DNA of 64,000 bases from Dyella jiangningensis. Lineage in GTDB: Bacteria > Pseudomonadota > Gammaproteobacteria > Xanthomonadales > Rhodanobacteraceae. The notes under the pieces were generated by a model. It was given only the letters and a program-made list of their open reading frames with translations. It was not told the DNA's origin and made no database searches. The first letter of the stretch is position 1. Each line of letters starts with the position of its first letter. The stretch lies in contig NZ_NFZS01000001.1 of the NCBI RefSeq assembly GCF_003264855.1, positions 2,046,001 through 2,110,000 on the forward strand. Direction: 5' to 3'. Positions 1 through 64,000 of the stretch are shown here, one piece after another. The translations under genes and the position numbers were made by a program.

Positions 1-641
1 GCGTGGGCGCCGACGTGGAATTGGTGCGCCAGGGCATCGGCTCGGATCCGCGCATTGGCTACCACTTCATTTACCCGGGTGCGGGTTACGGTGGTTCGTG
101 CTTTCCCAAGGATGTGCAGGCGCTCGAGCGCACGGCGCGTGGCGTGGGCTATGACGCCCGGCTGCTGGGGGCCGTCGAAGCCGTCAACCATGACCAGAAG
201 ACCAAGCTGTTCGAGCTGATCTCGCGTCATCTGGACGGCCAGTTGAAGGGCAAGACCATCGCGTTGTGGGGCCTGGCGTTCAAACCGAACACCGACGATA
301 TGCGCGAAGCTTCCAGCCGCAACCTGATGGAGGCGCTTTGGACGGCCGGCGCCAAGGTGCGCGCGTTCGATCCCGAGGCTCGGGAGGAAACCCATCGCAT
401 CTATGGCGATCGCGAAGACCTGGTCTTGTGCGACAACGCCTACCAGGCGCTGGAAGGCGCGGATGTGCTGGCCATCATCACGGAGTGGAAGGCATTCCGA
501 AGCCCTGATTTCGCGCGCATTCGCGGCATGCTCGGCAGCCCCGCCATTTTCGACGGCCGCAACCTGTACGATCCGGTTGCGGTGGAAGAAGCCGGCCTGG
601 CCTACTACGGCATCGGTCGCGGCCGTAGCCTGAGGCGCTGA
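1..641 (+). CDS. ugd: UDP-glucose 6-dehydrogenase, C-terminal part (5' end outside the window)
   Basis: This enzyme oxidises UDP-glucose to UDP-glucuronate in two NAD-dependent steps, feeding capsule, exopolysaccharide or lipid A modification. About 212 residues are present and the frame is open at the left edge, so roughly the first half (the NAD-binding Rossmann domain) lies outside. The motif GGSCFPKD with the catalytic Cys falls near visible residue 32. It is followed by the dimerisation helix, then the C-terminal UDP-binding domain with [18 protein letters not shown]. The gene ends 2 bp before slyX. The family call is secure. Which pathway it serves cannot be told from here. Confidence 0.93.
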
Positions 642-643
642 GC

Positions 644-862
644 GTGTCGGACGACTCGCTGCAGCAACGCCTCACCGAGCTGGAAGTGAGGCTCACCTTC
701 ATCGATGACACGGTGAGTGCGCTTGCCTCGGCGGATGCAGAGTTGTCGATGCGCATCGCTGCGCTGGAAGAAGTCATCCGTGGCTTGCGCAGCGAGTTGT
801 CGTCGCTGCGCACATCGCAGGGGCACGATCCGCACAGCGAACCCCCGCCGCCGCATTACTGA
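644..862 (+). CDS. slyX: SlyX family protein
   Basis: A 72-residue acidic protein, almost all of it a predicted coiled coil (repeats of the type LTELEVRLTFIDDTVSAL, then an RIAALEE heptad stretch), ending in a proline/histidine tail (PPPPHY). Length, coiled coil and tail are typical of SlyX, a small cytoplasmic protein of unknown function named after its position near slyD in enterics. The start is a GTG two bases after the upstream stop codon, so translation is probably coupled to ugd. No enzymatic motif is visible. Confidence 0.85.
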   Translation: MSDDSLQQRLTELEVRLTFIDDTVSALASADAELSMRIAALEEVIRGLRSELSSLRTSQGHDPHSEPPPPHY

Positions 863-904
863 CATCATTCGTACCGTACCCGCATCACGCTAGCGAGTTA
901 GAAC

Positions 905-1477
905 ATGGCCGAATCCCTGCGCGATCAGCTGCTCAAGAGCGGCATCGTCAAACAGGTCCGCGACGAAAAGCGCCCGAATCCGCCAAAGGGTGCAGCTTCG
1001 TCCAAGGGCAGCAAACCGCCGCATCCGAAGCCGCATGCGGCAGGCAAGCCGCAGGGCACGGGGCAGGGCGAGATCGACCTTGCCAAGGCCTACGCCATTC
1101 GTGCGCAGACCGAAGCCAATGAGCGCAAGCGCGCGGAACAGGCGGCCGCCGAGGAGGCGCGCCTGCGCCGCGAGCGCAAGCAGAAGATCCAGCAATTGCT
1201 GACGGGCAAGACGCTCAACAAGCCGGACGTCGACCACGTCCGGCATTTCGAGTACGGCGGCAAGATCCGGCGGGTACATGTCGATGCGGAGCAGCTTGCG
1301 GCGATCAACGCGGGAGAGCTCGGCGTGGTGCAGCAGCAGGGACGATACCTGTTGGTGACGCGTGAACTCGCCGAGCAGGTTAGGACGATCGATCCACAGC
1401 AGCTGGCGTTGCTGGTCGAACCCGGCAGCGCAAGCGGCCTCGGCGAAGACGGCGTGCCTGACGACCTGATGTGGTGA
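905..1477 (+). CDS. DUF2058 domain-containing protein
   Basis: A 190-residue highly charged protein. The N-terminus (MAESLRDQLLKSGIV) and the Lys/Arg/Glu-rich helical segment around residues 60-100 match the DUF2058 family (YaiL-like), sometimes called nucleoprotein or polynucleotide-processing regulators on thin evidence. Residues 105-165 form a more globular C-terminal part (VRHFEYGGKIRRVHV...GRYLLVTRELAEQV). The Pro/Lys-rich linker at residues 22-50 looks disordered and could bind nucleic acid, which is inference. It is the last gene before an intrinsic terminator. Confidence 0.8.
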   Translation: MAESLRDQLLKSGIVKQVRDEKRPNPPKGAASSKGSKPPHPKPHAAGKPQGTGQGEIDLAKAYAIRAQTEANERKRAEQAAAEEARLRRERKQKIQQLLTGKTLNKPDVDHVRHFEYGGKIRRVHVDAEQLAAINAGELGVVQQQGRYLLVTRELAEQVRTIDPQQLALLVEPGSASGLGEDGVPDDLMW

Positions 1478-1507
1478 CGCGCGCCGGCAAATCGCGCCGT
1501 CAGGCAT

Positions 1508-1538
1508 AAAAAACGCCCGGTGAAAGCCGGGCGTTTTG
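1508..1538. terminator. Rho-independent terminator, probably bidirectional
   Basis: Inverted repeat AACGCCCGG (1512-1520) / CCGGGCGTT (1527-1535) with a 6-nt loop, flanked by an A-run on the left and a T-run on the right. It can therefore stop transcription from the DUF2058 gene (+) and from the convergent beta-oxidation gene (-). Confidence 0.85.
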
Positions 1539-1555
1539 CTTGGTGGATGGGGCGA

Positions 1556-3655
1556 TCAGGCTTCGATGTCTTCGGTCTGCTCCGTCGTTGCCGGTATCTC
1601 GAAACCGGTCTGGGCGAGCGCCGGCAAATCCCAGCCCTGCTTCGGCGAGAAACGTTCGCCGTAGCGCTGGGCGAGCCTTTCGAGCTTGCCTTTCACCACG
1701 GTGGCGCCTTCGCTGCGCACATATTGGATCGGGCCGCCACGGAACGGCGCAAAGCCGGTGCCGAAGATCACGCCGGCATCCAACAGGTCGGCATCGTCGA
1801 CGACGCCGTCAGCCAGGCAGGCCACTGCTTCGTTCACCATAGGCAGGATCATGCGGTCCTGCAGGTCGGCCGGAACGTTGTAGTCAGGGTCGACCTCGGG
1901 CTTCTGCGGCTTGCCGTCCTGCCAGATATAGATGCCCTGTCCGTCCTTCTTGCCGCGCTTGCCGGCGGCGAGCTTGTCCTCCAGTCCCGGGGGCAGCTCG
2001 AGGCCAAGGAAAGGCGCGAGCTCCTTGCCGACGGAGGCGCAAACGTCCAGGCCCACCGTGTCCGCCAGTTCGATCGGGCCCATCGGCATGCCGAATTTCC
2101 GGGCTTCCTTGTCGAGCACCGGGCCGGGCACGCCTTCGCTGTACAGGCGCATGGATTCCAGCAGGTACGGCATCAGGATGCGGTTGACCAGGAATCCGGG
2201 CGTGCCCTTGACTGCGACAGGCAGCTTGCCGATGGCCTTGCAGAATGCGAGCGCGCGTTTCTCGGCGTCCGCGTCGAGCCGGTCGTGCCGCACCACTTCC
2301 ACCAGCGGCATCTGCGCCACCGGATTGAAGAAGTGCAGGCCCAGGAAGCGCTGCGGCGCCTTCAGGTCGACACGCAGTTCATCCAGCGGAATGCTGGACG
2401 TGTTGGTCGCGAGGAGTTCATCGGACTGGAACTGCGGCTCGATGCTGGCGTACAACGCCTTCTTGGCTTCGGCGTTCTCGAAGATCGCCTCGATGGCCAG
2501 GTCGGCCGTCGCCACGCCCTTGCCTTCGACATCGGCACGAAGCCTTCGTGCGGTTGCCTCGACCTTGTCCGCCGTCTTGAGCTTCTTTTCGTAGAGCTGT
2601 CGCGCACGATCCAGCGCGGGCTGGATGTACTTCATTTCGCGGTCCTGCAAGGTGACCTCAAAGCCCTTGAAGGCGGCCCATGCGGCGATGTCCCCACCCA
2701 TTACGCCGGCACCGACCACATGCACGTGCTTGATGTTGTGTTCGATGCCGCTGCCCTGGCTCTTGAGGCGTTCCTGCAGGAAAAAAATGCGGATGAGGTT
2801 CTGCGCCGTGGTGGTTTCGGCCAGCTTGGCCACCGACCGGGCCTCGAGCTTGAGTCGCTGCTGGATGCTCGGGCCGCCGCGCTTCCAGACGTCGATCAGG
2901 GCGAATGGTGCCGGATAGTGTTCCTTGCGTACCTTGGCCGCCGTCTGCTTGACCACCATCGGCGCAAGGATCTGGCGCGCCACCCAGGTGTTGGTGGCCC
3001 ATGCCTTGGCGCGCAGGGCGAACGGCCGGGCATGCGGCCGGCGCAGCAGGGCGCGCGCTTCGGCCAGCAATTCGGCCGGCGGCGCCAGGCGATCGACCAC
3101 GCCCAGGGCAAGGGCACGCTTGGCCGACAGTGCCCTGCCGGTGAGCATCACGGGCAGGGCATCGGTGGCGCCGATCAGCCTCGGCAGCCGGGCCGATCCA
3201 CCCCAGCCCGGATGGATGCCGAGCATCACTTCGGGCAGGCCGATGCGGGTCTTTTCGTCGTCTGCGGCGATGCGCTGGCGGCAGGCGAGGATCAGCTCGG
3301 TGCCTCCGCCCATGCAGGCGCCGTGCACGGCAGCCACCGTCGGGCAGGGCAGGCGGGCCAGCGATTCGAACACGCGCTGGCCGTTCTCGATGTTTTCCAG
3401 CACCGTGCCATGCTGGGCGTAGGTGACGAATTCCTTGATGTCGGCACCGACGGCGAAGCCGAACGGCTTGGCCGAATGGATCAGCACGCCCGCCGGCTTC
3501 TCGATGGCCAGGCGTTCCACGATCTGGCCGAGCTCGTCCAGCACTTCGCGCGAAAAGGCATTGACGTTGCTGCCGGCGCGGTCGAGGGAGAGGGTGACGA
3601 TGCCGCTGTCGTCCAGGCTCGTCTTCCAGTGATTGAAGCGCAATCCTTCGAACAT
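1556..3655 (-). CDS. FadB/FadJ-type 3-hydroxyacyl-CoA dehydrogenase / enoyl-CoA hydratase
   Basis: Multifunctional alpha subunit of fatty-acid beta-oxidation: hydrates trans-2-enoyl-CoA and oxidises the 3-hydroxyacyl-CoA with NAD. From the chosen ATG (699 aa; FadB is about 729, FadJ about 714) residues 1-190 are a crotonase domain with the GGGTEL glutamate and the second glutamate in GLPEVMLG. Residues about 300-480 are the Rossmann dehydrogenase (GAGVMGGDIA) with the catalytic His in GLHFFNPVAQMP. The rest is the paired C-terminal dehydrogenase fold. Starts further upstream (3691, 3742) are open in frame but lack family similarity. No thiolase (fadA/fadI) gene is adjacent, so the partner must be elsewhere. 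FadB and FadJ cannot be separated by eye. Confidence 0.92.
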   Translation of the reverse strand: MFEGLRFNHWKTSLDDSGIVTLSLDRAGSNVNAFSREVLDELGQIVERLAIEKPAGVLIHSAKPFGFAVGADIKEFVTYAQHGTVLENIENGQRVFESLARLPCPTVAAVHGACMGGGTELILACRQRIAADDEKTRIGLPEVMLGIHPGWGGSARLPRLIGATDALPVMLTGRALSAKRALALGVVDRLAPPAELLAEARALLRRPHARPFALRAKAWATNTWVARQILAPMVVKQTAAKVRKEHYPAPFALIDVWKRGGPSIQQRLKLEARSVAKLAETTTAQNLIRIFFLQERLKSQGSGIEHNIKHVHVVGAGVMGGDIAAWAAFKGFEVTLQDREMKYIQPALDRARQLYEKKLKTADKVEATARRLRADVEGKGVATADLAIEAIFENAEAKKALYASIEPQFQSDELLATNTSSIPLDELRVDLKAPQRFLGLHFFNPVAQMPLVEVVRHDRLDADAEKRALAFCKAIGKLPVAVKGTPGFLVNRILMPYLLESMRLYSEGVPGPVLDKEARKFGMPMGPIELADTVGLDVCASVGKELAPFLGLELPPGLEDKLAAGKRGKKDGQGIYIWQDGKPQKPEVDPDYNVPADLQDRMILPMVNEAVACLADGVVDDADLLDAGVIFGTGFAPFRGGPIQYVRSEGATVVKGKLERLAQRYGERFSPKQGWDLPALAQTGFEIPATTEQTEDIEA

Positions 3656-3860
3656 AAAGGGTACTGGGGTGACCGGGAAGCCTTGCACCATACCTTCCCG
3701 TAGCGAGGAATGCGAGACGGCCCAGGCGCACCCTCCAGGCAAGCATGAATATCCTGTAAAACCGCGTCTTGTGCGCTAACGCATGAAATGCATCACGGAA
3801 TCCGACAAGGCTTGCATCCCACCTAGGCGAAGACCTTCAGACCACGTAATTTAAGGCCTA

Positions 3861-4358
3861 ATGAGTACTGCCATCGCACCCCCTCCCAGCCAGACCGGCG
3901 CCGAAATTCTCGAGCGCATCCTGGGCGCGCGCGGCAACCTCATCGCGCTCGAAGGTGGCGAGGACCTTGGCCTGATCGGACAGATGCGTTCCCTTGTGCG
4001 GCGCAGCGGTCAGACCGTCTACCTGTGGACGCCTGAAGTCGGCCTGGGCAACCTGCGCGAAGAGCATGTCGGCCTGCCTGGTTCGCAGCGCCTGAATATC
4101 GCCCTGCGTTACATGCAGCAGAGCAATCACTTCGGCATCTACCTGCTGCAGCGGTTGCCTTTGCCGCTGGCCATGGCGGACGCCACGCTGTTGCGGCAGC
4201 TGGCGCGCGCGAATACTGGCCATGTGCGGCGCGTGGTGCTGCTGGACCCACCGGAAGCCGTGATTTCCAGTTTCAACGATGTGTTGGTGCGCCTGAGCTG
4301 CCAGCCCAAACCGGCGCAGCGTCCTCGACTGCGTGACGGTCGGTGGCTGCTGGCATGA
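3861..4358 (+). CDS. Protein of unknown function, translationally coupled to the GGDEF/EAL gene
   Basis: 165 residues, no signal peptide or membrane segment. The pattern (NLIALEGGEDLGLIGQMRSL, TVYLWTPEVGL, GIYLLQRLPLPL, TLLRQLARA, RRVVLLDPP) weakly resembles the degenerate P-loop-like N-terminal domain found in front of Ycf46-type AAA ATPases. No Walker A or ATPase core is present, so no activity is claimed. The ATG follows AAGG at -9. Its stop overlaps the next gene's start (ATGA at 4355-4358), so the two products are probably made together and may act together in c-di-GMP signalling. That link is inference. Confidence 0.7.
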   Translation: MSTAIAPPPSQTGAEILERILGARGNLIALEGGEDLGLIGQMRSLVRRSGQTVYLWTPEVGLGNLREEHVGLPGSQRLNIALRYMQQSNHFGIYLLQRLPLPLAMADATLLRQLARANTGHVRRVVLLDPPEAVISSFNDVLVRLSCQPKPAQRPRLRDGRWLLA

Positions 4359-6913
4359 CGGGGTCGGCCGGCATCCTCGTCGTTGCGGCGCAACGCGAAC
4401 TGCGCCGTGCGCTGTTCGACACGTTCGATCGTGATGGCCACTACGTCGTGCATTCCGCCCGCGATGCAACCCATGCGGGCATCCTGCTGGAAGGGCGGGG
4501 TGCACTCGCGTTGATCGTCGTAGTGTTCGACGGCGACGGCCGCGAAGCGGCGATCGGGCTGGACGCGTTGCGCCAGTTGCCGGCTTGTGCCGACGCGCCG
4601 CTCATCGCCGTGCTGGACGACGCGGCCATGCTCAAGCCGACCGTGTTGCCGGCTGGCGTGGCGGATTGGCTGTATGCCTCGCAGATCGAACACGAATTGC
4701 TTGCGCGTTGTCAACGGATGCAGAAAGCCTTGCGCGCCGGCGCCGCTCCCGGTGCGGCCATGGCGGCCAGCGATGGAGACTATCGCTTCGCGTTCGACGA
4801 GGTCGAAAGCGAATGGTTGATCGTGGATCCCTCCCGGGGCCGCATCCTCGAATGCAGCGCTTCGGTGGCGAGCCACAGCGGGCTCGGTGAACACGAGCTG
4901 CGGGGAAGGCCCCTGCAAGATGTGCTCGCCTTTTCCGATATCCGCGCCGAGCAGGTGCTTGCTGAAGGTTCGCGCCGCTGGCATCCCTGTCACCGGCGCT
5001 CCGTGCGTGGTGCGGATTCGGGGGAAGCCAGCGCGCGTCCGATCCGCCATGCAGGTCGTGACGTGGTGGCCTTGTTGTTCCGCAGTGACCGGGCCGGCGT
5101 ACGTGCCGAGGTGGCGCTCGGTCTGTTGGCGCGGATGTTCGGCGCCGGCAGCGGCGACGAGGGCATCGCCGAAGCGGCGCGCCTGCTCTATGAGGAAATG
5201 GGCTTCGATTACGTCGCCGTCTGGTCCGCGCGTCAGGACGAGGGTGGCGCTCCGGTGCAATTGGTGCAGTACTGGCGCGGCGATGAGCAGCTATGGCCGG
5301 GCCCGCATCTGCAAAGTTCGTTGCGCCTGGTGCTGTCGGGCCAGGCGATGATGCATCAGGCCGATGCCGCGCGCTTGGCCCCGATGGATCCCTTGCTCGA
5401 GCAGTTGGGGTTGGCAGGCTTCGCCGGTTGGCCGTTGCAGGACGAGCGTCGCACCGTACTGGGTGCCTTGCTCGTGGGTACACGACAGCCCCTGCCGTCA
5501 CTCGCCATCGTGCAGCCGGTGCTGCGTTGCGCAGCGTCCCGCTTCGCCCATGCGCTCGAGCTTCGCCACACGCGCGAGCAGGGCCGCGCCGAAGGCCTGC
5601 TCGATGCCTTGACGGGCTTGCCGAACCGCCTGTTGTTCAACGATCGCCTGGACACGGTGATCCGCGAGGCCAACCGCACGGGCGAATCCTTCGCCCTGCT
5701 GTTCGTCGACCTTGATCGTTTCAAGACCATCAACGACACGCTCGGCCACGCGGTGGGCGACCAGGTGCTGCTCACCACCACGCAGCGACTGCGCGGTTCC
5801 GTGCGCGCATCGGACACCGTGGCCCGTTATGCGGGCGACGAATTCGTGGTAATCCTGCGCCACATCGTCAAGAACGAAGACGTGTTGCGTATCGCAGAGA
5901 AGATCGTGCAGGTGATGGGTGCGCCGCTGCGCATCGATGACGGTACGGAACTGCAGGTCACCGCATCAATCGGCGTGAGTTTCTTTCCCGACGATGCGCC
6001 CGACGCGGAAACCCTGCTCAAGCACGCCGACGAAGCGATGTACGCGGCCAAGAGCCTGGGCCGCAACAACTACCAGATCTTCGAGGGCAGCGCACAGCAA
6101 TCGCAGCAGCAGAACCTCGCCCTGAAGTCGGGCCTGCGCCATGCGGAACACAAGGGCGAGCTGCGCGTGTTCTATCAACCCCAGGTCGACGCCAACAGCG
6201 AAGACATCGTGGGCATGGAAGCGCTGGTGCGCTGGGAACATCCCGAGCTGGGTTTCATCGGCCCCGGCTTCTTCATTCCGCTGGCCGAGGAAACCGGCCT
6301 GATCGTCTCGATCGGCGAATGGGTGCTGCGCACCGCCTGCCGTCATGCACAGGAATGGGAGCGCCGCTACGGCCTGGGTCTGCGTCTTGGCGTGAACCTT
6401 TCGGCGGTGCAGCTGATGCAGCCGAACCTGCTCGAGGTGGTGGCTTCCGCCCTCGAAGAGAGCGGGCTCGAGGCCTCACTGCTGGAGATGGAGGTCACCG
6501 AAAGCATCAGCATCAAGGAAGCCCCGAACCTGGTGGAAAACCTGCAAGGCCTCCACCGGCTTGGTTGCCGCATTGCGATCGACGATTTTGGCACCGGCGC
6601 CGCCTCGCTCGACTACCTGCGCAAGTTGCCCGCCGATCGCATCAAGATCGACCAGAGCTTCGTGCGCAACATCGGCGTCGATCCGGATGACGAGGCCATC
6701 GTGCGAGCGACGATCGAAATGGCCCACCGCCTCAAGCGCGGCGTCGTGGCCGAGGGCGTGGAAACCGAGCAGCACATGCAGTTCCTCCGCGCCAACCAGT
6801 GTGACGAATTGCAGGGCTTCCTGTTCTGCCGACCGTTGCCGCAACCTTCCTTCGAGAAGCTCCTGCAGGAGCGCCAGTCCCTGCTGGCCGGTGTCAGCGG
6901 CACCGCTGCCTGA
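4355..6913 (+). CDS. Pseudo-receiver/PAS/GAF/GGDEF/EAL protein (c-di-GMP synthesis and breakdown)
   Basis: 852-residue cytoplasmic signalling protein. Order: a receiver-like domain (about 5-115) lacking the acidic pair after the first strand; a PAS-like segment (about 130-240); a GAF-like segment (about 245-400); a diguanylate cyclase domain (416-575) with DALTGLPNR, the variant active-site motif AGDEF near 493, and an RASD inhibitory I-site five residues before it; and an EAL phosphodiesterase domain (590-845) with EALVRW, EVTES, IDDFGTG, KIDQSFV and AEGVET all intact. The EAL half should be active. The cyclase half is probably active, since AGDEF is tolerated in the family. ATG 4355 is preferred over the in-frame GTG 12 bp earlier because it overlaps the upstream stop. 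Confidence 0.93.
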   Translation: MTGSAGILVVAAQRELRRALFDTFDRDGHYVVHSARDATHAGILLEGRGALALIVVVFDGDGREAAIGLDALRQLPACADAPLIAVLDDAAMLKPTVLPAGVADWLYASQIEHELLARCQRMQKALRAGAAPGAAMAASDGDYRFAFDEVESEWLIVDPSRGRILECSASVASHSGLGEHELRGRPLQDVLAFSDIRAEQVLAEGSRRWHPCHRRSVRGADSGEASARPIRHAGRDVVALLFRSDRAGVRAEVALGLLARMFGAGSGDEGIAEAARLLYEEMGFDYVAVWSARQDEGGAPVQLVQYWRGDEQLWPGPHLQSSLRLVLSGQAMMHQADAARLAPMDPLLEQLGLAGFAGWPLQDERRTVLGALLVGTRQPLPSLAIVQPVLRCAASRFAHALELRHTREQGRAEGLLDALTGLPNRLLFNDRLDTVIREANRTGESFALLFVDLDRFKTINDTLGHAVGDQVLLTTTQRLRGSVRASDTVARYAGDEFVVILRHIVKNEDVLRIAEKIVQVMGAPLRIDDGTELQVTASIGVSFFPDDAPDAETLLKHADEAMYAAKSLGRNNYQIFEGSAQQSQQQNLALKSGLRHAEHKGELRVFYQPQVDANSEDIVGMEALVRWEHPELGFIGPGFFIPLAEETGLIVSIGEWVLRTACRHAQEWERRYGLGLRLGVNLSAVQLMQPNLLEVVASALEESGLEASLLEMEVTESISIKEAPNLVENLQGLHRLGCRIAIDDFGTGAASLDYLRKLPADRIKIDQSFVRNIGVDPDDEAIVRATIEMAHRLKRGVVAEGVETEQHMQFLRANQCDELQGFLFCRPLPQPSFEKLLQERQSLLAGVSGTAA

Positions 6914-6949
6914 CTTGCAGGCATAGCCGACATCCCCATATCGGTAGCC

Positions 6950-6966
6950 AGGGCGGGCGCCGCCCT
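6950..6966. terminator. GC-rich hairpin after the GGDEF/EAL gene
   Basis: Perfect 7-bp stem AGGGCGG/CCGCCCT with a 3-nt loop, 36 bp past the stop codon. There is no T-run, so termination is only a possibility. Confidence 0.3.
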
Positions 6967-7091
6967 CGCGGCCATGTCCTGATAGGAAATGGGCTGGTTG
7001 CAGGTACGCCTCATGGGCGGCCGTGCGTTTTCCCTTTCAGGTCCGCCACGGCGACCTCCCGCAGGGGTTGGTAAACGTACGCCGACATGCT

Positions 7092-7118
7092 GAACTAGGA
7101 CGCGATGCGCTTGTCTGA
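7092..7118 (+). promoter_or_regulatory. Candidate sigma-E (RpoE) autoregulatory promoter
   Basis: GAACTA (7092-7097), exactly 16 nt, then TCTGA (7114-7118), 66 bp ahead of the rpoE start codon. The group-wide sigma-E consensus is close to GAACTT-N16-TCTGA, so only the last base of the -35 differs. Autoregulation of rpoE by its own product is well established in gammaproteobacteria. Confidence 0.6.
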
Positions 7119-7183
7119 GCAACTCGCTCCCATCCTCAGGGCATCCCAGGCGCTTGGCAGCATCGACGAAGGAGACGGCCCGA

Positions 7184-7780
7184 ATGGGCGAAAACGAACT
7201 GGACAGTGCGCTGGTCGAGCGCGTCCAACAAGGGGACAAGCGGGCTTTTGACCTGCTGGTGCGCAAGTACCAGCACAAGGTCATCGGGCTGGTTTCGCGC
7301 TATGTGAAGAACCAGAGCGAAAGCGAAGACATCGCGCAGGAAGCGTTCATCCGTGCCTGGCGCGCCATCGGTTCGTTCCGTGGCGAAAGTGCTTTCTATA
7401 CTTGGTTGTACAAAATTGCCGTGAATACGGCCAAGAATCACCTGGTGGCCATGGGCCGTCGTCCTCCGACCGACGACATCGCGATCGAAGACGCCGTCTT
7501 CGTGCCCGGCGCGGATCGCATGCAGGAAAGCGCGACCCCCGAGCGCGAACTCATGCGACAGGAAATTGAACAAACCGTATTTTCCACTGTCCAATCGCTG
7601 CCCGAGGAATTACGGACCGCGATTACCCTGCGTGAAGTGGACGGTTTGAGCTACGAGGAAATCGCCGAAGCCATGGGTTGCCCGATAGGTACGGTGCGTT
7701 CACGTATTTTTCGGGCGCGTGAAGCTATCGATGAAAAACTGCGGCCGCTCCTGTCCGACCGCGAGGACAAGAAACCATGA
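7184..7780 (+). CDS. rpoE: RNA polymerase sigma-E factor RpoE (AlgU)
   Basis: 198-residue ECF sigma factor for envelope stress. Region 2 (residues 20-90) contains FDLLVRKYQHKV and the DIAQEAFIRAWRAI helix. Region 4 (about 135-185) has LREVDGLSYEEIAEAMGCP followed by IGTVRSRIFRAREAI. The start at 7184 is preferred over an in-frame codon 30 bp upstream because AAGGAGA lies at 7169-7175 and the protein then begins like other RpoE proteins. It is first in an rpoE-rseA-mucD cluster, has an ATGA overlap with rseA, and follows a candidate sigma-E promoter. Confidence 0.96.
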   Translation: MGENELDSALVERVQQGDKRAFDLLVRKYQHKVIGLVSRYVKNQSESEDIAQEAFIRAWRAIGSFRGESAFYTWLYKIAVNTAKNHLVAMGRRPPTDDIAIEDAVFVPGADRMQESATPERELMRQEIEQTVFSTVQSLPEELRTAITLREVDGLSYEEIAEAMGCPIGTVRSRIFRAREAIDEKLRPLLSDREDKKP

Positions 7781-8433
7781 CTGACAACCAACGCGAAAAC
7801 CTGTCTGCCGGCATGGATGGCGAGCTGTCGCAGGAGGAGCTGCGCTTCCTCCTGCGGCGGATCGACCATGACGCGGCACTGCAGCAGGCATGGTCGCGCT
7901 ATCACGTGGCACGTGATGGCTTGCGCCGCCGGCTGCCGCCGCTCGCCAGCGATGGCTTCGCGGGTCGTGTGATGCAGGCGATCGAACAGGAACGCGTCGT
8001 GGCAAGCGGCAAGCCGCGCCGCCATTGGCTGCATTGGTCGGCCGGTGGCGCCATCGCGGCAGGCGTGGCCGTGGCGGCGCTGATGGTCGCGCAGCCGGCC
8101 GGTCAGCCGGATCATCTGTCCCCGCAAATGGCGTCGGCTCCCGCCAAGGCGGCCGAGCAGGATGGCGGGATGCTGGCGAATGTCGGTGCGGGAGCGCCGG
8201 CCGTGGCGCCACCCGGACTCAATGTCTATTCGGATGTGCCTTACCACATCAGCCAGCAGGCATCCGCGACGCTCGATGGCGACAGCCGCACGCTGCTCTA
8301 TTCGCGCAACAGCCTGTCCCCGTATCGTGTGGCGCGTTATCCGGCGAGCAGCAGCGATGGCAGTTACCTGCTGTTGATCCATCCCGACCAGGCGCAGCAG
8401 CCGTCGGCGCCGGCGCCAGCCACCCCGCAATGA
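7777..8433 (+). CDS. rseA: Sigma-E negative regulator RseA (MucA-type anti-sigma factor)
   Basis: 218 residues. The N-terminal domain (1-75; LSAGMDGELSQEELRFLLRR, then AWSRYHVARDGLR) is the sigma-binding RseA_N fold. One membrane segment at about 88-108 (AGGAIAAGVAVAALMV) puts the remainder in the periplasm, where regulated proteolysis would free RpoE. The periplasmic part ends in a Pro/Ala/Gln-rich tail. ATG overlaps the rpoE stop by 4 bp. No rseB/mucB gene follows; the next gene is the mucD protease. Confidence 0.9.
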   Translation: MTDNQRENLSAGMDGELSQEELRFLLRRIDHDAALQQAWSRYHVARDGLRRRLPPLASDGFAGRVMQAIEQERVVASGKPRRHWLHWSAGGAIAAGVAVAALMVAQPAGQPDHLSPQMASAPAKAAEQDGGMLANVGAGAPAVAPPGLNVYSDVPYHISQQASATLDGDSRTLLYSRNSLSPYRVARYPASSSDGSYLLLIHPDQAQQPSAPAPATPQ

Positions 8434-8542
8434 CGCGAAGCCGTGTGTTGCCTGCCGCGGCCTTGCCCCTTCCCGAGATCACCTGCTTCACCCGGCCTGC
8501 CCAGCAGGCTGGTCGGGTGCGCGCGCAAACACGGAGGATGAG

Positions 8543-10042
8543 ATGAACCGATTCACCCTGCGCACGCTGTCGTGCGGTGTCCTGATCAGTCTTGCTTTGG
8601 CCGGCGGCGTACAGGCCCAAAGCGCCGCCCCCGCGTTGTCGAGCCTGCCGGACTTCACGGGTATCGTGCAGAAGAACGCTCCGGCCGTGGTGCACGTGGA
8701 GGCGAAATACAACGGCAAGAAGACCGCCAAGGGCCGTGCGGGTCAGCGCGGCGGGATGCCCGGCGGCATGCCGGACACCCCCGATGACGACGATCCGCAG
8801 ATGGAGATGTTCCGGCGTTTCTTCGGCATGCCTATGATGCCGTCGCCGGAGGATCAGCAGCATACGTCGCTGGGCTCGGGCTTCATCCTCTCCAACGATG
8901 GCTACATCCTCACCAATACGCACGTGGTGGATGGCGCCGATACGGTGACCGTTCGCCTGCAGGATCGCCGCACCCTGACGGCCAAGGTCGTGGGCAGCGA
9001 TCCGCAGTACGACATCGCGCTGCTGAAGGTGGACGCCAAGGGCAACCTGCCGGCCGTCACCGTCGGCGACTCGCGCTCGCTGAAACCCGGCCAGTGGGTG
9101 CTGGCGATCGGCTCGCCGTTCGGCTTCGACTACACCGTGACGCAGGGCATCGTCAGTGCGGTGGGGCGCAACCTCGGTAGCCAGGACCAGCCGTATACCT
9201 CGTTCATCCAGACCGACGTGCCGATCAACCCCGGCAACTCGGGCGGCCCGCTGTTCGACCTGCAGGGCCGGGTGGTCGGCGTGAATTCGCAGATCTATTC
9301 CAACACCGGCGGCTACCAGGGCGTGGCGTTTTCCATTCCGATCGACGTGGCCATGAACGTGGTCAAGCAGATCAAGGAAAAGGGCTATGTGTCGCGTGGC
9401 CAGCTCGGCGTGATGGTGCAGCCAGTCAGCGATGACATGGTCAAGGCGCTGAAGCTCGACAACGCGTCGGGTGCGGCGGTCACGCAGGTGACGCCTGGCA
9501 GTGCGGCGGAGAAGGCGGGACTGCATCCGGGCGACGTGATTACGGCCTACAACGGGCAGAGCATCAATTCGAGCGTGGATTTGCCGCCGCTGGTGGGGCA
9601 GACCCCGCCGGGCAGCAAGTCGACGCTGACCATCCTTCGCGATGGCAAGAAACAGGATGTGAGCGTCACGGTCGGTGAAATGCCTCGCGACAAGAATGCG
9701 GTGCTGGCTTCGGGCGATACCGAGAAACCGGCGGCGCGCAGCGGCGCCACGGCACTGGGCCTGTCGGTTCAGGACCTGGACAGCGAAACCCGCCAGCAGA
9801 TGAGCCTGAAGCAGGGCGAAGGCGTGGTCATCCGCAATATCACGGGTTCGGTGGCGGCACGTGCCGGTTTGCAGCCCGGTGACGTGATCCTGATGGTCAA
9901 CCAGAAGAAGGTGGGCAGTGCCGCTGCGTTCCGCGAAGCCACCAAGGACGCCAAACCGGGCGATACGGTGCTGCTGCTGGTCCGCCACGGCGACCAGAGT
10001 GGTTTCATCGGCCTGACGGTGCCGGGCGGCAAGGACGAGTGA
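8543..10042 (+). CDS. mucD: Do-family periplasmic serine protease (MucD/DegP/DegQ type)
   Basis: 499 residues. A Sec signal peptide with cleavage near VQAQ (residue about 24-26) exports it. The trypsin-like domain carries His127 (TNTHVVDGAD), Asp157 (QYDIALLKV) and Ser233 (NPGNSGGPLF). Two PDZ domains follow (about 285-370 and 405-490). It degrades or chaperones misfolded periplasmic proteins and in the mucD context damps sigma-E signalling. The Gly/Met/Asp-rich loop at 66-90 before the protease core is the LA-type loop. The 109-bp gap from rseA has no obvious terminator, so cotranscription is possible. Confidence 0.95.
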   Translation: MNRFTLRTLSCGVLISLALAGGVQAQSAAPALSSLPDFTGIVQKNAPAVVHVEAKYNGKKTAKGRAGQRGGMPGGMPDTPDDDDPQMEMFRRFFGMPMMPSPEDQQHTSLGSGFILSNDGYILTNTHVVDGADTVTVRLQDRRTLTAKVVGSDPQYDIALLKVDAKGNLPAVTVGDSRSLKPGQWVLAIGSPFGFDYTVTQGIVSAVGRNLGSQDQPYTSFIQTDVPINPGNSGGPLFDLQGRVVGVNSQIYSNTGGYQGVAFSIPIDVAMNVVKQIKEKGYVSRGQLGVMVQPVSDDMVKALKLDNASGAAVTQVTPGSAAEKAGLHPGDVITAYNGQSINSSVDLPPLVGQTPPGSKSTLTILRDGKKQDVSVTVGEMPRDKNAVLASGDTEKPAARSGATALGLSVQDLDSETRQQMSLKQGEGVVIRNITGSVAARAGLQPGDVILMVNQKKVGSAAAFREATKDAKPGDTVLLLVRHGDQSGFIGLTVPGGKDE

Positions 10043-10046
10043 CACG

Positions 10047-10079
10047 TTCTCCCGTGGCGTATGGCAGCGCCGCGGGAGA
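10047..10079. terminator. Hairpin after mucD
   Basis: Imperfect inverted repeat TCTCCCG...CGGGAGA with an inner TGGCG/CGCC pairing, just past the mucD stop. It lacks a clear T-run, so it is a weak terminator candidate separating the stress cluster from lepA. Confidence 0.4.
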
Positions 10080-10297
10080 GTTGCATGGCGTCGGGATGAC
10101 GTGAGCTTGGGCCATCGTCCTGGCGCCATGCCGGTCTCAACGGCGCCGGAGGCACGATTCGGGCCTTCGGCGCCGTCTCACGGGGTGGTCTATCCGGCCT
10201 GCAACCGTTCCATGCGATAATGCCGGGTTCGTATCGTCATCCCGGCGATACGCTGCCCGCGCGCCGCGCCGGGCGGTGAACGCAGCCAGCGTGTTCC

Positions 10298-12088
10298 ATG
10301 GAACTGATCCGAAACTTCTCCATCATCGCCCACATCGATCACGGCAAGTCGACACTTGCCGATCGCATCATCCAGATCTGCGGCGGCTTGACCGAGCGCG
10401 AGATGGAGGCGCAGGTGCTCGACAACAATCCGATCGAGCGCGAGCGCGGCATCACCATCAAAGCCCAATCCGTGTCGCTGCCGTACAAGGCGCGCGACGG
10501 CAAGACCTATCAGCTGAACTTCATCGACACCCCGGGTCACGTTGACTTCTCCTATGAAGTCAGCCGTTCGCTGGCCGCCTGCGAAGGCGCACTATTGGTC
10601 GTGGATGCGGCGCAGGGCGTGGAAGCCCAGTCGGTGGCCAACTGCTACACGGCCGTGGAAATGGGCCTGGAAGTGGTGCCCGTGCTCAACAAGATCGACC
10701 TGCCGACCGCCGACCCGGAAAAGGTGAAAGGCGAGATCGAGGCGGTCATCGGTATCGACGCGGACGACGCCGTGGCGGTAAGCGCCAAGACCGGCCAGAA
10801 CGTGATCGAGGTGCTGGAAGCCATCGTGGCGCGCATCCCGCCGCCGAAGGTGGGCGATACCGATCGCCTGCAGGCGCTGATCATCGATTCGTGGTTCGAC
10901 AACTACCTTGGCGTGGTGTCGCTGGTGCGCGTGGTGCAAGGCGAGATCAAGCCGGGCGACAAGCTGCTGGTGATGTCGACCGGCCGTGCACACGAAGTGA
11001 GCGAAGTGGGCGTGTTCACGCCCAAGCGCAAGAAGCTCGACAAGCTGTCGCCAGGCGAAGTGGGCTGGATCACCGCATCCATCAAGGACGTGCACGGCGC
11101 GCCGGTGGGCGACACGCTGACGCTCGCCGGCAAGCCCGCCGACAAGCCGTTGTCGGGCTTCCAGACCATGCAGCCGCGCGTGTTCGCGGGCCTGTTCCCG
11201 GTGTCTGCCGACGATTACCCGGCCCTGCGCGAAGCGCTCGACAAGCTGCGCCTGAACGATGCGGCGCTGTTCTTCGAGCCGGAAAGCTCCGAGGCCATGG
11301 GCTTCGGTTTCCGCTGCGGCTTCCTTGGCATGCTGCACATGGAAATCGTGCAGGAACGCCTGGAACGCGAGTACGACCTCGACCTGATCACCACGGCCCC
11401 GACGGTGGTCTACGAGGTGGTGAGAAGCGACGGCTCGATCTTGATGCTGGACAACCCGGCCAAGCTGCCGGCGGCGAACCTGATCTCGGAGATTCGCGAA
11501 CCCATCATCGTGGCCAACATCCTCACGCCGGCCGACTACATCGGCAACATCATCACGTTGTGCGAAGAAAAGCGCGGCGTGCAGCGTTCGATCCAGTACC
11601 TCGCCACGCAGGTGCAGATCACGTACGAGATGCCGCTGGCCGAAGTGGTGCTGGATTTCTTCGATCGCCTGAAGTCGGTGTCGCGCGGCTACGCTTCGAT
11701 GGACTACCACTTCGAGCGTTTCGAAGCCGGCCCGTTCGTGCGCGTGGACGTGCTGATCAATGGCGATCGCGTCGATGCGTTGAGCCTGATCGTGCATCGC
11801 ATCCATGCCGAGCGTCGCGGCCGTGACTTGGTCGAGCGCATGAAGGATCTGATCCCGCGCCAGCAGTTCGACGTGGCGATCCAGGCAGCGATCGGTGCGC
11901 AGATCGTCGCCCGGTCCACGGTGAAAGCGCTGCGAAAGAACGTGCTGGCGAAGTGCTATGGCGGTGACGTCAGCCGCAAGAAGAAGCTTCTCGAGAAGCA
12001 GAAGGAAGGCAAGAAGCGCATGAAGCAGGTGGGCCGCGTGGAAATTCCACAGGAAGCCTTCCTTGCCGTATTGAAGGTGGATAAATAA
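10298..12088 (+). CDS. lepA: Elongation factor 4 (LepA)
   Basis: 596-residue translational GTPase, the usual LepA length (about 600). G1 AHIDHGKST near residue 12, the switch I stretch ERERGITI, G3 DTPGH, and G4 NKIDLP are all visible, followed by EF-G-like domains II, III and V. The unique LepA C-terminal domain ends with [21 protein letters not shown]. It acts on stalled or mistranslocated ribosomes and in initiation. It sits directly upstream of lepB, the order that gave the gene its name (leader peptidase operon). Confidence 0.98.
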
Positions 12089-12135
12089 AACTGCGGATCC
12101 GGTGCCGACGCGCCGGCCAACCTTTGGAGTAGGGC

Positions 12136-13038
12136 ATGGATTTCGATTTTTCGGCGATTCTGCTTGGCCTCACCGTGCTGTTCGGCGTGGTGTGGGGCCT
12201 CGACCGCCTGTTCTTCTACGGATCGCGCAAGGCCAAGGCTGACGCCGCCGGTGGCGCGGTGCGTGAGCCGGTGATCGTGGATTGGTCGCGTTCGCTGTTC
12301 CCGGTCGTGCTGGTGGTCCTGCTGCTGCGTTCGTTCGTGGCCGAGCCGTTTCGCATCCCCTCCGGCTCGATGATGCCGACGCTCGACGTGGGCGACTTCA
12401 TCCTCGTCAACAAGTTTGCCTACGGCTTGCGCATGCCGGCCTTCAACAACAAGTTCGTGAGTCTGGGCGAGCCCAAGCGCGGCGACGTGGTGGTGTTCCG
12501 CTTCCCCGGTTACCTGTGCGAGGACGGCGGCAAGCTGGTGCGCAGTGGCGACCAGAGCTGTGCCGATCCGCACGCACCGGTGCCCAGCCAGAACTGGATC
12601 AAGCGCATCATCGGCATGCCCGGCGACCGCGTCGAAATGCGTGGCGATCAGCTGATCGTCAATGGCGAGCCGGTGGCCGCCGACTTGATCGGGCCGTACG
12701 AGGGCGACCCCAAGCGACCGGAATCGCGCCTCATGCTCGAAATGGGCGCCACCGTGTGGAACGAACACCTGCCGAATGGCCAGGGTGGCATGGTCAATCA
12801 CTTGGCCGCGCGCATGCCCAACTACGCCATTCCCCCTCCGCTGCCCAACGCCCGTGTGCCGCTGGTAGTGCCGCAAGGCTGCTATCTGGCGATGGGTGAC
12901 AACCGTTACAACAGCACCGACAGCCGCTGGTGGGGCTGCCTGCCGGAGCAGAACCTGGCGGGCAAGGCCTTCCTGATCTGGCTAAGCTGGACCGGTTCGG
13001 GCGTGGCCTTCCACCGCATGGGCACGGTCATACATTGA
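12136..13038 (+). CDS. lepB: Signal peptidase I (LepB)
   Basis: 300-residue inner-membrane protease that removes Sec and Tat signal peptides. Two N-terminal membrane segments (about 5-28 and 52-66) precede the periplasmic catalytic domain. The nucleophile is Ser78 in PSGSMMPTL and the general base Lys156 in NWIKRIIGMPGD. The late family box GDNRYNSTDSRWWG is also present. The insert at residues 125-152, with two cysteines (LCEDGG...SCADP), is typical of xanthomonad-type enzymes. It lies 47 bp after lepA and is followed by a DUF4845 gene and rnc. Confidence 0.97.
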   Translation: MDFDFSAILLGLTVLFGVVWGLDRLFFYGSRKAKADAAGGAVREPVIVDWSRSLFPVVLVVLLLRSFVAEPFRIPSGSMMPTLDVGDFILVNKFAYGLRMPAFNNKFVSLGEPKRGDVVVFRFPGYLCEDGGKLVRSGDQSCADPHAPVPSQNWIKRIIGMPGDRVEMRGDQLIVNGEPVAADLIGPYEGDPKRPESRLMLEMGATVWNEHLPNGQGGMVNHLAARMPNYAIPPPLPNARVPLVVPQGCYLAMGDNRYNSTDSRWWGCLPEQNLAGKAFLIWLSWTGSGVAFHRMGTVIH

Positions 13039-13176
13039 AAAAGCGTGACGCGCGTTGACCGCAGCCGAGTGACGGCGGCAGTCCGTTGCGGCGACAATGG
13101 CCGCGCGGCGCTGCGCCAGTCAGGGCGGTTGCGCATCAACCAGAGTTTCGCGGCAGAACGGCATAGCGAGGGGACT

Positions 13177-13557
13177 ATGAAATCGAAGCAGTCGGGCATC
13201 ACCCTGATCGGGTTCTTGTTTGTCTTGGCCATTGCGGCTTTCTTCGGCTATATGGCGATGAAGCTGGTGCCTTCCTATATTGAGTTCCTGGGCGTCAGCA
13301 AGGCCATGAGCCAAGTGGCTTCCGGCGGTGTGGAAGGCAAGACGCTGGACGACCTGCGTCGCGACCTGCTGTTCAAGATGGATGTCCAGTATGTGGACAA
13401 TGCCACCATCAAGCCCAAGGACATCACCCTCAAACGTAGCGGCAATGGCGCGGAGCTGAACATCTCCTACGACAAGCGCGTTGCCTTCTTGTACAACATC
13501 GACTTCCTGCTGCATTTCGAAAAGAGCGTGATGCTGCAGGGCAATGTCGGTGGCTGA
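13177..13557 (+). CDS. DUF4845 domain-containing membrane protein
   Basis: 126 residues, start chosen at the ATG preceded by GAGGGG. The N-terminus has a type-IV-pilin-like hydrophobic stretch (SGITLIGFLFVLAIAAFFGYMAM) after a short basic segment, but no pilin cleavage glycine/glutamate arrangement that I would trust. The rest is a small soluble domain (VKLVPSYIEF-type to HFEKSV). DUF4845 proteins sit between lepB and rnc in many beta- and gammaproteobacteria. The function is unknown; possibly a membrane-anchored partner of this housekeeping cluster. Confidence 0.85.
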   Translation: MKSKQSGITLIGFLFVLAIAAFFGYMAMKLVPSYIEFLGVSKAMSQVASGGVEGKTLDDLRRDLLFKMDVQYVDNATIKPKDITLKRSGNGAELNISYDKRVAFLYNIDFLLHFEKSVMLQGNVGG

Positions 13558-13572
13558 TCGCAGGCCCAGGAT

Positions 13573-14229
13573 TTGACCCGACTCGCTTACCGTTTCCGTG
13601 ATCCCGCGCTGGCGCAGTTGGCGCTGACCCACCGCAGCGCGGGCAAGCCGAACAACGAGCGGCTGGAGTTCCTCGGCGATGCCTTGCTGGGCGTGGTCGT
13701 CGCCGAGTTGCTGTACGAGGCTCATCCCCATGCGAGCGAGGGCGAGCTCTCGCGCTTGCGCGCGCAGCTGGTCAACGGCCAGGCGCTCGCCGTCATCGCG
13801 CGCGAGCTGGAGCTGGGCGACGAACTGAAGTTGGGCTCGGGCGAGCTCAAGAGCGGCGGCTTCCGGCGTGATTCCATTCTCGCCGACGCGTTCGAGGCGT
13901 TGGTGGCGGCGGTCTACCTCGATGCCGGCTTCGCCGAGTGCCGGGCCGTGGTGCGGTCGCTGTTCGAGCCGTTGGTGGCCGCCATTCCGCGATCGTCGAA
14001 GGATGCCAAGACGCGCCTGCAGGAGCTGCTGCAGGGCCGTGGCTGGCCGCTGCCCCAGTATGAGCTGGTCGACAGCCATGGCGAGGATCACGCCAAGACC
14101 TTCGATGTGACCTGCGAGATCACCGATCCCATGCCCATCCGCGCCGAGGGGCGCGGCAGCAGTCGGCGGGCGGCCGAGCAGGAGGCCGCGGAGACCGTGC
14201 TGCGCCAGTTGCAGGACCTGCAGGACTGA
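13573..14229 (+). CDS. rnc: Ribonuclease III
   Basis: 218-residue double-strand-specific endoribonuclease for rRNA maturation and mRNA control. The signature [13 protein letters not shown] with catalytic acidic residues is near residue 30. The second acidic cluster ([15 protein letters not shown]) lies near 107-121, and a dsRNA-binding domain spans 145-215 ([12 protein letters not shown]...[14 protein letters not shown]). The start appears to be TTG at 13573: no ATG or GTG in this frame gives a normal N-terminus. That weak start may keep expression low. It sits directly before era, a conserved pairing. Confidence 0.95.
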
Positions 14230-14368
14230 CACTGGCCGTGGTCTGATTCCGGCCTGGCGTGAAGGCATGACGCCGCTTTCGCCGCCGACGACTTACACTT
14301 TCCACCGTCCCCCGCGCGGGCACGCCGGTTCGAGCCGGCCGAGCGCATATCCGATACAGGCTTTCAGC

Positions 14369-15310
14369 ATGAACGACAACGACGACCTCGATCTCGGCGC
14401 GCCCGCCGAATTGCCCCATGACGACTTCCGCTGCGGCACGGTCGCCTTGGCCGGACGCCCCAACGTGGGCAAGTCGACGCTGCTCAATGCGCTGATCGGT
14501 TTTCGCCTGTCGATCGTGAGCCCGCGGCCGCAGACCACGCGCCATCGCATCCTGGGTATCGCCACCAGCGATGCCGGCCAGATCATGTATGTCGATACTC
14601 CGGGGCTGCACCGTGGCGCCAAGCGTGCGATGAATCGCAGCCTCAACCGGGCGGCGCGCTCGGCGATCAGCGAGGTCGATGTGGTCGTGCAGGTGATCGA
14701 GGCCGGTCGCTGGACGGATGAGGACGAGGCGCTTTACGAGGCGCTGGTGGAGCAGAAGGTCCCGCGCCTGCTGGTCATCAACAAGGTCGACCTGGCCAAG
14801 GAAAAGTCGACCATGCTGCCATTCGTGGCCGAGTTGATGACGCGCCACAGTTTCGACGACGTGTATTACGCCAGTGCGCTCAAGGAAAAGGGGCTGAAGG
14901 AACTGGAGCGGGGCATCCTCAAGCGCCTGCCCGTGCAGCCCCCGGTTTACGGCGAGGATGAAATCACCGACCGCAGCGAGCGCTTTCTCGCGGCGGAAAT
15001 GGTGCGCGAACAATTGATGCTGCGTCTCGACCAGGAACTGCCGTACGCCACCACGGTGGAGATCGAGCAGTTCAAGGATCGACCCGACGGCGTGGCGGAA
15101 ATCCACGCCGTGATCTGGGTCGAGCGCGAGGGGCAGAAGGCGATCGTGATCGGCAATGGCGGCGCACAACTCAAGGCCATCGGCAGCGGGGCGCGGCGCC
15201 ACATGGAGCGTGCTTTCGAACGCAAAGTCTTCCTGCGGCTGTGGGTGAAGGTGCGCGAAGGCTGGGTCGACGACGAAACCATGCTGAAGAAGTTCGGTTA
15301 CACCGATTGA
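14369..15310 (+). CDS. era: GTPase Era
   Basis: 313-residue 16S rRNA-binding GTPase for 30S maturation. G1 is [11 protein letters not shown]3 DTPGL, G4 NKVDLA; a KH domain follows at about 215-300, with the [13 protein letters not shown] loop characteristic of Era. ATG 14369 is preferred over the in-frame upstream codons because homology begins shortly after it, following an acidic leader ([12 protein letters not shown]). It lies between rnc and recO. Confidence 0.97.
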
Positions 15311-15354
15311 ACGCCATCCGGCCTTCGTTCTCTCCACCTTGATCCGATCGCCCG

Positions 15355-16065
15355 ATGCGTATCGAGCAGCAACCCTCGTACGTTTTGCACTCGCGGCCCT
15401 ATCGCGAGACATCGCTGCTGCTCGAGTGCCTGACGCGCGACCATGGGCGCATCGGCGTGGTCGCGCGCGGCGTGCGCGGCGAAAAGGCGCGACTGCAGCG
15501 CGCGCAGCTTGAACCCTTCCAGCCGTTGTCGCTCGATCTCATGGCGAGGGGCGAACTGGCCACCCTGACCGGCGTGGAAGGCATCGGCGCACCGCAGCGC
15601 CTGTCTGGCGAGGCGGGTCTGGCGGGCCTGTACCTCAACGAGTTGGTGGTCAGGCTGACCGGACGTCAGGATCCCCATCCCGAATTGTACGAAGCGTATG
15701 CCCGGACCTTGCGGCGGCTGGCGGACGCCGAACCGTTGGCGTGGACGCTGCGCCGTTTCGAGCGGGACCTGCTGGAGGCGGTGGGTTATGCGCTGCAGCT
15801 GGAATACGAGGCGGAATCGGGCGAGCCGGTAGAGGATGCGCAGCTCTATCGCTATCACGCCGACATGGGGCCTTCGCCTTGCCGATCAGGCACTGCGCAT
15901 GCGCTGCGTGGGCGCGACCTGCTGGCCTTGGCCGGGGACCGCATGCCGGATACGGCAGGGTTGTCGGCGCTGCGCGTGATGATGCGCGACGTCATCCGCT
16001 TTCATCTGGGTGGCGCCGAATTGCATGCCTGGCACGTGCTCGGCGCCGCGATGTCGCGGCGCTGA
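15355..16065 (+). CDS. recO: DNA repair protein RecO
   Basis: 236 residues. The N-terminal OB-fold (YVLHSRPYRETSLLLECLTRDHGRIGVVARG) and the alpha-helical remainder (RRFERDLLEAVGYALQLE) match RecO, which loads RecA onto SSB-covered single strands in the RecFOR pathway. Linked downstream of era, as in many gammaproteobacteria. The segment around residues 165-180 (HADMGPSPCRSGTAHA) is atypical, but the frame is the same on both sides, so I do not call a frameshift. Ends 12 bp from a convergent gene. Confidence 0.93.
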   Translation: MRIEQQPSYVLHSRPYRETSLLLECLTRDHGRIGVVARGVRGEKARLQRAQLEPFQPLSLDLMARGELATLTGVEGIGAPQRLSGEAGLAGLYLNELVVRLTGRQDPHPELYEAYARTLRRLADAEPLAWTLRRFERDLLEAVGYALQLEYEAESGEPVEDAQLYRYHADMGPSPCRSGTAHALRGRDLLALAGDRMPDTAGLSALRVMMRDVIRFHLGGAELHAWHVLGAAMSRR

Positions 16066-16077
16066 CAAGCCGGGCCC

Positions 16078-16830
16078 TCAGGCCACTTCCGTTCCGAGTG
16101 CTTCGATGGTCGCCATTAGGGCCTTGCGGAAGCGAGACAGGGGAGCCAGCGAACCGGTGTGGCCCAGCTTCAGGTGGCGCTGCAGCAGCATGGCCTGGGT
16201 GGCAAGCGCCGAGGCGCCGCAGAAGCCGCAGGACGAACGCAGTCGATGCAGCCGTTCGGCCAGCGAGCCCGGGTCGTCGCGAAGCACGTCCATGTCCTGG
16301 TAGAGGCCGACCAGCTCGGCGCGCAGCAAGGTGCGCATGGCTTTCACCACTTCGGCGTCGCCCATGGTGGCGATGGCCTGGGAGTCATCCAGCAAAGGCT
16401 GGCTGGTCGTGCCCGCCTGCACCAGGGTCAGGATGCGCCTGAGGTCGGCGACGTTGCAGGGTTTCTGCAGCACTTCGCTGAATTCGGCCGAAAGCAGGCG
16501 CTCGCGCTCGGTGGTGTCCATCTCGGCGCTGGTCGCCACGGCCGTGCAATCACTGGAGCGCGCCTGGGGATCCTGCCGCAGCGCGGCAAGCACTTCCTCG
16601 GCACCGGCGCCGGGCATGCGGCAATCCAACAGAAGCAGGTCGAACGCTTCGTCGTGCGCCAGTGCGATGGCGGCGGCGCCGTCGTGACAGGCCTGGGCAT
16701 CCAGGCCAAGGCTGCGCAGGGCCTCGACCAGGAAAAGGCGACTGGTGGCATCGTCGTCGGCCACCAGGGCGCGGACGGTTTCCGGGGCACGACGCGCGCG
16801 CGAAGGATCGCTGGAAAGCGTGTTGAACAT
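16078..16830 (-). CDS. Stand-alone receiver-Hpt protein
   Basis: 250 residues. A response-regulator receiver (about 18-135) has the acidic pair in VADDDATSR, the phosphoacceptor in LLLLDCRMP and the C-terminal lysine in VLQKPCN. A histidine phosphotransfer domain (about 160-245) has the motif RLHRLRSSCGFCGA with the phosphorylatable His. There is no DNA-binding or kinase domain, so it should relay phosphate between a hybrid sensor kinase and another regulator. No kinase gene is adjacent, hence it is an orphan relay. It converges on recO and is divergent from the ydbH-like gene (44 bp between starts). Confidence 0.85.
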   Translation of the reverse strand: MFNTLSSDPSRARRAPETVRALVADDDATSRLFLVEALRSLGLDAQACHDGAAAIALAHDEAFDLLLLDCRMPGAGAEEVLAALRQDPQARSSDCTAVATSAEMDTTERERLLSAEFSEVLQKPCNVADLRRILTLVQAGTTSQPLLDDSQAIATMGDAEVVKAMRTLLRAELVGLYQDMDVLRDDPGSLAERLHRLRSSCGFCGASALATQAMLLQRHLKLGHTGSLAPLSRFRKALMATIEALGTEVA

Positions 16831-16874
16831 GACTAGTCCGTGTCGTTCAGCTGATTTTGGCAGAATGGCGCGTC

Positions 16875-18896
16875 ATGCGCTTCACATCAAGTCACCTGCT
16901 GCTCATTCTCGCCGTCCTGCTTGGGGTTGGACTGGCGCCGTCCGCGCGCGCGGACGTGGCGCTGGGCGCCAAGGCCTTCAGCGTGCCCGGCCTGAAGATG
17001 CAGGACGTGCAGGCCCAGCTGGGCGAGGATGGCCAGGGCGGGCTGAAGCTCAGCCTGCGCTCGGCGAAGACCGAACTTCCCGCCATGGGCTGGAAGCGGG
17101 TCGGCGTGGACCTCCAGGGTACGTTGCAGCGCGACACGCACATGCGCTGGCTGTTCAACGGCACCATGCAGCTGGCCGGCGCTCCCGGCGGGGCGCTGGG
17201 CAATGCCAGCGTCGGCATGATCATCGACGAGGCGGCCAATACGCTGGAGATCAACATCAGCCAGGGGCAGGCCCAGGCCACCACCGCGTTGCCCTTGGAT
17301 CAGCCGACCCACGCGCAGATCAGCCTCAAGGGCGTTCCGGCGGTCTGGCTGCAGGGTGTGTTGAGCACGGTGTGGTCGGGCCGGGCCACCGCCGGCAAGC
17401 TGGACGCCGATATTGCCCTGGACATGGCCGACAAGGGCATCCAGGCCTCGGGCCAGTTCGCCTTGAGCGGTGCCGGCTTCGATACGCCGAGCGGGACGCT
17501 GGCCGGGCAGGGCGTCAGTGGCAACGGACGGCTGAACATCGACAGCACGGGTACGCCCTCACGCATCGACCTGGACAGCAGCCTGCGCGGTGGCGAGTTG
17601 CTGCTTGGTCCGATCTTCGCCCGCCTGCCCGAGCATTCCGTGCAGCTGAGTCTGTCCGCGGCGACCCAGAACGGCGCCATTGATCTGACGCGCCTGCGTG
17701 TGTCGGATGCCGACGCGCTGCAGCTGGACGGCGCCATGGCGTTCAACGCCAAAGGCGACCTCCAGCGGCTGAAGCTGGACCGCCTGCAGTCGCATTTCCC
17801 GGCGGCCTACCAGCGCTACGGACAAGCCTGGCTCGCCACGCTCGGCATCCGCGACATGCATATCGATGGCCAGCTCAATGGATCGATGGACATCGGAAGC
17901 AATGGCCTGCGCAGCTTCTCGTTCGCAACCGAAGGCATGGACATCGCCGATGGAACGGGTCATTTGTCCGTCAAGGGGCTGCGCGGCGGATTGGACTGGG
18001 CCGTGGATGGCGATCGCCCGGCAACCACGCTGGCCTGGCAGGATCTCCAGCTCTATCGCATCGCCAACGGCGCGGCGCAGTCGCGTTGGCAGAGCCGCGA
18101 CGGGACGTTGAGTTTGCAACGTCCGCTGGAAGTGCCGGTGTTCAACGGACATGCCCGCGTCGGCGACTTCGATTGGCGCCCGGCGGCCGCCAAGGGGCGT
18201 CGCTTGGCGACCTCGATGACCTTCACCGGCGTCGACATGGCTGCATTCTCGCGGGCGATGGGCTGGCCCGAATTCCAGGGAACGTTGGCAGGCGCCATTC
18301 CCGCGTTGCGTTGGGTCGACGACCGCTTCGAGTTCGACGGCGGCCTCTCGGTCAATGTGTTCGATGGCTTCGTCGACATCACGAGCTTGTCGCTGCAGGG
18401 ACCGTTCAGCCCGAGCCCGGTGCTGTCCGCCGACGTGCAGCTGAGGCAGCTGGATCTCGCGGCGATGACCAGCGTGTTCGACTTCGGCAGCATCACGGGC
18501 CGCATGGACGGCTCGATCGATGAGCTGCGGCTGGTGAACTGGAATCCCGTGGCCTTCAAGGCCAGCCTGCTGGCCGGCAGCGGTGGACGCATCAGCCAGC
18601 GCGCGGTGAACAACCTCACCACCGTCGGTGGCGGTGGCATGGCCGCTGGCCTGCAGGGCGCGGTGCTGAAGCTGTTCAAGACCTTTGGCTACAAGCGCAT
18701 CGGATTGAACTGCACCTTGCAGGCCTCCGTGTGCCACATGAGCGGCCTGGAAAATGAAGCGGACGGCTACACTATTGTCGAAGGCAGTGGCTTGCCGCGC
18801 CTGCAGGTGATCGGGCATCAGACCCAGGTGGACTGGCCCACCCTGGTACGCCGCCTCAAGAGCGCCATCGAAGGCAACGGACCGGAAGTCCACTGA
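16875..18896 (+). CDS. ydbH: YdbH-like AsmA-family intermembrane protein
   Basis: 673 residues with an N-terminal signal/anchor (SSHLLLILAVLLGVGLAPSARAD) followed by long beta-rich repeats, as in AsmA-like bridge proteins for lipid transport between inner and outer membranes. The C-terminal third is diagnostic of the YdbH family: FDGFVDITSLSLQGPF, then LDLAAMTSVFDFGSITG, then RISQRAVNNLTTVGGGG and YTIVEGSGLPRLQVIGH. It is shorter than E. coli YdbH (about 880). The next gene encodes a YdbL-type lipoprotein, as expected for the ydbH locus. The ATG start is used rather than an in-frame TTG 18 bp upstream. Confidence 0.8.
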   Translation: MRFTSSHLLLILAVLLGVGLAPSARADVALGAKAFSVPGLKMQDVQAQLGEDGQGGLKLSLRSAKTELPAMGWKRVGVDLQGTLQRDTHMRWLFNGTMQLAGAPGGALGNASVGMIIDEAANTLEINISQGQAQATTALPLDQPTHAQISLKGVPAVWLQGVLSTVWSGRATAGKLDADIALDMADKGIQASGQFALSGAGFDTPSGTLAGQGVSGNGRLNIDSTGTPSRIDLDSSLRGGELLLGPIFARLPEHSVQLSLSAATQNGAIDLTRLRVSDADALQLDGAMAFNAKGDLQRLKLDRLQSHFPAAYQRYGQAWLATLGIRDMHIDGQLNGSMDIGSNGLRSFSFATEGMDIADGTGHLSVKGLRGGLDWAVDGDRPATTLAWQDLQLYRIANGAAQSRWQSRDGTLSLQRPLEVPVFNGHARVGDFDWRPAAAKGRRLATSMTFTGVDMAAFSRAMGWPEFQGTLAGAIPALRWVDDRFEFDGGLSVNVFDGFVDITSLSLQGPFSPSPVLSADVQLRQLDLAAMTSVFDFGSITGRMDGSIDELRLVNWNPVAFKASLLAGSGGRISQRAVNNLTTVGGGGMAAGLQGAVLKLFKTFGYKRIGLNCTLQASVCHMSGLENEADGYTIVEGSGLPRLQVIGHQTQVDWPTLVRRLKSAIEGNGPEVH

Positions 18897-18930
18897 GCAT
18901 CCTGCATCCCCACACCCCAAGGAGTCGAAC

Positions 18931-19533
18931 ATGCGCAAGCTCGTCTATGGATTGCTGACCATGCTGGTGGTCGCGCTGGTGGGGTGCGTCACCATCAACG
19001 TGTATTTCCCCGAGGCAGCCGCACAGAAGGCCGCCGACCAGTTCATCGGCACGGTGATCGACAGCGCGCCGGCACCCGCTTCGAAGGACAACGAACCGTC
19101 GCCGCCCGCGAAGAAGGACGGCCAGCCGTCCGCCATGCTGCTGGACCTGCTGATCCCGGCGGCCTATGCGGCGGATACGCCCAACATCCGCATCCAGACG
19201 GCCACCACCGAGGCGATCCACGGTCGCATGCAGGAGCGCTTCCGCAGCACGCTCGCGCCGCTGTTCAACAGCGGTGCCGTCGGGTTCACCCGCGATGGCC
19301 TGGTGGCCGTGCGTGACGCCGCCAAGGTGCCGCTGGACCAGCGCGCCGGCGTGAATGCCGCGGTAGCCGACGAGAACCGCGACCGCGAGGCGCTCTATCG
19401 CGAGGTAGCCAACGCCAACAACCATCCGGAGTGGGAATCACAGATCCGCGCCACGTTCGCCAAGGGCTGGATCGAGCGGGCCCGTGCGGGCTGGTATTAT
19501 CAAGACCCTTCGGGCGCCTGGAAGCAGAAGTAA
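18931..19533 (+). CDS. ydbL: YdbL (DUF1318)-type lipoprotein
   Basis: 200 residues. A lipoprotein signal with lipobox LVGC places the acylated Cys at 19. Mature residues start VTINVYFPEAAAQKAAD, then a Pro/Lys/Ala-rich linker (45-75), then the DUF1318 domain (about 90-198: IHGRMQERFRSTLAP...WIERARAGWYYQDPSGAWKQK). In E. coli the locus is ydbH-ynbE-ydbL, with a separate small lipoprotein YnbE and a soluble periplasmic YdbL. Here one protein carries both a lipid anchor with a short alternating strand and the YdbL domain. It is 34 bp after the YdbH-like gene and surely in the same operon. Confidence 0.82.
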   Translation: MRKLVYGLLTMLVVALVGCVTINVYFPEAAAQKAADQFIGTVIDSAPAPASKDNEPSPPAKKDGQPSAMLLDLLIPAAYAADTPNIRIQTATTEAIHGRMQERFRSTLAPLFNSGAVGFTRDGLVAVRDAAKVPLDQRAGVNAAVADENRDREALYREVANANNHPEWESQIRATFAKGWIERARAGWYYQDPSGAWKQK

Positions 19534-19561
19534 GCCGTTCGCCCTTTCTTTGCCCGACTGC

Positions 19562-19593
19562 CGCGCCCGGGTCACCTGACTCGGGCGCGCGCG
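19562..19593 (+). terminator. Intrinsic terminator after the ydbH-ydbL operon
   Basis: Stem CGCGCCCG (19562-19569) / CGGGCGCG (19582-19589) plus an inner GT/AC pair, followed by CGCGTTTC. A short T-run makes it moderate. Confidence 0.5.
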
Positions 19594-19614
19594 TTTCTGG
19601 AAGCCGCCGTACCC

Positions 19615-20928
19615 ATGAATGAACTTCAAGCCACCATCACCGACCTCAGCCACGACGGCAAGGGCGTCGCCCGCATCGACGGCAAGGCCGTCTTCGTCAG
19701 CGGGGCGCTGCTGGGCGAGGAGGTGAAGCTGCGCATCCGCAAGCGTCATCGCCACTACGACGAGGCGGAAGTGGTGGAGCTGCTCACCCGCTCGCCGCAT
19801 CGCGTGGAGCCGCGTTGCCGCCACTTCGGCCAGTGCGGCGGTTGCTCGCTGCAGCACCTGGATGCCGCATCGCAGATCGAAGTGAAGCAGCGCGTGCTGA
19901 AGGACAACTTCGAGCGCATCGGCAAGGTCGAGCCCGCGCTGTGGCTGCCGCCGCTCACCGACGAGCCCTGGGGTTATCGCCGCAAGGGCCGCCTCTCGGT
20001 ACGCTCGGTGGCGAAGAAGGGACGCGTGCTGGTCGGCTTTCGCGAAGAGAGCAATCCGCGCTTCGTCGCCGACATCAGCCAGTGCGAAGTGGTGCACCCG
20101 GCCATCGGTCCCAAGATCGGGCTGCTGGCCGAGTTGATCAGCGGCATGGATGCGGCGAGCGACATCCCCCAGATCGAGTTCGCTGCGGGCGACGATGTCG
20201 TGGCGCTGGTGTTCCGCCACATGTCGCCGTTGAGCGAACGCGATCGCGACGCATTGATCGCGTTCGGCAAGGAACACGGCTTTGCGATCTACCTGCAGCC
20301 CGGCAGTGTCAGCAGCGTGCATCCGCTGTGGCCCGAGCATCCGCGGCTGGCCTTCCGCATTCCGAGTGGCGACGCGGCGTACGACGACGTGGAGCTGGAA
20401 TTCCGGCCGCTCGACTTCGTGCAGGTCAATGCCGGCATGAACCAGCGCATGATGGCTCGCGCGATGGAGCTGCTTGACCCGCAGCCCGGCGATCGCGTGC
20501 TGGACCTGTTCTGCGGCCTGGGCAATTTCACCTTGCCGATCGCGCGGCGCGTGGCCGAAGTGGTGGGCGTGGAAGGCGAGCATGGCCTGGTGGAGCGCGC
20601 CGCCGAAAACGCGGCACGCAACGGCATCACGCATGCCCGCTTCGAGGTGGCCAACCTGTTCGAGGACCAGCGCCAGGCCCATTGGGCCCGCCAGCCCTGG
20701 GACACGCTGTTGCTCGACCCGCCGCGCGCCGGTGCGGACAAGGTGCTGGAATACCTGCCGCACAAGGAAACGAAGCGTATCGTCTACGTGTCGTGCCATC
20801 CCGGCTCGCTGGCGCGCGACGCGGGCATCCTGGTGCAGAAGCATGGTTTCCGCTTGAGCGCGGCCGGCGTGATGGATATGTTCCCGCATACCGCCCACGT
20901 CGAATCGATCGCGTTGTTCGAAAGGTGA
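19615..20928 (+). CDS. rlmD: 23S rRNA (uracil-1939-C5)-methyltransferase RlmD
   Basis: 437-residue SAM-dependent methyltransferase. An N-terminal TRAM RNA-binding domain (residues 1-60) is followed by iron-sulphur cysteines Cys68, Cys74 and Cys77 (CRHFGQCGGC), with a further Cys in ISQCEVVH. The Rossmann methyltransferase has VLDLFCGLGNFTLP, the DPPRAGAD loop and the catalytic nucleophile in VSCHPGSLARD. The family usually has VSCNP, so His replaces Asn next to the catalytic Cys, a small variation. It is preceded by a terminator and followed 15 bp later by a CYTH gene. Confidence 0.95.
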   Translation: MNELQATITDLSHDGKGVARIDGKAVFVSGALLGEEVKLRIRKRHRHYDEAEVVELLTRSPHRVEPRCRHFGQCGGCSLQHLDAASQIEVKQRVLKDNFERIGKVEPALWLPPLTDEPWGYRRKGRLSVRSVAKKGRVLVGFREESNPRFVADISQCEVVHPAIGPKIGLLAELISGMDAASDIPQIEFAAGDDVVALVFRHMSPLSERDRDALIAFGKEHGFAIYLQPGSVSSVHPLWPEHPRLAFRIPSGDAAYDDVELEFRPLDFVQVNAGMNQRMMARAMELLDPQPGDRVLDLFCGLGNFTLPIARRVAEVVGVEGEHGLVERAAENAARNGITHARFEVANLFEDQRQAHWARQPWDTLLLDPPRAGADKVLEYLPHKETKRIVYVSCHPGSLARDAGILVQKHGFRLSAAGVMDMFPHTAHVESIALFER

Positions 20929-20943
20929 TAACCGGGAGCTGTC

Positions 20944-21471
20944 GTGGGTATTGAGATCGAACGCAAATTTCTCCTCGGTAGCGACGATTGGCGCGATGCT
21001 GCTTCGCGCAGCGAGCGCATTGCCCAGGGTTATCTGGTCGGCGCGAAGGCGTTGCGGGACGGCATGGCGCTCGCCTCGGTGCGGGTACGTCGCATCGGCG
21101 AGCACGCCTGGCTGAACATCAAGTCGGCACAGCTGGGCATCGAGCGTGCGGAGTACGAGTACCCGATTCCCCTGGCCGACGCCGAACAGATGCTGGCCAC
21201 GTTGTGCGACGGCGTGCTGGAGAAGATCCGTCATCACGTCGTCGTGGACGGCGTGCTATTCGAGGTGGATGAGTTCTTTGGCGACAACGCCGGGCTGGTG
21301 GTCGCCGAGGTGGAGCTTCCCTCGCAGGACGCCGCCTTCCCGCGTCCCGCCTGGCTGGGGCGTGAAGTGAGCCACCTCGCGCGCTACTACAACGTCAACC
21401 TGATCGCGCATCCCTATGGCCAGTGGAGCCAGGAGGAGCGACAGGCCGCAGGAGAAACCAGCGCATGCTGA
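20944..21471 (+). CDS. CYTH-domain protein (triphosphate tunnel metalloenzyme family)
   Basis: 175 residues, one CYTH domain. The hallmark ExExK is EIERK at residues 4-8 after a GTG start. Further charged strands (SVRVRR, LNIKSA, EYEYPI, VLEKIRHHVVV, VDEFFGDNAGLVVAEVEL) line the tunnel. Relatives hydrolyse inorganic triphosphate or bind triphosphorylated substrates with divalent metal. The substrate here is unknown. The coding end overlaps the nagZ start by 7 bp, so the genes are translationally linked. Confidence 0.88.
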   Translation: MGIEIERKFLLGSDDWRDAASRSERIAQGYLVGAKALRDGMALASVRVRRIGEHAWLNIKSAQLGIERAEYEYPIPLADAEQMLATLCDGVLEKIRHHVVVDGVLFEVDEFFGDNAGLVVAEVELPSQDAAFPRPAWLGREVSHLARYYNVNLIAHPYGQWSQEERQAAGETSAC

Positions 21472-22487
21472 TGATCGGCCTCGCCGGTACCACCTTGGCG
21501 CCCGCGGAACATGCGTGGCTCACCGCGTCGGGCGTGTCGGGCGTCATCCTGTTCGCGCGCAACTTCGAATCGCGAGAGCAGCTGATGGCGCTGGTGGACG
21601 CGATTCGCGACGTCGGTGGCGAGGACATGCTCATTGCCGTCGACCAGGAAGGCGGTCCGGTGCAGCGCTTCCGCGAGGGATTCACGCGCCTGCCGCCGCT
21701 GTCGACCATTGGCGCCGAATACGCCCGTGACCCGGAGAACGCCATCCGGCTCGCCGAAGAGCACGCCTGGGTGATGTCCAGCGAACTGCGCGCCAGCGGC
21801 GTGGACTTCAGTTTCGCGCCCGTGGTCGACCTGGCTCGCGGCAACGCGGCCATCGGTCCACGTGCTTTCCATGCCGATCCGGCCATCGCCGCCGAACTGA
21901 CGCAGGCCTATGTGCGCGGTATGCATCTGGGCGGCATGGCGGCCGTGCTCAAGCATTTCCCGGGTCATGGCTCGGTCGCGGTGGACACGCACAAGGCCGC
22001 GGCCATCGATCCGCGTCCGCTGGACGAGATCCGCCGTGACGACCTGGTGCCGTTCGTCGAAGGCATCGCCGCGCATGCGGAAGCGGTGATGATCGCGCAT
22101 GTGATCTACCCCGAGGTCGACGCGCAGCCGGCCGGCTTCTCCAGGCGTTGGATCGGGGAAATCCTGCGCGGCGAGCTGGGCTTCAACGGTGCGGTCATCA
22201 GCGACGACATCAGCATGGCGGCGGCTGGCGCTGCCGGTGGCGCGGCCGAGCGCGTGCGCGCTCACCTCGATGCCGGCTGCGATCTGGTGCTCGCCTGTTT
22301 TCCCAACGTGGTGGACGAGGCCATTGCGGCCGTGCAGGGTCACGCGGCCGCCGCGCCGGAACGCCTGGCGGCCCTGCGGGGCGCCGTCGCCTCCACCTGG
22401 GAAGGACTTCTCGACAACCCACAGCGCGACCGTTTCATCGCGCGCGTCACGGCGCTCAACGCCGTGGAAGGATCCTCTGCAGCATGA
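21465..22487 (+). CDS. nagZ: Beta-N-acetylhexosaminidase NagZ (GH3)
   Basis: 340-residue cytosolic glycosidase that removes GlcNAc from 1,6-anhydro-muropeptides during peptidoglycan recycling. GH3 signatures: AVDQEGGPVQRF near residue 55-65, KHFPGHGSVAVDTH (catalytic His loop) near 165-178, and GAVISDDISM with the nucleophile Asp near 245. The start ATG has GGAGAA about 10 bp upstream and lies inside the end of the CYTH gene. The stop overlaps the next start (ATGA), and this operon continues into purine salvage genes. Confidence 0.96.
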   Translation: MLMIGLAGTTLAPAEHAWLTASGVSGVILFARNFESREQLMALVDAIRDVGGEDMLIAVDQEGGPVQRFREGFTRLPPLSTIGAEYARDPENAIRLAEEHAWVMSSELRASGVDFSFAPVVDLARGNAAIGPRAFHADPAIAAELTQAYVRGMHLGGMAAVLKHFPGHGSVAVDTHKAAAIDPRPLDEIRRDDLVPFVEGIAAHAEAVMIAHVIYPEVDAQPAGFSRRWIGEILRGELGFNGAVISDDISMAAAGAAGGAAERVRAHLDAGCDLVLACFPNVVDEAIAAVQGHAAAAPERLAALRGAVASTWEGLLDNPQRDRFIARVTALNAVEGSSAA

Positions 22488-23029
22488 CGACCACTCCTTC
22501 ACTGGCGGCAGCCCTCGCTGATGCCGATCTGCTGTTCAGTCGCGCGGACCTCGAATCGGTCATCGCGGACATGGGCCGGCGCATCGATGCAGAGCTCGAT
22601 GGCGAGCGCGCCGTGTTCCTCACGGTGATGAATGGCGCACTGATCTTCGCGGGCCATCTGGCGCTCGCGATCCGCACCGACGTCGAATTCGACTACGTCC
22701 ACGCCACCCGCTACCGCGGGGCCACCTCGGGCAGCGAGCTGCACTGGTTGCGCGAACCTGCGGTGGATCTCTCCGGGCGCACCGTGCTGCTGGTGGACGA
22801 CATCCTCGATGAAGGCCACACGCTGAAGGCCGTGCGCGACGACTGCCTGCGCCGCGGCGCGCGCCGCGTGCTGGTGGTCAGCCTGTGCACCAAGCAGCAC
22901 GATCGCCTGGTCGACGGCATCGCGGCCGACTTCAACGGCGTCGAGTTGCCGGATCGCTATGTGTTCGGGTTTGGCATGGACTACTACGAGCAGGGCCGCA
23001 ACCTGCCGGGTATTTACGCGTTGAAGTAA
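22484..23029 (+). CDS. Hypoxanthine-guanine phosphoribosyltransferase
   Basis: 181 residues. Converts hypoxanthine or guanine plus PRPP to IMP or GMP. The PRPP-binding motif LLVDDILDEGHTL lies near residues 100-112. The base/pyrophosphate-binding features FLTVMNGALIFAG and the C-terminal YVFGFGMDYYEQGRNLPGIYAL fit type I HGPRTs. Start ATG overlaps the nagZ stop by 4 bp. Position next to a methylthioinosine phosphorylase makes sense, because that enzyme releases hypoxanthine for this one to recapture. Confidence 0.93.
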   Translation: MTTTPSLAAALADADLLFSRADLESVIADMGRRIDAELDGERAVFLTVMNGALIFAGHLALAIRTDVEFDYVHATRYRGATSGSELHWLREPAVDLSGRTVLLVDDILDEGHTLKAVRDDCLRRGARRVLVVSLCTKQHDRLVDGIAADFNGVELPDRYVFGFGMDYYEQGRNLPGIYALK

Positions 23030-23065
23030 GCCGGCCTGGCTGGCCGCACCGCGAGGAGTGGACAC

Positions 23066-23632
23066 ATGAACATACTCGGCATCTCCGGCAGCCTGCGGCA
23101 GGCCTCCTTCAACACGGCCTTGCTGCATGCCGCGCAGGACCTGGCGCCGGCCGGCATGAACATCGTGATCCATCGCCTGCACGATCTGCCGTTGTTCGAC
23201 CAGGACGTGGAAGAGCAGGGCGACCCCGAGGCGGTGGCGGCCTTCAAGGACGCCATCGACCATGCGGACGGCATCCTCGTCGCCTGCCCGGAGTACAACG
23301 GCGGCATCACCGGCGTGCTGAAGAATGCCGTGGACTGGGCGTCGCGCATCGGCAAGTCCCGCCAGGCGGCCGCGCTCACCGGCAAGATGGTGTGCATTGT
23401 CGGCGCCAGCCCGGGCATCACCGGCACCGTGCGCGCGCAGGACCAGTTGCGGCTGGTATTGCGCCGCGCCGGCGCGCGTACCGAGCCGCAAGGTGACGTG
23501 CTGGTGTTCCAGGCGCATACCAAGATCATCGAAGGCAGGCTGGCCGATGAGCGCACGCGCGAGGCGCTGGGCCGGCACCTGCAAGGATTCGCCGACCGGC
23601 TGGCCGCCGTGGCGAGAGAACTGCAAATCTGA
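23066..23632 (+). CDS. NADPH-dependent FMN reductase / quinone reductase family
   Basis: 188-residue flavodoxin-like protein. The phosphate-binding loop GISGSLRQASFNTALL is at residues 5-20, and the CPEYNGGITGVLKNAVDW motif at about 75-92 is typical of the ArsH/ChrR/YieF-type NAD(P)H:FMN or quinone reductases. It probably acts in cytosolic quinone or xenobiotic reduction. The RBS GAGGAG precedes the ATG. It sits between hpt and the phosphorylase in the same orientation, most likely in the same transcript, without an obvious link to purines. Confidence 0.9.
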   Translation: MNILGISGSLRQASFNTALLHAAQDLAPAGMNIVIHRLHDLPLFDQDVEEQGDPEAVAAFKDAIDHADGILVACPEYNGGITGVLKNAVDWASRIGKSRQAAALTGKMVCIVGASPGITGTVRAQDQLRLVLRRAGARTEPQGDVLVFQAHTKIIEGRLADERTREALGRHLQGFADRLAAVARELQI

Positions 23633-23646
23633 AACAGGAACGACCC

Positions 23647-24390
23647 GTGACTATCGATCTGGCCGTCATCGGCGGCAGCGGCTTGTACAACTTCCCGGGG
23701 CTGGAGAACACCTCCCGCCACAGCGTCGACACGCCTTTCGGCACCGCCTCGGGCGACGTGGTGATCGGCGACTTCGCCGGGCGTCGGGTGGCTTTCCTGG
23801 CCCGTCATGGCGAAAGCCATACCGTGCCGCCGCACCGGGTGAACTATCGGGCGAACCTGTGGGCGCTGCATTCGCTGGGCGCGCACCGCGTCATCGGCGT
23901 CAATGCCGTCGGCGGCATCCGCGGCGACATGGGGCCACGGGTCATCGTGGTGCCTGATCAGGTCATCGACTACACCCACGGCCGTTACACCAGCTTCTGC
24001 GACGTGGAAGGTGCCGAGGTTCGCCATATCGACTTCAGCGAGCCCTATACCGAGTCGCTGCGTCGCGAGCTGATCGCTGCGGCTTCCGCGGCGGGCGTGG
24101 CGGTGATCGATGGCGGTTGTTACGGCGCGACCCAGGGGCCGCGGCTGGAGACCCGGGCCGAAATCGCCCGCATGAAGCGCGACGGCTGCGACCTGGTCGG
24201 CATGACCGGCATGCCCGAGGCGGTGCTCGCCCGCGAACTGGAGCTGGAGTACGCGTGCCTGGCCCTGGTAGCCAACTTCGCGGCCGGTTGCGGCGACGAG
24301 GCCGAGATCAGCATCGAGGAAATCTTCGCCCATCTGGCCGCGGCAACCGCCGAAGTACCCCGCATCCTCGGGGTATTGCTCAAAAGGTGA
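23647..24390 (+). CDS. S-methyl-5'-thioinosine phosphorylase (MTAP/PNP family)
   Basis: 247 residues, GTG start. Phosphorolysis of methylthioinosine gives hypoxanthine and methylthioribose-1-phosphate. Family motifs: IGGSGLYNFPGL, FLARHGESHTVPPHRVNYRANLWAL, and GMPEAVLARELELEYACLALV. The base-contacting segment reads VANFAAG, with Asn where adenine-specific MTAPs have an Asp pair (TDYD-type). That supports a 6-oxopurine substrate. Neighbouring hpt and nagZ match the Pseudomonas arrangement of the characterised enzyme. Function inferred from residue and context; it could be a general inosine/guanosine phosphorylase. Confidence 0.88.
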   Translation: MTIDLAVIGGSGLYNFPGLENTSRHSVDTPFGTASGDVVIGDFAGRRVAFLARHGESHTVPPHRVNYRANLWALHSLGAHRVIGVNAVGGIRGDMGPRVIVVPDQVIDYTHGRYTSFCDVEGAEVRHIDFSEPYTESLRRELIAAASAAGVAVIDGGCYGATQGPRLETRAEIARMKRDGCDLVGMTGMPEAVLARELELEYACLALVANFAAGCGDEAEISIEEIFAHLAAATAEVPRILGVLLKR

Positions 24391-24432
24391 GCAGCCGTCC
24401 GGCTTTTTGATCGTGCCAAAGTCATACCCGTA

Positions 24433-24462
24433 TTGCGCTTTGCTATCAAACATGTTGATACT
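24433..24462 (+). promoter_or_regulatory. Possible sigma-70 promoter for the cold-shock gene
   Basis: TTGCGC (24433-24438), 18 nt, GATACT (24457-24462), giving a 5' leader of about 80 nt before the cold-shock ATG. Cold-shock genes commonly have long structured leaders. The match is modest. Confidence 0.3.
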
Positions 24463-24552
24463 TCCGCTGTGCCAGGGGCGGCGGACCAAGGGGTCAAGGT
24501 GGTTCAGCGCTATACCGTGGTGCATCCAGTCCATGATTCAGAGGTTCACGCA

Positions 24553-24759
24553 ATGCGTTTCGGTACGGTCAAGTGGTTCAACGATGCCAAGGGTTTCGGC
24601 TTCATCGCACCCGAGGACGGTGGGGAGGACGTGTTCGTCCACTTTTCGGCGATCAACGCCAAGGGCTTTCGCAGCCTGCAGGAAGGTCAGCGCGTGAAGT
24701 TCGAAGTCACCACGGGTCCGAAGGGCGCCCAGGCTTCGGGCGTCGAAATCGCTGGTTGA
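24553..24759 (+). CDS. CspA-family cold-shock protein
   Basis: 68-residue single-stranded nucleic-acid-binding OB-fold protein. RNP1 is KGFGFI (residues 13-18) and RNP2 is VFVHF (about 29-33). The full length and the ending ASGVEIAG match CspA-type proteins used in cold adaptation or as general RNA chaperones. The start is placed at MRFGTVKWF; in-frame upstream codons belong to the leader. It is monocistronic, with a leader and a strong terminator. Confidence 0.95.
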
Positions 24760-24802
24760 TCTCGACGAGCAGGCAACGCGCCGCTCATCGCAGTGATTAG
24801 GG

Positions 24803-24832
24803 AGCCCCGCGTCGAAAGGCGCGGGGCTTTCT
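24803..24832 (+). terminator. Rho-independent terminator of the cold-shock gene
   Basis: Perfect 9-bp stem AGCCCCGCG (24803-24811) / CGCGGGGCT (24820-24828), 8-nt loop, followed by TTCTGCGTT. Confidence 0.8.
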
Positions 24833-24862
24833 GCGTTATGCAACGAACAGATCGGAGCAGAA

Positions 24863-25882
24863 ATGGCAGACCGTAGAGATTTTCTGAAGGCTTCGCTGCT
24901 GGGCGCTTCCGCCCTGGCATTGGCTGGCAAGGCGGACGCAGGCACCTCGCTGCACGCCAAGGGCGCCACGGGCGCGCGCGTCATTTCCACCTGGGACTTC
25001 GGCGTGGCCGCCAACCAGGCTGCGTGGGCGGTGCTGTCGAAAGGCGGCCATGCGCTGGATGCCGTCGAGGCCGGCGCGATGGTGCCCGAGGCCGACCTGA
25101 AGAATCACAGCGTGGGGCGCGCAGGCTATCCGGACCGCGACGGCCACGTCACCCTGGACGCCAGCATCATGGATGCGGATGGCAGTTGCGGCGCCGTGGC
25201 GGCGCTGGAGCACATCGCCCATCCCATCCAGGTGGCGCGACGGGTCATGGAGCGCACCCCGCACGTGCTGCTGGTGGGTGATGGCGCGCTGCAGTTCGCC
25301 CTGGAGCAGGGTTTCAAGAAGGAAGAGCTCCTGACGCCCGAATCGGAACAGGCCTGGAAGGAGTGGCTGAAGAACGCCCATTACCAGCCATCGATCAACA
25401 GCGAAGTACGCGATTACGGCAAGACCGGCATGCCGGGCGGCAAGGACAACCACGACACCATCGGCATGCTGGCCATCGATGCCAGCGGCCGGCTGGCCGG
25501 TGCCTGCACCACCAGCGGCATGGCCTGGAAGATGCGCGGCCGCGTGGGCGACAGCCCGATCATCGGCGCCGGCCTCTACGTGGATGGCGAAGTGGGCGGC
25601 GCGACGTCGACAGGCGTGGGCGAGGAAGTGATCCGCAACGCCGGTAGCTTCCTGGTGGTCGAGCTGATGCGCCAGGGACGTTCGCCGCAGGAGGCCTGCC
25701 AGGAAGCCGTCATGCGTATCGTCAAGAAGCGCCCGAATGCTTCCAAGGACCTGCAGGTCGGTTTCCTTGCGATGAACAAGCATGGCGAGGTGGGTGCTTT
25801 CGCGATCCAGCCGGGCTTCTCCTACGCCGTGTGCGATGCGAAGCGACAGGATGGCCTGCTGCCTTCCAAGAGCGTGTATTGA
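24863..25882 (+). CDS. N4-(beta-N-acetylglucosaminyl)-L-asparaginase / isoaspartyl peptidase family, Tat-exported
   Basis: 339-residue Ntn-hydrolase. The N-terminus MADRRDFLKASLLGASALALA has a twin-arginine motif and hydrophobic core, so export in folded form is predicted. The precursor autocleaves before Thr199 in NHDTIGMLA, which becomes the nucleophile. GACTTSGMAWKMRGRVGDSPIIGAG and GATSTGVGE form the substrate pocket as in glycosylasparaginases. It should cleave the GlcNAc-Asn bond or related amides in the periplasm. The exact substrate is unknown. The stop overlaps the cutC start by 1 bp. Confidence 0.88.
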   Translation: MADRRDFLKASLLGASALALAGKADAGTSLHAKGATGARVISTWDFGVAANQAAWAVLSKGGHALDAVEAGAMVPEADLKNHSVGRAGYPDRDGHVTLDASIMDADGSCGAVAALEHIAHPIQVARRVMERTPHVLLVGDGALQFALEQGFKKEELLTPESEQAWKEWLKNAHYQPSINSEVRDYGKTGMPGGKDNHDTIGMLAIDASGRLAGACTTSGMAWKMRGRVGDSPIIGAGLYVDGEVGGATSTGVGEEVIRNAGSFLVVELMRQGRSPQEACQEAVMRIVKKRPNASKDLQVGFLAMNKHGEVGAFAIQPGFSYAVCDAKRQDGLLPSKSVY

Positions 25883-26613
25883 TGGCGGCGCGCCTGCTCG
25901 AGGTGGCCGCCAACTCGCTGGACTCGGCACTGGCCGCGCAGGCGGGCGGTGCCGGACGTATCGAGTTGTGTACGGCGTTGGAGCTCGGCGGGCTGACGCC
26001 TTCCCATGGCGAGATCGCTCTGGTGCGTGAACATGTCAGGCTGCCGCTCTACGTGCTGATCCGCCCGCGCGCCGGAGACTTCCTCTACAGCGAGCACGAG
26101 CGCGCCACCATGCGTCGTGACATCGAAGCCTGCGCGGCGCTCGGCTGCGACGGCGTCGTGTTCGGCGTGCTGGATGCCGATGGCGACGTGGATATGGATG
26201 GCTGCAGCGAGCTGGCCGCCGCGGCGGGGCGCATGGGCATTACCTTCCATCGCGCCTTCGATCTCGTGCGCGATCCGGCGCGTGCGCTGGAAGACATCAT
26301 CGCCCTGCGTGCGGAGCGGGTGCTGACCTCGGGCGGTGCGCGTTCCGCGCTGGAAGGTGCGGAGCGTATCCGCGAGTGCGTGGCGCAGGCGAACGGACGC
26401 CTGGTGGTGATGCCGGGCGCCGGCATCACACCGGGCAACATCGCCCGCATCGCGGCGCTGACCGGGGCGCAGGAACTGCATGCGTCGGCCAAGCGTGTGC
26501 ATCCGTCGGGGATGTCACATCAGCCTGCCGACGCGCTGGACATGGCGGATGGCGAGATCCGTACCGACGAGGAACAGGTGCGCGCCCTCATGCATGCGTG
26601 GGCTTCAGCCTGA
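25882..26613 (+). CDS. cutC: CutC family protein
   Basis: 243-residue TIM-barrel protein. RIELCTALELGGLTPS, VLIRPRAGDFLYS, VFGVLDADGDVDM, ITFHRAFD, VLTSGGA and VMPGAGI are the conserved CutC strands. The family was linked to copper tolerance in E. coli, but that role is disputed; the enzymatic activity is unknown. The start ATG shares one base with the upstream stop (TGATG), which forces coupling to the exported asparaginase-like gene. Converges with the ABC exporter 23 bp downstream. Confidence 0.92.
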   Translation: MAARLLEVAANSLDSALAAQAGGAGRIELCTALELGGLTPSHGEIALVREHVRLPLYVLIRPRAGDFLYSEHERATMRRDIEACAALGCDGVVFGVLDADGDVDMDGCSELAAAAGRMGITFHRAFDLVRDPARALEDIIALRAERVLTSGGARSALEGAERIRECVAQANGRLVVMPGAGITPGNIARIAALTGAQELHASAKRVHPSGMSHQPADALDMADGEIRTDEEQVRALMHAWASA

Positions 26614-26636
26614 ACCTGCTGCCGCAGATCGTGGCG

Positions 26637-28406
26637 TCAGGCGGTGAACTGCAGCCTGGCCAACTCCGCGTAGAGGCCGCCTTCGGCCAGCAGGCTTTGG
26701 TGCGTGCCCTGCGCCACGATGCGGCCGCCGTCCATCACCACGATGCGGTCGGCGCGCTGCACGGTGGCAAGGCGATGCGCGATCACGAGCGTGGTGCGCC
26801 CTTTCTCCAGGCGCTCCAGCGCCTGCTGGATGGCGGCTTCGGACTGCGCATCGAGCGCGGAAGTGGCCTCGTCCAGCAGCAATAGCGGCGCGTCGCGCAA
26901 AATGGCCCGCGCGATGGCGATGCGTTGGCGCTGCCCGCCGGACAGGCGCACGCCGCGCTCGCCCAGTTCTTCGTCGTAACCCTTGCTCATCGCGCTGATG
27001 AACTCGTGCGCCTCGGCGGCTCGCGCGGCGTCGCGCACTTCATCGTCGTCCGCATCCTGGCGACCGAAACGGATGTTATCGGCCGCGCTGCCGCCAAAGA
27101 TCACCGTTTCCTGCGGTACCAGCGCGATGGTGCCGCGCAGGCCGGGCAACGACAGCGCGCGCAGGTCGACGCCGTCAAGCGTGATGCGGCCGGCCTGCGG
27201 ATCGTAGAAGCGCAGCAGCAGGGCAAACACCGTGCTCTTGCCGGCGCCCGATGGGCCGACCAGGGCCACGGTTTCGCCCGGCCGGATCGACAGGTCGAAG
27301 TCGTGCAGTGCGGGTGCGTCGGGCCGGGAAGGGTAGTGGAACGCTACATGGTCGAAACGCAGCGCTCCCTGCACCGGTTTGGGCAGCGGCGTGGGCTGCG
27401 CGGGGCTGGTGATCTCGGCGCGCTCCTCGAACAGTTCGCCGATACGCTCCATTGCACCGGCGGCGCGCAGCACGTCGCCCCACACCTCGGAGAGACCCGC
27501 CAGCGAACCGGCGGCGAAGATCGCATACAGCACGAACTGCCCCAGCACGCCGGCGCCCAGCGTGCCGTTCAACACGTCGCGCGCGCCGGCCCACAGCACC
27601 AGGGTGATGGCGCCGAAGAACAGCACGATCACCGTGGCGGTCAGCAACGACCGCATGCCGATGCGCTTGCGCGCCGTGGCGAGCGCACGGGTGATCGCAG
27701 CGCCGTAGCGCGTGCTCTCGATGTCCTCGCGCGCATACGCCTTCACGGCAGGCGCGGCATTGAGGGTTTCGTTGGCGATGGCGGCGGTGTCGGCCAGTCG
27801 ATCCTGGCTGGCGCGCGACAGCTTCTGCACCCGGCGCCCGAATACGAGGATCGGCAACATCACGGCGGGAATCACCAGGGCGGTGAGGCCGGCGAGACGC
27901 GGGCTGGTCCAGATCATCATTGCCGTGGCGCCCAGCAGCATCACCGCGCTGCGCAGCGCCACCGAGATGCCCGAGCCGATCAGCGCCTGGATCACTTCCG
28001 TGTCGGTGCCCAGGCGGGAGATCAATTCACCGACGCGGCTGCGTTCGAAGAAGCTGACGTCGAGCCGGATCACGTGCGAATACAGCTTGGCGCGCAGCGA
28101 GGCCAGCGCGCGCTCACCCAGCAGGGTGATGCAGTAGTAGCGGGCCGCCGTGGCGAAGGCCAGCACCAGCGCCACGCCGAACAGGCCGAGGAAAGTGACA
28201 TTGATGGCCGAGGCGTTCGAATGGATGAATCCCTGATCGATCATGTGCCGCACCGCCATCGGCAATACCAGCGTGGCGGACGAAGAGATGGCGAGGAACA
28301 CCAGCCACCCCAGGGCGAGCCTGCGGTGGGGTTTGACGAACGGCCATAGCTGCAGCAGGGCGCCGACGCGGCGTGCGGGGCGTTGCGTGGTGGCGGCTTC
28401 GGTCAT
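26637..28406 (-). CDS. MsbA-like ABC exporter (fused membrane and ATPase domains)
   Basis: 589 residues, half-transporter that works as a homodimer in the inner membrane. Six membrane segments (about 25-310: LGWLVFLAISSSATLVL, FLGLFGVALVLAFATAA and others) are followed by the ATPase with Walker A GPSGAGKST, signature LSGGQRQRIAIARA, Walker B LLLLDEATSALD and the H-loop IAHRLATV. It belongs to the MsbA/lipid-and-multidrug exporter subfamily. The substrate cannot be told. The start is 82 bp after the yigZ stop on the same strand. Confidence 0.92.
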   Translation of the reverse strand: MTEAATTQRPARRVGALLQLWPFVKPHRRLALGWLVFLAISSSATLVLPMAVRHMIDQGFIHSNASAINVTFLGLFGVALVLAFATAARYYCITLLGERALASLRAKLYSHVIRLDVSFFERSRVGELISRLGTDTEVIQALIGSGISVALRSAVMLLGATAMMIWTSPRLAGLTALVIPAVMLPILVFGRRVQKLSRASQDRLADTAAIANETLNAAPAVKAYAREDIESTRYGAAITRALATARKRIGMRSLLTATVIVLFFGAITLVLWAGARDVLNGTLGAGVLGQFVLYAIFAAGSLAGLSEVWGDVLRAAGAMERIGELFEERAEITSPAQPTPLPKPVQGALRFDHVAFHYPSRPDAPALHDFDLSIRPGETVALVGPSGAGKSTVFALLLRFYDPQAGRITLDGVDLRALSLPGLRGTIALVPQETVIFGGSAADNIRFGRQDADDDEVRDAARAAEAHEFISAMSKGYDEELGERGVRLSGGQRQRIAIARAILRDAPLLLLDEATSALDAQSEAAIQQALERLEKGRTTLVIAHRLATVQRADRIVVMDGGRIVAQGTHQSLLAEGGLYAELARLQFTA

Positions 28407-28487
28407 GGGCGACTTCGAGTCCCGTTGGGTGGCCGAGGGCTGGCTCGCCCCCGCAAGCGAACTACGTGGGGCGGCGGTGCTGCGATA

Positions 28488-29084
28488 TCAATCCAGCCTT
28501 CTTGCAGCGTGGCGGCCGCGGCTGATGTCGGTAACGCGCGCCTGGGCTTCGGTCACGCGATGCTCGGGTAGCTGGATCTCCAGCGTGGCTCCATCCGCAC
28601 CGAACTGTTCGTCCACGATATCCGCGTCGAGTTCGCGCAATCGCGCCTTGAGCAGGGTGAGCTCACCGAAATCGCAGGTCAGGCCCAGTCGGGCCATTGC
28701 CACGATGGGCGTGCGCTCGGCGCGGCGCAGGCACTCCGCGGCGGTGCCGCCATAGGCGCGCACCAGTCCGCCCGCGCCGAGCTTGATGCCGCCGTACCAG
28801 CGCGTCACCACCACCACGGCCCGGTCGATGCCCTGGCCTTCGATGGCTTGCAGGATCGGCCTGCCGGCCGTGCCGCCGGGCTCGCCATCGTCGTTGAAGC
28901 GGTAATCCTGGCCGATGCGATAGGCCCAGCAGTTGTGCGTGGCCGCCAGGTCGCTTACCTGCCGCACGAAATCCAGCGCCTGGGCCGGTGTCTGCACCGG
29001 TGCGGCCTGGGCGAGAAAGCGGCTTTTCTTGATGTCCTCGCTGTGCTGGCAAACGGTCGCGAGGGTGTACAGCGTGTCACTCAT
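28488..29084 (-). CDS. yigZ: YigZ/IMPACT family protein
   Basis: 198 residues. The N-terminal IMPACT domain contains EDIKKSRFLAQAA, NCWAYRIG, FNDDGEPGGTAGRPIL and VVVVTRWYGGIKLGAGGLVRAY, which are the most conserved blocks of the family. A ferredoxin-like C-terminal domain follows (about 130-190). YigZ is an uncharacterised, perhaps translation-linked protein. It overlaps the end of the putative anti-sigma gene by 8 bp and so is the third gene of the ECF sigma operon. Confidence 0.93.
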   Translation of the reverse strand: MSDTLYTLATVCQHSEDIKKSRFLAQAAPVQTPAQALDFVRQVSDLAATHNCWAYRIGQDYRFNDDGEPGGTAGRPILQAIEGQGIDRAVVVVTRWYGGIKLGAGGLVRAYGGTAAECLRRAERTPIVAMARLGLTCDFGELTLLKARLRELDADIVDEQFGADGATLEIQLPEHRVTEAQARVTDISRGRHAARRLD

Positions 29085-29934
29085 GGCGGGCTTGCTGATC
29101 CTGCAGATCCCCAGGCACGGGAATATCCGGATGAGCCTGCCGGAAGGCGGAAAGCCGCTGCAGTGCCTCGTCGCGCCGCTGCTGGGCGAACAGTTGCCGG
29201 ATCTTGTCGAGCTCCTGCTCGGGGCTGTCGGCGGGGTTCCGTGCCGTGGGGTCGGCCGGCGCTATCGCGACCACGGCAGGTGCCGCCATCGTTTTCGCGG
29301 CCATGGCGTGTCGGCTGTCGTTGGCCCGGGCTTCCGGCGCCGGCGGCGAAGGCGCATAGGCTTGGGCTGCGGCCGGTACCGGCGGTGCGGGCGCAGGAAG
29401 CGGAGCGGATGCTTCCATGACCTGGTCCTGCGCTGTCGGTTCCGACGGTGCTGCCGCTTCCGGCACTGCGCGTCGCGTAGCGGGAGCGGCCGGGAGCACG
29501 CGTGGCTTCAGTGCCATACGGATGGACTCATGCTGGCGTTGTGCGATCGCCGGCGTGGATGTGGCGAGTGAGGAAGCCGCTGTTGCCGCGGGTTCGGTCG
29601 TAGCCTTTGCTGCGCGGGGCGGAGCGGGTGCAGCGAGGCCGGCGGATGTGGCCGCCTCCCGACCGGAGGCAGCCGGCGCAGGCATCGGTGTCCGTTCGGG
29701 CGATTGTTCGTACAGGCGCCAACTGATACCGCCGGCAAGCACCAGCACGGCGGCGCTGGCGGCCATGGCCGGCCAGCGCGCGCGACGTTTGGACGGGCGC
29801 ACGGCATCGGCGGCCATGCGATGCACGGCCTGGTCGAGCGACGGCGAAGGCTCCTTGCGCGGCAGGCTGCCGTACAGTGCCTTGAGCTCGTCCTCGCCGG
29901 GCAGGGGATCGTCGTCGTGATCGTGCGTGTTCAT
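29077..29934 (-). CDS. Putative membrane-anchored anti-sigma factor
   Basis: 285 residues. A cytoplasmic N-terminus (1-52; DELKALYGSLPRKEPSPSLDQAVH) and a single membrane segment (about 55-73, MAASAAVLVLAGGISW) precede a long Ala/Pro-rich, probably disordered periplasmic region, ending in a short helical C-terminus (LDKIRQLFAQQRRDEALQRLSAF). The start overlaps the ECF sigma stop (ATGA), the usual sigma/anti-sigma layout. The N-terminus lacks a clear zinc-finger HxxxCxxC. The role is inferred from context and topology only. Confidence 0.7.
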   Translation of the reverse strand: MNTHDHDDDPLPGEDELKALYGSLPRKEPSPSLDQAVHRMAADAVRPSKRRARWPAMAASAAVLVLAGGISWRLYEQSPERTPMPAPAASGREAATSAGLAAPAPPRAAKATTEPAATAASSLATSTPAIAQRQHESIRMALKPRVLPAAPATRRAVPEAAAPSEPTAQDQVMEASAPLPAPAPPVPAAAQAYAPSPPAPEARANDSRHAMAAKTMAAPAVVAIAPADPTARNPADSPEQELDKIRQLFAQQRRDEALQRLSAFRQAHPDIPVPGDLQDQQARHE

Positions 29935-30485
29935 TCGGCCAACTGTTCGCGCAATCGGTTCATGGCATAGCGCAGGCGTGATTTTGCCGTTTCGCGCCCC
30001 ACGCCGGTAATTTCCGCGATCTCCTCCACGCTCAGGTCGTTTTCCAGCCGCAACAACACGGCGGTGCGTTGTTCGTCGGGCAGGGCTTCGATCGCGCGCT
30101 GCAGGCGCCGGCGGCGCTCGAAATCCGACAGCACGTGTTCGGGCTGTTCGTGCCCGGGGGCGGGCAGGTTGCCCAGTGCCTGTTCCGCTTCGTCGCCATC
30201 CGCCATGGGGCGCTTGCGCCGGTAGCTGTCGACAAGCAGATTGTGGGCGATCTGCAGCAGCCAGGTGCTGAACTTCGCCTGCGGCGTGTAGCGCGATCGT
30301 GCTGCGACCACGCGGCTCCAGGTTTCCTGGAACAGCTCGTCGGCCAGCGCCTGGTCGCGCGCACTGCGCAGCAAAAAACGATACAGCGTGCCGCGATGCC
30401 GGGCGTAGAGCGTGTCGAACGCCGACGCCTCGCCTTGTGCATAGGCGAGCATCAGCGTTGCATCATCGTCCACGGAGGCATCCAT
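29931..30485 (-). CDS. ECF-family RNA polymerase sigma factor
   Basis: 184 residues. Region 2 (about 15-85) reads FDTLYARHRGTLYRFLLR, then ELFQETWSRVV and FSTWLLQIAHNLLVD. Region 4 (about 120-180) has LPDEQRTAVLLRLENDLSVEEIAEITG and a recognition helix GRETAKSRLRYAMNRLR. The start was moved to the internal ATG because the first 28 in-frame residues lack similarity. First gene of a sigma/anti-sigma/yigZ operon. Distinct from RpoE at 7.2 kb; regulon unknown. Confidence 0.9.
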   Translation of the reverse strand: MDASVDDDATLMLAYAQGEASAFDTLYARHRGTLYRFLLRSARDQALADELFQETWSRVVAARSRYTPQAKFSTWLLQIAHNLLVDSYRRKRPMADGDEAEQALGNLPAPGHEQPEHVLSDFERRRRLQRAIEALPDEQRTAVLLRLENDLSVEEIAEITGVGRETAKSRLRYAMNRLREQLAE

Positions 30486-30644
30486 GGACGGCGAGGTTAA
30501 GGCAAAGCGGGCGCGGCGATAAGCGCCGGGCGTCGGCGGTGCGGGTTGCTGCCTAAGGAAATCGGGCACGGGGCAGGGGCGCGTTCGATGGGCTCATGTC
30601 CATGTAACGCGCCTTCACCGGAATGGGGTTGAGCCCCATGACGA

Positions 30645-31137
30645 TTACTGCGGCGTGTAACTCCAGACCTTCGCTTCGCTCGCGACGCTGAGGATGCGGC
30701 CGTTGCGACGGATCAGGTGATCGGTGGTGCGATCACGTCCAATCGTCATGTCGCCCAGTTTCGCGGTCGATACCGACTGCGTCGGCGTGCTTGCGATCGG
30801 GCGACAGTTCGATGGCCTTGATCTCGTAGTCGATCTTGAGTGCCAACCGGCCGCCGGTGGCCACGCTGAGCTGCTGCATGGTCGCGATGGATCGCTTGAT
30901 GCGCTGGCATTGGGCGGCCTGGTCGAAATGTTCTTCGGTGTCGTCCTGGCGCGAGGTCTCGCTGCCTGCGTAGTCGTCGCTCATGCGCGCGCACAGGAAC
31001 TCGCTGTCGAACCGGCGCATGGCGTCGATGTCGGCTTCGTAGGCGGCACGGATGTCCGCCTCGGTCATGCGGCGGCTGTGGTCGAAGTACCACCATGCGA
31101 GGCCGGCGAGGATCGCCAGCAGGATCAGCTTCTTCAT
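30645..31137 (-). pseudogene. Small membrane-anchored protein of unknown function, frameshifted near its 3' end
   Basis: The ATG at 31137 follows GGAGGGG. The protein starts MKKLILLAILAGLAWWYFD (membrane anchor), then a soluble part (MTEADIRAAYEADIDAMRR...LALKIDYEIKAIELSPDRKHADAV). In this frame it ends abruptly at 30733 after GIDRETGRHDDWT. Dropping one G of the doublet at 30773-30774 instead reads ADAVVSTAKLGDMTIGRDR and runs on to a stop at 30645 with a plausible conserved-looking tail (LIRRNGRILSVASEAKVW). The intact length would be 163 aa. Either a real mutation or a sequencing error. No family recognised. Confidence 0.6.
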
Positions 31138-31232
31138 TGTCCCCTCCCTGTGATGGACCGGCCTGGGCCGGCCGGTCGTGCCTGCGTCCATGGCGCAAGT
31201 TTTTGCGACTATGCATCACGGGGAGGCGACTG

Positions 31233-32672
31233 TCACCTGGAAGGAATGGCCGGGCCAGGCGCGACGTGGCTGAAGTCTTCCGGTGTCAGTTCCTGGGTAA
31301 GACGGAACACGCCTTCGTGCACCAGGCGTGGGAGCACCACATCCAGCACCGTGGTCTGGTGTGGACCGAGCGCGTCGAAGAGATCGTCGGACGCCGCCAT
31401 GGCCGTCGCCGCGTGGTGGACGAAGCCGGCAAGGTCGGCCGGTTGCACGGTGGCGTTGTAAGGGCGATGCACGTCGGTCGCGGCGCGCAGCGTCTTGCGG
31501 GTGTTGGTGGGGTCGGCGATGCGCGGGCTCCCCGACAGCAGCGTGTGGTTGAGGAACATTGACACCACGTGCGGCTGATGGCTGTTGGCCTGCCGGTCGA
31601 GCATGAAGCCCTGGGGCATCCAATCAGGGTTCGGCGGCGTGCCGGCATTGAGCAGCAGGCGGCTGCCACGCAAGGGCTCGCCACTCTCGTCGGTGAGCCG
31701 CACGATCATCAGGCTGCGTGGGTCGTGGATGTGTATGCGCGGGGAGAACGGGCCGACCGGTTCCAGTTCCACGCGATCGGCGTCGCGTTGCGCATTCTCC
31801 GCGTCGAAGGCATCGCACAGGTGCCGATAGGCGTCCGCGTCTTTCACGCGCAGGCAGCGCAGCAGTGCTTCGACGGTGGCTTGCGGAGCGGCCGCCATGA
31901 TGCCCTGGTCCGTGCCGGAATGGGCGGCGCCGGGAATCAGCTTGAACGCCGTGCGCGGCGCCCGCGCGACGTGCAGTGCGAGCGTGTCGTCGGCGCCGCC
32001 GTCATCGCGCGCGAGCACCGCGTGCCGCGCATTGAGGTTGGCGGCGGCGATGCGCACCACGCCATCGGAGCCGTCCTCGCCGGTATAGCTGTTGATATGG
32101 TCGTACAGCGAGCGATCGGGGCGATCGCCGGTGAGCACGAACAGGTACTGGCCCTTGGCTGCCGGATCGTCGCCATGGATGTGGTCGAGGTTGAGCGACA
32201 GCGATTCGGCGCTGCCCAGCTCCAGCCAGTCGAGGATGCGCTGGCCGGGCTCGATGCCGTCGAACCATGCGCGCAAGCGCCCGAGCACGCTCTTGCCGAG
32301 TTGGGCCAGCGCGGAGCCGAAATTGGCCGGTGCCAGCATCATCAGGTGGGTCAGGCGAATGGTGCTGTAGGCACCTGGCCGCTCACGCTGTGCACGCAGC
32401 CATTCGCGCACCACGGGGCCGCCGGTGGAATGCGTGATGCAGGCGAAGCTCGCATCCACCAAGTGCAGATCGCGCAACGCATGATCGAACGCGCGGACCA
32501 CGTCGGCCATGGTCACGGCATCGTCGAAGCTCACGTATTCGGACAGCCAGATGTCCGCCAGGTTGAGCGCCACGCCTTGTGCCGCCGCCTGCTGCTGGAG
32601 CCGCTGGGGCAGGTTGCCGTACGTGGAGGTGTTGGTGACGCTCCAGCCGTGGACGAAAACGAGTGTGGTCAT
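31233..32672 (-). CDS. Alpha/beta-hydrolase (lipase/phospholipase-like)
   Basis: 479 residues. The first 270 residues form an alpha/beta hydrolase: oxyanion strand TTLVFVHGWSV, nucleophile elbow ITHSTGGPVVREW (Ser near 91), a probable catalytic Asp in EDGSDGVVRI and His in GAAHSGTDQG. The C-terminal 200 residues (PRIHIHDPRSLMIVRLTDESG onward) are a beta-rich domain that I do not recognise. No signal peptide is visible. Some cytosolic-looking hydrolases of this build are lipid esterases or secretion-system effectors, but no VgrG or immunity gene is nearby. Confidence 0.8.
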   Translation of the reverse strand: MTTLVFVHGWSVTNTSTYGNLPQRLQQQAAAQGVALNLADIWLSEYVSFDDAVTMADVVRAFDHALRDLHLVDASFACITHSTGGPVVREWLRAQRERPGAYSTIRLTHLMMLAPANFGSALAQLGKSVLGRLRAWFDGIEPGQRILDWLELGSAESLSLNLDHIHGDDPAAKGQYLFVLTGDRPDRSLYDHINSYTGEDGSDGVVRIAAANLNARHAVLARDDGGADDTLALHVARAPRTAFKLIPGAAHSGTDQGIMAAAPQATVEALLRCLRVKDADAYRHLCDAFDAENAQRDADRVELEPVGPFSPRIHIHDPRSLMIVRLTDESGEPLRGSRLLLNAGTPPNPDWMPQGFMLDRQANSHQPHVVSMFLNHTLLSGSPRIADPTNTRKTLRAATDVHRPYNATVQPADLAGFVHHAATAMAASDDLFDALGPHQTTVLDVVLPRLVHEGVFRLTQELTPEDFSHVAPGPAIPSR

Positions 32673-32735
32673 GACCAGGTTCCCTGCCGGGTTCGGCCGC
32701 CTTCCAGGTCGCGGGCAGGCAACGCGCTATCGCCC

Positions 32736-32752
32736 GGCCTTGCGGCAAGGCC
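32736..32752. promoter_or_regulatory. Perfect dyad in a divergent intergenic region
   Basis: GGCCTTG-CGG-CAAGGCC lies between the divergent hydrolase and ElyC/YdcF-like genes. Its position fits an operator or a small hairpin in the leader of the plus-strand gene. No regulator is adjacent. Confidence 0.25.
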
Positions 32753-32789
32753 CTAAGATGCCACGAGTCTCCATGGATCAGGAAAACCC

Positions 32790-33545
32790 ATGCTCTCCGT
32801 TCTGTTCGTGATGTTGCTGCTGGCTGTGTGGTGCTATCGACGGCGCTGGCGCCGGACAGGCGCCGCACTGGCGACCTTGCTCGTCGTGCTGTTCTTCGGC
32901 ATCGGCTCGGGTGCGGTGTCGCGCCTGCTTCTTTACCCGTTGCAGGACCCTTACGCGGCAACGCCGAAGATCGAATGGGCCGGGACCAACGTGATCCTGC
33001 TGCTGGCTGCCGGCACGGCAGTGGTGCCGGATGAGCCGCTGCAGCCTTCGTACTTCTCGAACGGACGTCTGCTGCGCGCCGCGCAGCTGTACAGCGAGTG
33101 CCATGCGGCGGGCAAGCAGTGCCGCATCCTGGTAACGGGCGGCGACTCGCAGGGGCACGGTGAAGCGGAGTCGGTCGTGTACGGACGCGCGCTGCGCCGG
33201 TTGGGTATTCCCGAGTCGGACCTGCTGCTGGAAACCCGCAGCATGTCGACATGGCAGAACGCCCAGTTCAGCCGTTCCATGCTGGAAGCACAGGCGCCAC
33301 AACACCTGGTGATGGTGACCTCGGGCGTGCACCTGCGTCGTTCGCTGCTGTATTTCGGTCATTTCGGCATGGCGCCGCAGCCGGTGGCGGGCGACTGGGT
33401 CAATCCGCGCTGGGAACCCTTTCCCGATTCATGGAATGTCATGCTGGCGGACGCGGCCATGCACGAATACCTGGGCATCCTGCGCTACTACGTCTACAAC
33501 GCGCTCGGCCTGAACGCGGCCCCGTCGGCCCGGCTGGGGCACTGA
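32790..33545 (+). CDS. ElyC/SanA/YdcF family (DUF218) membrane protein
   Basis: 251 residues. Two N-terminal membrane segments (about 2-15 and 24-42) precede a DUF218 domain: NVILLLAAGTAV, then RLLRAAQLYSEC, ILVTGGDSQGHGEAESVVYGRAL, LLLETRSMSTWQNAQFS and LVMVTSGVHLRRSLLYF. The GGDS/E-A and T-S-HLRR elements are the usual conserved polar positions. ElyC and relatives affect peptidoglycan precursor or envelope polymer metabolism; the reaction is not established. It is transcribed divergently from the hydrolase and is followed by a CLC gene 83 bp on. Confidence 0.85.
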   Translation: MLSVLFVMLLLAVWCYRRRWRRTGAALATLLVVLFFGIGSGAVSRLLLYPLQDPYAATPKIEWAGTNVILLLAAGTAVVPDEPLQPSYFSNGRLLRAAQLYSECHAAGKQCRILVTGGDSQGHGEAESVVYGRALRRLGIPESDLLLETRSMSTWQNAQFSRSMLEAQAPQHLVMVTSGVHLRRSLLYFGHFGMAPQPVAGDWVNPRWEPFPDSWNVMLADAAMHEYLGILRYYVYNALGLNAAPSARLGH

Positions 33546-33628
33546 GCGCTCGCGGGTCGTTCATTTTCCAGCCAGCTACGACGCACGTATCCACGTAACC
33601 TTTGCCGATTCACCAGCCGGGTTTCCCC

Positions 33629-35479
33629 ATGGATACCGATTCGACGCCCCAGCCGCACACACGTGCGGCGCTTCCGCTTGCCCCATCGCTTGATCCGGCG
33701 CTGATCGACGCGCACATGCCGCGCCAGTTCCGCCCGCTGGAACTGCGGGTGGCGTGGATCGCGGCGCTGGCCATGACGCTGGGCGGGATCGTGGCGCTGG
33801 TGGCGCGTGCGCTCACGGCGTTGATCGGCCTGGTGACCAACCTGGCTTTCTATGGTCGCGTCAGCACGGAATTCAGCAGTCCCGCCGGCAATCACCTCGG
33901 CTTGTGGGTGATCGCCGTGCCGGTGATCGGTGGCCTGATCGTCGGTGCGATGGCGCGCTGGGGATCGCGCGCCATCCGTGGACACGGCATTCCCGAGGCG
34001 ATGGAGCAGGTGTTGCTCAATGAGAGCCGCATTCCGCCGCGCATGACCTGGCTGAAGCCGGTGTCGTCGGCCATCGCCATCGGCACGGGCGGCCCGTTCG
34101 GCGCAGAAGGCCCGATCATCGCCACGGGCGGCGCGCTGGGTTCGCTGCTGGGGCAGTTCCTTCACGTCACCGCCGATGAGCGCAAGACGCTGCTCGCAGC
34201 CGGCGCGGCGGCCGGTATGGCGGCGGTGTTCTCGGCGCCGATTTCCTCGGTACTGCTCGCGCTCGAGCTGCTGTTGTTCGAACGTCGCGCCCGCTCGCTG
34301 ATTCCGGTGGCGCTCGCCGCTGCCGTCGGCACGGGCGTGCGTTACGTGCTGGAAGGCAACGAGCCGATGTTCGCCATGCCGGCCGTCGCTGCGCCGACGC
34401 TGGCAGCGCTGGCCGTCTATATGGCCATGGGTCTGCTGACCGGCGTAGCGAGCGTGGGCATCACCAAGCTCACCTATGCGATCGAGGATGCCTTCGAGAA
34501 GCTGCCGGTGCACTGGATGTGGTGGCCGGCGCTGGGTGGCGTGGTGGTGGGCGTGGTCGGCTATGTGATGCCGGCGACACTGGGCGTGGGCTACACCAAT
34601 ATTTCGATCGTGCTGAGTGGCCAGATCGGCATGGCGGCGATGCTTACGCTGTGCCTGCTCAAGCTGGTGTCATGGTCGGTGGCGCTGGGCAGCGGCACCT
34701 CCGGCGGTACGCTGGCGCCGATGTTCACCATCGGTGGCGCCATGGGAGGCGTGATGGGCGCAGCCTGCGTGGCGTGGCTGCCTGGCCTGCACGTGGATCC
34801 GCACATGGCGGCGCTGGTGTGCATGGCGGCGATCTTCGCCGGTGCGTCGCGTGCGTTCCTCACCTCGGTGGTGTTCGCGTTCGAGACGACGCAGCAGACG
34901 CAGGGGCTGTTGCCGCTGCTCGCCGGTTGCGCGGCGGCCTACCTGGTGTCGGGTCTGTTGATGCGCCACACCATCATGACGGAGAAGATCGCGCGTCGCG
35001 GCGTGCATGTGCCGTCGGAGTACGCGGCCGATCATCTGGAGCGCATCAGCGTGGGCGACGCCTGCAGCAGGGACGTCGTGAGCCTGCGCGCGTCGCAGTC
35101 CCTGGGCGAGGTTCGCGAATGGCTTGGCCACGACAACGCGAAGACGCGCCATCAAGGTTTCCCCGTGCTCGCGGACGATGGGCGCCTGCTTGGCGTGGTG
35201 ACGCGGCGCGATCTGCTCAATGCAAATATGTCCGCGGATGCGCTGGTCGGTTCGCTGGTGCGTCGTCCGCCGCTGGTGGTGCGCGAAACCCATACGCTGC
35301 GCGAAGCGGCCGATCACATGGTCGAGGCGGACGTGGGTCGCCTGGTGGTGATGGGTGGCGAGGGCAGCACGCGGATGGTGGGCATCCTCACCCGTGGCGA
35401 TCTGCTGGCTGCGCATGCGCGTCGCCTGCGTGAGGCGCGCGAAGCGAGTCGCCACCTCGGTCGCAAGGGCGCGGCCTGA
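33629..35479 (+). CDS. CLC-type chloride/proton antiporter with C-terminal CBS pair
   Basis: 616 residues. The membrane part (about 40-460) carries the three CLC selectivity motifs in variant form: GHGIPE (119-123 region, usually GSGIP), GPFGAEGPII with the gating glutamate Glu160, and SGGTLAPMFTIGG. Retention of Glu160 suggests proton-coupled exchange rather than a channel. Two CBS domains follow (about 475-600; CSRDVVSLRAS, then RRPPLVVRETHTL), which in relatives bind nucleotides. Likely roles are pH or anion homeostasis. ATG 33629 is preferred over an in-frame TTG. Confidence 0.92.
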   Translation: MDTDSTPQPHTRAALPLAPSLDPALIDAHMPRQFRPLELRVAWIAALAMTLGGIVALVARALTALIGLVTNLAFYGRVSTEFSSPAGNHLGLWVIAVPVIGGLIVGAMARWGSRAIRGHGIPEAMEQVLLNESRIPPRMTWLKPVSSAIAIGTGGPFGAEGPIIATGGALGSLLGQFLHVTADERKTLLAAGAAAGMAAVFSAPISSVLLALELLLFERRARSLIPVALAAAVGTGVRYVLEGNEPMFAMPAVAAPTLAALAVYMAMGLLTGVASVGITKLTYAIEDAFEKLPVHWMWWPALGGVVVGVVGYVMPATLGVGYTNISIVLSGQIGMAAMLTLCLLKLVSWSVALGSGTSGGTLAPMFTIGGAMGGVMGAACVAWLPGLHVDPHMAALVCMAAIFAGASRAFLTSVVFAFETTQQTQGLLPLLAGCAAAYLVSGLLMRHTIMTEKIARRGVHVPSEYAADHLERISVGDACSRDVVSLRASQSLGEVREWLGHDNAKTRHQGFPVLADDGRLLGVVTRRDLLNANMSADALVGSLVRRPPLVVRETHTLREAADHMVEADVGRLVVMGGEGSTRMVGILTRGDLLAAHARRLREAREASRHLGRKGAA

Positions 35480-35492
35480 GAGCCGCGCCCTT
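35465..35492. terminator. Bidirectional hairpin between the CLC gene and alcohol dehydrogenase
   Basis: Perfect 11-bp stem AAGGGCGCGGC / GCCGCGCCCTT with a 6-nt loop, overlapping the CLC stop codon. It lies between convergent genes and ends in TTCGTC on the plus strand. Confidence 0.6.
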
Positions 35493-35498
35493 CGTCAC

Positions 35499-36557
35499 TC
35501 AGGCGGTCTTGAGCGAGGCGATGTCGATCACGAAGCGGTACTTCACGTCGCTCTTCAACATGCGCTCGTAGGCGTGATTGATGTCCTTGATATCGATGAC
35601 TTCGATATCGCTGACGATGCCGTGCTCGGCGCAGAAGTCGAGCATCTCCTGCGTTTCGGCGATGCCGCCGATGGCCGAACCCGAGATGGAGCGGCGGCCG
35701 AGGATCACCATCGCGGCCTGCACCGGCGGTTCGATCGGCTCCAGCAGGCCCACCAGGCACAGCACGCCGTTGAGCTTGAGCGTGGCGAGGTAGGGGTTGA
35801 GGTCGTGCGGCGAGGGCACGGTGTCGAGGATGAAATCGAACTGCCGTGCCGAGGCGGCCATCTGTTGCGCGTCGGTCGACAGCACCACGTGGTCGGCACC
35901 AAGGCGACGCGCTTCGGCTTCCTTGCCCGGCGTGCGGGTGAACAGGGTGACGTCGGCGCCCATGGCCTTGGCAAATTTCAGGCCCATGTGACCCAGGCCG
36001 CCCAGGCCGATCACCGCCACCTTGCTGCCCTTGCCGATCTTCCAGTGACGCAGCGGTGACCAGGTGGTGATGCCTGCGCACAGCAGCGGCGCGGCGGCCT
36101 TCGGATCCAGCTTGTCGGAAATGCGTACGACGAACTTGTCCGACACGACGATGCGCTCGGAGTAGCCGCCGAAGGTCGGCAGGCCGTCGTGGCGATCCTT
36201 GTCGTTGTAGGTCCAGGTCGCGCCGTTTTCGCAGTACGGTTCGAGGCCGGCGTTGCACGACGCGCAATGCTGGCAGGAGTCGACCATGCAGCCGACGCCA
36301 ACCATCTCGCCGACCTTGAACGTGCTGACTTTGTCGCCGACGGCGCTGACGCGGCCAACGATCTCGTGACCTGGCACCAACGGGTAGATGCTGCCGTGCC
36401 ACTCGTTGCGGGCCTGGTGCAGGTCGGAGTGGCAGACGCCGCAATAAAGGATGTCGATCACCACGTCGTCAGGACGCGGATCGCGGCGTTCGAACTGATA
36501 GGGAGCGACCGGGGAGGTGGCCGACTGGGCGGCGTAGCCGCGGATGGAGAGAGCCAT
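35499..36557 (-). CDS. Zinc-dependent alcohol dehydrogenase (CAD/YahK/AdhC-like, NADP type)
   Basis: 352 residues. Catalytic zinc site CGVCHSDLH (about 39-46) and PGHEIVG; structural zinc cysteines in CMVDSCQHCASCNAGLEPYC. Rossmann motif GLGGLGHMGLKFAKAMGAD at about 185-203. The WTYNDKDRHDGLPTFGGY block is typical of the cinnamyl-alcohol/aldehyde reductase branch (YahK, AdhC), which reduces a broad set of aldehydes with NADPH. ATG at 36557 has AGGAG upstream; in-frame codons further up lie within the divergent promoter region. Probably controlled by the divergent AraC-type gene. Confidence 0.93.
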   Translation of the reverse strand: MALSIRGYAAQSATSPVAPYQFERRDPRPDDVVIDILYCGVCHSDLHQARNEWHGSIYPLVPGHEIVGRVSAVGDKVSTFKVGEMVGVGCMVDSCQHCASCNAGLEPYCENGATWTYNDKDRHDGLPTFGGYSERIVVSDKFVVRISDKLDPKAAAPLLCAGITTWSPLRHWKIGKGSKVAVIGLGGLGHMGLKFAKAMGADVTLFTRTPGKEAEARRLGADHVVLSTDAQQMAASARQFDFILDTVPSPHDLNPYLATLKLNGVLCLVGLLEPIEPPVQAAMVILGRRSISGSAIGGIAETQEMLDFCAEHGIVSDIEVIDIKDINHAYERMLKSDVKYRFVIDIASLKTA

Positions 36558-36711
36558 GCATAACTCCTGGGGTGAAAAACGGCGAAGGCCTGAAAGTATG
36601 GTCGGACCGGCCGCGCGACGGGTAGCCGGATCCTGCGCGATAGCCGGCGAGGTACTCGCCATGCCGTGCAGGAACGGGCAATCTAACGCTGCCCCGTGTT
36701 TCGGCAACATC

Positions 36712-37647
36712 ATGAACAGCAAGCCTTCCCATCAGTCGGAACCCGCGCGTCTGGTCCAGGATCGCGAGGAATTGACAACCCTGATTGAACGATGGACGCC
36801 CACGGAGGGCGTGCACGCCACCGCCTGGCCTGCGCTCAGCTTCTTCCGTGCGGATTCGCCGGGCGTCCCGACCTGTGCGATGTACGAGCCCGGCCTTGGC
36901 CTGGCGCTCATGGGCGCCAAGCAGATCCTGCTGGGACAGCAGGTCTTCGTGCACGAGCCTGCTTCGTATCTCGTCACGTCGGTGGATGTACCGGTGTCTT
37001 CGCAGGTGCTGCGCGCAACCCCCACCGAGCCCTGTCTTTGCCTCACGTTCCGGCTCGACATGGCGCGCATCCGCGAGATGCTGCCCGAGGTCACCGCCGG
37101 TCGGCCGATGGGCGCGCCCACCACGGGCATTTCGCTGAGCCCACTCGAGGATGGCCTGCTCGATCCCTTGCTGCGCTTGGTGCGATTGCTCGATGCGCCG
37201 AGGGATCTGGCGATGCTCGGTCCGCTGATCGAGCACGAAGTGCTCTATCGGCTGCTTACCGGCGGGCAGGGCGCACGATTGGTGCAGATCGCCACGTCAG
37301 GCAGCCAGGGCCATCAGGTCTCGCGGGCGATCGAATGGCTGCGCCGGCACTACGACGAACCGCTGCGCATCGACGAACTGGCCGGGCGCGTGAACATGAG
37401 CAGTTCATCGCTGCATCACCACTTTCGTGCGATCACGGCGATGAGTCCGCTGCAATACCAGAAGCAGCTGCGGCTGCACGAAGCGAGACGACTGCTGCTG
37501 GCTGGGCAATGCGATGTCGCCACGGCGTCCCATCGCGTGGGTTACGAAAGCCCGTCGCAGTTCAGTCGCGAATATAGCCGGCACTTCGGCGCGCCACCGC
37601 TGCGTGACGTATCGCGGCTGCGTCTGGCGGAGGTTGCCTCCGGCTAG
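36712..37647 (+). CDS. AraC-family transcriptional regulator
   Basis: 311 residues. The N-terminal AraC_N-type cupin domain (about 25-185; YEPGLGLALMGAKQILLG, YLVTSVDVPVSSQVL, FRLDMARIREMLPEV) senses an unknown ligand. The C-terminal double helix-turn-helix (about 200-300) reads RIDELAGRVNMSSSSLHHHFRAIT, then SHRVGYESPSQFSREYSRHFG. It is divergent from the alcohol dehydrogenase with 154 bp between starts, the standard arrangement for a regulator controlling its neighbour. In similar pairs the signal is often an aldehyde, which is inference. Confidence 0.92.
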   Translation: MNSKPSHQSEPARLVQDREELTTLIERWTPTEGVHATAWPALSFFRADSPGVPTCAMYEPGLGLALMGAKQILLGQQVFVHEPASYLVTSVDVPVSSQVLRATPTEPCLCLTFRLDMARIREMLPEVTAGRPMGAPTTGISLSPLEDGLLDPLLRLVRLLDAPRDLAMLGPLIEHEVLYRLLTGGQGARLVQIATSGSQGHQVSRAIEWLRRHYDEPLRIDELAGRVNMSSSSLHHHFRAITAMSPLQYQKQLRLHEARRLLLAGQCDVATASHRVGYESPSQFSREYSRHFGAPPLRDVSRLRLAEVASG

Positions 37648-37654
37648 CCTCCTT

Positions 37655-37730
37655 TGTAGGAGCGCACTTCGTGCGCGATTGCCGATCGCGAGTAAGTACA
37701 GGACCATCGCGCACTGGGTGCGCTCCTACA
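37655..37730. repeat. REP-like palindromic repeat, copy 1
   Basis: Left arm TGTAGGAGCGCACTTCGTGC and right arm GCACTGGGTGCGCTCCTACA face each other about 26 nt apart. Each arm is itself a small hairpin (GCGCAC-TTC-GTGCGC on the left). The core GTAGGAGCGCAC recurs at 53,574. These are extragenic repeats of the TnpA-REP type, common in Xanthomonadaceae and Pseudomonas. Lies between the AraC gene and the HAD-IB gene. Confidence 0.85.
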
Positions 37731-37764
37731 GACGAGCAAACACCGTGTTTTTCAAAGGGACGGC

Positions 37765-38358
37765 ATGAACCTGGCTTTGTTCGACTTCGACGGCACCATC
37801 ACCACCAAGGAGCTGTTTCGTCCGTTCCTCGAATTCGCGGTGCCGTCGATCAGGCTGCGCTGGGGCGGCCTCCTGCTGGCGCCGATGGTGCTGGGCTACA
37901 AGCTCGGCGTCGTGCCCTCCAACACGATGCGCGCCAGCGCGGTTCGCCTCGGCCTGCAGGGCATGGATGAGGCGCATGCGAACGAACAGGGGCGTCGCTT
38001 CGCCGATGAAATCATTCCCCAGGCCCTGCGCGACAACGCGCTCGAACGCATTCTCTGGCACAAGCGGCAAGGGGATCGCGTGGTGGTGGTTTCGGGTGCG
38101 CTGGACATCTATCTCTCCCATTGGTGCCGGCAGCATGACCTCGAACTGCTGTGTTCGGAGCTGGAAAGCCACCGCGGCAGGTTGACCGGTAGGTACCGTG
38201 GCGCGCAATGCGTGGGCGCAGAAAAACGTCGCCGCGTACACGCGGCATATGACGTCGACGCCTATCCGGTCGTCTACGCGTATGGAGACACGCATGAGGA
38301 TCGCGAGCTGCTGCAAATGGCCCATCGTCGCTACTTCCAGTGGCGCGAGGTGGCCTGA
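37765..38358 (+). CDS. HAD-IB family phosphatase
   Basis: 197 residues. HAD motif I FDFDGTIT at residues 6-13, motif II VVVVSGALD near 110, lysine in KRRRVH, and motif III AYGDTHEDREL near 174. The HAD-IB subclass includes phosphoserine phosphatases and the phosphatidylglycerophosphatase PgpC, and the hydrophobic cap start (LRWGGLLLAPMVLGYKLG) resembles the YfhB/PgpC branch. The substrate is undetermined. It is preceded by the REP-like repeat and converges with the sensor kinase gene, 8 bp away. Confidence 0.87.
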   Translation: MNLALFDFDGTITTKELFRPFLEFAVPSIRLRWGGLLLAPMVLGYKLGVVPSNTMRASAVRLGLQGMDEAHANEQGRRFADEIIPQALRDNALERILWHKRQGDRVVVVSGALDIYLSHWCRQHDLELLCSELESHRGRLTGRYRGAQCVGAEKRRRVHAAYDVDAYPVVYAYGDTHEDRELLQMAHRRYFQWREVA

Positions 38359-38366
38359 GCCCGCGT

Positions 38367-39770
38367 TCAGCCGGTTGCGGGCGGCTTCGGAAAGGTCAAG
38401 GTGAAGCGGGTGACGCCTTGTCGTTCGCTCTTCGCCACGACGTCGCCGCCGTGCAGCTCCATGATGCTCTTGACGATGGAAAGGCCCAGCCCGGTGGAAT
38501 GGGCCGAGTCGCTGCGCGAGCGGTCCACGCGGTAGAAGCGATCGAACAGGTGCGCCATATGTTCGGGCGGGATGCCGGCGCCGGGGTTCTCCACGCTGAC
38601 CTCCACGCCGCGCTCCGTATCCAGGGCGCGCATCTCGATCGTGCCGCCAGCCGGCGTGTAGCGCAGCGCGTTGGACAGCAGGTTGCTGACCGCGCGGCGG
38701 AACAGCTCGCGGTCGGCGTGGACGCTGGCATGCGCTGTCACGCGTACGGCGACACCGGCGTCGGACGCCAGTCCTTCGAAGTAGTCGGCGATGCGTTGCA
38801 GTTCTTCGCCCGCTTCGATCATCACGCGTTGCAGCGCGAACTGCGGGCTGTCGGCGCGCGCGAGGAACAGCACGCTTTCGATGGTTCGGCTGACGCGGTC
38901 GCATTCCTCGATGTTGGATCCCAGCAGCAACTGGTATTCCTCCACGCTGCGTGGGCGGGTGAGGGCGACCTCGTTCGCGCCGCGCAGGTTGCCGATCGGC
39001 GTGCGCAGATCGTGGGCGAGATCCACGGTGAATTGCCACACTCGCGCGAAGCCATCCTCGATGCGGCCCAGCATGTCGTTGAGCGCGATGCTGAGCGTCT
39101 GCAGTTCGGCGGGCACATCGTCGGCCGGCATCCGCGTGCTCAGGTGATGCGCGGTCACCGCCGAGGCACTGGCAGCCATGGCGCGCAACGGCCGCAGCGC
39201 ACGCCGCACCAGCAGGTAGCTGAGCAATACGGCGACCAGCATGCCGGCAGCCAACGCCAGGATGGTGTCGCGCCGATAGCGTGAGAGCAGCAGCGCTCGG
39301 TCGGCCAGCGAGCGCGCCACCACGATGGTCACGGTCGAACCATCCCCGGGCTTGCCGATGGCAGAAACGCCGCGAATCTCGTGATCGTCGGCATCGCGCC
39401 AGGACTGGACGTCGGCCGCGACGATGCGCCGCTCCGACGGCACCATGGCTTGGACGGTCATGGGAAGACGGGACGGGTTGCGCTCCACCAACACATGGCC
39501 CGCTTCGTCCACGATGCGCAGCGCATTGTTCGTATCGCCCAGCACGCCGATGATCAGGCGATACTGGTGCGCGGCGACGTCGGCAGGGGAATCGAGCTCC
39601 GCCACGAAGCGGCGCAGGTGCCGCGTCGCCAGCACGAGGTTGGTGTCGTCCTGCTCGTGGATGCGCCGCGCCGCGGCTTCGAACAGCAGGAAGCCTACCG
39701 CGCTGAAACACGCCACCGTGATCACTACGAAAGTGATGGCCAGGCGGGCGCTGAGCGACAGTCGTGCCAT
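38367..39770 (-). CDS. Heavy-metal-type sensor histidine kinase (CusS-like)
   Basis: 467 residues. Membrane segments at about 10-30 and 160-182 flank a periplasmic sensor. A HAMP domain (about 183-235) and a HisKA dimerisation domain follow, with the phosphorylated His in LAHDLRTPIGNL. The ATPase has the N box NLLSNALRYTP, the G1 box NPGAGIPPEHM and the G2 box STGLGLSIVKSI. The architecture fits the heavy-metal sensor kinase group. ATGA overlap with the response regulator stop. It ends 8 bp from the HAD-IB gene. Confidence 0.92.
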   Translation of the reverse strand: MARLSLSARLAITFVVITVACFSAVGFLLFEAAARRIHEQDDTNLVLATRHLRRFVAELDSPADVAAHQYRLIIGVLGDTNNALRIVDEAGHVLVERNPSRLPMTVQAMVPSERRIVAADVQSWRDADDHEIRGVSAIGKPGDGSTVTIVVARSLADRALLLSRYRRDTILALAAGMLVAVLLSYLLVRRALRPLRAMAASASAVTAHHLSTRMPADDVPAELQTLSIALNDMLGRIEDGFARVWQFTVDLAHDLRTPIGNLRGANEVALTRPRSVEEYQLLLGSNIEECDRVSRTIESVLFLARADSPQFALQRVMIEAGEELQRIADYFEGLASDAGVAVRVTAHASVHADRELFRRAVSNLLSNALRYTPAGGTIEMRALDTERGVEVSVENPGAGIPPEHMAHLFDRFYRVDRSRSDSAHSTGLGLSIVKSIMELHGGDVVAKSERQGVTRFTLTFPKPPATG

Positions 39771-40450
39771 CAGTTGGCCTCGCGCGCTTCGTCGAGCACG
39801 TAGCCCATGCCCCGCACGGTGTGGATCAGCTTGACCTCGTGGCCGTCGTCGATCTTGACGCGCAGCCGGCGGATGGCCACTTCGACCACATTGGTATCGC
39901 TGTCGAAGTTCATGTCCCACACGTAGGAAGCAATCTGCGTGCGGCTCAATACCTCTCCGCGGCGCCGTGCCAGCAACTGCAACAGCGAGAATTCCCGTGG
40001 GGTGAGATCGATGCGCTGACCGGCGCGTCGAACGCGTCGACGTACGGCGTCAATTTCCAGATCGCCGATATGCATGTGCTCGATGTCGCGCGGCGGCCCG
40101 CGGCGGAGCAGGGTGCGGATGCGGGCCAGCAGTTCGACGAAGGCGAACGGTTTCACCAGGTAGTCGTCGCCGCCCAGCTCCAGCCCCTTCACGCGCTCTT
40201 CCAGCTCGTCCATCGCGGTGAGCAGCAGTACCGGCGTGTCCTTTCTGGCGCGCAGCCGGGTCAGCACGGCCCAGCCGTCGATACCCGGCAGCATCACGTC
40301 CAGCACGATGAGGTCGTAATCGTCCTCAAGCGCCAGGTGCAGGCCGTCGATGCCATTGAGCGCGACATCCACGGTGAAGCCGGACTCCTCGAGCCCTTTC
40401 TTGAGGTACTCACCGGCTTTCTTTTCGTCTTCGATGACAAGCAGACGCAT
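39770..40450 (-). CDS. OmpR-family response regulator (CusR/CopR-like)
   Basis: 226 residues. Receiver: [15 protein letters not shown] with the acidic pair, phosphoacceptor in [14 protein letters not shown], Lys in [10 protein letters not shown]. The winged-helix DNA-binding domain (about 130-222) carries [21 protein letters not shown] and [15 protein letters not shown]. Belongs to the heavy-metal-response subgroup. Transcribed away from the RND operon with 150 bp between starts, and probably activates it. The signal (metal, detergent or other toxicant) is unknown. Confidence 0.93.
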
Positions 40451-40504
40451 GGACGGTCTCGCCTTGGCTTGCCGTCATCATACGTTGGCCCCCGCCCGAC
40501 CGTG

Positions 40505-40532
40505 ATTACAGATTTGTCAGGTGACCGTCAGG
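40505..40532. promoter_or_regulatory. Candidate response-regulator box between two-component and RND operons
   Basis: ATTACA-GATT-TGTCAG is a near palindrome (two mismatches). It overlaps a direct repeat GTCAGG-TGACC-GTCAGG (40516-40532), repeat period 11 bp. OmpR-type regulators bind tandem half-sites about one helical turn apart. It lies 69 bp before the RND permease start, consistent with an activator site. Confidence 0.4.
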
Positions 40533-40600
40533 GGCCGGCAAGCGCGGCGATCCTAGCCTTGGACCCATCGCGGCCTGTTGGCCGATACCGAGAGTGGGTC

Positions 40601-43600
40601 ATGTGGATCGTCCGTCTGGCGCTGCGGCGCCCCTATACCTTCATCGTGCTGGCCCTGCTGCTGGTCTTCATCGGGCCGCTCGCGCTGCTGCGCACGCCGA
40701 CCGACATCTTTCCGAACATCGACATTCCGGTGGTCAGCATCGTGTGGTCGTACAACGGCTTCTCGGCCGAGGACATGGCGAAGCGGATCACGTCGAACTA
40801 CGAGCGCGCGCTCACGTCCGACGTCGACGACATCGAGCACATCGAGTCGCAGTCGCTGAACGGCGTGGCCGTAATCAAGGTGTATTTCCATCCCGGCGCG
40901 GATATCAACCGCGCCATCGCCGAAGCGTCGTCCAACGCGCAATCGATCCTGCGTGTGCTGCCGCCAGGGACGCTGCCGCCGCTGGTCATTTCGTACAACG
41001 CCTCGACAGTGCCGATCCTTCAACTGGCACTGTCGAGCGACACGCTCGCCGAACAGCAGCTGTACGACCTCGGCAACAGCTTCATCCGTACGCAGCTGGC
41101 CACGGTACAGGGCGCGGCGATTCCGTTGCCGTTCGGCGGCAAGGTGCGCCAGGTGATGGTGGACCTGAACGCGCAGGCCATGCAGGCACACGGTCTGTCG
41201 CCGCTGGACGTGGTGAATGCGGTGAACGCGCAGAACCTGATCCTGCCCGGAGGCACCGCCAAGATCGGCGCGCTCGAATACAACGTCAATCTCAACGGCA
41301 GCCCGTCCAGCGTGGATGAGCTGAATCTTCTTCCGGTGAAATCGACACCTGGCGGCGTGGTGTACCTGCGCGACGTGGCCCAGGTGCGCGACGGCTTTGC
41401 CCCGCAGACTAATATCGTGCGCGTCGACGGCACGCGGTCGGCGCTGCTGCAGGTGGAGAAGAGCGGCGATGCTTCGACGCTGGACATCATCGGCCAGGTA
41501 AAGGCCATGCTGCCCCATATCGTCGCCGGCCTGCCCAAGGCGCTGGCGGTGAAGCCGGTGTCCGACCAGTCGGTGTTCGTCAGCTCCGCGGTCGACGGCG
41601 TGATTCGCGAAGGCGCTGATCGCCGCCGCGCTGACCGCGCTGATGATCCTGCTGTTTCTCGGCAGCTGGCGCTCGACGCTGATCATCGCGATCTCGATTC
41701 CGCTGTCGGTGATGAGTTCGCTGATCGCGCTGTCCGCGCTGGGGCAGACCATCAACATCATGACGCTGGGCGGATTGGCGCTGGCAGTGGGCATCCTGGT
41801 GGATGACGCCACGGTGGCCATCGAGGCGATCAGCCATCACCGCGACATGGGCAAGCCGCTGATGGACGCGATCATCGATGCGTCATCGCAGATCGCCTTG
41901 CCCACGCTGGTGTCGACGCTGTCGATCTGCATCGTGTTCGTGCCGATGTTCCTGCTGACGGGCGTGGCGCGCTACCTGTTCGTACCCCTGGCCGAGGCCG
42001 TAGTGTTCGCGATGCTGGCGTCATATTTCCTGTCCCGCACGCTGATCCCAACGCTGGCGATGTACCTGCTGCGCGGCGAGCGCGCGACGACCGACACTCA
42101 TGGTCGCTGGGAAGTACTGCGCCGGTTCCAGCAGCGCTTCGAGCGGGGTTTCGAGCGATTCCATGGGCATTACCAGGCGGTGCTGTCTGCTGCCATCGCC
42201 AGTCCGCGGCGCGTGGCGCTCGGTTTCGCGGTGGTCTGCGGTATCTCGTTGCTGCTGGTTCCCGTACTGGGCAGGGATTTCTTTCCCACTTCCGATACCG
42301 GCGAGATCCGCCTGCACATGCGTGTTCGTACCGGTACACGCATCGAGCAGACCGCGCGGGTGGTGGACCTGGTGGAGCAGCGTATCCGCACGGTGATTCC
42401 GCCGTCGACGTTGGGCGGGATCCTCGACAACATCGGCCTGCCGGTGAGCGGCATCAACATCACCTACGACTCGTCATTGCCGGTGGGCTCGGCCGATGCC
42501 GACATCCTGGTGACGCTGAAGCCCGGTCATGGCCCAACGGCCGCATACGTCGAGACGCTGCGCGAGCAGTTGAATCGCGATTTCCCCGGCGTGACGTTTG
42601 CCTTCCTGCCGGCCGACATCATCAGCCAGACACTGGATTTCGGCCTGCCGTCGCCGATCGACGTGCAGATCGTGGGCAAGGACCAGGTCGCCAATCGGCA
42701 GATCGCCGATCAGCTGCTGGCATCGTTCCGCCATGTGCAGGGCCTGGTTGATCCGCGTATCCAGCAGCCGGGCGACGCGCCGTCGATCAACATCAACGTG
42801 GATCGCACCAAGGCCATCCAGGCCGGCTTCCAGCAACGCGTGATTGCCCAGAACCTGCTGATCGCCCTGTCGGGCAGTTCGCAGACCTCGCCGAATTTCT
42901 GGCTCAACCCGATCAATGGCGTGAGCTATCCGTTGGCCACGGAAGCACCGCAGTACACCATCGACTCGCTGCAGTCGCTGGGCAATATCCCGCTGACCAA
43001 CGGCAACCAGCAGGGCGTGGCAGGGAAGGGCGCGACGGTGCCGATCCTCGCATCGCTGAGCACGCTCTCGCGCGGATCGCAGGACGCGGTGGTATCGCAC
43101 TACAACGTGCAGCCGGTGATCGACGTGTTCGCCGGTGTGCAGGGTCGCGATCTGGGCGCGGTGGCTGCCGACGTCGAGACGCTGGTCGCGCAGGCGCGTG
43201 CGCATCTGCCGCCGGGTTCGAGCCTGGTCGTGCGCGGCGAGGTGCAGACCATGCAGTCGTCGTTCCAGGGCCTGCTGCTTGGCCTCGCCTTCGCCGTGCT
43301 GCTGGTGTATGCGCTGATGGTGGTGAACTTCCAGTCGTGGCTGGACCCGCTGGTGATCATCAGCGGCTTGCCGGGCGCCATCTCCGGCATGGCAGGGGTG
43401 TTGTTCGTCACGCGCACCACCATCAGCGTGCCTGCGTTGACCGGAGCCATCATGTGCATTGGCATCGCCACTGCCAACAGCATTCTGGTGGTGAGCTTTG
43501 CGCGCGACCGCATCAACGAAGGCGCCACGCCCTTGCAGGCTGCCTTCGACGCCGGCAGCACCCGCTTCCGTCCGGTATTGATGACGGCCTTGGCCATGCT

Positions 43601-43811
43601 GATCGGCATGTTGCCGATGGCGCTGGGCCTCGGCGATGGCGGCGAGCAGAACGCGCCGCTCGGCCGCGCGGTCATCGGTGGCCTATTGTTCGGCACGGTT
43701 GCCACCCTGGTCTTCGTTCCCGTCGTGTTTGCCGCCGTGCATGCCTGGCTGCGCCGCCGCGCCGGCCAAACCCTGCAGGCGTTGCCCAATCCGACCCCAT
43801 CGACTCCGTGA
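40601..43811 (+). pseudogene. RND efflux permease, disrupted by a one-base frameshift
   Basis: Proton-driven inner-membrane pump (AcrB/MdtB-like). The first part runs from ATG 40601 (MWIVRLALRRPYTFIVLAL; TPTDIFPNIDIPVVSIVW) to SSAVDGVIRE. Then the frame changes: the rest (LIAAALTALMILLFLGSW, membrane segments, to FVPVVFAAVHAWLRRRAG) is one base out, open from 41643. Removing one G of 41612-41613 gives RE-ALIAAALTALM and an intact 1069-residue protein, the normal RND length. As written the product stops at 41806. It heads a permease-adaptor-outer-membrane operon. Real lesion or sequencing error cannot be decided here. Confidence 0.88.
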
Positions 43812-43823
43812 GGGAGAATTCCC

Positions 43824-44984
43824 ATGTCCATGCTCGTTCCCGTGAAGCCTGCAGCTGCACCCAGGCGCCTGCTGATCGTCTCGGCCGTGGTGGCGGCGCT
43901 GGCCTTGTCGGCAGGCGGCATTCCGCGCCTCGCCGCGCACGGCGTGGTCGCCCGTCAGACCGATGCGCTTGCCGTACCCACCGTCGCCGTGGTGACGCCG
44001 ACCAAGGCGCCGGCCCAGCAGGTGCTGGTGCTGCCTGGTGACGTTGAAGCTTTCCAGGAGGCCAACATCTATGCGCGTACCAGCGGCTACCTGCATCGCT
44101 GGTACAGCGACATCGGCACGCACGTGAAGCGCGGCGACCTGCTCGCCGACATCGATGCGCCCGAACTCGACGCCGAACTCACGCAAGCGCAGTCGGACGC
44201 GGCGACGGCCTTGGCCAACTACGACATCGCCAAGGTCACTGCCGCCCGCTGGCAGCAGATGCTCAAGGACGATGCCGTCTCCCGCCAGTCCAGCGAGGAG
44301 AACGCGAGCACGATGAAAGCCAAGCAGGCGATGCTCGCGGCGGCGCAGGCGAATGTCAGCCGCCTTGCGCAGCTGCAGTCGTTCGAGAAGGTGGTGGCGC
44401 CGTTCGATGGCGTGGTCACGGTGCGGAACATCGACGTGGGTGCCTTGATCGATGCAGGCAACGGCGGCACGCCTGCCGCCTTGTTCCGCCTGGCCGAGAC
44501 TGACCGTCTGCGCGTCTTCGTCGACGTGCCGCAGGACCAGGCGGCTGATGTTGTCGCTGGAGCCAAGGCGACGCTGGCGCTGCCGCAGTATCCGGGCCGC
44601 AGCTTCGCCGGAACGGTGGCGCGCACATCGGGCGCGATCGACGCGAACAGCCGTACGCTGCGCGTCGAGGTGGATATGGATAATCCCGATGGTGCGGTGT
44701 TGCCGGGCGCATACGCACAGGTGAGCCTGCCGCTGTCCGCCGCGCAGCCGGGCCTGTCGCTGCCGGCGAATGCGCTGTTGTTCCGACCGGCGGGCGTGCA
44801 GGTGGCCGTGGTGGATGCGAAGGGCACGGTGCAGCTGCGCACCGTCACGCTGGGTCGCGATTTCGGTGCGCGTGTGGAGATCCATGCCGGGCTGCACGGC
44901 GACGAGCGCGTGATCGTGAATCCGGGCGACGCCATCACGGCGGGCCAAGCGGTGCGCATCAATGCGCAGCCGGCCAACGCGTGA
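43824..44984 (+). CDS. RND efflux periplasmic adaptor (membrane fusion protein)
   Basis: 386 residues. An N-terminal membrane anchor (LLIVSAVVAALALSAGGIP) leads into a barrel-sandwich lipoyl half (VEAFQEANIYARTSGYLHRWYSDIGTHVKRGDLLADID), a helical hairpin (about 110-165, TQAQSDAATALANYD to ANVSRLAQLQ), then the second lipoyl half (FEKVVAPFDGVVTVRNIDVGALID) and beta-barrel. It joins the permease to the outer-membrane channel. The RBS GGGAG precedes ATG, 12 bp after the permease stop. Confidence 0.93.
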   Translation: MSMLVPVKPAAAPRRLLIVSAVVAALALSAGGIPRLAAHGVVARQTDALAVPTVAVVTPTKAPAQQVLVLPGDVEAFQEANIYARTSGYLHRWYSDIGTHVKRGDLLADIDAPELDAELTQAQSDAATALANYDIAKVTAARWQQMLKDDAVSRQSSEENASTMKAKQAMLAAAQANVSRLAQLQSFEKVVAPFDGVVTVRNIDVGALIDAGNGGTPAALFRLAETDRLRVFVDVPQDQAADVVAGAKATLALPQYPGRSFAGTVARTSGAIDANSRTLRVEVDMDNPDGAVLPGAYAQVSLPLSAAQPGLSLPANALLFRPAGVQVAVVDAKGTVQLRTVTLGRDFGARVEIHAGLHGDERVIVNPGDAITAGQAVRINAQPANA

Positions 44985-45000
44985 GAAAGGGGGGCCGTCC

Positions 45001-46506
45001 ATGAATCGCCAAACGACATCTCTCTTGCGTACGGCCGCGGTGGCGACGCTGCTCGGTGTGATGCTGGCCGGGTGTTCTCCGGGGCCGGCCTATATACGTC
45101 CAACCGTGACGGTTCCCGATCAGTTCAAGGAGGCTTCGCGAACAGCGCCGGGCTGGCAACCGGCACATCCTCGCGACGATGCCGATCGCGGCGCGTGGTG
45201 GACCTTGTTCGGCGACGCCACGCTGGACGATCTGGAAGCCAAGGTCGACGTTGGCAACCAGACCATTGCCAAGAGCGTCGCGAGTCTCGCGCAGGCCAAG
45301 GCGATGGTCGGCACCGCGCGCTCGTCCTACTTTCCCACGGTGACCGCGGGCGTCAGTGCCGATCGCGCGCATACCTCGCAGAACGTGGTGGGCCGTTCGC
45401 TGGCCGGCAAGACCGTGTCCGATTTCAATGCGGGACTCACCGTCTCATGGGAGCCGGACCTGTTCGGCCGCATCGGCTACCAGGTGAAGGCCGCGCAGGC
45501 GCGCTATCAGGCCAGCGAGGCCGATCTGGCTTCGGTGCGCCTGGCCATGCAGGCGGAACTGGCCATCGACTACATCGACCTGCGCGAACTCGATGCCGAG
45601 GCCGCCCTGTTGCAGCAGACCGTGGCGGACTATGCGCGGGCCCGGGCGCTGGTGAACACGCGCTACCAGGGAGGCATCGCCTCCGAATCGGACCTGCAGC
45701 AGGCCGAAACGCAGTGGCAGGCGGCGCAGGCGCAGTTGATCGACCTTGGCGAGAGCCGCGCGCAACACGAACACGCCATCGCCGTGCTGATCGGCGTGCC
45801 GCCGGCCCAGCTCAGCCTGCCGGTGAACACGCAGCCGCTGTCCTTGCCGTCGGTTCCGGCGGGCGTGCCGTCAATCTTGCTGCAGCGTCGCCCGGATATC
45901 GCCGCCGCCGAACGTCGCGTGGCAGCGGCAAACGCCGATGTGGGCGAAGCCACTTCCGCATTCTTTCCGGACCTCTTGCTGTCCGCCAGTGGCGGGCTGG
46001 AAGCCTCGAAGTTGGCTCAATTCGCCATGTTGCCCAGCCGCTTCTGGGCCATCGGTCCTGCACTGGTGGGCACGTTGTTCGATGGCGGACGCCGCAAGCA
46101 GGAACTCGCCGGGGCGAACGCAAGCCATGACGCCGCGGCTGCCGACTACCGGCAAACCGTGCTCACCGCGTTCCAGGACGTGGAAGACAACCTCGCCTCG
46201 CTCCGCGTGCTGGGCGATGAGTCAGCCACGCAACAGCATGCGGTCGACGCCGCTTCGCGCGCGGCGCAGCTTTCCCTGACGCGTTATCGGGACGGCGCCA
46301 CGGACTATCTCGAAGTGGTCTCGACCCAGAGCGTGAGCCTGACCCAGTCGCGCAACCTCGTGGAACTGTCGCGTCGTCGGCTGGAGGCCGATGTGCGGCT
46401 GATCAAGGCGCTGGGTGGGGGCTGGTCGGGGCTCGACGTGCCGCTGGGGTCTCACGATGTCGCTGCGCTAAACCTATCGCCGGCCAAAGGCATCGAAGCG
46501 CCGTAG
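45001..46506 (+). CDS. Outer-membrane efflux lipoprotein (NodT/OprM-type TolC channel)
   Basis: 501 residues. A lipoprotein signal with lipobox MLAGC gives acylated Cys25. Two OEP repeats (about 75-255 and 285-480) form the helical barrel: WWTLFGDATLDDL, YRASEADLASVRL-type helices, LLQRRPDIAAAERRVAAANADVG, and LTRYRDGATDYLEVVSTQ, all usual for the NodT family. The 16-bp spacing from the adaptor gene marks it as the third operon member. With the permease broken, the operon would lack its motor unless the frameshift is an artefact. Confidence 0.94.
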   Translation: MNRQTTSLLRTAAVATLLGVMLAGCSPGPAYIRPTVTVPDQFKEASRTAPGWQPAHPRDDADRGAWWTLFGDATLDDLEAKVDVGNQTIAKSVASLAQAKAMVGTARSSYFPTVTAGVSADRAHTSQNVVGRSLAGKTVSDFNAGLTVSWEPDLFGRIGYQVKAAQARYQASEADLASVRLAMQAELAIDYIDLRELDAEAALLQQTVADYARARALVNTRYQGGIASESDLQQAETQWQAAQAQLIDLGESRAQHEHAIAVLIGVPPAQLSLPVNTQPLSLPSVPAGVPSILLQRRPDIAAAERRVAAANADVGEATSAFFPDLLLSASGGLEASKLAQFAMLPSRFWAIGPALVGTLFDGGRRKQELAGANASHDAAAADYRQTVLTAFQDVEDNLASLRVLGDESATQQHAVDAASRAAQLSLTRYRDGATDYLEVVSTQSVSLTQSRNLVELSRRRLEADVRLIKALGGGWSGLDVPLGSHDVAALNLSPAKGIEAP

Positions 46507-46552
46507 AGCCGGGTGGCGAGGGGCGATCCGGCAGCGCCTGGTGGAGGTCTGC

Positions 46553-47377
46553 ATGAGGTCCACAATGGCAAGGTGGTCGTTTCTGTTGTGCGCCGCGTGG
46601 ATTGGCGCGTTGTCGGTGCCCGTCGAGGGCGCGCGCGCCGATGCGCCGCCAGCACCTGTCCAGGTGATGGTGGTGGGTCTTTTCCATCTGTCCAATCCCG
46701 GGCACGACCTGCACAACATGAAGGTGGACGATGTGCTGGCGCCGAAGCGCCAGGCCGAGCTGGGCGCCATCACCGATGCGCTGGCGCGGTTCAAGCCGGA
46801 CAAGGTGGCGGTCGAGTGGCCGCGTGACACGGTCGAGGAGCGCTTTCCCAAATACCTCGCCGGCACCTTGCCGCCGTCGCGCAACGAGGTCGTGCAGCTC
46901 GGCTTTCGCCTGGCCAGGACGGCCCACGCCATCGGCGTCTATGGCATCGACGCCGATGGCGATTTTCCCTATGAGCCCGTCAAGGCCTACGCGGATGCGC
47001 ACGGCCTTTCGAGCCTGCTCGACGCCGAGGGTGCGAAGATCGATCGCCAGATGGCCGAGCAGCAGCGACTGCTCGCGGAACAGGGCCTCTCGGCGGCGTT
47101 GCGGCGCGTCAACGAGCCGGCCCTGATCGACGAGGGCAATTCGTTCTATCGCACCGCGTTGCGCATGGGCTCAGGCAACGAACAGCCGGGCGCCGAGCTG
47201 CTCGCTGCGTGGTATCGCCGCAATTTCCTCATCTGCGCGAACCTGGTGCAGCTGGCGAAGCCTGGCGACCGTATCGTGGTTTTCTATGGCAGCGGCCACG
47301 CCTTTCTGCTGCGCCAGTGCGTGAGTGAGACGCCCGGATTCCAGCTGGTGGAGCCCAACGACTACCTGCCTCACTGA
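46553..47377 (+). CDS. DUF5694 protein (TraB-like fold), exported
   Basis: 274 residues with a Sec signal peptide (residues 1-30, WSFLLCAAWIGALSVPVEGARAD). The core has VMVVGLFHLSNPGHD (His45, His51), KVAVEWP with the first acidic residue, and near the end VVFYGSGHAFLLRQC. G-x-H and G-x-GH pairs are the metal/active-site pattern of the TraB/TIKI/EreA-like superfamily. GGAGG lies 6 bp before the ATG. Function unknown, probably a periplasmic hydrolase. It follows the RND operon by 46 bp but shows no functional link to it. Confidence 0.8.
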   Translation: MRSTMARWSFLLCAAWIGALSVPVEGARADAPPAPVQVMVVGLFHLSNPGHDLHNMKVDDVLAPKRQAELGAITDALARFKPDKVAVEWPRDTVEERFPKYLAGTLPPSRNEVVQLGFRLARTAHAIGVYGIDADGDFPYEPVKAYADAHGLSSLLDAEGAKIDRQMAEQQRLLAEQGLSAALRRVNEPALIDEGNSFYRTALRMGSGNEQPGAELLAAWYRRNFLICANLVQLAKPGDRIVVFYGSGHAFLLRQCVSETPGFQLVEPNDYLPH

Positions 47378-47584
47378 CCTTGTCGCAAGGCGCATGATGT
47401 TGCGCGCCTCTTCATGCCTCAGCCCGTGACCCGTGCCTAACGGCACTGGTGCCCCTGGCAGGCGTGCCGCTTTTATGGAGATTGCCTCCGACACGAGCAT
47501 GGCTGCGCCTGTGGAACGCAGCGGGGAGCGTGCGTGTCGGGCATCTGCGTAGCTAACCGCCTTTTGGCCTTTGCGAGATTCCTG

Positions 47585-49144
47585 ATGAAGCGAGATTTGC
47601 CTGTTTGTGGTCGTGCCGCCCGGGTGGGGCGTGGTGCTGCCTGGTTTGCAGCCGTGTTTGCGCTGGGCATGGTCATGTCGCCGTGGTCGCTGGCCATGGC
47701 TGCCGAAGGCAAGGATGCCAAGCCCGCCGCCGAGGCGGAGAAGAAATCCGACGCCGAGCTGCCGCCGCTGCCGGCCGACAAGACCATCAAGCAGAGCGTG
47801 CGCGTGGGTGGCCGCACGGTGTCCTACGAGGCGACCGTCGGCACCATTCCGGTGCGCGATGCCAAGGGCAAGAAGATCGCCGATGTGGTCTACACGTCCT
47901 ATGTCGTACCCGGCAACGATCCGCACCGCCCGGTGACGTTCGCCTTCAACGGCGGTCCCGGTGCTTCGTCGGTGTACCTCAACATGGGCGCGATCGGTCC
48001 CAAGCGCATCCAGTTCGGCGTGGATGGCGATGCGCCGTCCGATGCGGCCGTGACCAAGGACAACCCGAACACCTGGCTCGACATGAGCGACCTGGTGTTC
48101 ATCGATCCGGTCGGCACCGGGTTCTCGCGTTCGCTGGAAGACGAGGACAAGACCAAGAAGGATTTCTACTCCACCGAGGCGGACATCAAGTACCTCTCGC
48201 GCGTGGTGTACGACTGGCTGGTCAAGCACGGCCGCCTGCGCGCGCCCAAGTACGTGATGGGCGAAAGCTACGGCGGCTATCGCGCGCCGCGCATCGCGCT
48301 GGAACTGCAGACGCGCATGGGCGTGGGCGTGAACGGCCTGGTGATGGTGTCGCCCTACCTCGATCCGGCCGCGATCGGCGACGGTGATGCGCTGTCGCCG
48401 CTGCCGTGGATGATCAACCTGCCGTCGATGACGGCGGCGCATCTCGAAGCCCAGGGCAAGCTCACCCCGGCGGCGATGACCGACGTGGAAAACTACGTCC
48501 GCACGCAGTTCGTCACCGACTTCCTGGCGGGTCGCTCGGATCCCGGCGCGATCAGCCGCATGGTGCAGAAGGTGTCGGCTTATACGGGCCTTGATCCGTC
48601 GGTGGTGTCCAAGCTGGATGGCCGCGTCGACATCGGCACCTACCTGCGCGAGATCCATCGCTCCGAGAAGAAGATCGGCAGCGTGTACGACTCCAACGTC
48701 ACCGCGTTCGATCCGTTTCCGGGTTCGGCCCGTCGCCAGTCGGGCGACCCGATCCTCGAAGCGCTGCTGGCGCCGACCACCAGCGCGATGGTGGATTTCG
48801 TCACGCGCGAAGTGGGCTGGAAGACGGACGCGCACTACGAGGCGCTGTCCTACACCGTCAACAACGCCTGGGATCGCGGAGAAACCGACGACAAGCCGGT
48901 GGCCGACCTGCGCAAGGCGATCGCCAACGATCCGAACATGAAGGTGCTGATCGTGCACGGCTACAACGACCTGTCATGCCCGTTCTTCACCTCGCGCCTG
49001 ATCATCGACCAGATGCCAACCTTCGGTCAGCCGCAGCGCGTGAAGCTGTCGATCTATCCGGGCGGCCACATGTTCTACAGCCGCGACGGTAGTGCCTCGT
49101 CGTTCAAGGCGGATGCGGCGCAGCTGTACGGCGCCACGAAGTAA
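47585..49144 (+). CDS. S10 family serine carboxypeptidase-like protein, exported
   Basis: 519 residues. The signal peptide (about 15-40) is followed by an acidic/lysine linker and an alpha/beta-hydrolase peptidase. The oxyanion block is FNGGPGASSVYLNMGAIGP, the nucleophile Ser228 in MGESYGGYR, the probable Asp in VHGYNDLSCPF and the His in YPGGHMFYSRD. S10 enzymes trim C-terminal residues at acidic pH. Bacterial members are often secreted and broadly degradative. The start is set at the ATG directly before the signal peptide; an in-frame ATG 51 bp upstream is less likely. A terminator follows. Confidence 0.92.
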   Translation: MKRDLPVCGRAARVGRGAAWFAAVFALGMVMSPWSLAMAAEGKDAKPAAEAEKKSDAELPPLPADKTIKQSVRVGGRTVSYEATVGTIPVRDAKGKKIADVVYTSYVVPGNDPHRPVTFAFNGGPGASSVYLNMGAIGPKRIQFGVDGDAPSDAAVTKDNPNTWLDMSDLVFIDPVGTGFSRSLEDEDKTKKDFYSTEADIKYLSRVVYDWLVKHGRLRAPKYVMGESYGGYRAPRIALELQTRMGVGVNGLVMVSPYLDPAAIGDGDALSPLPWMINLPSMTAAHLEAQGKLTPAAMTDVENYVRTQFVTDFLAGRSDPGAISRMVQKVSAYTGLDPSVVSKLDGRVDIGTYLREIHRSEKKIGSVYDSNVTAFDPFPGSARRQSGDPILEALLAPTTSAMVDFVTREVGWKTDAHYEALSYTVNNAWDRGETDDKPVADLRKAIANDPNMKVLIVHGYNDLSCPFFTSRLIIDQMPTFGQPQRVKLSIYPGGHMFYSRDGSASSFKADAAQLYGATK

Positions 49145-49160
49145 GCCGCGAGGCAAAACA

Positions 49161-49199
49161 AAGGCCCGGGCGTCGCCAGACGCGCCGGGCCTTCTTTTT
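49161..49199. terminator. Bidirectional Rho-independent terminator
   Basis: Imperfect stem AAGGCCCGGGCGTC...ACGCGCCGGGCCTT with flanking AAAACAAA and CTTTTT. It lies between the S10 peptidase gene (+) and the GumN-family gene (-). Confidence 0.85.
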
Positions 49200-49208
49200 G
49201 AGCGTGGG

Positions 49209-50240
49209 TTACTGCTTGAGGTCTGCCGGCGGCTGCACCAGGTAACCCATCGATCTCAGCGTGGCGAGGTAGCCGGTAGGCGACGTCAACTGTTCCATCG
49301 TCAACACGGCAACCGTGCGCCGGTTGCGCGTGAGCGCCAGATCCGCCTCCCTGACCCATGCCGTGTTGATGCGCTGTGGCAGGTCGGTCACGTTGAGCTG
49401 GTGTTCGAAATCGCCATTGATCGCGCTCACCACACAGGGTTCGCGCGAACCCTCCATGAGCTTTTGCAGCGTCGCCGTGTCGCCGGTGGCCCAGGCATTG
49501 GCGCGCTGCGTGAGCTTGGGCATGTCGTGCTCGATGATCTGCATGGTCTCGTCGAGGCAGGCGATGCCCTGTTGCTGGTCACTGTCCGCGCCACCATTGG
49601 GCTTGGGTACCTTGCGTATCACCAGTTCATAGCGCACAGGCACCTGCCGGGTGCCGTGCTTGCGCGCCAGCTTTTCGACGATGTCCTCGACGTCGGTGTC
49701 GCCGGTCAGGCCGTGCGCATCGAGCGCCTTGGTGAACAGTTGCTCGGCGACGATGATGGGGCGCTGGTACTCGTAGGCATCGTCATCGTGCAGATATTCG
49801 TGCCGCAACACGCGCCAACGCTGGTACATGTCGGCAGGCAGCATGCGCTCCAGCGTGGCACCGCCCGGATTGAGGCGCGCCGCCGGCTGCAAGGCAAGGC
49901 GGGAAAACAGGCTGGGCGGCATCTTCAGGCGCGCCGATGGTGCCTCCAGCATTTCGCTCGATTTCCCCAGGGCCTGCTCCAACTGGGTCCATTGCCAGGT
50001 CGCGTACTTCGGCAGCGGCGATATGGTTCCCAGCACCCACAGCACGTGGTCGCCCTTGCGAACTTCCCATAGGGCCGGCCCAGGCTGGGTACCGCGAACG
50101 GTCACTGTCTGCAGGTCGACGGGCTTGGCGGGCGCCACGGTGCCCTGCGTACTGGCGGCAGGTGTTGGCGAGCTTTCTTGCGCGAGGGCGCTGCCTGTCA
50201 TGAGCAGGGCGCCCAGGCACATGGCTAGTTTCGTGGGCAT
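49209..50240 (-). CDS. TraB/GumN-family exported protein with degenerate motifs
   Basis: 343 residues, signal peptide 1-20 (AMCLGALLMTGSALA). Similarity to the TraB/GumN family is seen at ALWEVRKGDHVLWVLGTISPLPK and through the helical middle (QWTQLEQALGKSSEML, LFTKALDAHGL). The usual GTxH is GTIS here (71-74), and the late GxGH block is absent, replaced by AVLTMEQLTSPTG. Metal-dependent activity is therefore doubtful. Start at MPTKLAMC is preferred; the frame is open far upstream, so a start 36 bp earlier is possible. Role unknown. Confidence 0.8.
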   Translation of the reverse strand: MPTKLAMCLGALLMTGSALAQESSPTPAASTQGTVAPAKPVDLQTVTVRGTQPGPALWEVRKGDHVLWVLGTISPLPKYATWQWTQLEQALGKSSEMLEAPSARLKMPPSLFSRLALQPAARLNPGGATLERMLPADMYQRWRVLRHEYLHDDDAYEYQRPIIVAEQLFTKALDAHGLTGDTDVEDIVEKLARKHGTRQVPVRYELVIRKVPKPNGGADSDQQQGIACLDETMQIIEHDMPKLTQRANAWATGDTATLQKLMEGSREPCVVSAINGDFEHQLNVTDLPQRINTAWVREADLALTRNRRTVAVLTMEQLTSPTGYLATLRSMGYLVQPPADLKQ

Positions 50241-50401
50241 CCGTCGGGCTCCGCTGGGGGCAGGGAAGCATGCCATGGCATGCCGGGTCGGGTGGGAGGA
50301 TTGAACACCACCCGGCCCCCGGGCGCCACAAGCCGCAGCTTGCAGCAAACCCCGAAAGGAAAAGCCGCGACGGCAAGGCTGCGCACGTCGCGGCGACTGC
50401 C

Positions 50402-51832
50402 TCAGAACTCGCGCATCACCATCAGCCGCACCTCGGTCATGTCCTCGATGGCGCAGCGCACGCCTTCGCGGCCGATGCCGGAGAGCTTCACGCCGCCGTA
50501 GGGCATGTTGTCCACGCGGAAGCTGGGTACGTCGTTGACGATCACGCCGCCTTGTTCCAGCTCGTTCCAGGCGCGCATGGCGTGGGCGAGGCTGTCGGTG
50601 AAGATGCCGGCCTGCAAGCCGTAGTCCGAGTCGTTGACCATCGCCACCACCTCGTCGAAATCGTCGAAGGGCGCAAGCAGGGCGAACGGGCCGAACACCT
50701 CCTGGCGATGCACCTTGGCGCTGGTCGGCACGCCTTCCATCAAGGTGGCTTCCAGCATGGCGCCGTCGCGCTTGCCGCCGCACAGCAGCTTGCCGCCGGC
50801 CTTGCGGGCTTCCTCGATCCATCCGTGCAGGCGTTCGGCCGCGGCCTCGTCGATCATCGGGCCGAGGAAGGTGTCCTTCTTCTTCGGATCGCCGGCCTTC
50901 AGCTTCTTCACGGCGGCGACGAGCTTCTTCTTCAGCTCGTCGTAGATGTCCTTGTGCGCATAGATGCGCTGCACGCTGATGCAGCTCTGGCCGGACTGGT
51001 AGAACGCGCCGAACACCAGGCGGTCGATCACGCGATCCAGCCGCGGGCCCTGGTCGGCATCGACGATGCAGGCCGCATTGCCACCCAATTCCAGCGTCAC
51101 CTTCTTGTGGCCGGCGCGCGTCTTGAGGTCCCAGCCTATCTGGCTGCCGGTGAAGGAGAGCAGCTTGAAGCGCGGGTCCTCCACCAGCGGTTTGGCGTGC
51201 TTGCCGTCCAGCGTGAGCACGGAGAACGCGCCCTTGGGCAGGTCGGTCTCGGCCAGCACTTCGCCGATGATCAGCGCGCCGATCGGCGTGCGTTCGGCCG
51301 GCTTGAGCACGAACGGACAGCCGGCCGCGATGGCCGGCGCCACCTTGTGCGCCACCAGGTTCAAGGGGAAGTTGAACGGCGTGATGAACGACACCGGGCC
51401 CAGCGGCACGCGCTTGGTGTAGCCGTGATAGCCGTCCAGACGCCTGGCGAGTTCCAGGTTGATGGTTTCGCCGTTGACGCGCACCGCTTCTTCGGCCGCG
51501 ATGCTGAAGGTTTCGATCAGGCGGGTGACTTCGCCGTCGGAATCCCTGATGGGCTTGCCGGCTTCCACGCACAGCGCATAGGCCAGCTCCTCGCGGCGCT
51601 CGCTGAAGCGCTGCGCGCAGTGCTGCAGCACCTGCTGGCGCGCCCACGGCTTGAACTCGCGCATCGGGCCCGCGGCCTTCACCGCGGCGGCAATGGCCTT
51701 TTCGGTGGCCTTGGCATCGGGCACGGCTACGCGCGTGGCGACCTTGCCGCTGTACTTGTCCAGCACATCCATCGTTTCCTTCGAGGTCTGCGGCTGGTTG
51801 GCGAGGTAATACGGATAGCTTTTGGCGAGCAT
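50402..51832 (-). CDS. NAD(P)-dependent aldehyde dehydrogenase
   Basis: 476 residues, full ALDH superfamily length. Substrate and cofactor motifs: ITPFNFPLNLVAHKVAPAI, LKPAERTPIGA, LLSFTGS, the general base in VTLELGGNAACIV and the catalytic Cys in YQSGQSCISVQR. The late block MPYGGVKLSGIGREG is also present. It is 15 bp downstream of the acetolactate-synthase-like gene on the same strand, so the aldehyde may arise from that enzyme. The specific substrate is not deducible. It starts with TGGAG ahead of the ATG. Confidence 0.93.
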   Translation of the reverse strand: MLAKSYPYYLANQPQTSKETMDVLDKYSGKVATRVAVPDAKATEKAIAAAVKAAGPMREFKPWARQQVLQHCAQRFSERREELAYALCVEAGKPIRDSDGEVTRLIETFSIAAEEAVRVNGETINLELARRLDGYHGYTKRVPLGPVSFITPFNFPLNLVAHKVAPAIAAGCPFVLKPAERTPIGALIIGEVLAETDLPKGAFSVLTLDGKHAKPLVEDPRFKLLSFTGSQIGWDLKTRAGHKKVTLELGGNAACIVDADQGPRLDRVIDRLVFGAFYQSGQSCISVQRIYAHKDIYDELKKKLVAAVKKLKAGDPKKKDTFLGPMIDEAAAERLHGWIEEARKAGGKLLCGGKRDGAMLEATLMEGVPTSAKVHRQEVFGPFALLAPFDDFDEVVAMVNDSDYGLQAGIFTDSLAHAMRAWNELEQGGVIVNDVPSFRVDNMPYGGVKLSGIGREGVRCAIEDMTEVRLMVMREF

Positions 51833-51847
51833 GGAAACTCCAGGCGA

Positions 51848-53491
51848 TCAGACGGCTGCGCTGAGCCGGCGGATCTCTTCGTTGAGGATGCGGTGATTGT
51901 CCGAATAGTCGATGGCGAGATCGATCAGGTGCACGCCGCCGGCATCGAACGCGCGCTGCAGCGTGGGCAGGAATTCGTCGGCGCTGGCGGGGCGATGACC
52001 GTGTGCGCCATGCGCTTCGGCAAACTGTACGAAGTCCGGGTTGCCGAAGGTCATGCCGTAGTCGGCGTAGCCCATTTCGGCCTGCTTCCAGCGGATCATG
52101 CCGTAGGCGTCATCACGCAGCAGCAGGACGACCAGGTCGAGCCTGAGACGCACGGCCGTTTCCAGCTCCTGCGAGTTCATCATGAAGCCGCCGTCGCCGC
52201 AGATCGCCAGCACCTTGCGCTCGGGGTAGACCATCTTCGCGGCCATCGCCGAGGGCAGGCCGGCGCCCATCGAGGCGAGCGCGTTGTCGAGCAGCATCGA
52301 ATTCGGCTCGCGCGCGCGGTAGTAGCGCGCGAACCAGATCTTGTACATGCCGTTGTCCAGGCACAGCACGCCGTCGTCGGGCATGAAGCTGCGCGTGTCG
52401 TCCACCACGCGCACCGGATGCATGGGAAAGCGATCGTCGCGCGAGTGATCCTCCAGCTGCGAATGGAAGGCCAGCCGCACGCGATCGAAGAAGCTGAAGT
52501 TCCAGTGTTCCTGCGGCTGCAGCGCATCGGTGAGGCGTTCCACCGTGTGCGCGATGTCGCCCACGACTTCGATCTGGGGGAAGTAGACGGCATCGACCTC
52601 GGCGCTGGAGAAATTGATGTGGATGACCGTGCGACGACCCTTGCGCATCAGGAAAGGCGGCTTCTCCACCACGTCGTGACCGACGTTGATGATCGCGTCC
52701 GCGGCGTCGATGGCGCGATGCACGAAGTCGCCGTCCGACAACGCGGCGTTGCCCAGCCACAGCGGGTGATCCTCGTCGATGACCCCCTTGCCCATCTGGG
52801 TGGTGAAGAAGGGAATGCCGAGCTTGTCGATGAACGCGCGCAGCGCGACCGTGGTGCGCTGCCGGTTCGCCGCGGCGCCGATCATCAGGATGGGATGCCG
52901 CGCCTTGCTGATCGCCTCGGCCGCCTGCACCAGCGCCGCGTCATCCGGCGAAGGGCGGCGCGCATATTCGGTGGGCAGCAGGATCGCTTCCTCGACGGTA
53001 TCGCGTGCGATGTCTTCGGGCAGTTCCAGGTGAACCGCGCCGGGGCGTTCTTCCTCCGCCCGGCGAAAGGCCTCGCGGATGCGCGCCGGTATCGTCGCCG
53101 CGGAAACCAGCTGGCGTGTGTACTTGGTCAGCGGCTGCATCATGTCGACCACGTCGACCAGCTGGAACAAGCCCTGCTTGTGTTCGCGGATCGGCTTCTG
53201 GCCGGTGATCATCAGCATCGGCATGGCGCCAAGTTGCGCATAGGCCGCGGCGGTGACGAGGTTGGTGGCGCCCGGACCCAGGGTGGAAAGCGCGACACCG
53301 GCTTCCCCGGTAAGCCGTCCCCAAGTGGCGGCCATGAACCCCGCGGCCTGTTCATGCCGGGTCACGATAAGGCGGATCGAGGAATCGCGCAGCGCTTCCA
53401 CCAGGTCGAGGTTTTCTTCGCCCGGCACGCCAAAAATGCTGTGCACGCCTTCGGCTTCCAGTGCCTTAACGAACAATGCCGCTGCCTTCAT
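51848..53491 (-). CDS. Acetolactate-synthase-like thiamine diphosphate enzyme
   Basis: 547 residues. The three TPP-enzyme domains are present: pyrimidine-binding (FGVPGEENLDLVEAL with the cofactor-activating Glu; RHEQAAGFMAA), the central domain (HPILMIGAAANRQR) and the pyrophosphate domain with GDGGFMMNSQELETA and DDAYGMIRW. It most resembles catabolic, FAD-independent or AlsS/IlvB-like large subunits. No small regulatory subunit gene is nearby, so biosynthetic IlvB is unlikely. AGGAG precedes the ATG. Operon with the aldehyde dehydrogenase. Confidence 0.9.
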   Translation of the reverse strand: MKAAALFVKALEAEGVHSIFGVPGEENLDLVEALRDSSIRLIVTRHEQAAGFMAATWGRLTGEAGVALSTLGPGATNLVTAAAYAQLGAMPMLMITGQKPIREHKQGLFQLVDVVDMMQPLTKYTRQLVSAATIPARIREAFRRAEEERPGAVHLELPEDIARDTVEEAILLPTEYARRPSPDDAALVQAAEAISKARHPILMIGAAANRQRTTVALRAFIDKLGIPFFTTQMGKGVIDEDHPLWLGNAALSDGDFVHRAIDAADAIINVGHDVVEKPPFLMRKGRRTVIHINFSSAEVDAVYFPQIEVVGDIAHTVERLTDALQPQEHWNFSFFDRVRLAFHSQLEDHSRDDRFPMHPVRVVDDTRSFMPDDGVLCLDNGMYKIWFARYYRAREPNSMLLDNALASMGAGLPSAMAAKMVYPERKVLAICGDGGFMMNSQELETAVRLRLDLVVLLLRDDAYGMIRWKQAEMGYADYGMTFGNPDFVQFAEAHGAHGHRPASADEFLPTLQRAFDAGGVHLIDLAIDYSDNHRILNEEIRRLSAAV

Positions 53492-53573
53492 GCCGCGCTC
53501 CTGTGACCGGAACGCGAAGGATGGGGCATGAGTCGTTCACATCATGTGAGCCGCAGCGTCCCGTTACCCCAAA

Positions 53574-53652
53574 TGTAGGAGCGCACCCAGTGCGCGAACA
53601 ACGTTGCGTCGACGCCACGGTAGATGCCATCGCGCACTGGGTGCGCTCCTAC
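53574..53652. repeat. REP-like palindromic repeat, copy 2
   Basis: TGTAGGAGCGCACCCAGTGC (left) and GCACTGGGTGCGCTCCTAC (right) form an inverted pair with about 40 nt between them. Same core and arrangement as the copy at 37,655; the right arms are nearly identical (ATCGCGCACTGGGTGCGCTC). Sits between the acetolactate-synthase-like gene and xseA. Confidence 0.85.
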
Positions 53653-53666
53653 CAAAAAGCGGTGCG

Positions 53667-55061
53667 TCACTGCTCCCTGGGCTTTTCCGCTTTCAATTTC
53701 AGGCCCACCACCAGCGGCAACTCGCCATCCGCAAGGCGTCCTCGCAGCTGTGCTCCTTCGCTCACGCCCTGCACTGAACGCACGACCTTGCCCTGCTCAT
53801 CGAACAGGATCGCGTAGCCGCGCTCCAGCGTGGCCAGCGGGCTCACAGCATGCAGGGCGCGGCCCGCCTGCCGCAGGGTCAGGCGTTCGCGTTCCAGTCG
53901 TCGTTCCACCGAGTGGCGAAGGCGTTGCGACAGCTCCGCCAGGCGACGACGCAACAGCGGCAGGCGCAGGCGCGGATGCTGGGCGATCAGCCGCGCGTAC
54001 GCGCGTTCGAGCGCCACGCGCCGCATGCGGGCCTGTTCGCGTTGCACCCCCAGCAGCCGGCGCTCAAGGTTGATCAGGCGCTCGCGATCGCGCGCAAGCC
54101 GGGCCTGTGGCCGCTGCGCCTGCAGGCGCGCGTACAGGTGATCCACGCGCTGGATGCGCGCCTGCAACTTGCGCTGTTCCAGCACGGCAAGGCGTTGCCG
54201 CAGTTGCTCCAGGTGTCGCCGCATCGGCGCGGCGTCGGGCACCAGCAGTTCGGCCGCGGCGGATGGCGTGGGCGCGCGCAGGTCGGCCACGAAGTCAGCG
54301 ATGCTGAAGTCGATCTCGTGGCCGACGGCCGACACCACCGGTACCGCGCTCGCGTGGATGGCGCGTGCCACCTGCTCATCATTGAACGCCCACAGGTCTT
54401 CCAGCGAGCCGCCGCCGCGGGTGAGCAGCAACACGTCGTAGCGGCCGCTCGCCGAGGCCTTGCGCAACATCGTGGTGATTGCCGGCGGCGCCTCGCGGCC
54501 TTGTACCGGCACGGGCAGCACGTCGACTTCAGCCAGCGGCCAGCGCCGCGACATCACGCTGAGCACGTCGCGGATCGCCGCCCCGGTGGCCGAAGTGATG
54601 ACGCCGATGCGTCGCGCGTATCGGGGCAGTGCACGCTTGCGCGCGGGATCGAACAGGCCCTCGGCATCCAGTCGCGCCTTCAGCTGTTCGAACTCGCGCT
54701 GCAGGGCGCCTTCGCCCGCCGGCTCCATGTGCTCGGCAACGAGCTGGAATTCGCCGCGGGGTTCGTACAGGCCCACGCGTGCCCGTACCAGCACGTGCAT
54801 GCCATCGGTAGGACGAAACTTCAGCCAGCCGCTCTTCGGGCGGAACATGGCGCAGCGCACCTGGGCGCTGGCGTCCTTGAGGGTGAAATAGAGGTGTCCG
54901 GAGGCGGGGCGCGCCACATTGGACAGCTCGCCCTCGATCCAGATCAGGGGCAGGGCGTCCTCCAACAGATCGCGCACCAGGCGGTTGAGCGAACTGGGGG
55001 TGAGGATCTGTCGAGGCGGAGAACCGCCGTGATCCTGGCTGTAGTCGTCGGGCGAGCGCAT
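53667..55061 (-). CDS. xseA: Exodeoxyribonuclease VII large subunit
   Basis: 464 residues. An N-terminal OB-fold (about 25-120; [41 protein letters not shown]) is followed by the catalytic domain ([70 protein letters not shown]) and a long arginine-rich coiled-coil region for small-subunit (XseB) binding. Degrades single-stranded DNA in repair. No xseB is seen nearby. The gene ends 15 bp from a REP-like repeat. Confidence 0.96.
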
Positions 55062-55096
55062 GGACGCGGGAGCCTAGCATGACCGGCGGCTGATGA

Positions 55097-55131
55097 ATGC
55101 TTGGATTACATCCGCTTGCCGAACCAAGCAT
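55097..55131. repeat. Inverted repeat upstream of xseA
   Basis: ATGCTTGG (55097-55104) and CCAAGCAT (55124-55131), perfect 8-bp arms with a 19-nt spacer, 36 bp before the xseA start. Could be a leader hairpin or an operator. The flanking stretch up to 55177 is notably AT-rich for this genome and likely holds the xseA promoter. Confidence 0.35.
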
Positions 55132-55177
55132 AGCCAGGTCCTGAGGCAATACGTCTACTGCATTGATTTTTATAAGA

Positions 55178-56641
55178 TCATGGCGGCGTGTCGTCGGACT
55201 CCGCTGCAGCTTCGCGCAGGCGCCGCCGCAACCGCCAGGTCCGGACGCCGAAATTCAGGGCGAGCCAGGCGGCGATGGCGCCGAGCGGCCAACCGATGAC
55301 GGCAGGCCAGAAGAAACCCAGCGCCGCCAGCAGGGTCAGCGCCAGCGTACCCAGCACCAATGGCCCGGTGGCGGTATCGCCCAGCACGCGGCGATCCGTC
55401 AGCGCGGCGCCCACGGTGTTGGCGATGCGCAGCGCCCCGGCCGCCGCCCGCCCCGAACTGCCGCCCACGTGGCGGTATCGCGCTTGAGGCTGCCGGTCCT
55501 TGCTGCGCACGTGCTCGGTGTGGCGCCGCCAGCGCCGCGGCGCCAGCACGATCTCGGTGGCGTGCTCCAGGTCGCGCTCGTACTGCTCGGCCAGTTGCTT
55601 CGCGAAACCGGTGTCTTCGACGGCCACGTCGATCTCGCGATTGCTCAGCCAGCTGGCGATGTTGAGGTTGGACGAGCCCACGCGTGCCCAGAGGTTGTCC
55701 GCCACCGCCGTCTTCGCATGCAGCATCGAGCCGTTCCATTCGAACACGCGGATGCCCGCCTTGAGCAGCGGCCGGTAACCCGAGCGCGACATGCCGGCGA
55801 CGAGCGGGATATCGCTGCTGCCCGGCACCAGCAGTCGCACGTCCACGCCATCGCGCGCGGCCGACGTGAGCGCCTGCACATACGGCGCGATGCCGATGAA
55901 ATAGGCGTCGGTGAGCCACAACGTTCGTCGCGCCATGGCGGCAATGAGCTGGTCCAGCCGATACATGCCTGCCGTCGAAGGCTGCGTGGCGATCACGCGC
56001 AGCGCCACCGGGCCTGCGGGGTCCTGCGCAGCGGCGGATTCCGGAAAGGGCGGAAGCGGCGCGCCGATGATGGCCCAGCTCTCGGCGAACGCGTGTTCCA
56101 GTTCGGCGACGGCCGGCCCCCGCAGGCTCACGCCGGTGTCGCGCCATGGCTCCACGCCACGCCCGGGGTCACCCAGCCACTTCTGGCTGATGCATACGCC
56201 CGAGAGAAAACCGATCTCGCCGTCGACCACGAGCAGCTTGCGATGATCGCGGCTGATCCAGCCGAACGGCTGGCCGAGCTGGGGTGGATTGAAAGCGCGC
56301 ACTTCGCCGCCGGCAGCGCGCAACCGCCGCCAGAAACGATCGCGCGACTGCCCCTTGCAGCCCAGCCAGTCGTACACCACGGCCACCTGCACGCCACGCT
56401 TGGCGCATTCCACCAGCGCGTCGCGGAAGGCGCGGCCCACCTCATCGTCACGGATGATGTAGTTCTCCAGCAGCACCCGGTGGCGCGCGGCCTGGATCGC
56501 GGTCAGCCATGCGTCGTAGTGGGCGGCGGCATCGATCAGCAACTCGATGGCGTTGCCGCCAAGCAAGGGTGCGCCGGCGGCTCGGCTCAGTGCCTGTTCG
56601 GCCAACAGTCGTGCGGACGCGGACGCGAGCTTTGAATTCAT
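55178..56641 (-). CDS. Cardiolipin-synthase-like phospholipase D family protein
   Basis: 487 residues. Two HKD motifs: RDHRKLLVVDGEIGF at about 140-154 and MLHAKTAVADNLWARVGSSN at about 305-324. The order, spacing and the YIIRDDEVGRAFRDALVE helix fit ClsB-type enzymes that join phosphatidyl groups to make cardiolipin or related lipids. Unusually, the hydrophobic segments (about 425-470, LVLGTLALTLLAALGFFW and IGWPLGAIAAWLALNFG) are at the C-terminus. The ATG at 56641 has no good RBS; an in-frame TTG 36 bp upstream is an alternative start. Confidence 0.88.
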   Translation of the reverse strand: MNSKLASASARLLAEQALSRAAGAPLLGGNAIELLIDAAAHYDAWLTAIQAARHRVLLENYIIRDDEVGRAFRDALVECAKRGVQVAVVYDWLGCKGQSRDRFWRRLRAAGGEVRAFNPPQLGQPFGWISRDHRKLLVVDGEIGFLSGVCISQKWLGDPGRGVEPWRDTGVSLRGPAVAELEHAFAESWAIIGAPLPPFPESAAAQDPAGPVALRVIATQPSTAGMYRLDQLIAAMARRTLWLTDAYFIGIAPYVQALTSAARDGVDVRLLVPGSSDIPLVAGMSRSGYRPLLKAGIRVFEWNGSMLHAKTAVADNLWARVGSSNLNIASWLSNREIDVAVEDTGFAKQLAEQYERDLEHATEIVLAPRRWRRHTEHVRSKDRQPQARYRHVGGSSGRAAAGALRIANTVGAALTDRRVLGDTATGPLVLGTLALTLLAALGFFWPAVIGWPLGAIAAWLALNFGVRTWRLRRRLREAAAESDDTPP

Positions 56642-56760
56642 GAGGGAGAGTAGGGCATGCCATCGGCCTTTCTTCAACCCGCGTTCACCCGATGCGTGTC
56701 ACGAATACGCGCCCATGGCGGTCAGTGTCGTCTCCATCAACCTTCTGTCATGCTCATTCC

Positions 56761-58758
56761 ATGGCACCTGAGCAATGTTTTGCCGACATCGACAGCTGTG
56801 CCCAACACATTGCCGAGCGGCTGGGCCCCGACCTGCGCGTCGCGGCGCCATTGGGGCTGGGCAAGCCGCATGGATTGCTCAATGCGCTCTATCGGCTGAC
56901 CAAGGCCGACACTTCGCGTTCGCTGTCGCTCTATACGGCGCTTTCGCTGACGCGGCCTCGTCCTGCACCGGGCCTTGAGGCGCGTTTTCTCGGTCCGTTC
57001 GTGGAGCGGCATTTCGGTGCGGATGCAGTCGACCCGGAATACGCGATCGACCAGGCGCGCAACGCCCTGCCTTCCAACGTGGCGGTGCATGAGTTCTACA
57101 TGCAGTCCGGAGCCTTGCTGCATTCGGGCAGCGCGCAGCGCAACTACATCAGCCAGAACTACACGCACGTCGCGCGCGACCTCGCCGTGCAGGACATCAA
57201 CCTGCTGCTGCAGCTGGTCGCGCGGCGTGAAACGTCCGACGGCGTGCGTTACAGCCTGTCGAGCAATCCTGACCTGACGCTGGATTTCATCGAGCAGGTC
57301 GTGCAGTCGGGCAAGCCGCGGCCGTTGTGCGTGGCCGTCGTGCATCCGGATCTGCCCTATGTCAGCGGGCATGCGGAGGTGACGCGCGGTTATTTCGATA
57401 TCGAACTGCGCACCGAAACATCGCCGCCGCTGTTCGCCGTGCCGAGGCAACCGCTCGACGTGGTGGAGTACGCGCTGGGCATGCATGCGAGTGCGCTGGT
57501 GCGCGATGGCGGATGCCTGCAGATCGGCATCGGTGCGCTCTCCGATGCATTGGTGCATGCGCTGCGTTGGCGGCAACTGGACAACACGCAATGGCGCCGC
57601 GCGCTGGTGGCGCTGGATCCGCGGGGTGGCACCCACGCGCTGGCTGCCCGCATGGGCGGCCTCGCGCCGTTTCGCACGGGGCTGTATGGCGCCAGCGAGA
57701 TGGTGATGGACGGCTTCATGCACCTTCAGCAGGCCGGCATCCTCAAGCGGCGCGCATGGGACAACATCGCCCTGGAGCGCGCAGCGGCCAGCGGCAGGCT
57801 GTCGCCCGATACGCCGGGTGGGCATTACCTGCGCGGGGCTTTCTTCCTGGGCTCGAAGGCGTTGTACGACTGGGTGGCGGCGCTGGAGGCGGAAGATGCC
57901 GATGCGCTCGACATGTGCCGCGTCTCCAACGTCAACCAGCTCTACGGCGACCATCAGGTACTCGCGTCGTTGCAACGACGAGGCGCCCGCTTCTTCAACA
58001 CCTGCATGATGGCCACCTTGCTCGGTTCGGCGGTGTCGGACGGGCTGGAGAATGGCGAAGTGGTCAGCGGCGTCGGTGGCCAATACAACTTCGTCGCCAT
58101 GGCCCACGAACTGCCCGATGGTCGCTCGGTGCTGTTGTTGCGGTCCACTCGGCAGGGGCGCGGCGGCGTGGAGACCAACATCCGCTGGAACTACGGCTAC
58201 GCCACCATTCCGCGACATCTGCGCGACCTGTTCGTCACCGAATACGGCGTGGCGGACCTTCGCGGCAAGACCGACAGCGAATGCATCGAAGCCATGCTGG
58301 CGATTTCGGATGCGCGCTTCATCGATGCGCTGTGCGCGGAAGCCAAGGCGCACGGCAAGCTCGCTTCGGATTTCCAGGTGCCGGAACGGTGGCGTAACAA
58401 CCGGCCCGATGTCCTGCGCGAGTCGCTTTCGCCCTGGCAGTCCAAAGGTGCGTTGACGGCTTTTCCGTTCGGCAGCGACTTCACCGAGGTCGAGCAGCAG
58501 CTGCTGACGGCGCTTACCTGGCTGAAGCTGCGCAAGGACAGCTGGCGCGGCCGTTTGGATATCCTGCGTGCCGCCTTGAAACGAGGTGCGCCGGTAGCAG
58601 GCGAGGCCGAGGCCATCACGCGCATGGCGCTGGACAAGCCGGCCACGATGGGCGATCGCGCATCTCGACTGGTGCTAAGGGCCGCGTTGCGCCGGACCGG
58701 CCACGCGATCGAGCCGGCCGAGGCGGGCGCTCAAACCGATACGACAAGGAGTGGATGA
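56761..58758 (+). CDS. Acetyl-CoA hydrolase/transferase family protein
   Basis: 665 residues, related to class I CoA-transferases (Cat1/Ach1-like). The N-terminal CoA-transferase half contains LGLGKPHGLLNALYRL and the C-terminal AcetylCoA_hyd_C half contains GLYGASEMVMDGFMHL, SNVNQLYGDH, GVGGQYNFVAMAHELPDGRS and the catalytic glutamate in VTEYGVADLRGKTD. It would move CoA between acetate/short acyl groups or hydrolyse acyl-CoA in the cytosol. ATG 56761 is preferred but has no strong RBS. The stop overlaps the GFA gene (ATGA). Confidence 0.9.
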   Translation: MAPEQCFADIDSCAQHIAERLGPDLRVAAPLGLGKPHGLLNALYRLTKADTSRSLSLYTALSLTRPRPAPGLEARFLGPFVERHFGADAVDPEYAIDQARNALPSNVAVHEFYMQSGALLHSGSAQRNYISQNYTHVARDLAVQDINLLLQLVARRETSDGVRYSLSSNPDLTLDFIEQVVQSGKPRPLCVAVVHPDLPYVSGHAEVTRGYFDIELRTETSPPLFAVPRQPLDVVEYALGMHASALVRDGGCLQIGIGALSDALVHALRWRQLDNTQWRRALVALDPRGGTHALAARMGGLAPFRTGLYGASEMVMDGFMHLQQAGILKRRAWDNIALERAAASGRLSPDTPGGHYLRGAFFLGSKALYDWVAALEAEDADALDMCRVSNVNQLYGDHQVLASLQRRGARFFNTCMMATLLGSAVSDGLENGEVVSGVGGQYNFVAMAHELPDGRSVLLLRSTRQGRGGVETNIRWNYGYATIPRHLRDLFVTEYGVADLRGKTDSECIEAMLAISDARFIDALCAEAKAHGKLASDFQVPERWRNNRPDVLRESLSPWQSKGALTAFPFGSDFTEVEQQLLTALTWLKLRKDSWRGRLDILRAALKRGAPVAGEAEAITRMALDKPATMGDRASRLVLRAALRRTGHAIEPAEAGAQTDTTRSG

Positions 58759-59111
58759 CGATGCAGAAGGGCAGCTGCCATTGTGGACGCATCACCTTCG
58801 AAGTCGAAGGCGAACCCACGCAGGCCATCGAATGCAATTGCACGCACTGCAGCCGCAAGGGCTTCCTGCTGTGGTTCGTGCCGCGCGCGCGGTTTCATCT
58901 GCACGCCGCCGAAGATGCCTTGTCGAGTTACCAGTTCAACCGGCACATGATCGACCACCGGTTCTGTCCCCATTGCGGCTGCCAGCCGTTTGCGTATGGC
59001 AAGGATCCCAAGAGCGGCGACGACATGGTCGCGGTCAACGTGCGCTGCCTGGAAGGCATCGAGCTGGCGTCGGTGGAGCGCCGTTCGTTCGATGGCCTGC
59101 ACCTGCTATGA
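58755..59111 (+). CDS. GFA-domain (glutathione-dependent formaldehyde-activating-like) protein
   Basis: 118 residues, one zinc-binding Mss4-like domain. Cysteine pairs in GSCHCGRITF, ECNCTHCSRKG and FCPHCGCQPF are the two Zn sites of the GFA/CENP-V fold. The founding member was proposed to condense formaldehyde with glutathione, which is disputed, and most relatives have unknown roles. Translation is coupled to the acyl-CoA hydrolase/transferase gene by ATGA overlap. A hairpin terminator follows. Confidence 0.92.
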   Translation: MTMQKGSCHCGRITFEVEGEPTQAIECNCTHCSRKGFLLWFVPRARFHLHAAEDALSSYQFNRHMIDHRFCPHCGCQPFAYGKDPKSGDDMVAVNVRCLEGIELASVERRSFDGLHLL

Positions 59112-59117
59112 AGCAGG

Positions 59118-59144
59118 CCGGGGAGTGCGACATGCACTCCCCGG
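59118..59144. terminator. Strong hairpin between convergent GFA and fnr genes
   Basis: Perfect 11-bp stem CCGGGGAGTGC (59118-59128) / GCACTCCCCGG (59134-59144), loop GACAT. No T-run, so termination efficiency is uncertain. Confidence 0.5.
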
Positions 59145-59152
59145 GTGAGGCT

Positions 59153-59893
59153 TCAGCTCATCAGCAGTGATTGGCCAAGTTCGCGCAGGGCGGGCAGATT
59201 GACCACGTGCAGGCCGTGGCGGTCCAGCGCGATGAGGTTGCGTTGGCGGAAGCGTCCCAGCAGGCGGCTGACGGTTTCCGTGGTCAGGCGCAGGTGGTTG
59301 CCGATATCGGCGCGCGACATCGGCAGCGGCAGGTAATCGGCGGAGAGGCCCAGCATGGCGCGACGATCGCGCAGATCGACCAGGAACGCCGCGAAGCGTT
59401 CTTCAGCTAGGTAGTTGCCACCACTCAGCTGCAGTCGCGAGATGCGGTGGCTCGCGGCGTTCATGAGATGCCAGGGCACCTCGGGCTGCTCCATCGCGAC
59501 CTGGCGCACGGCCGAATACGGGAACCGGCAGAACTGCGTCTTGCCGAGGGCCACCACGGCGTTGTCGTGCATTTCGCGATCGATCGCATCCAGGCCGATC
59601 ATTTCGCCAGGCAGGTGGAAGGCCAGCACCTGCTCGCGACCGGCCACGTCCACCGCCACCGTCTTGGCCATGCCCGATTGCACGGCGTACAGGGCGCGGA
59701 ACGGCGACATCGGGCGGTACAGGTACTCGCCAGTGCGCAGTGGGCCGATGCGTTCGGCGATATGGCGCAAGCCTGAAAGCTCGGCTCGGTCGAAGCCGCT
59801 GGCCTGGCAGACGGAGGCGTGACCGCAGCCCGCGCAGGATGGCGAGGGTGTCATGCGGTTGGCGCCGTCCTGGCGTGGGTATGTCTGAAGCAT
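59153..59893 (-). CDS. fnr: FNR-type oxygen-responsive transcriptional regulator
   Basis: 246 residues. The N-terminal cysteines Cys20, Cys23 and Cys29 (CAGCGHASVC) and Cys122 (TQFCRFPY) match the 4Fe-4S ligands of E. coli FNR in both spacing and absolute numbering. This also supports the chosen ATG (AGGAGG upstream). The cNMP-binding fold spans 50-150. The helix-turn-helix (MSRADIGNHLRLTTETVSRLL) keeps the E-x-x-S-R contact residues for TTGAT half-sites. It should activate low-oxygen genes. Divergent from ispG; 198 bp between starts. Confidence 0.95.
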   Translation of the reverse strand: MLQTYPRQDGANRMTPSPSCAGCGHASVCQASGFDRAELSGLRHIAERIGPLRTGEYLYRPMSPFRALYAVQSGMAKTVAVDVAGREQVLAFHLPGEMIGLDAIDREMHDNAVVALGKTQFCRFPYSAVRQVAMEQPEVPWHLMNAASHRISRLQLSGGNYLAEERFAAFLVDLRDRRAMLGLSADYLPLPMSRADIGNHLRLTTETVSRLLGRFRQRNLIALDRHGLHVVNLPALRELGQSLLMS

Positions 59894-60091
59894 GGTGCGT
59901 TGGCCTCCTGAATCCTTGCTCGGTATCCGGGGCCATGATCCTCGCAAGCGGGGCGGGAATGGCAGTTGTGCGCGTTTATGCCGCATCGCTGAACCGGGTT
60001 TCCGGCTTGCTAGGGCAGCCCCGGGCATTCGGTTATCCTTTTGCAGTTGCCGCATCCGCCCGCGGCCCAAGACGTGCAGCCAAATCCATCC

Positions 60092-61348
60092 ATGAGCGAC
60101 CAGTCCTCTTCTCCCCGTCCCGCGCAACCCGCTCCCCGCCGCCCCAGCGTCGGCGTCAAGATCGGCAAGATCACGGTCGGCGGCGGTGCACCCATCGTGG
60201 TGCAGTCGATGACCAATACCGACACCGAGGATCCGTCGAGCACCGCCAGGCAGATCGCCGAACTGGCCCGCGCGGGCTCCGAGCTGGTGCGCATCACGGT
60301 GAACACGCCGGCGGCTGCAGCCGCGGTGCCGCGCATCCGCGACAAGCTGGCGATGATGGGCGTGGACGTGCCGGTCATCGGCGACTTCCACTACAACGGC
60401 CATCAGCTGCTTGAAGCGGAGCCGGCCTGCGCCGAGGCGCTGGCGAAGTACCGCATCAATCCGGGCAACGTGGGCTTTGGCAAGAAGAAGGACAGCCAGT
60501 TCGCCTCGATCATCGAGATGGCGCTGCGCTACGACAAGCCGGTGCGCATCGGCGCGAACTGGGGTTCGCTCGACCAGTCGATGGTCGCCACGCTGATGGA
60601 CGAGAACCACAAGCGTGCCGAACCCTGGGATGCCGCGCATGTGGCGCGCGAAGCATTGATCCGTTCGGCGCTGGATTCGGCGTTGCGCGCGGAGGAGATC
60701 GGCCTGCCGCGCGATCGCATCATCCTGTCGTGCAAGGTGTCCGGCGTGCAGGAACTGATCGCGGTGTATCGCGATATCGCCGGTCGCTGCGACTACGCGC
60801 TGCACCTGGGCCTGACCGAGGCCGGCATGGGCTCCAAGGGCATCACGGCCTCGTCCGCGGCGCTGGCCGTGCTGCTGCAGGAAGGCATCGGCGACACCAT
60901 CCGCATCTCGCTCACGCCTGAGCCGGGCGCATCGCGTACCGGCGAAGTCATCGTGGCGCAGGAGCTGCTGCAGACCATGGGCTTGCGCGCGTTCACGCCG
61001 CTGGTCACGGCCTGTCCGGGCTGTGGCCGCACCACCAGTGAATTCTTCCAGGAACTGGCGCGCACGGTGCAGTCGCATGTGCGCGAGCAGATGCCGCTGT
61101 GGCGCGTGAAGTACGACGGCGTGGAGAACCTCACGCTGGCCGTGATGGGTTGCGTGGTGAATGGCCCCGGCGAATCCAAGCACGCCAACATCGGCATCTC
61201 GCTGCCGGGCAACGGCGAAGCGCCGTCGGCACCGGTGTTCATCGACGGCGAGAAGGCCATGACGCTGCGTGGCGACAACATCGCCAACGAGTTCATCGGC
61301 ATCCTCGACCATTACGTCGCCACGAAATACGCCAGCCGGGCAGGTTGA
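60092..61348 (+). CDS. ispG: 4-Hydroxy-3-methylbut-2-enyl-diphosphate synthase (IspG/GcpE)
   Basis: 418 residues. Iron-sulphur enzyme of the MEP isoprenoid pathway that converts methylerythritol cyclodiphosphate to HMBPP. The N-terminal TIM barrel has [31 protein letters not shown] and GANWGSL. Cluster cysteines are in [13 protein letters not shown] and [19 protein letters not shown]. An N-terminal Ser/Pro/Arg-rich extension (1-20) is outside the fold. ATG 60092 preferred over in-frame upstream codons. The methyltransferase gene follows 7 bp later. Confidence 0.97.
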
Positions 61349-61355
61349 GGCGGCC

Positions 61356-62024
61356 ATGGGCGGCGAGGCGAGCGAAGCACGCATCCTCGACGCCTGGCAG
61401 GCCAACGCACAGGCATGGGAGCACGCGGTCCGCGGCGGCGTGATCGAGAGCCGCAGGCTGGTGACGGACCGCGCCATCGTCGACGCCGTGCTGTCCCGCA
61501 AGCCGCGCAAGGTCATCGATCTCGGTTGCGGCGAAGGCTGGCTCGCCCGAACGCTCACCGCGGCCGGTGTCGAGGTCCTGGGCGTGGATGCCGTGCCGTC
61601 GCTCGTCAAAGCCGCGCAGGCACAAGGCGGGGGTACGTTCCGGGTCATGGCCTACGAGGACGTGGCTACCGGCGCACTGCATGAGCGCGCCGACCTGGTG
61701 GTGTGCAATTTCTCCCTGCTCGGCGAGACCTCGGTCGCCGAACTGCTCGCATCCGTTCCCTGCCTGCTCGAACCTGGCGGCGCCTTGCTGGTGCAGACCC
61801 TCCATCCCTGGGCAGCGGGCGTGGAGCCCTATCGCGACGGTTGGCGCGAAGGCTCCTGGGACGGTTGCGGCGATGGCTTCGGGCAGCCGGCGCCGTGGTA
61901 CTTCCGCACGCTGGAGGGCTGGATGGCGAGCTTCCGCCGCGCGGGGCTGTGCCTGATGGACCTCCGCGAACCGCTGCACCCTCGCACAGGCAAGCCCGCG
62001 TCCGTTATCTTCATGGCGGGGTAA
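61356..62024 (+). CDS. Class I SAM-dependent methyltransferase
   Basis: 222 residues, Methyltransf_11/12 type. The SAM-binding motif VIDLGCGEGWLARTL (about 53-67) is followed by the acidic residue in VLGVDAVPSLV and the motif IV region DLVVCNFSLLGE. Substrate unknown. It starts 7 bp after ispG and is probably cotranscribed, though no link to isoprenoids is visible. The C-terminus is rich in Trp (GSWDGCGDGFGQPAPWYF), which may shape the acceptor pocket. Confidence 0.88.
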   Translation: MGGEASEARILDAWQANAQAWEHAVRGGVIESRRLVTDRAIVDAVLSRKPRKVIDLGCGEGWLARTLTAAGVEVLGVDAVPSLVKAAQAQGGGTFRVMAYEDVATGALHERADLVVCNFSLLGETSVAELLASVPCLLEPGGALLVQTLHPWAAGVEPYRDGWREGSWDGCGDGFGQPAPWYFRTLEGWMASFRRAGLCLMDLREPLHPRTGKPASVIFMAG

Positions 62025-62040
62025 CCTCGGGGGGAGGGGA

Positions 62041-62334
62041 ATGAACAGGCATCGCGCCGTTGCGTTTCGTGCCGTTGTTCAGAGTGGGCAACGGCAGTGG
62101 CTGGTGCCGCTGCCGTTCGATCCGATCAGCCAGTGGTCCACGCCCGCGCGGCCGCTGTGGCGATGTGGCCACGGCCATCGCGTGCGCGGCAGCCTCAACG
62201 GGCGCACCTTCAGCGCCTCGGTCGTGGAGCGCGCCGGCTCCTTCTGGTTGTTGCTGGAGGATTCGCTAGCCACCGCGGCCGAACTCGCCGCGGGCCAGCC
62301 GGTGGACGTGCTGCTTGAGCCGGACGACGCCTGA
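62041..62334 (+). CDS. DUF1905-like small protein
   Basis: 97 residues. The pattern VPLPFDPISQW, then VRGSLNGRTFSASVV, then FWLLLEDSLATAAELAAGQPVDVLLEPD is the short beta-barrel of the DUF1905 type (relatives of YdeI/bacteriocin-protection proteins). No catalytic residues are evident. It is 16 bp after the methyltransferase gene with GGGGAGGGG as RBS, so it belongs to the same transcript. Function unknown. Confidence 0.7.
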   Translation: MNRHRAVAFRAVVQSGQRQWLVPLPFDPISQWSTPARPLWRCGHGHRVRGSLNGRTFSASVVERAGSFWLLLEDSLATAAELAAGQPVDVLLEPDDA

Positions 62335-62439
62335 TCCATTCGTGCACGCGTCGCTCACCTGCTCGGCGCATCGTCTGCGTGTATGCTCCGCCGTCGCGGC
62401 AGTTCCGCGCGGACGCCGGAATGGAGTTCGGGAGGATCG

Positions 62440-63258
62440 GTGACAGTCAGGCCACAAATTCGTATCGTCGCCATCTATGTGCTGCTGGCGCTGGCATGGA
62501 TTTTCCTGTCCGATCGCCTGGTGTTTTCACTCGGTTACAGCGAGCACACGCTGGGTCTCCTGCATAGTCTCAAGGGCACGCTGTTCGTGCTGTGCACGGC
62601 GGTGCTGCTCTACTGGCTGATCGGGCGCGACATGCGGCGCCTGGACCGCCTCAACCACATGCTGCTCAACGGCAACGAGCAATCGCTGCGCGCCCTGGTG
62701 TCGGCGATGGACGTGCGCCACAAGGAAACACGCGACCACTCCGAGCGCGTCATGCGCATGACCGTGGCGCTGGCACGCCAGGCCGGCCTGGAGGGCGATG
62801 CGTTGCGCAACGTGCGTTTTGGCGCCTTGCTGCACGACATCGGAAAGCTCGCCTTGCCGGATGCGATCCTCGTGAAGCCCGGTCCGCTCACGCCCGAGGA
62901 AACCACGGTGATGCGCACGCACACCACGCTGGGCCGCGACCTGCTCATGCGCACGGCGTTCCTTCGTCCCGCCATCGACATTCCGTTTGCGCACCATGAG
63001 CGCTGGGACGGCACCGGCTATCCGCGCGGCCTGAGTGGCGAAGAAATTCCGTTGGCGGCGCGCATCTTCAGCGTGGTCGACGTGTGGGACGCACTGAGCT
63101 TTCCGCGCGTGTACAAGCCGGCATGGCCCGAAGAGGATGTGCTCGACTATCTGCGCAATGCGGCAGGCGGCCAGCTCGACCCAAGCATCGTGGGATTGTT
63201 CCTTGAGCACTATGACGAGCTGAGGGCGATTGGCCTGGGACAGGCCACCGTCGACTGA
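62440..63258 (+). CDS. Membrane HD-GYP c-di-GMP phosphodiesterase
   Basis: 272 residues. Two N-terminal membrane helices (about 5-30 and 40-62; IVAIYVLLALAWIFLSDRLVF, then LKGTLFVLCTAVLLYWLIG) resemble the two-helix module seen in front of various sensor proteins. The HD-GYP domain (about 80-255) has HKETRDHSERV, LLHDIGKLALPD, HHERWDGTGYPRGL and VVDVWDAL, so metal-binding residues are complete. The GTG at 62440 is favoured because GGGAGG lies just upstream; an ATG 57 bp earlier is in frame but lacks an RBS. It should lower c-di-GMP. Confidence 0.92.
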   Translation: MTVRPQIRIVAIYVLLALAWIFLSDRLVFSLGYSEHTLGLLHSLKGTLFVLCTAVLLYWLIGRDMRRLDRLNHMLLNGNEQSLRALVSAMDVRHKETRDHSERVMRMTVALARQAGLEGDALRNVRFGALLHDIGKLALPDAILVKPGPLTPEETTVMRTHTTLGRDLLMRTAFLRPAIDIPFAHHERWDGTGYPRGLSGEEIPLAARIFSVVDVWDALSFPRVYKPAWPEEDVLDYLRNAAGGQLDPSIVGLFLEHYDELRAIGLGQATVD

Positions 63259-63320
63259 GCGCCAGGCGTCTGGCTACACTGGGTCGGCGCCCAGGACGGG
63301 CGCATCAACGGGGGAAGCAC

Positions 63321-63722
63321 GTGTTGCCGGATCTTTCCACGCTGCCGGCGTTCGCAGCGTATTTCGGGTTGGGTGTCCTTTTTCTCGCGATCTTCTGCAC
63401 GGTGCATCTCTGGCTCACGCCCCAGCGCGAGCTGGCGCTGATCAGGCATGGCAACCAGGCCGCGGCGATCAGCCTGGGCGGTGCGCTGCTGGGTTTCGTG
63501 GCGCCGCTCGCGAGTGCGATGGCGCACAGCGTGAGCCTGCTCGACCTGGCGTTGTGGGGCCTGGTGGCGCTCATCGTGCAGTGGCTGACGCATCTGACGG
63601 TACGCCTGTTGATCCATGATCTCGCCGCGCAGATCGAAGCCGACAACCGCGCGGTGGCAGGCTTCGCCGCGGTACTGGCGTTGGCCGTCGGCGTGGTGAA
63701 CGCCGCGGCCATGACCTGGTAG
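63321..63722 (+). CDS. DUF350 domain-containing inner-membrane protein
   Basis: 133 residues, four membrane segments (about 9-29, 43-66, 71-92, 108-130), GTG start with GGGGAAG upstream. DUF350 (YjfL-type) proteins are small multispan proteins found with YgiB/YjfM and YgiC/YjfC genes. Conserved features seen are RHGNQAAAISLGGALLGF and a charged loop IEADNRAVAGFA. The function is unknown. The next gene starts 7 bp downstream. Confidence 0.87.
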   Translation: MLPDLSTLPAFAAYFGLGVLFLAIFCTVHLWLTPQRELALIRHGNQAAAISLGGALLGFVAPLASAMAHSVSLLDLALWGLVALIVQWLTHLTVRLLIHDLAAQIEADNRAVAGFAAVLALAVGVVNAAAMTW

Positions 63723-63728
63723 CGCGTC

Positions 63729-64000
63729 ATGGGTGACCTCAAGAAGTCCGATGACACGCGCACACCGCGTCGGCCGGATGCGCAGTTCCGGCCGTTGCGC
63801 GATCAGCCGCAGAAGAAATCCCATGCCGTGCCGCTGCTCATGCTGGGCGGTGCCGCCCTGGTGGGGCTGACGGCACTCGGTCGTGGCCACGACGTGCAGC
63901 GCAATCGCTACGACAGCCTGGAAGAGTGCGTGCACGACTATTCCACCGGCCAATGCGAGCTGGACAACCCGGTGGGTTCCAGCGGAAGCGGCGGTGGCGG
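63729..64000 (+). CDS. YgiB-like (DUF1190) protein, 3' end outside the window
   Basis: About 90 residues are visible. A basic N-terminus (MGDLKKSDDTRTPRRPDAQFRP) precedes a hydrophobic segment (AVPLLMLGGAALVGLTAL), then the DUF1190 pattern RYDSLEECVHDYSTGQCE and a Gly/Ser tail running off the edge. In enterics ygiB/yjfM is followed by a glutathionylspermidine-synthase-like gene (ygiC/yjfC), so that gene is expected just beyond 64,000. That is inference. Confidence 0.75.
   Translation, partial: MGDLKKSDDTRTPRRPDAQFRPLRDQPQKKSHAVPLLMLGGAALVGLTALGRGHDVQRNRYDSLEECVHDYSTGQCELDNPVGSSGSGGG

What the first reader, a model, noticed from the sequence alone, without database searches (positions are those of the whole stretch)
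41605..41645. One-base frameshift inactivates the RND permease of an otherwise intact efflux operon
The permease frame from 40601 reads normally to VDGVIRE, then breaks; the remainder is one base out. Deleting one G of the doublet at 41612-41613 restores RE-ALIAAALTALM and a 1069-residue protein. Adaptor, outer-membrane lipoprotein and two-component genes are all intact. Possibilities are a recent loss-of-function, phase-like variation, programmed slippage or an assembly error.
Basis: partly seen in the sequence, partly recalled or inferred. Interest (0 to 1): 0.6.

Follow-up and report, generated by a model that had tools for sequence, protein, structure and literature searches.

The report
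Frameshifted efflux-pump gene, probably assembly artefact
A drug- or metal-pump gene in a soil bacterium reads as broken by one extra base, but the genome was pieced together from a mixed culture and its only enolase gene is broken in the same way, so this is most likely an assembly error or else an ordinary recent mutation.

Summary
The frame break is real in the sequence. The RND permease gene (40601-43811, +) reads in one frame to ...VDGVIREG and continues one base out of frame, with one net extra nucleotide at about 41612-41616 compared with every orthologue and paralogue aligned. Both closest orthologues are intact at 1069 residues, and no other homologue listed among 74 family genomes is split there. 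The window is scaffold 1 of Dyella jiangningensis FCAV SCS01 (exact match of total and longest-scaffold length), a metaSPAdes assembly of Illumina reads from a mixed consortium. In 1.19 Mb of this scaffold, five conserved genes carry such small indels. One is the only enolase, cut by a stop before its active-site lysine; others are cyoB and hutU. The assembly therefore contains at least one almost certainly false frameshift, and artefact is the best explanation here (about 0.7). A genuine recent inactivation is the main rival (about 0.27): both halves remain under purifying selection, so any real lesion is young. Programmed slippage, phase variation and a functional split gene are not supported. 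Low interest.

The parts
40601..41806 (+). First piece of the RND permease gene: TM1 and first periplasmic loop in frame to about 41611-41614, then 65 out-of-frame residues to a stop at 41804-41806
   Evidence: Pfam ACR_tran 1-335; 94.7% protein identity to G006 over residues 1-338
41612..41616 (+). Site of the net +1 nucleotide relative to all aligned homologues (exact base ambiguous in the alignment)
   Evidence: net +1 also against G017 and G006 by gene length
41643..43811 (+). Second piece of the RND permease gene (TM2-TM12), open one base out of frame; first ATG of that frame at 41643, without a recognisable ribosome-binding site
   Evidence: Pfam ACR_tran 348-1021
43824..44984 (+). Periplasmic adaptor (RND_mfp), intact
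44962..46506 (+). Outer-membrane factor (NodT type), intact; true start probably at the ATG at 45001
39770..40450 (-). Heavy-metal-type (CusR/CopR-like) response regulator, divergent from the pump operon, intact
38367..39770 (-). Heavy-metal-type (CusS/CopS-like) sensor histidine kinase, intact

Best explanation
The break is most likely a small indel error in a metagenome-assembled consensus. The window is scaffold 1 of Dyella jiangningensis FCAV SCS01, assembled by metaSPAdes from Illumina 2x100 reads of a mixed lignocellulose-degrading culture. The cell probably carries an ordinary, full-length RND permease of about 1069 residues, as its relatives do. Shown: the break, its absence in relatives, the origin of the genome, and other frameshifts in it that include the sole enolase gene. 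Inferred: that this break shares their cause, probably a wrong path or join in the assembly graph, since at roughly 780-fold nominal depth plain base-calling error is unlikely.
For: Identity of the genome: 7 contigs, 4,758,053 bases, longest 2,446,838 match the published FCAV SCS01 assembly exactly (PMC6082245). The enolase gene at C1:1946393-1947705 is split with an in-frame TGA and no second enolase is found in the genome, while the other 19 genus genomes all have it intact. The stop precedes the QIKTGS segment holding the active-site lysine (lysine role from general knowledge). cyoB (98% identical on both sides) and hutU (96 and 93%) are frameshifted too, and a small gene at 30648-31146 in the window has a net -2. 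All breaks are outside homopolymers with well-conserved flanks. The RND break is unique among the listed homologues. dN/dS is 0.06-0.09 in both halves, as for an intact gene.
Against: Reads were not available, so the site itself is untested. Short reads at such depth seldom give non-homopolymer indels. PGAP counts 54 pseudogenes in this genome, some of which will be real. Enolase shows that the assembly has at least one false indel, not that this one is false. The count of five in about 636 orthologues is not far above the three found in the 454-sequenced relative.
Confidence: 0.7

Rival explanations
1. A genuine, recent one-base insertion inactivated the permease in this strain, or in part of the consortium population kept by weekly subculture. 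Two intact full-length paralogues elsewhere in the genome could make the loss tolerable.
For: The break is in the assembled consensus. Two intact paralogous RND permeases exist at C4:1129564-1132746 and C1:1749144-1752317. The extra base makes the first of three nearby GCGCTGA words (41613, 41628, 41637) identical to the others, as short template switching might. No sign of decay is expected if it is recent.
Against: The same assembly carries a comparable break in its sole enolase. Both halves are still under purifying selection and there is no second lesion.
Confidence: 0.27
2. Programmed +1 ribosomal frameshifting joins the two frames.
For: The downstream frame is open and conserved.
Against: There is no stop or slippery heptamer at the site: the zero-frame codons CGC GAA GGC GCT GAT allow no good +1 re-pairing and the zero-frame stop is about 64 codons on. 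No relative has the shifted arrangement.
Confidence: 0.01
3. Phase variation by slippage in a repeat tract.
For: Three GCGCTGA words lie within 31 bases.
Against: No run of three or more identical bases at 41590-41650. The word spacings of 15 and 9 bases would give in-frame changes, not +1. No relative varies here.
Confidence: 0.01
4. A functional split permease, with TM1 plus the first periplasmic loop as one chain and TM2-TM12 as another started at ATG 41643.
For: The break lies between the first periplasmic loop and TM2, and an in-frame ATG follows.
Against: No ribosome-binding site before 41643, a 65-residue out-of-frame tail on the first piece, no split homologue at this site elsewhere, and no comparable split RND permease known to me.
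Confidence: 0.01

Closest known systems
Gene-fragmenting errors in assemblies (for example Kastor, PMC12007338, for long-read assemblies)
   Same: Single small indels split otherwise conserved genes, essential ones included, and mimic pseudogenes.
   Different: This is a short-read metagenome assembly, so the source of error would be graph path or join, not noisy reads.
HAE1/HME-type RND efflux permeases (Pfam ACR_tran; MdtB, CmeB, AcrB, CusA)
   Same: Full-length Pfam match over the two pieces together; the intact orthologue matches MdtB, CmeB, CusA and AcrB over its length.
   Different: The intact orthologue scores far below NCBIfam cut-offs of the named subfamilies, so it is an unnamed subgroup common in Dyella and Burkholderiaceae.
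CusRS/CopRS heavy-metal two-component systems
   Same: Both regulator and kinase exceed the cut-offs of the heavy-metal subfamily models.
   Different: The equivalog models for Cu/Ag are below cut-off, so the metal is not known.

Membership tests
RND permease (ACR_tran) | Match to PF00873 along the whole length | tested here: met
   Profile 1-335 and 348-1021 in two frames
RND permease (ACR_tran) | One continuous reading frame of about 1000-1100 residues | tested here: not met
   Two frames in the window; the orthologues have one
Assembly or sequence error | Comparable breaks in genes the cell cannot lose | tested here: met
   Sole enolase split with TGA; cyoB and hutU also
Assembly or sequence error | Raw reads disagree with the consensus at the site | not testable with these tools
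   No reads held
Pseudogene | Relaxed selection or further lesions after the break | tested here: not met
   dN/dS 0.064-0.089 in both halves, no second lesion; a very young lesion would look the same
Programmed frameshift gene | Conserved shifted arrangement and a recoding signal | tested here: not met
   No relative shares it; no signal in the sequence
Phase-variable gene | Homopolymer or short tandem repeat at the break | tested here: not met
   No run of three or more bases at 41590-41650

The most novel reading that the evidence does not exclude
The break is real and the population in this consortium has recently lost, or is losing, one metal-regulated RND pump while keeping its regulators, adaptor and outer-membrane factor.
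Probability: 0.27. Interest if true: 0.2.

Novelty: not a real feature. Interest (0 to 1): 0.07.

Why it matters
As biology it matters little. It is a useful warning: this species-representative genome, rated 99.99% complete, holds a consensus in which even enolase is broken, so pseudogene calls from it, and gene-loss claims built on them, need reads behind them.

Tried and rejected
Programmed +1 frameshift: no signal, not conserved. Phase variation: no tract. Split gene with internal start: no ribosome-binding site, no split relatives. Old pseudogene: selection intact in both halves. Shared lineage lesion: both nearest relatives are intact. A uniformly elevated indel rate: not shown. Five in G000 against three in G006 over about 610-640 orthologues, the five lying within 250 kb; the relative was sequenced by 454 at about 25-fold (PMC4022811) and two of its three breaks lie in short homopolymers, so it is no clean yardstick. 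Many other flags of the scan were over-long start choices or antisense open frames and were set aside after inspection. Promoter and terminator scan: nothing above chance.

Full report
Observation. The permease gene begins at 40601 and reads normally to VDGVIREG; the frame then runs out of register for 65 residues to a stop at 41804-41806. The rest of the gene is open in the next frame, to 43811. Pfam ACR_tran matches the first piece over profile positions 1-335 and the second over 348-1021, so this is one RND permease gene in two frames, not two genes. The break lies just before the second transmembrane helix.

Comparison with relatives. In the genus, the direct orthologues and the paralogues all lack one nucleotide that the window has at about 41612-41616, and the full-length copies examined have single open frames of about 1066 residues or more. 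The two closest orthologues are exactly 1069 residues. In a search of 147 family genomes with the intact orthologue, 74 had strong matches and no other copy was split at this place (one genome gave a partial match of a different kind).

Where the window comes from. It is G000 contig 1, 2046001-2110000. The genome has 7 contigs, 4,758,053 bases and a longest contig of 2,446,838. These numbers equal those published for Dyella jiangningensis FCAV SCS01, recovered by metaSPAdes 3.10.1 from Illumina HiSeq 2x100 reads of a sugarcane-straw-degrading consortium (PMC6082245). From the read counts in that paper the nominal depth is about 780-fold (my arithmetic). The paper reports 54 pseudogenes. That metaSPAdes runs without SPAdes' mismatch correction step is my own knowledge and was not checked.

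Is the assembly reliable at the single-base level? I compared 1.19 Mb of scaffold 1 (1.26-2.447 Mb) with the syntenic parts of D. jiangningensis SBZ3-12 (G006, CP007444), protein by protein in both directions. Among about 636 orthologues, five genes of the window's genome carry an interior small indel with conserved flanks: hutU near 1,837,002 (net -1), cyoB near 1,934,600 (+1), enolase near 1,947,559 (+2), a small gene near 2,076,786 (-2; window 30648-31146, minus strand) and the RND permease (+1). The enolase is the telling case: it is the only enolase found in the genome, the other 19 genus genomes have it intact, and its premature TGA removes the last 50 or so residues with the active-site lysine (role of the lysine from general knowledge). 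A cell without enolase is implausible, so at least this frameshift is almost certainly false.

Caution about rates. The relative G006 shows three frameshifts of its own over the same comparison. It was sequenced by 454 at about 25-fold (PMC4022811), an indel-prone method, so it is not a clean baseline. The five sites of G000 lie within 250 kb; with so few events this clustering is only suggestive.

Selection. Pairwise dN/dS against the two close relatives is 0.087 and 0.089 for the part before the break, and 0.064 and 0.088 for the part after. The downstream part is as constrained as the upstream part. If the lesion is real it is young.

Mechanisms that would make it interesting. There is no homopolymer of three or more bases at 41590-41650, and the three nearby GCGCTGA words are spaced by 15 and 9 bases, which would give in-frame changes: no basis for phase variation. 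There is no recoding signal and no conservation: no basis for programmed frameshifting. The first ATG of the second frame (41643) has no ribosome-binding site, and no split relative is known here: no basis for a functional split protein.

The operon. Order is permease, adaptor, NodT-type outer-membrane factor, with a divergent heavy-metal-type two-component pair; all but the permease are intact against relatives. Two full-length paralogous permeases exist elsewhere in the genome.

Verdict. Reads over the site would settle it.

Noticed in passing
window 30648-31146 (-), break near 30786: A small conserved gene (starting MKKLILLAILAGLAWWYFDHSRRMT) is also frameshifted, net -2 against both close relatives.
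   Followed up: yes
G000:C1:1946393-1947705 (loci L166, L167): The only enolase gene of the genome is split by a small indel with an in-frame TGA, while all 19 other genus genomes have it intact.
   Followed up: yes
G000:C1 near 1,934,600 and near 1,837,002: cyoB (quinol oxidase subunit I) and hutU (urocanase) are frameshifted in the same assembly.
   Followed up: partly
P0003 (intact orthologue, L046:1960-5166) and Burkholderiaceae homologues L052-L118: In this RND subgroup the TM10 motif reads GIATANSILV where MdtB has GIVKKNAI, so the lysine of the proton relay (AcrB Lys940) appears to be replaced, while the Asp-Asp pair is kept. Coupling chemistry of this subgroup may differ.
   Followed up: partly
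G006 = CP007444 (D. jiangningensis SBZ3-12), 1.85-3.12 Mb: The complete genome of the close relative, sequenced by 454, has at least three frameshifted genes of its own, two of them at short homopolymers.
   Followed up: partly
window 41613, 41628, 41637: Three copies of GCGCTGA lie within 31 bases; the extra base makes the first identical to the others. Could reflect a wrong overlap join or template switching.
   Followed up: no
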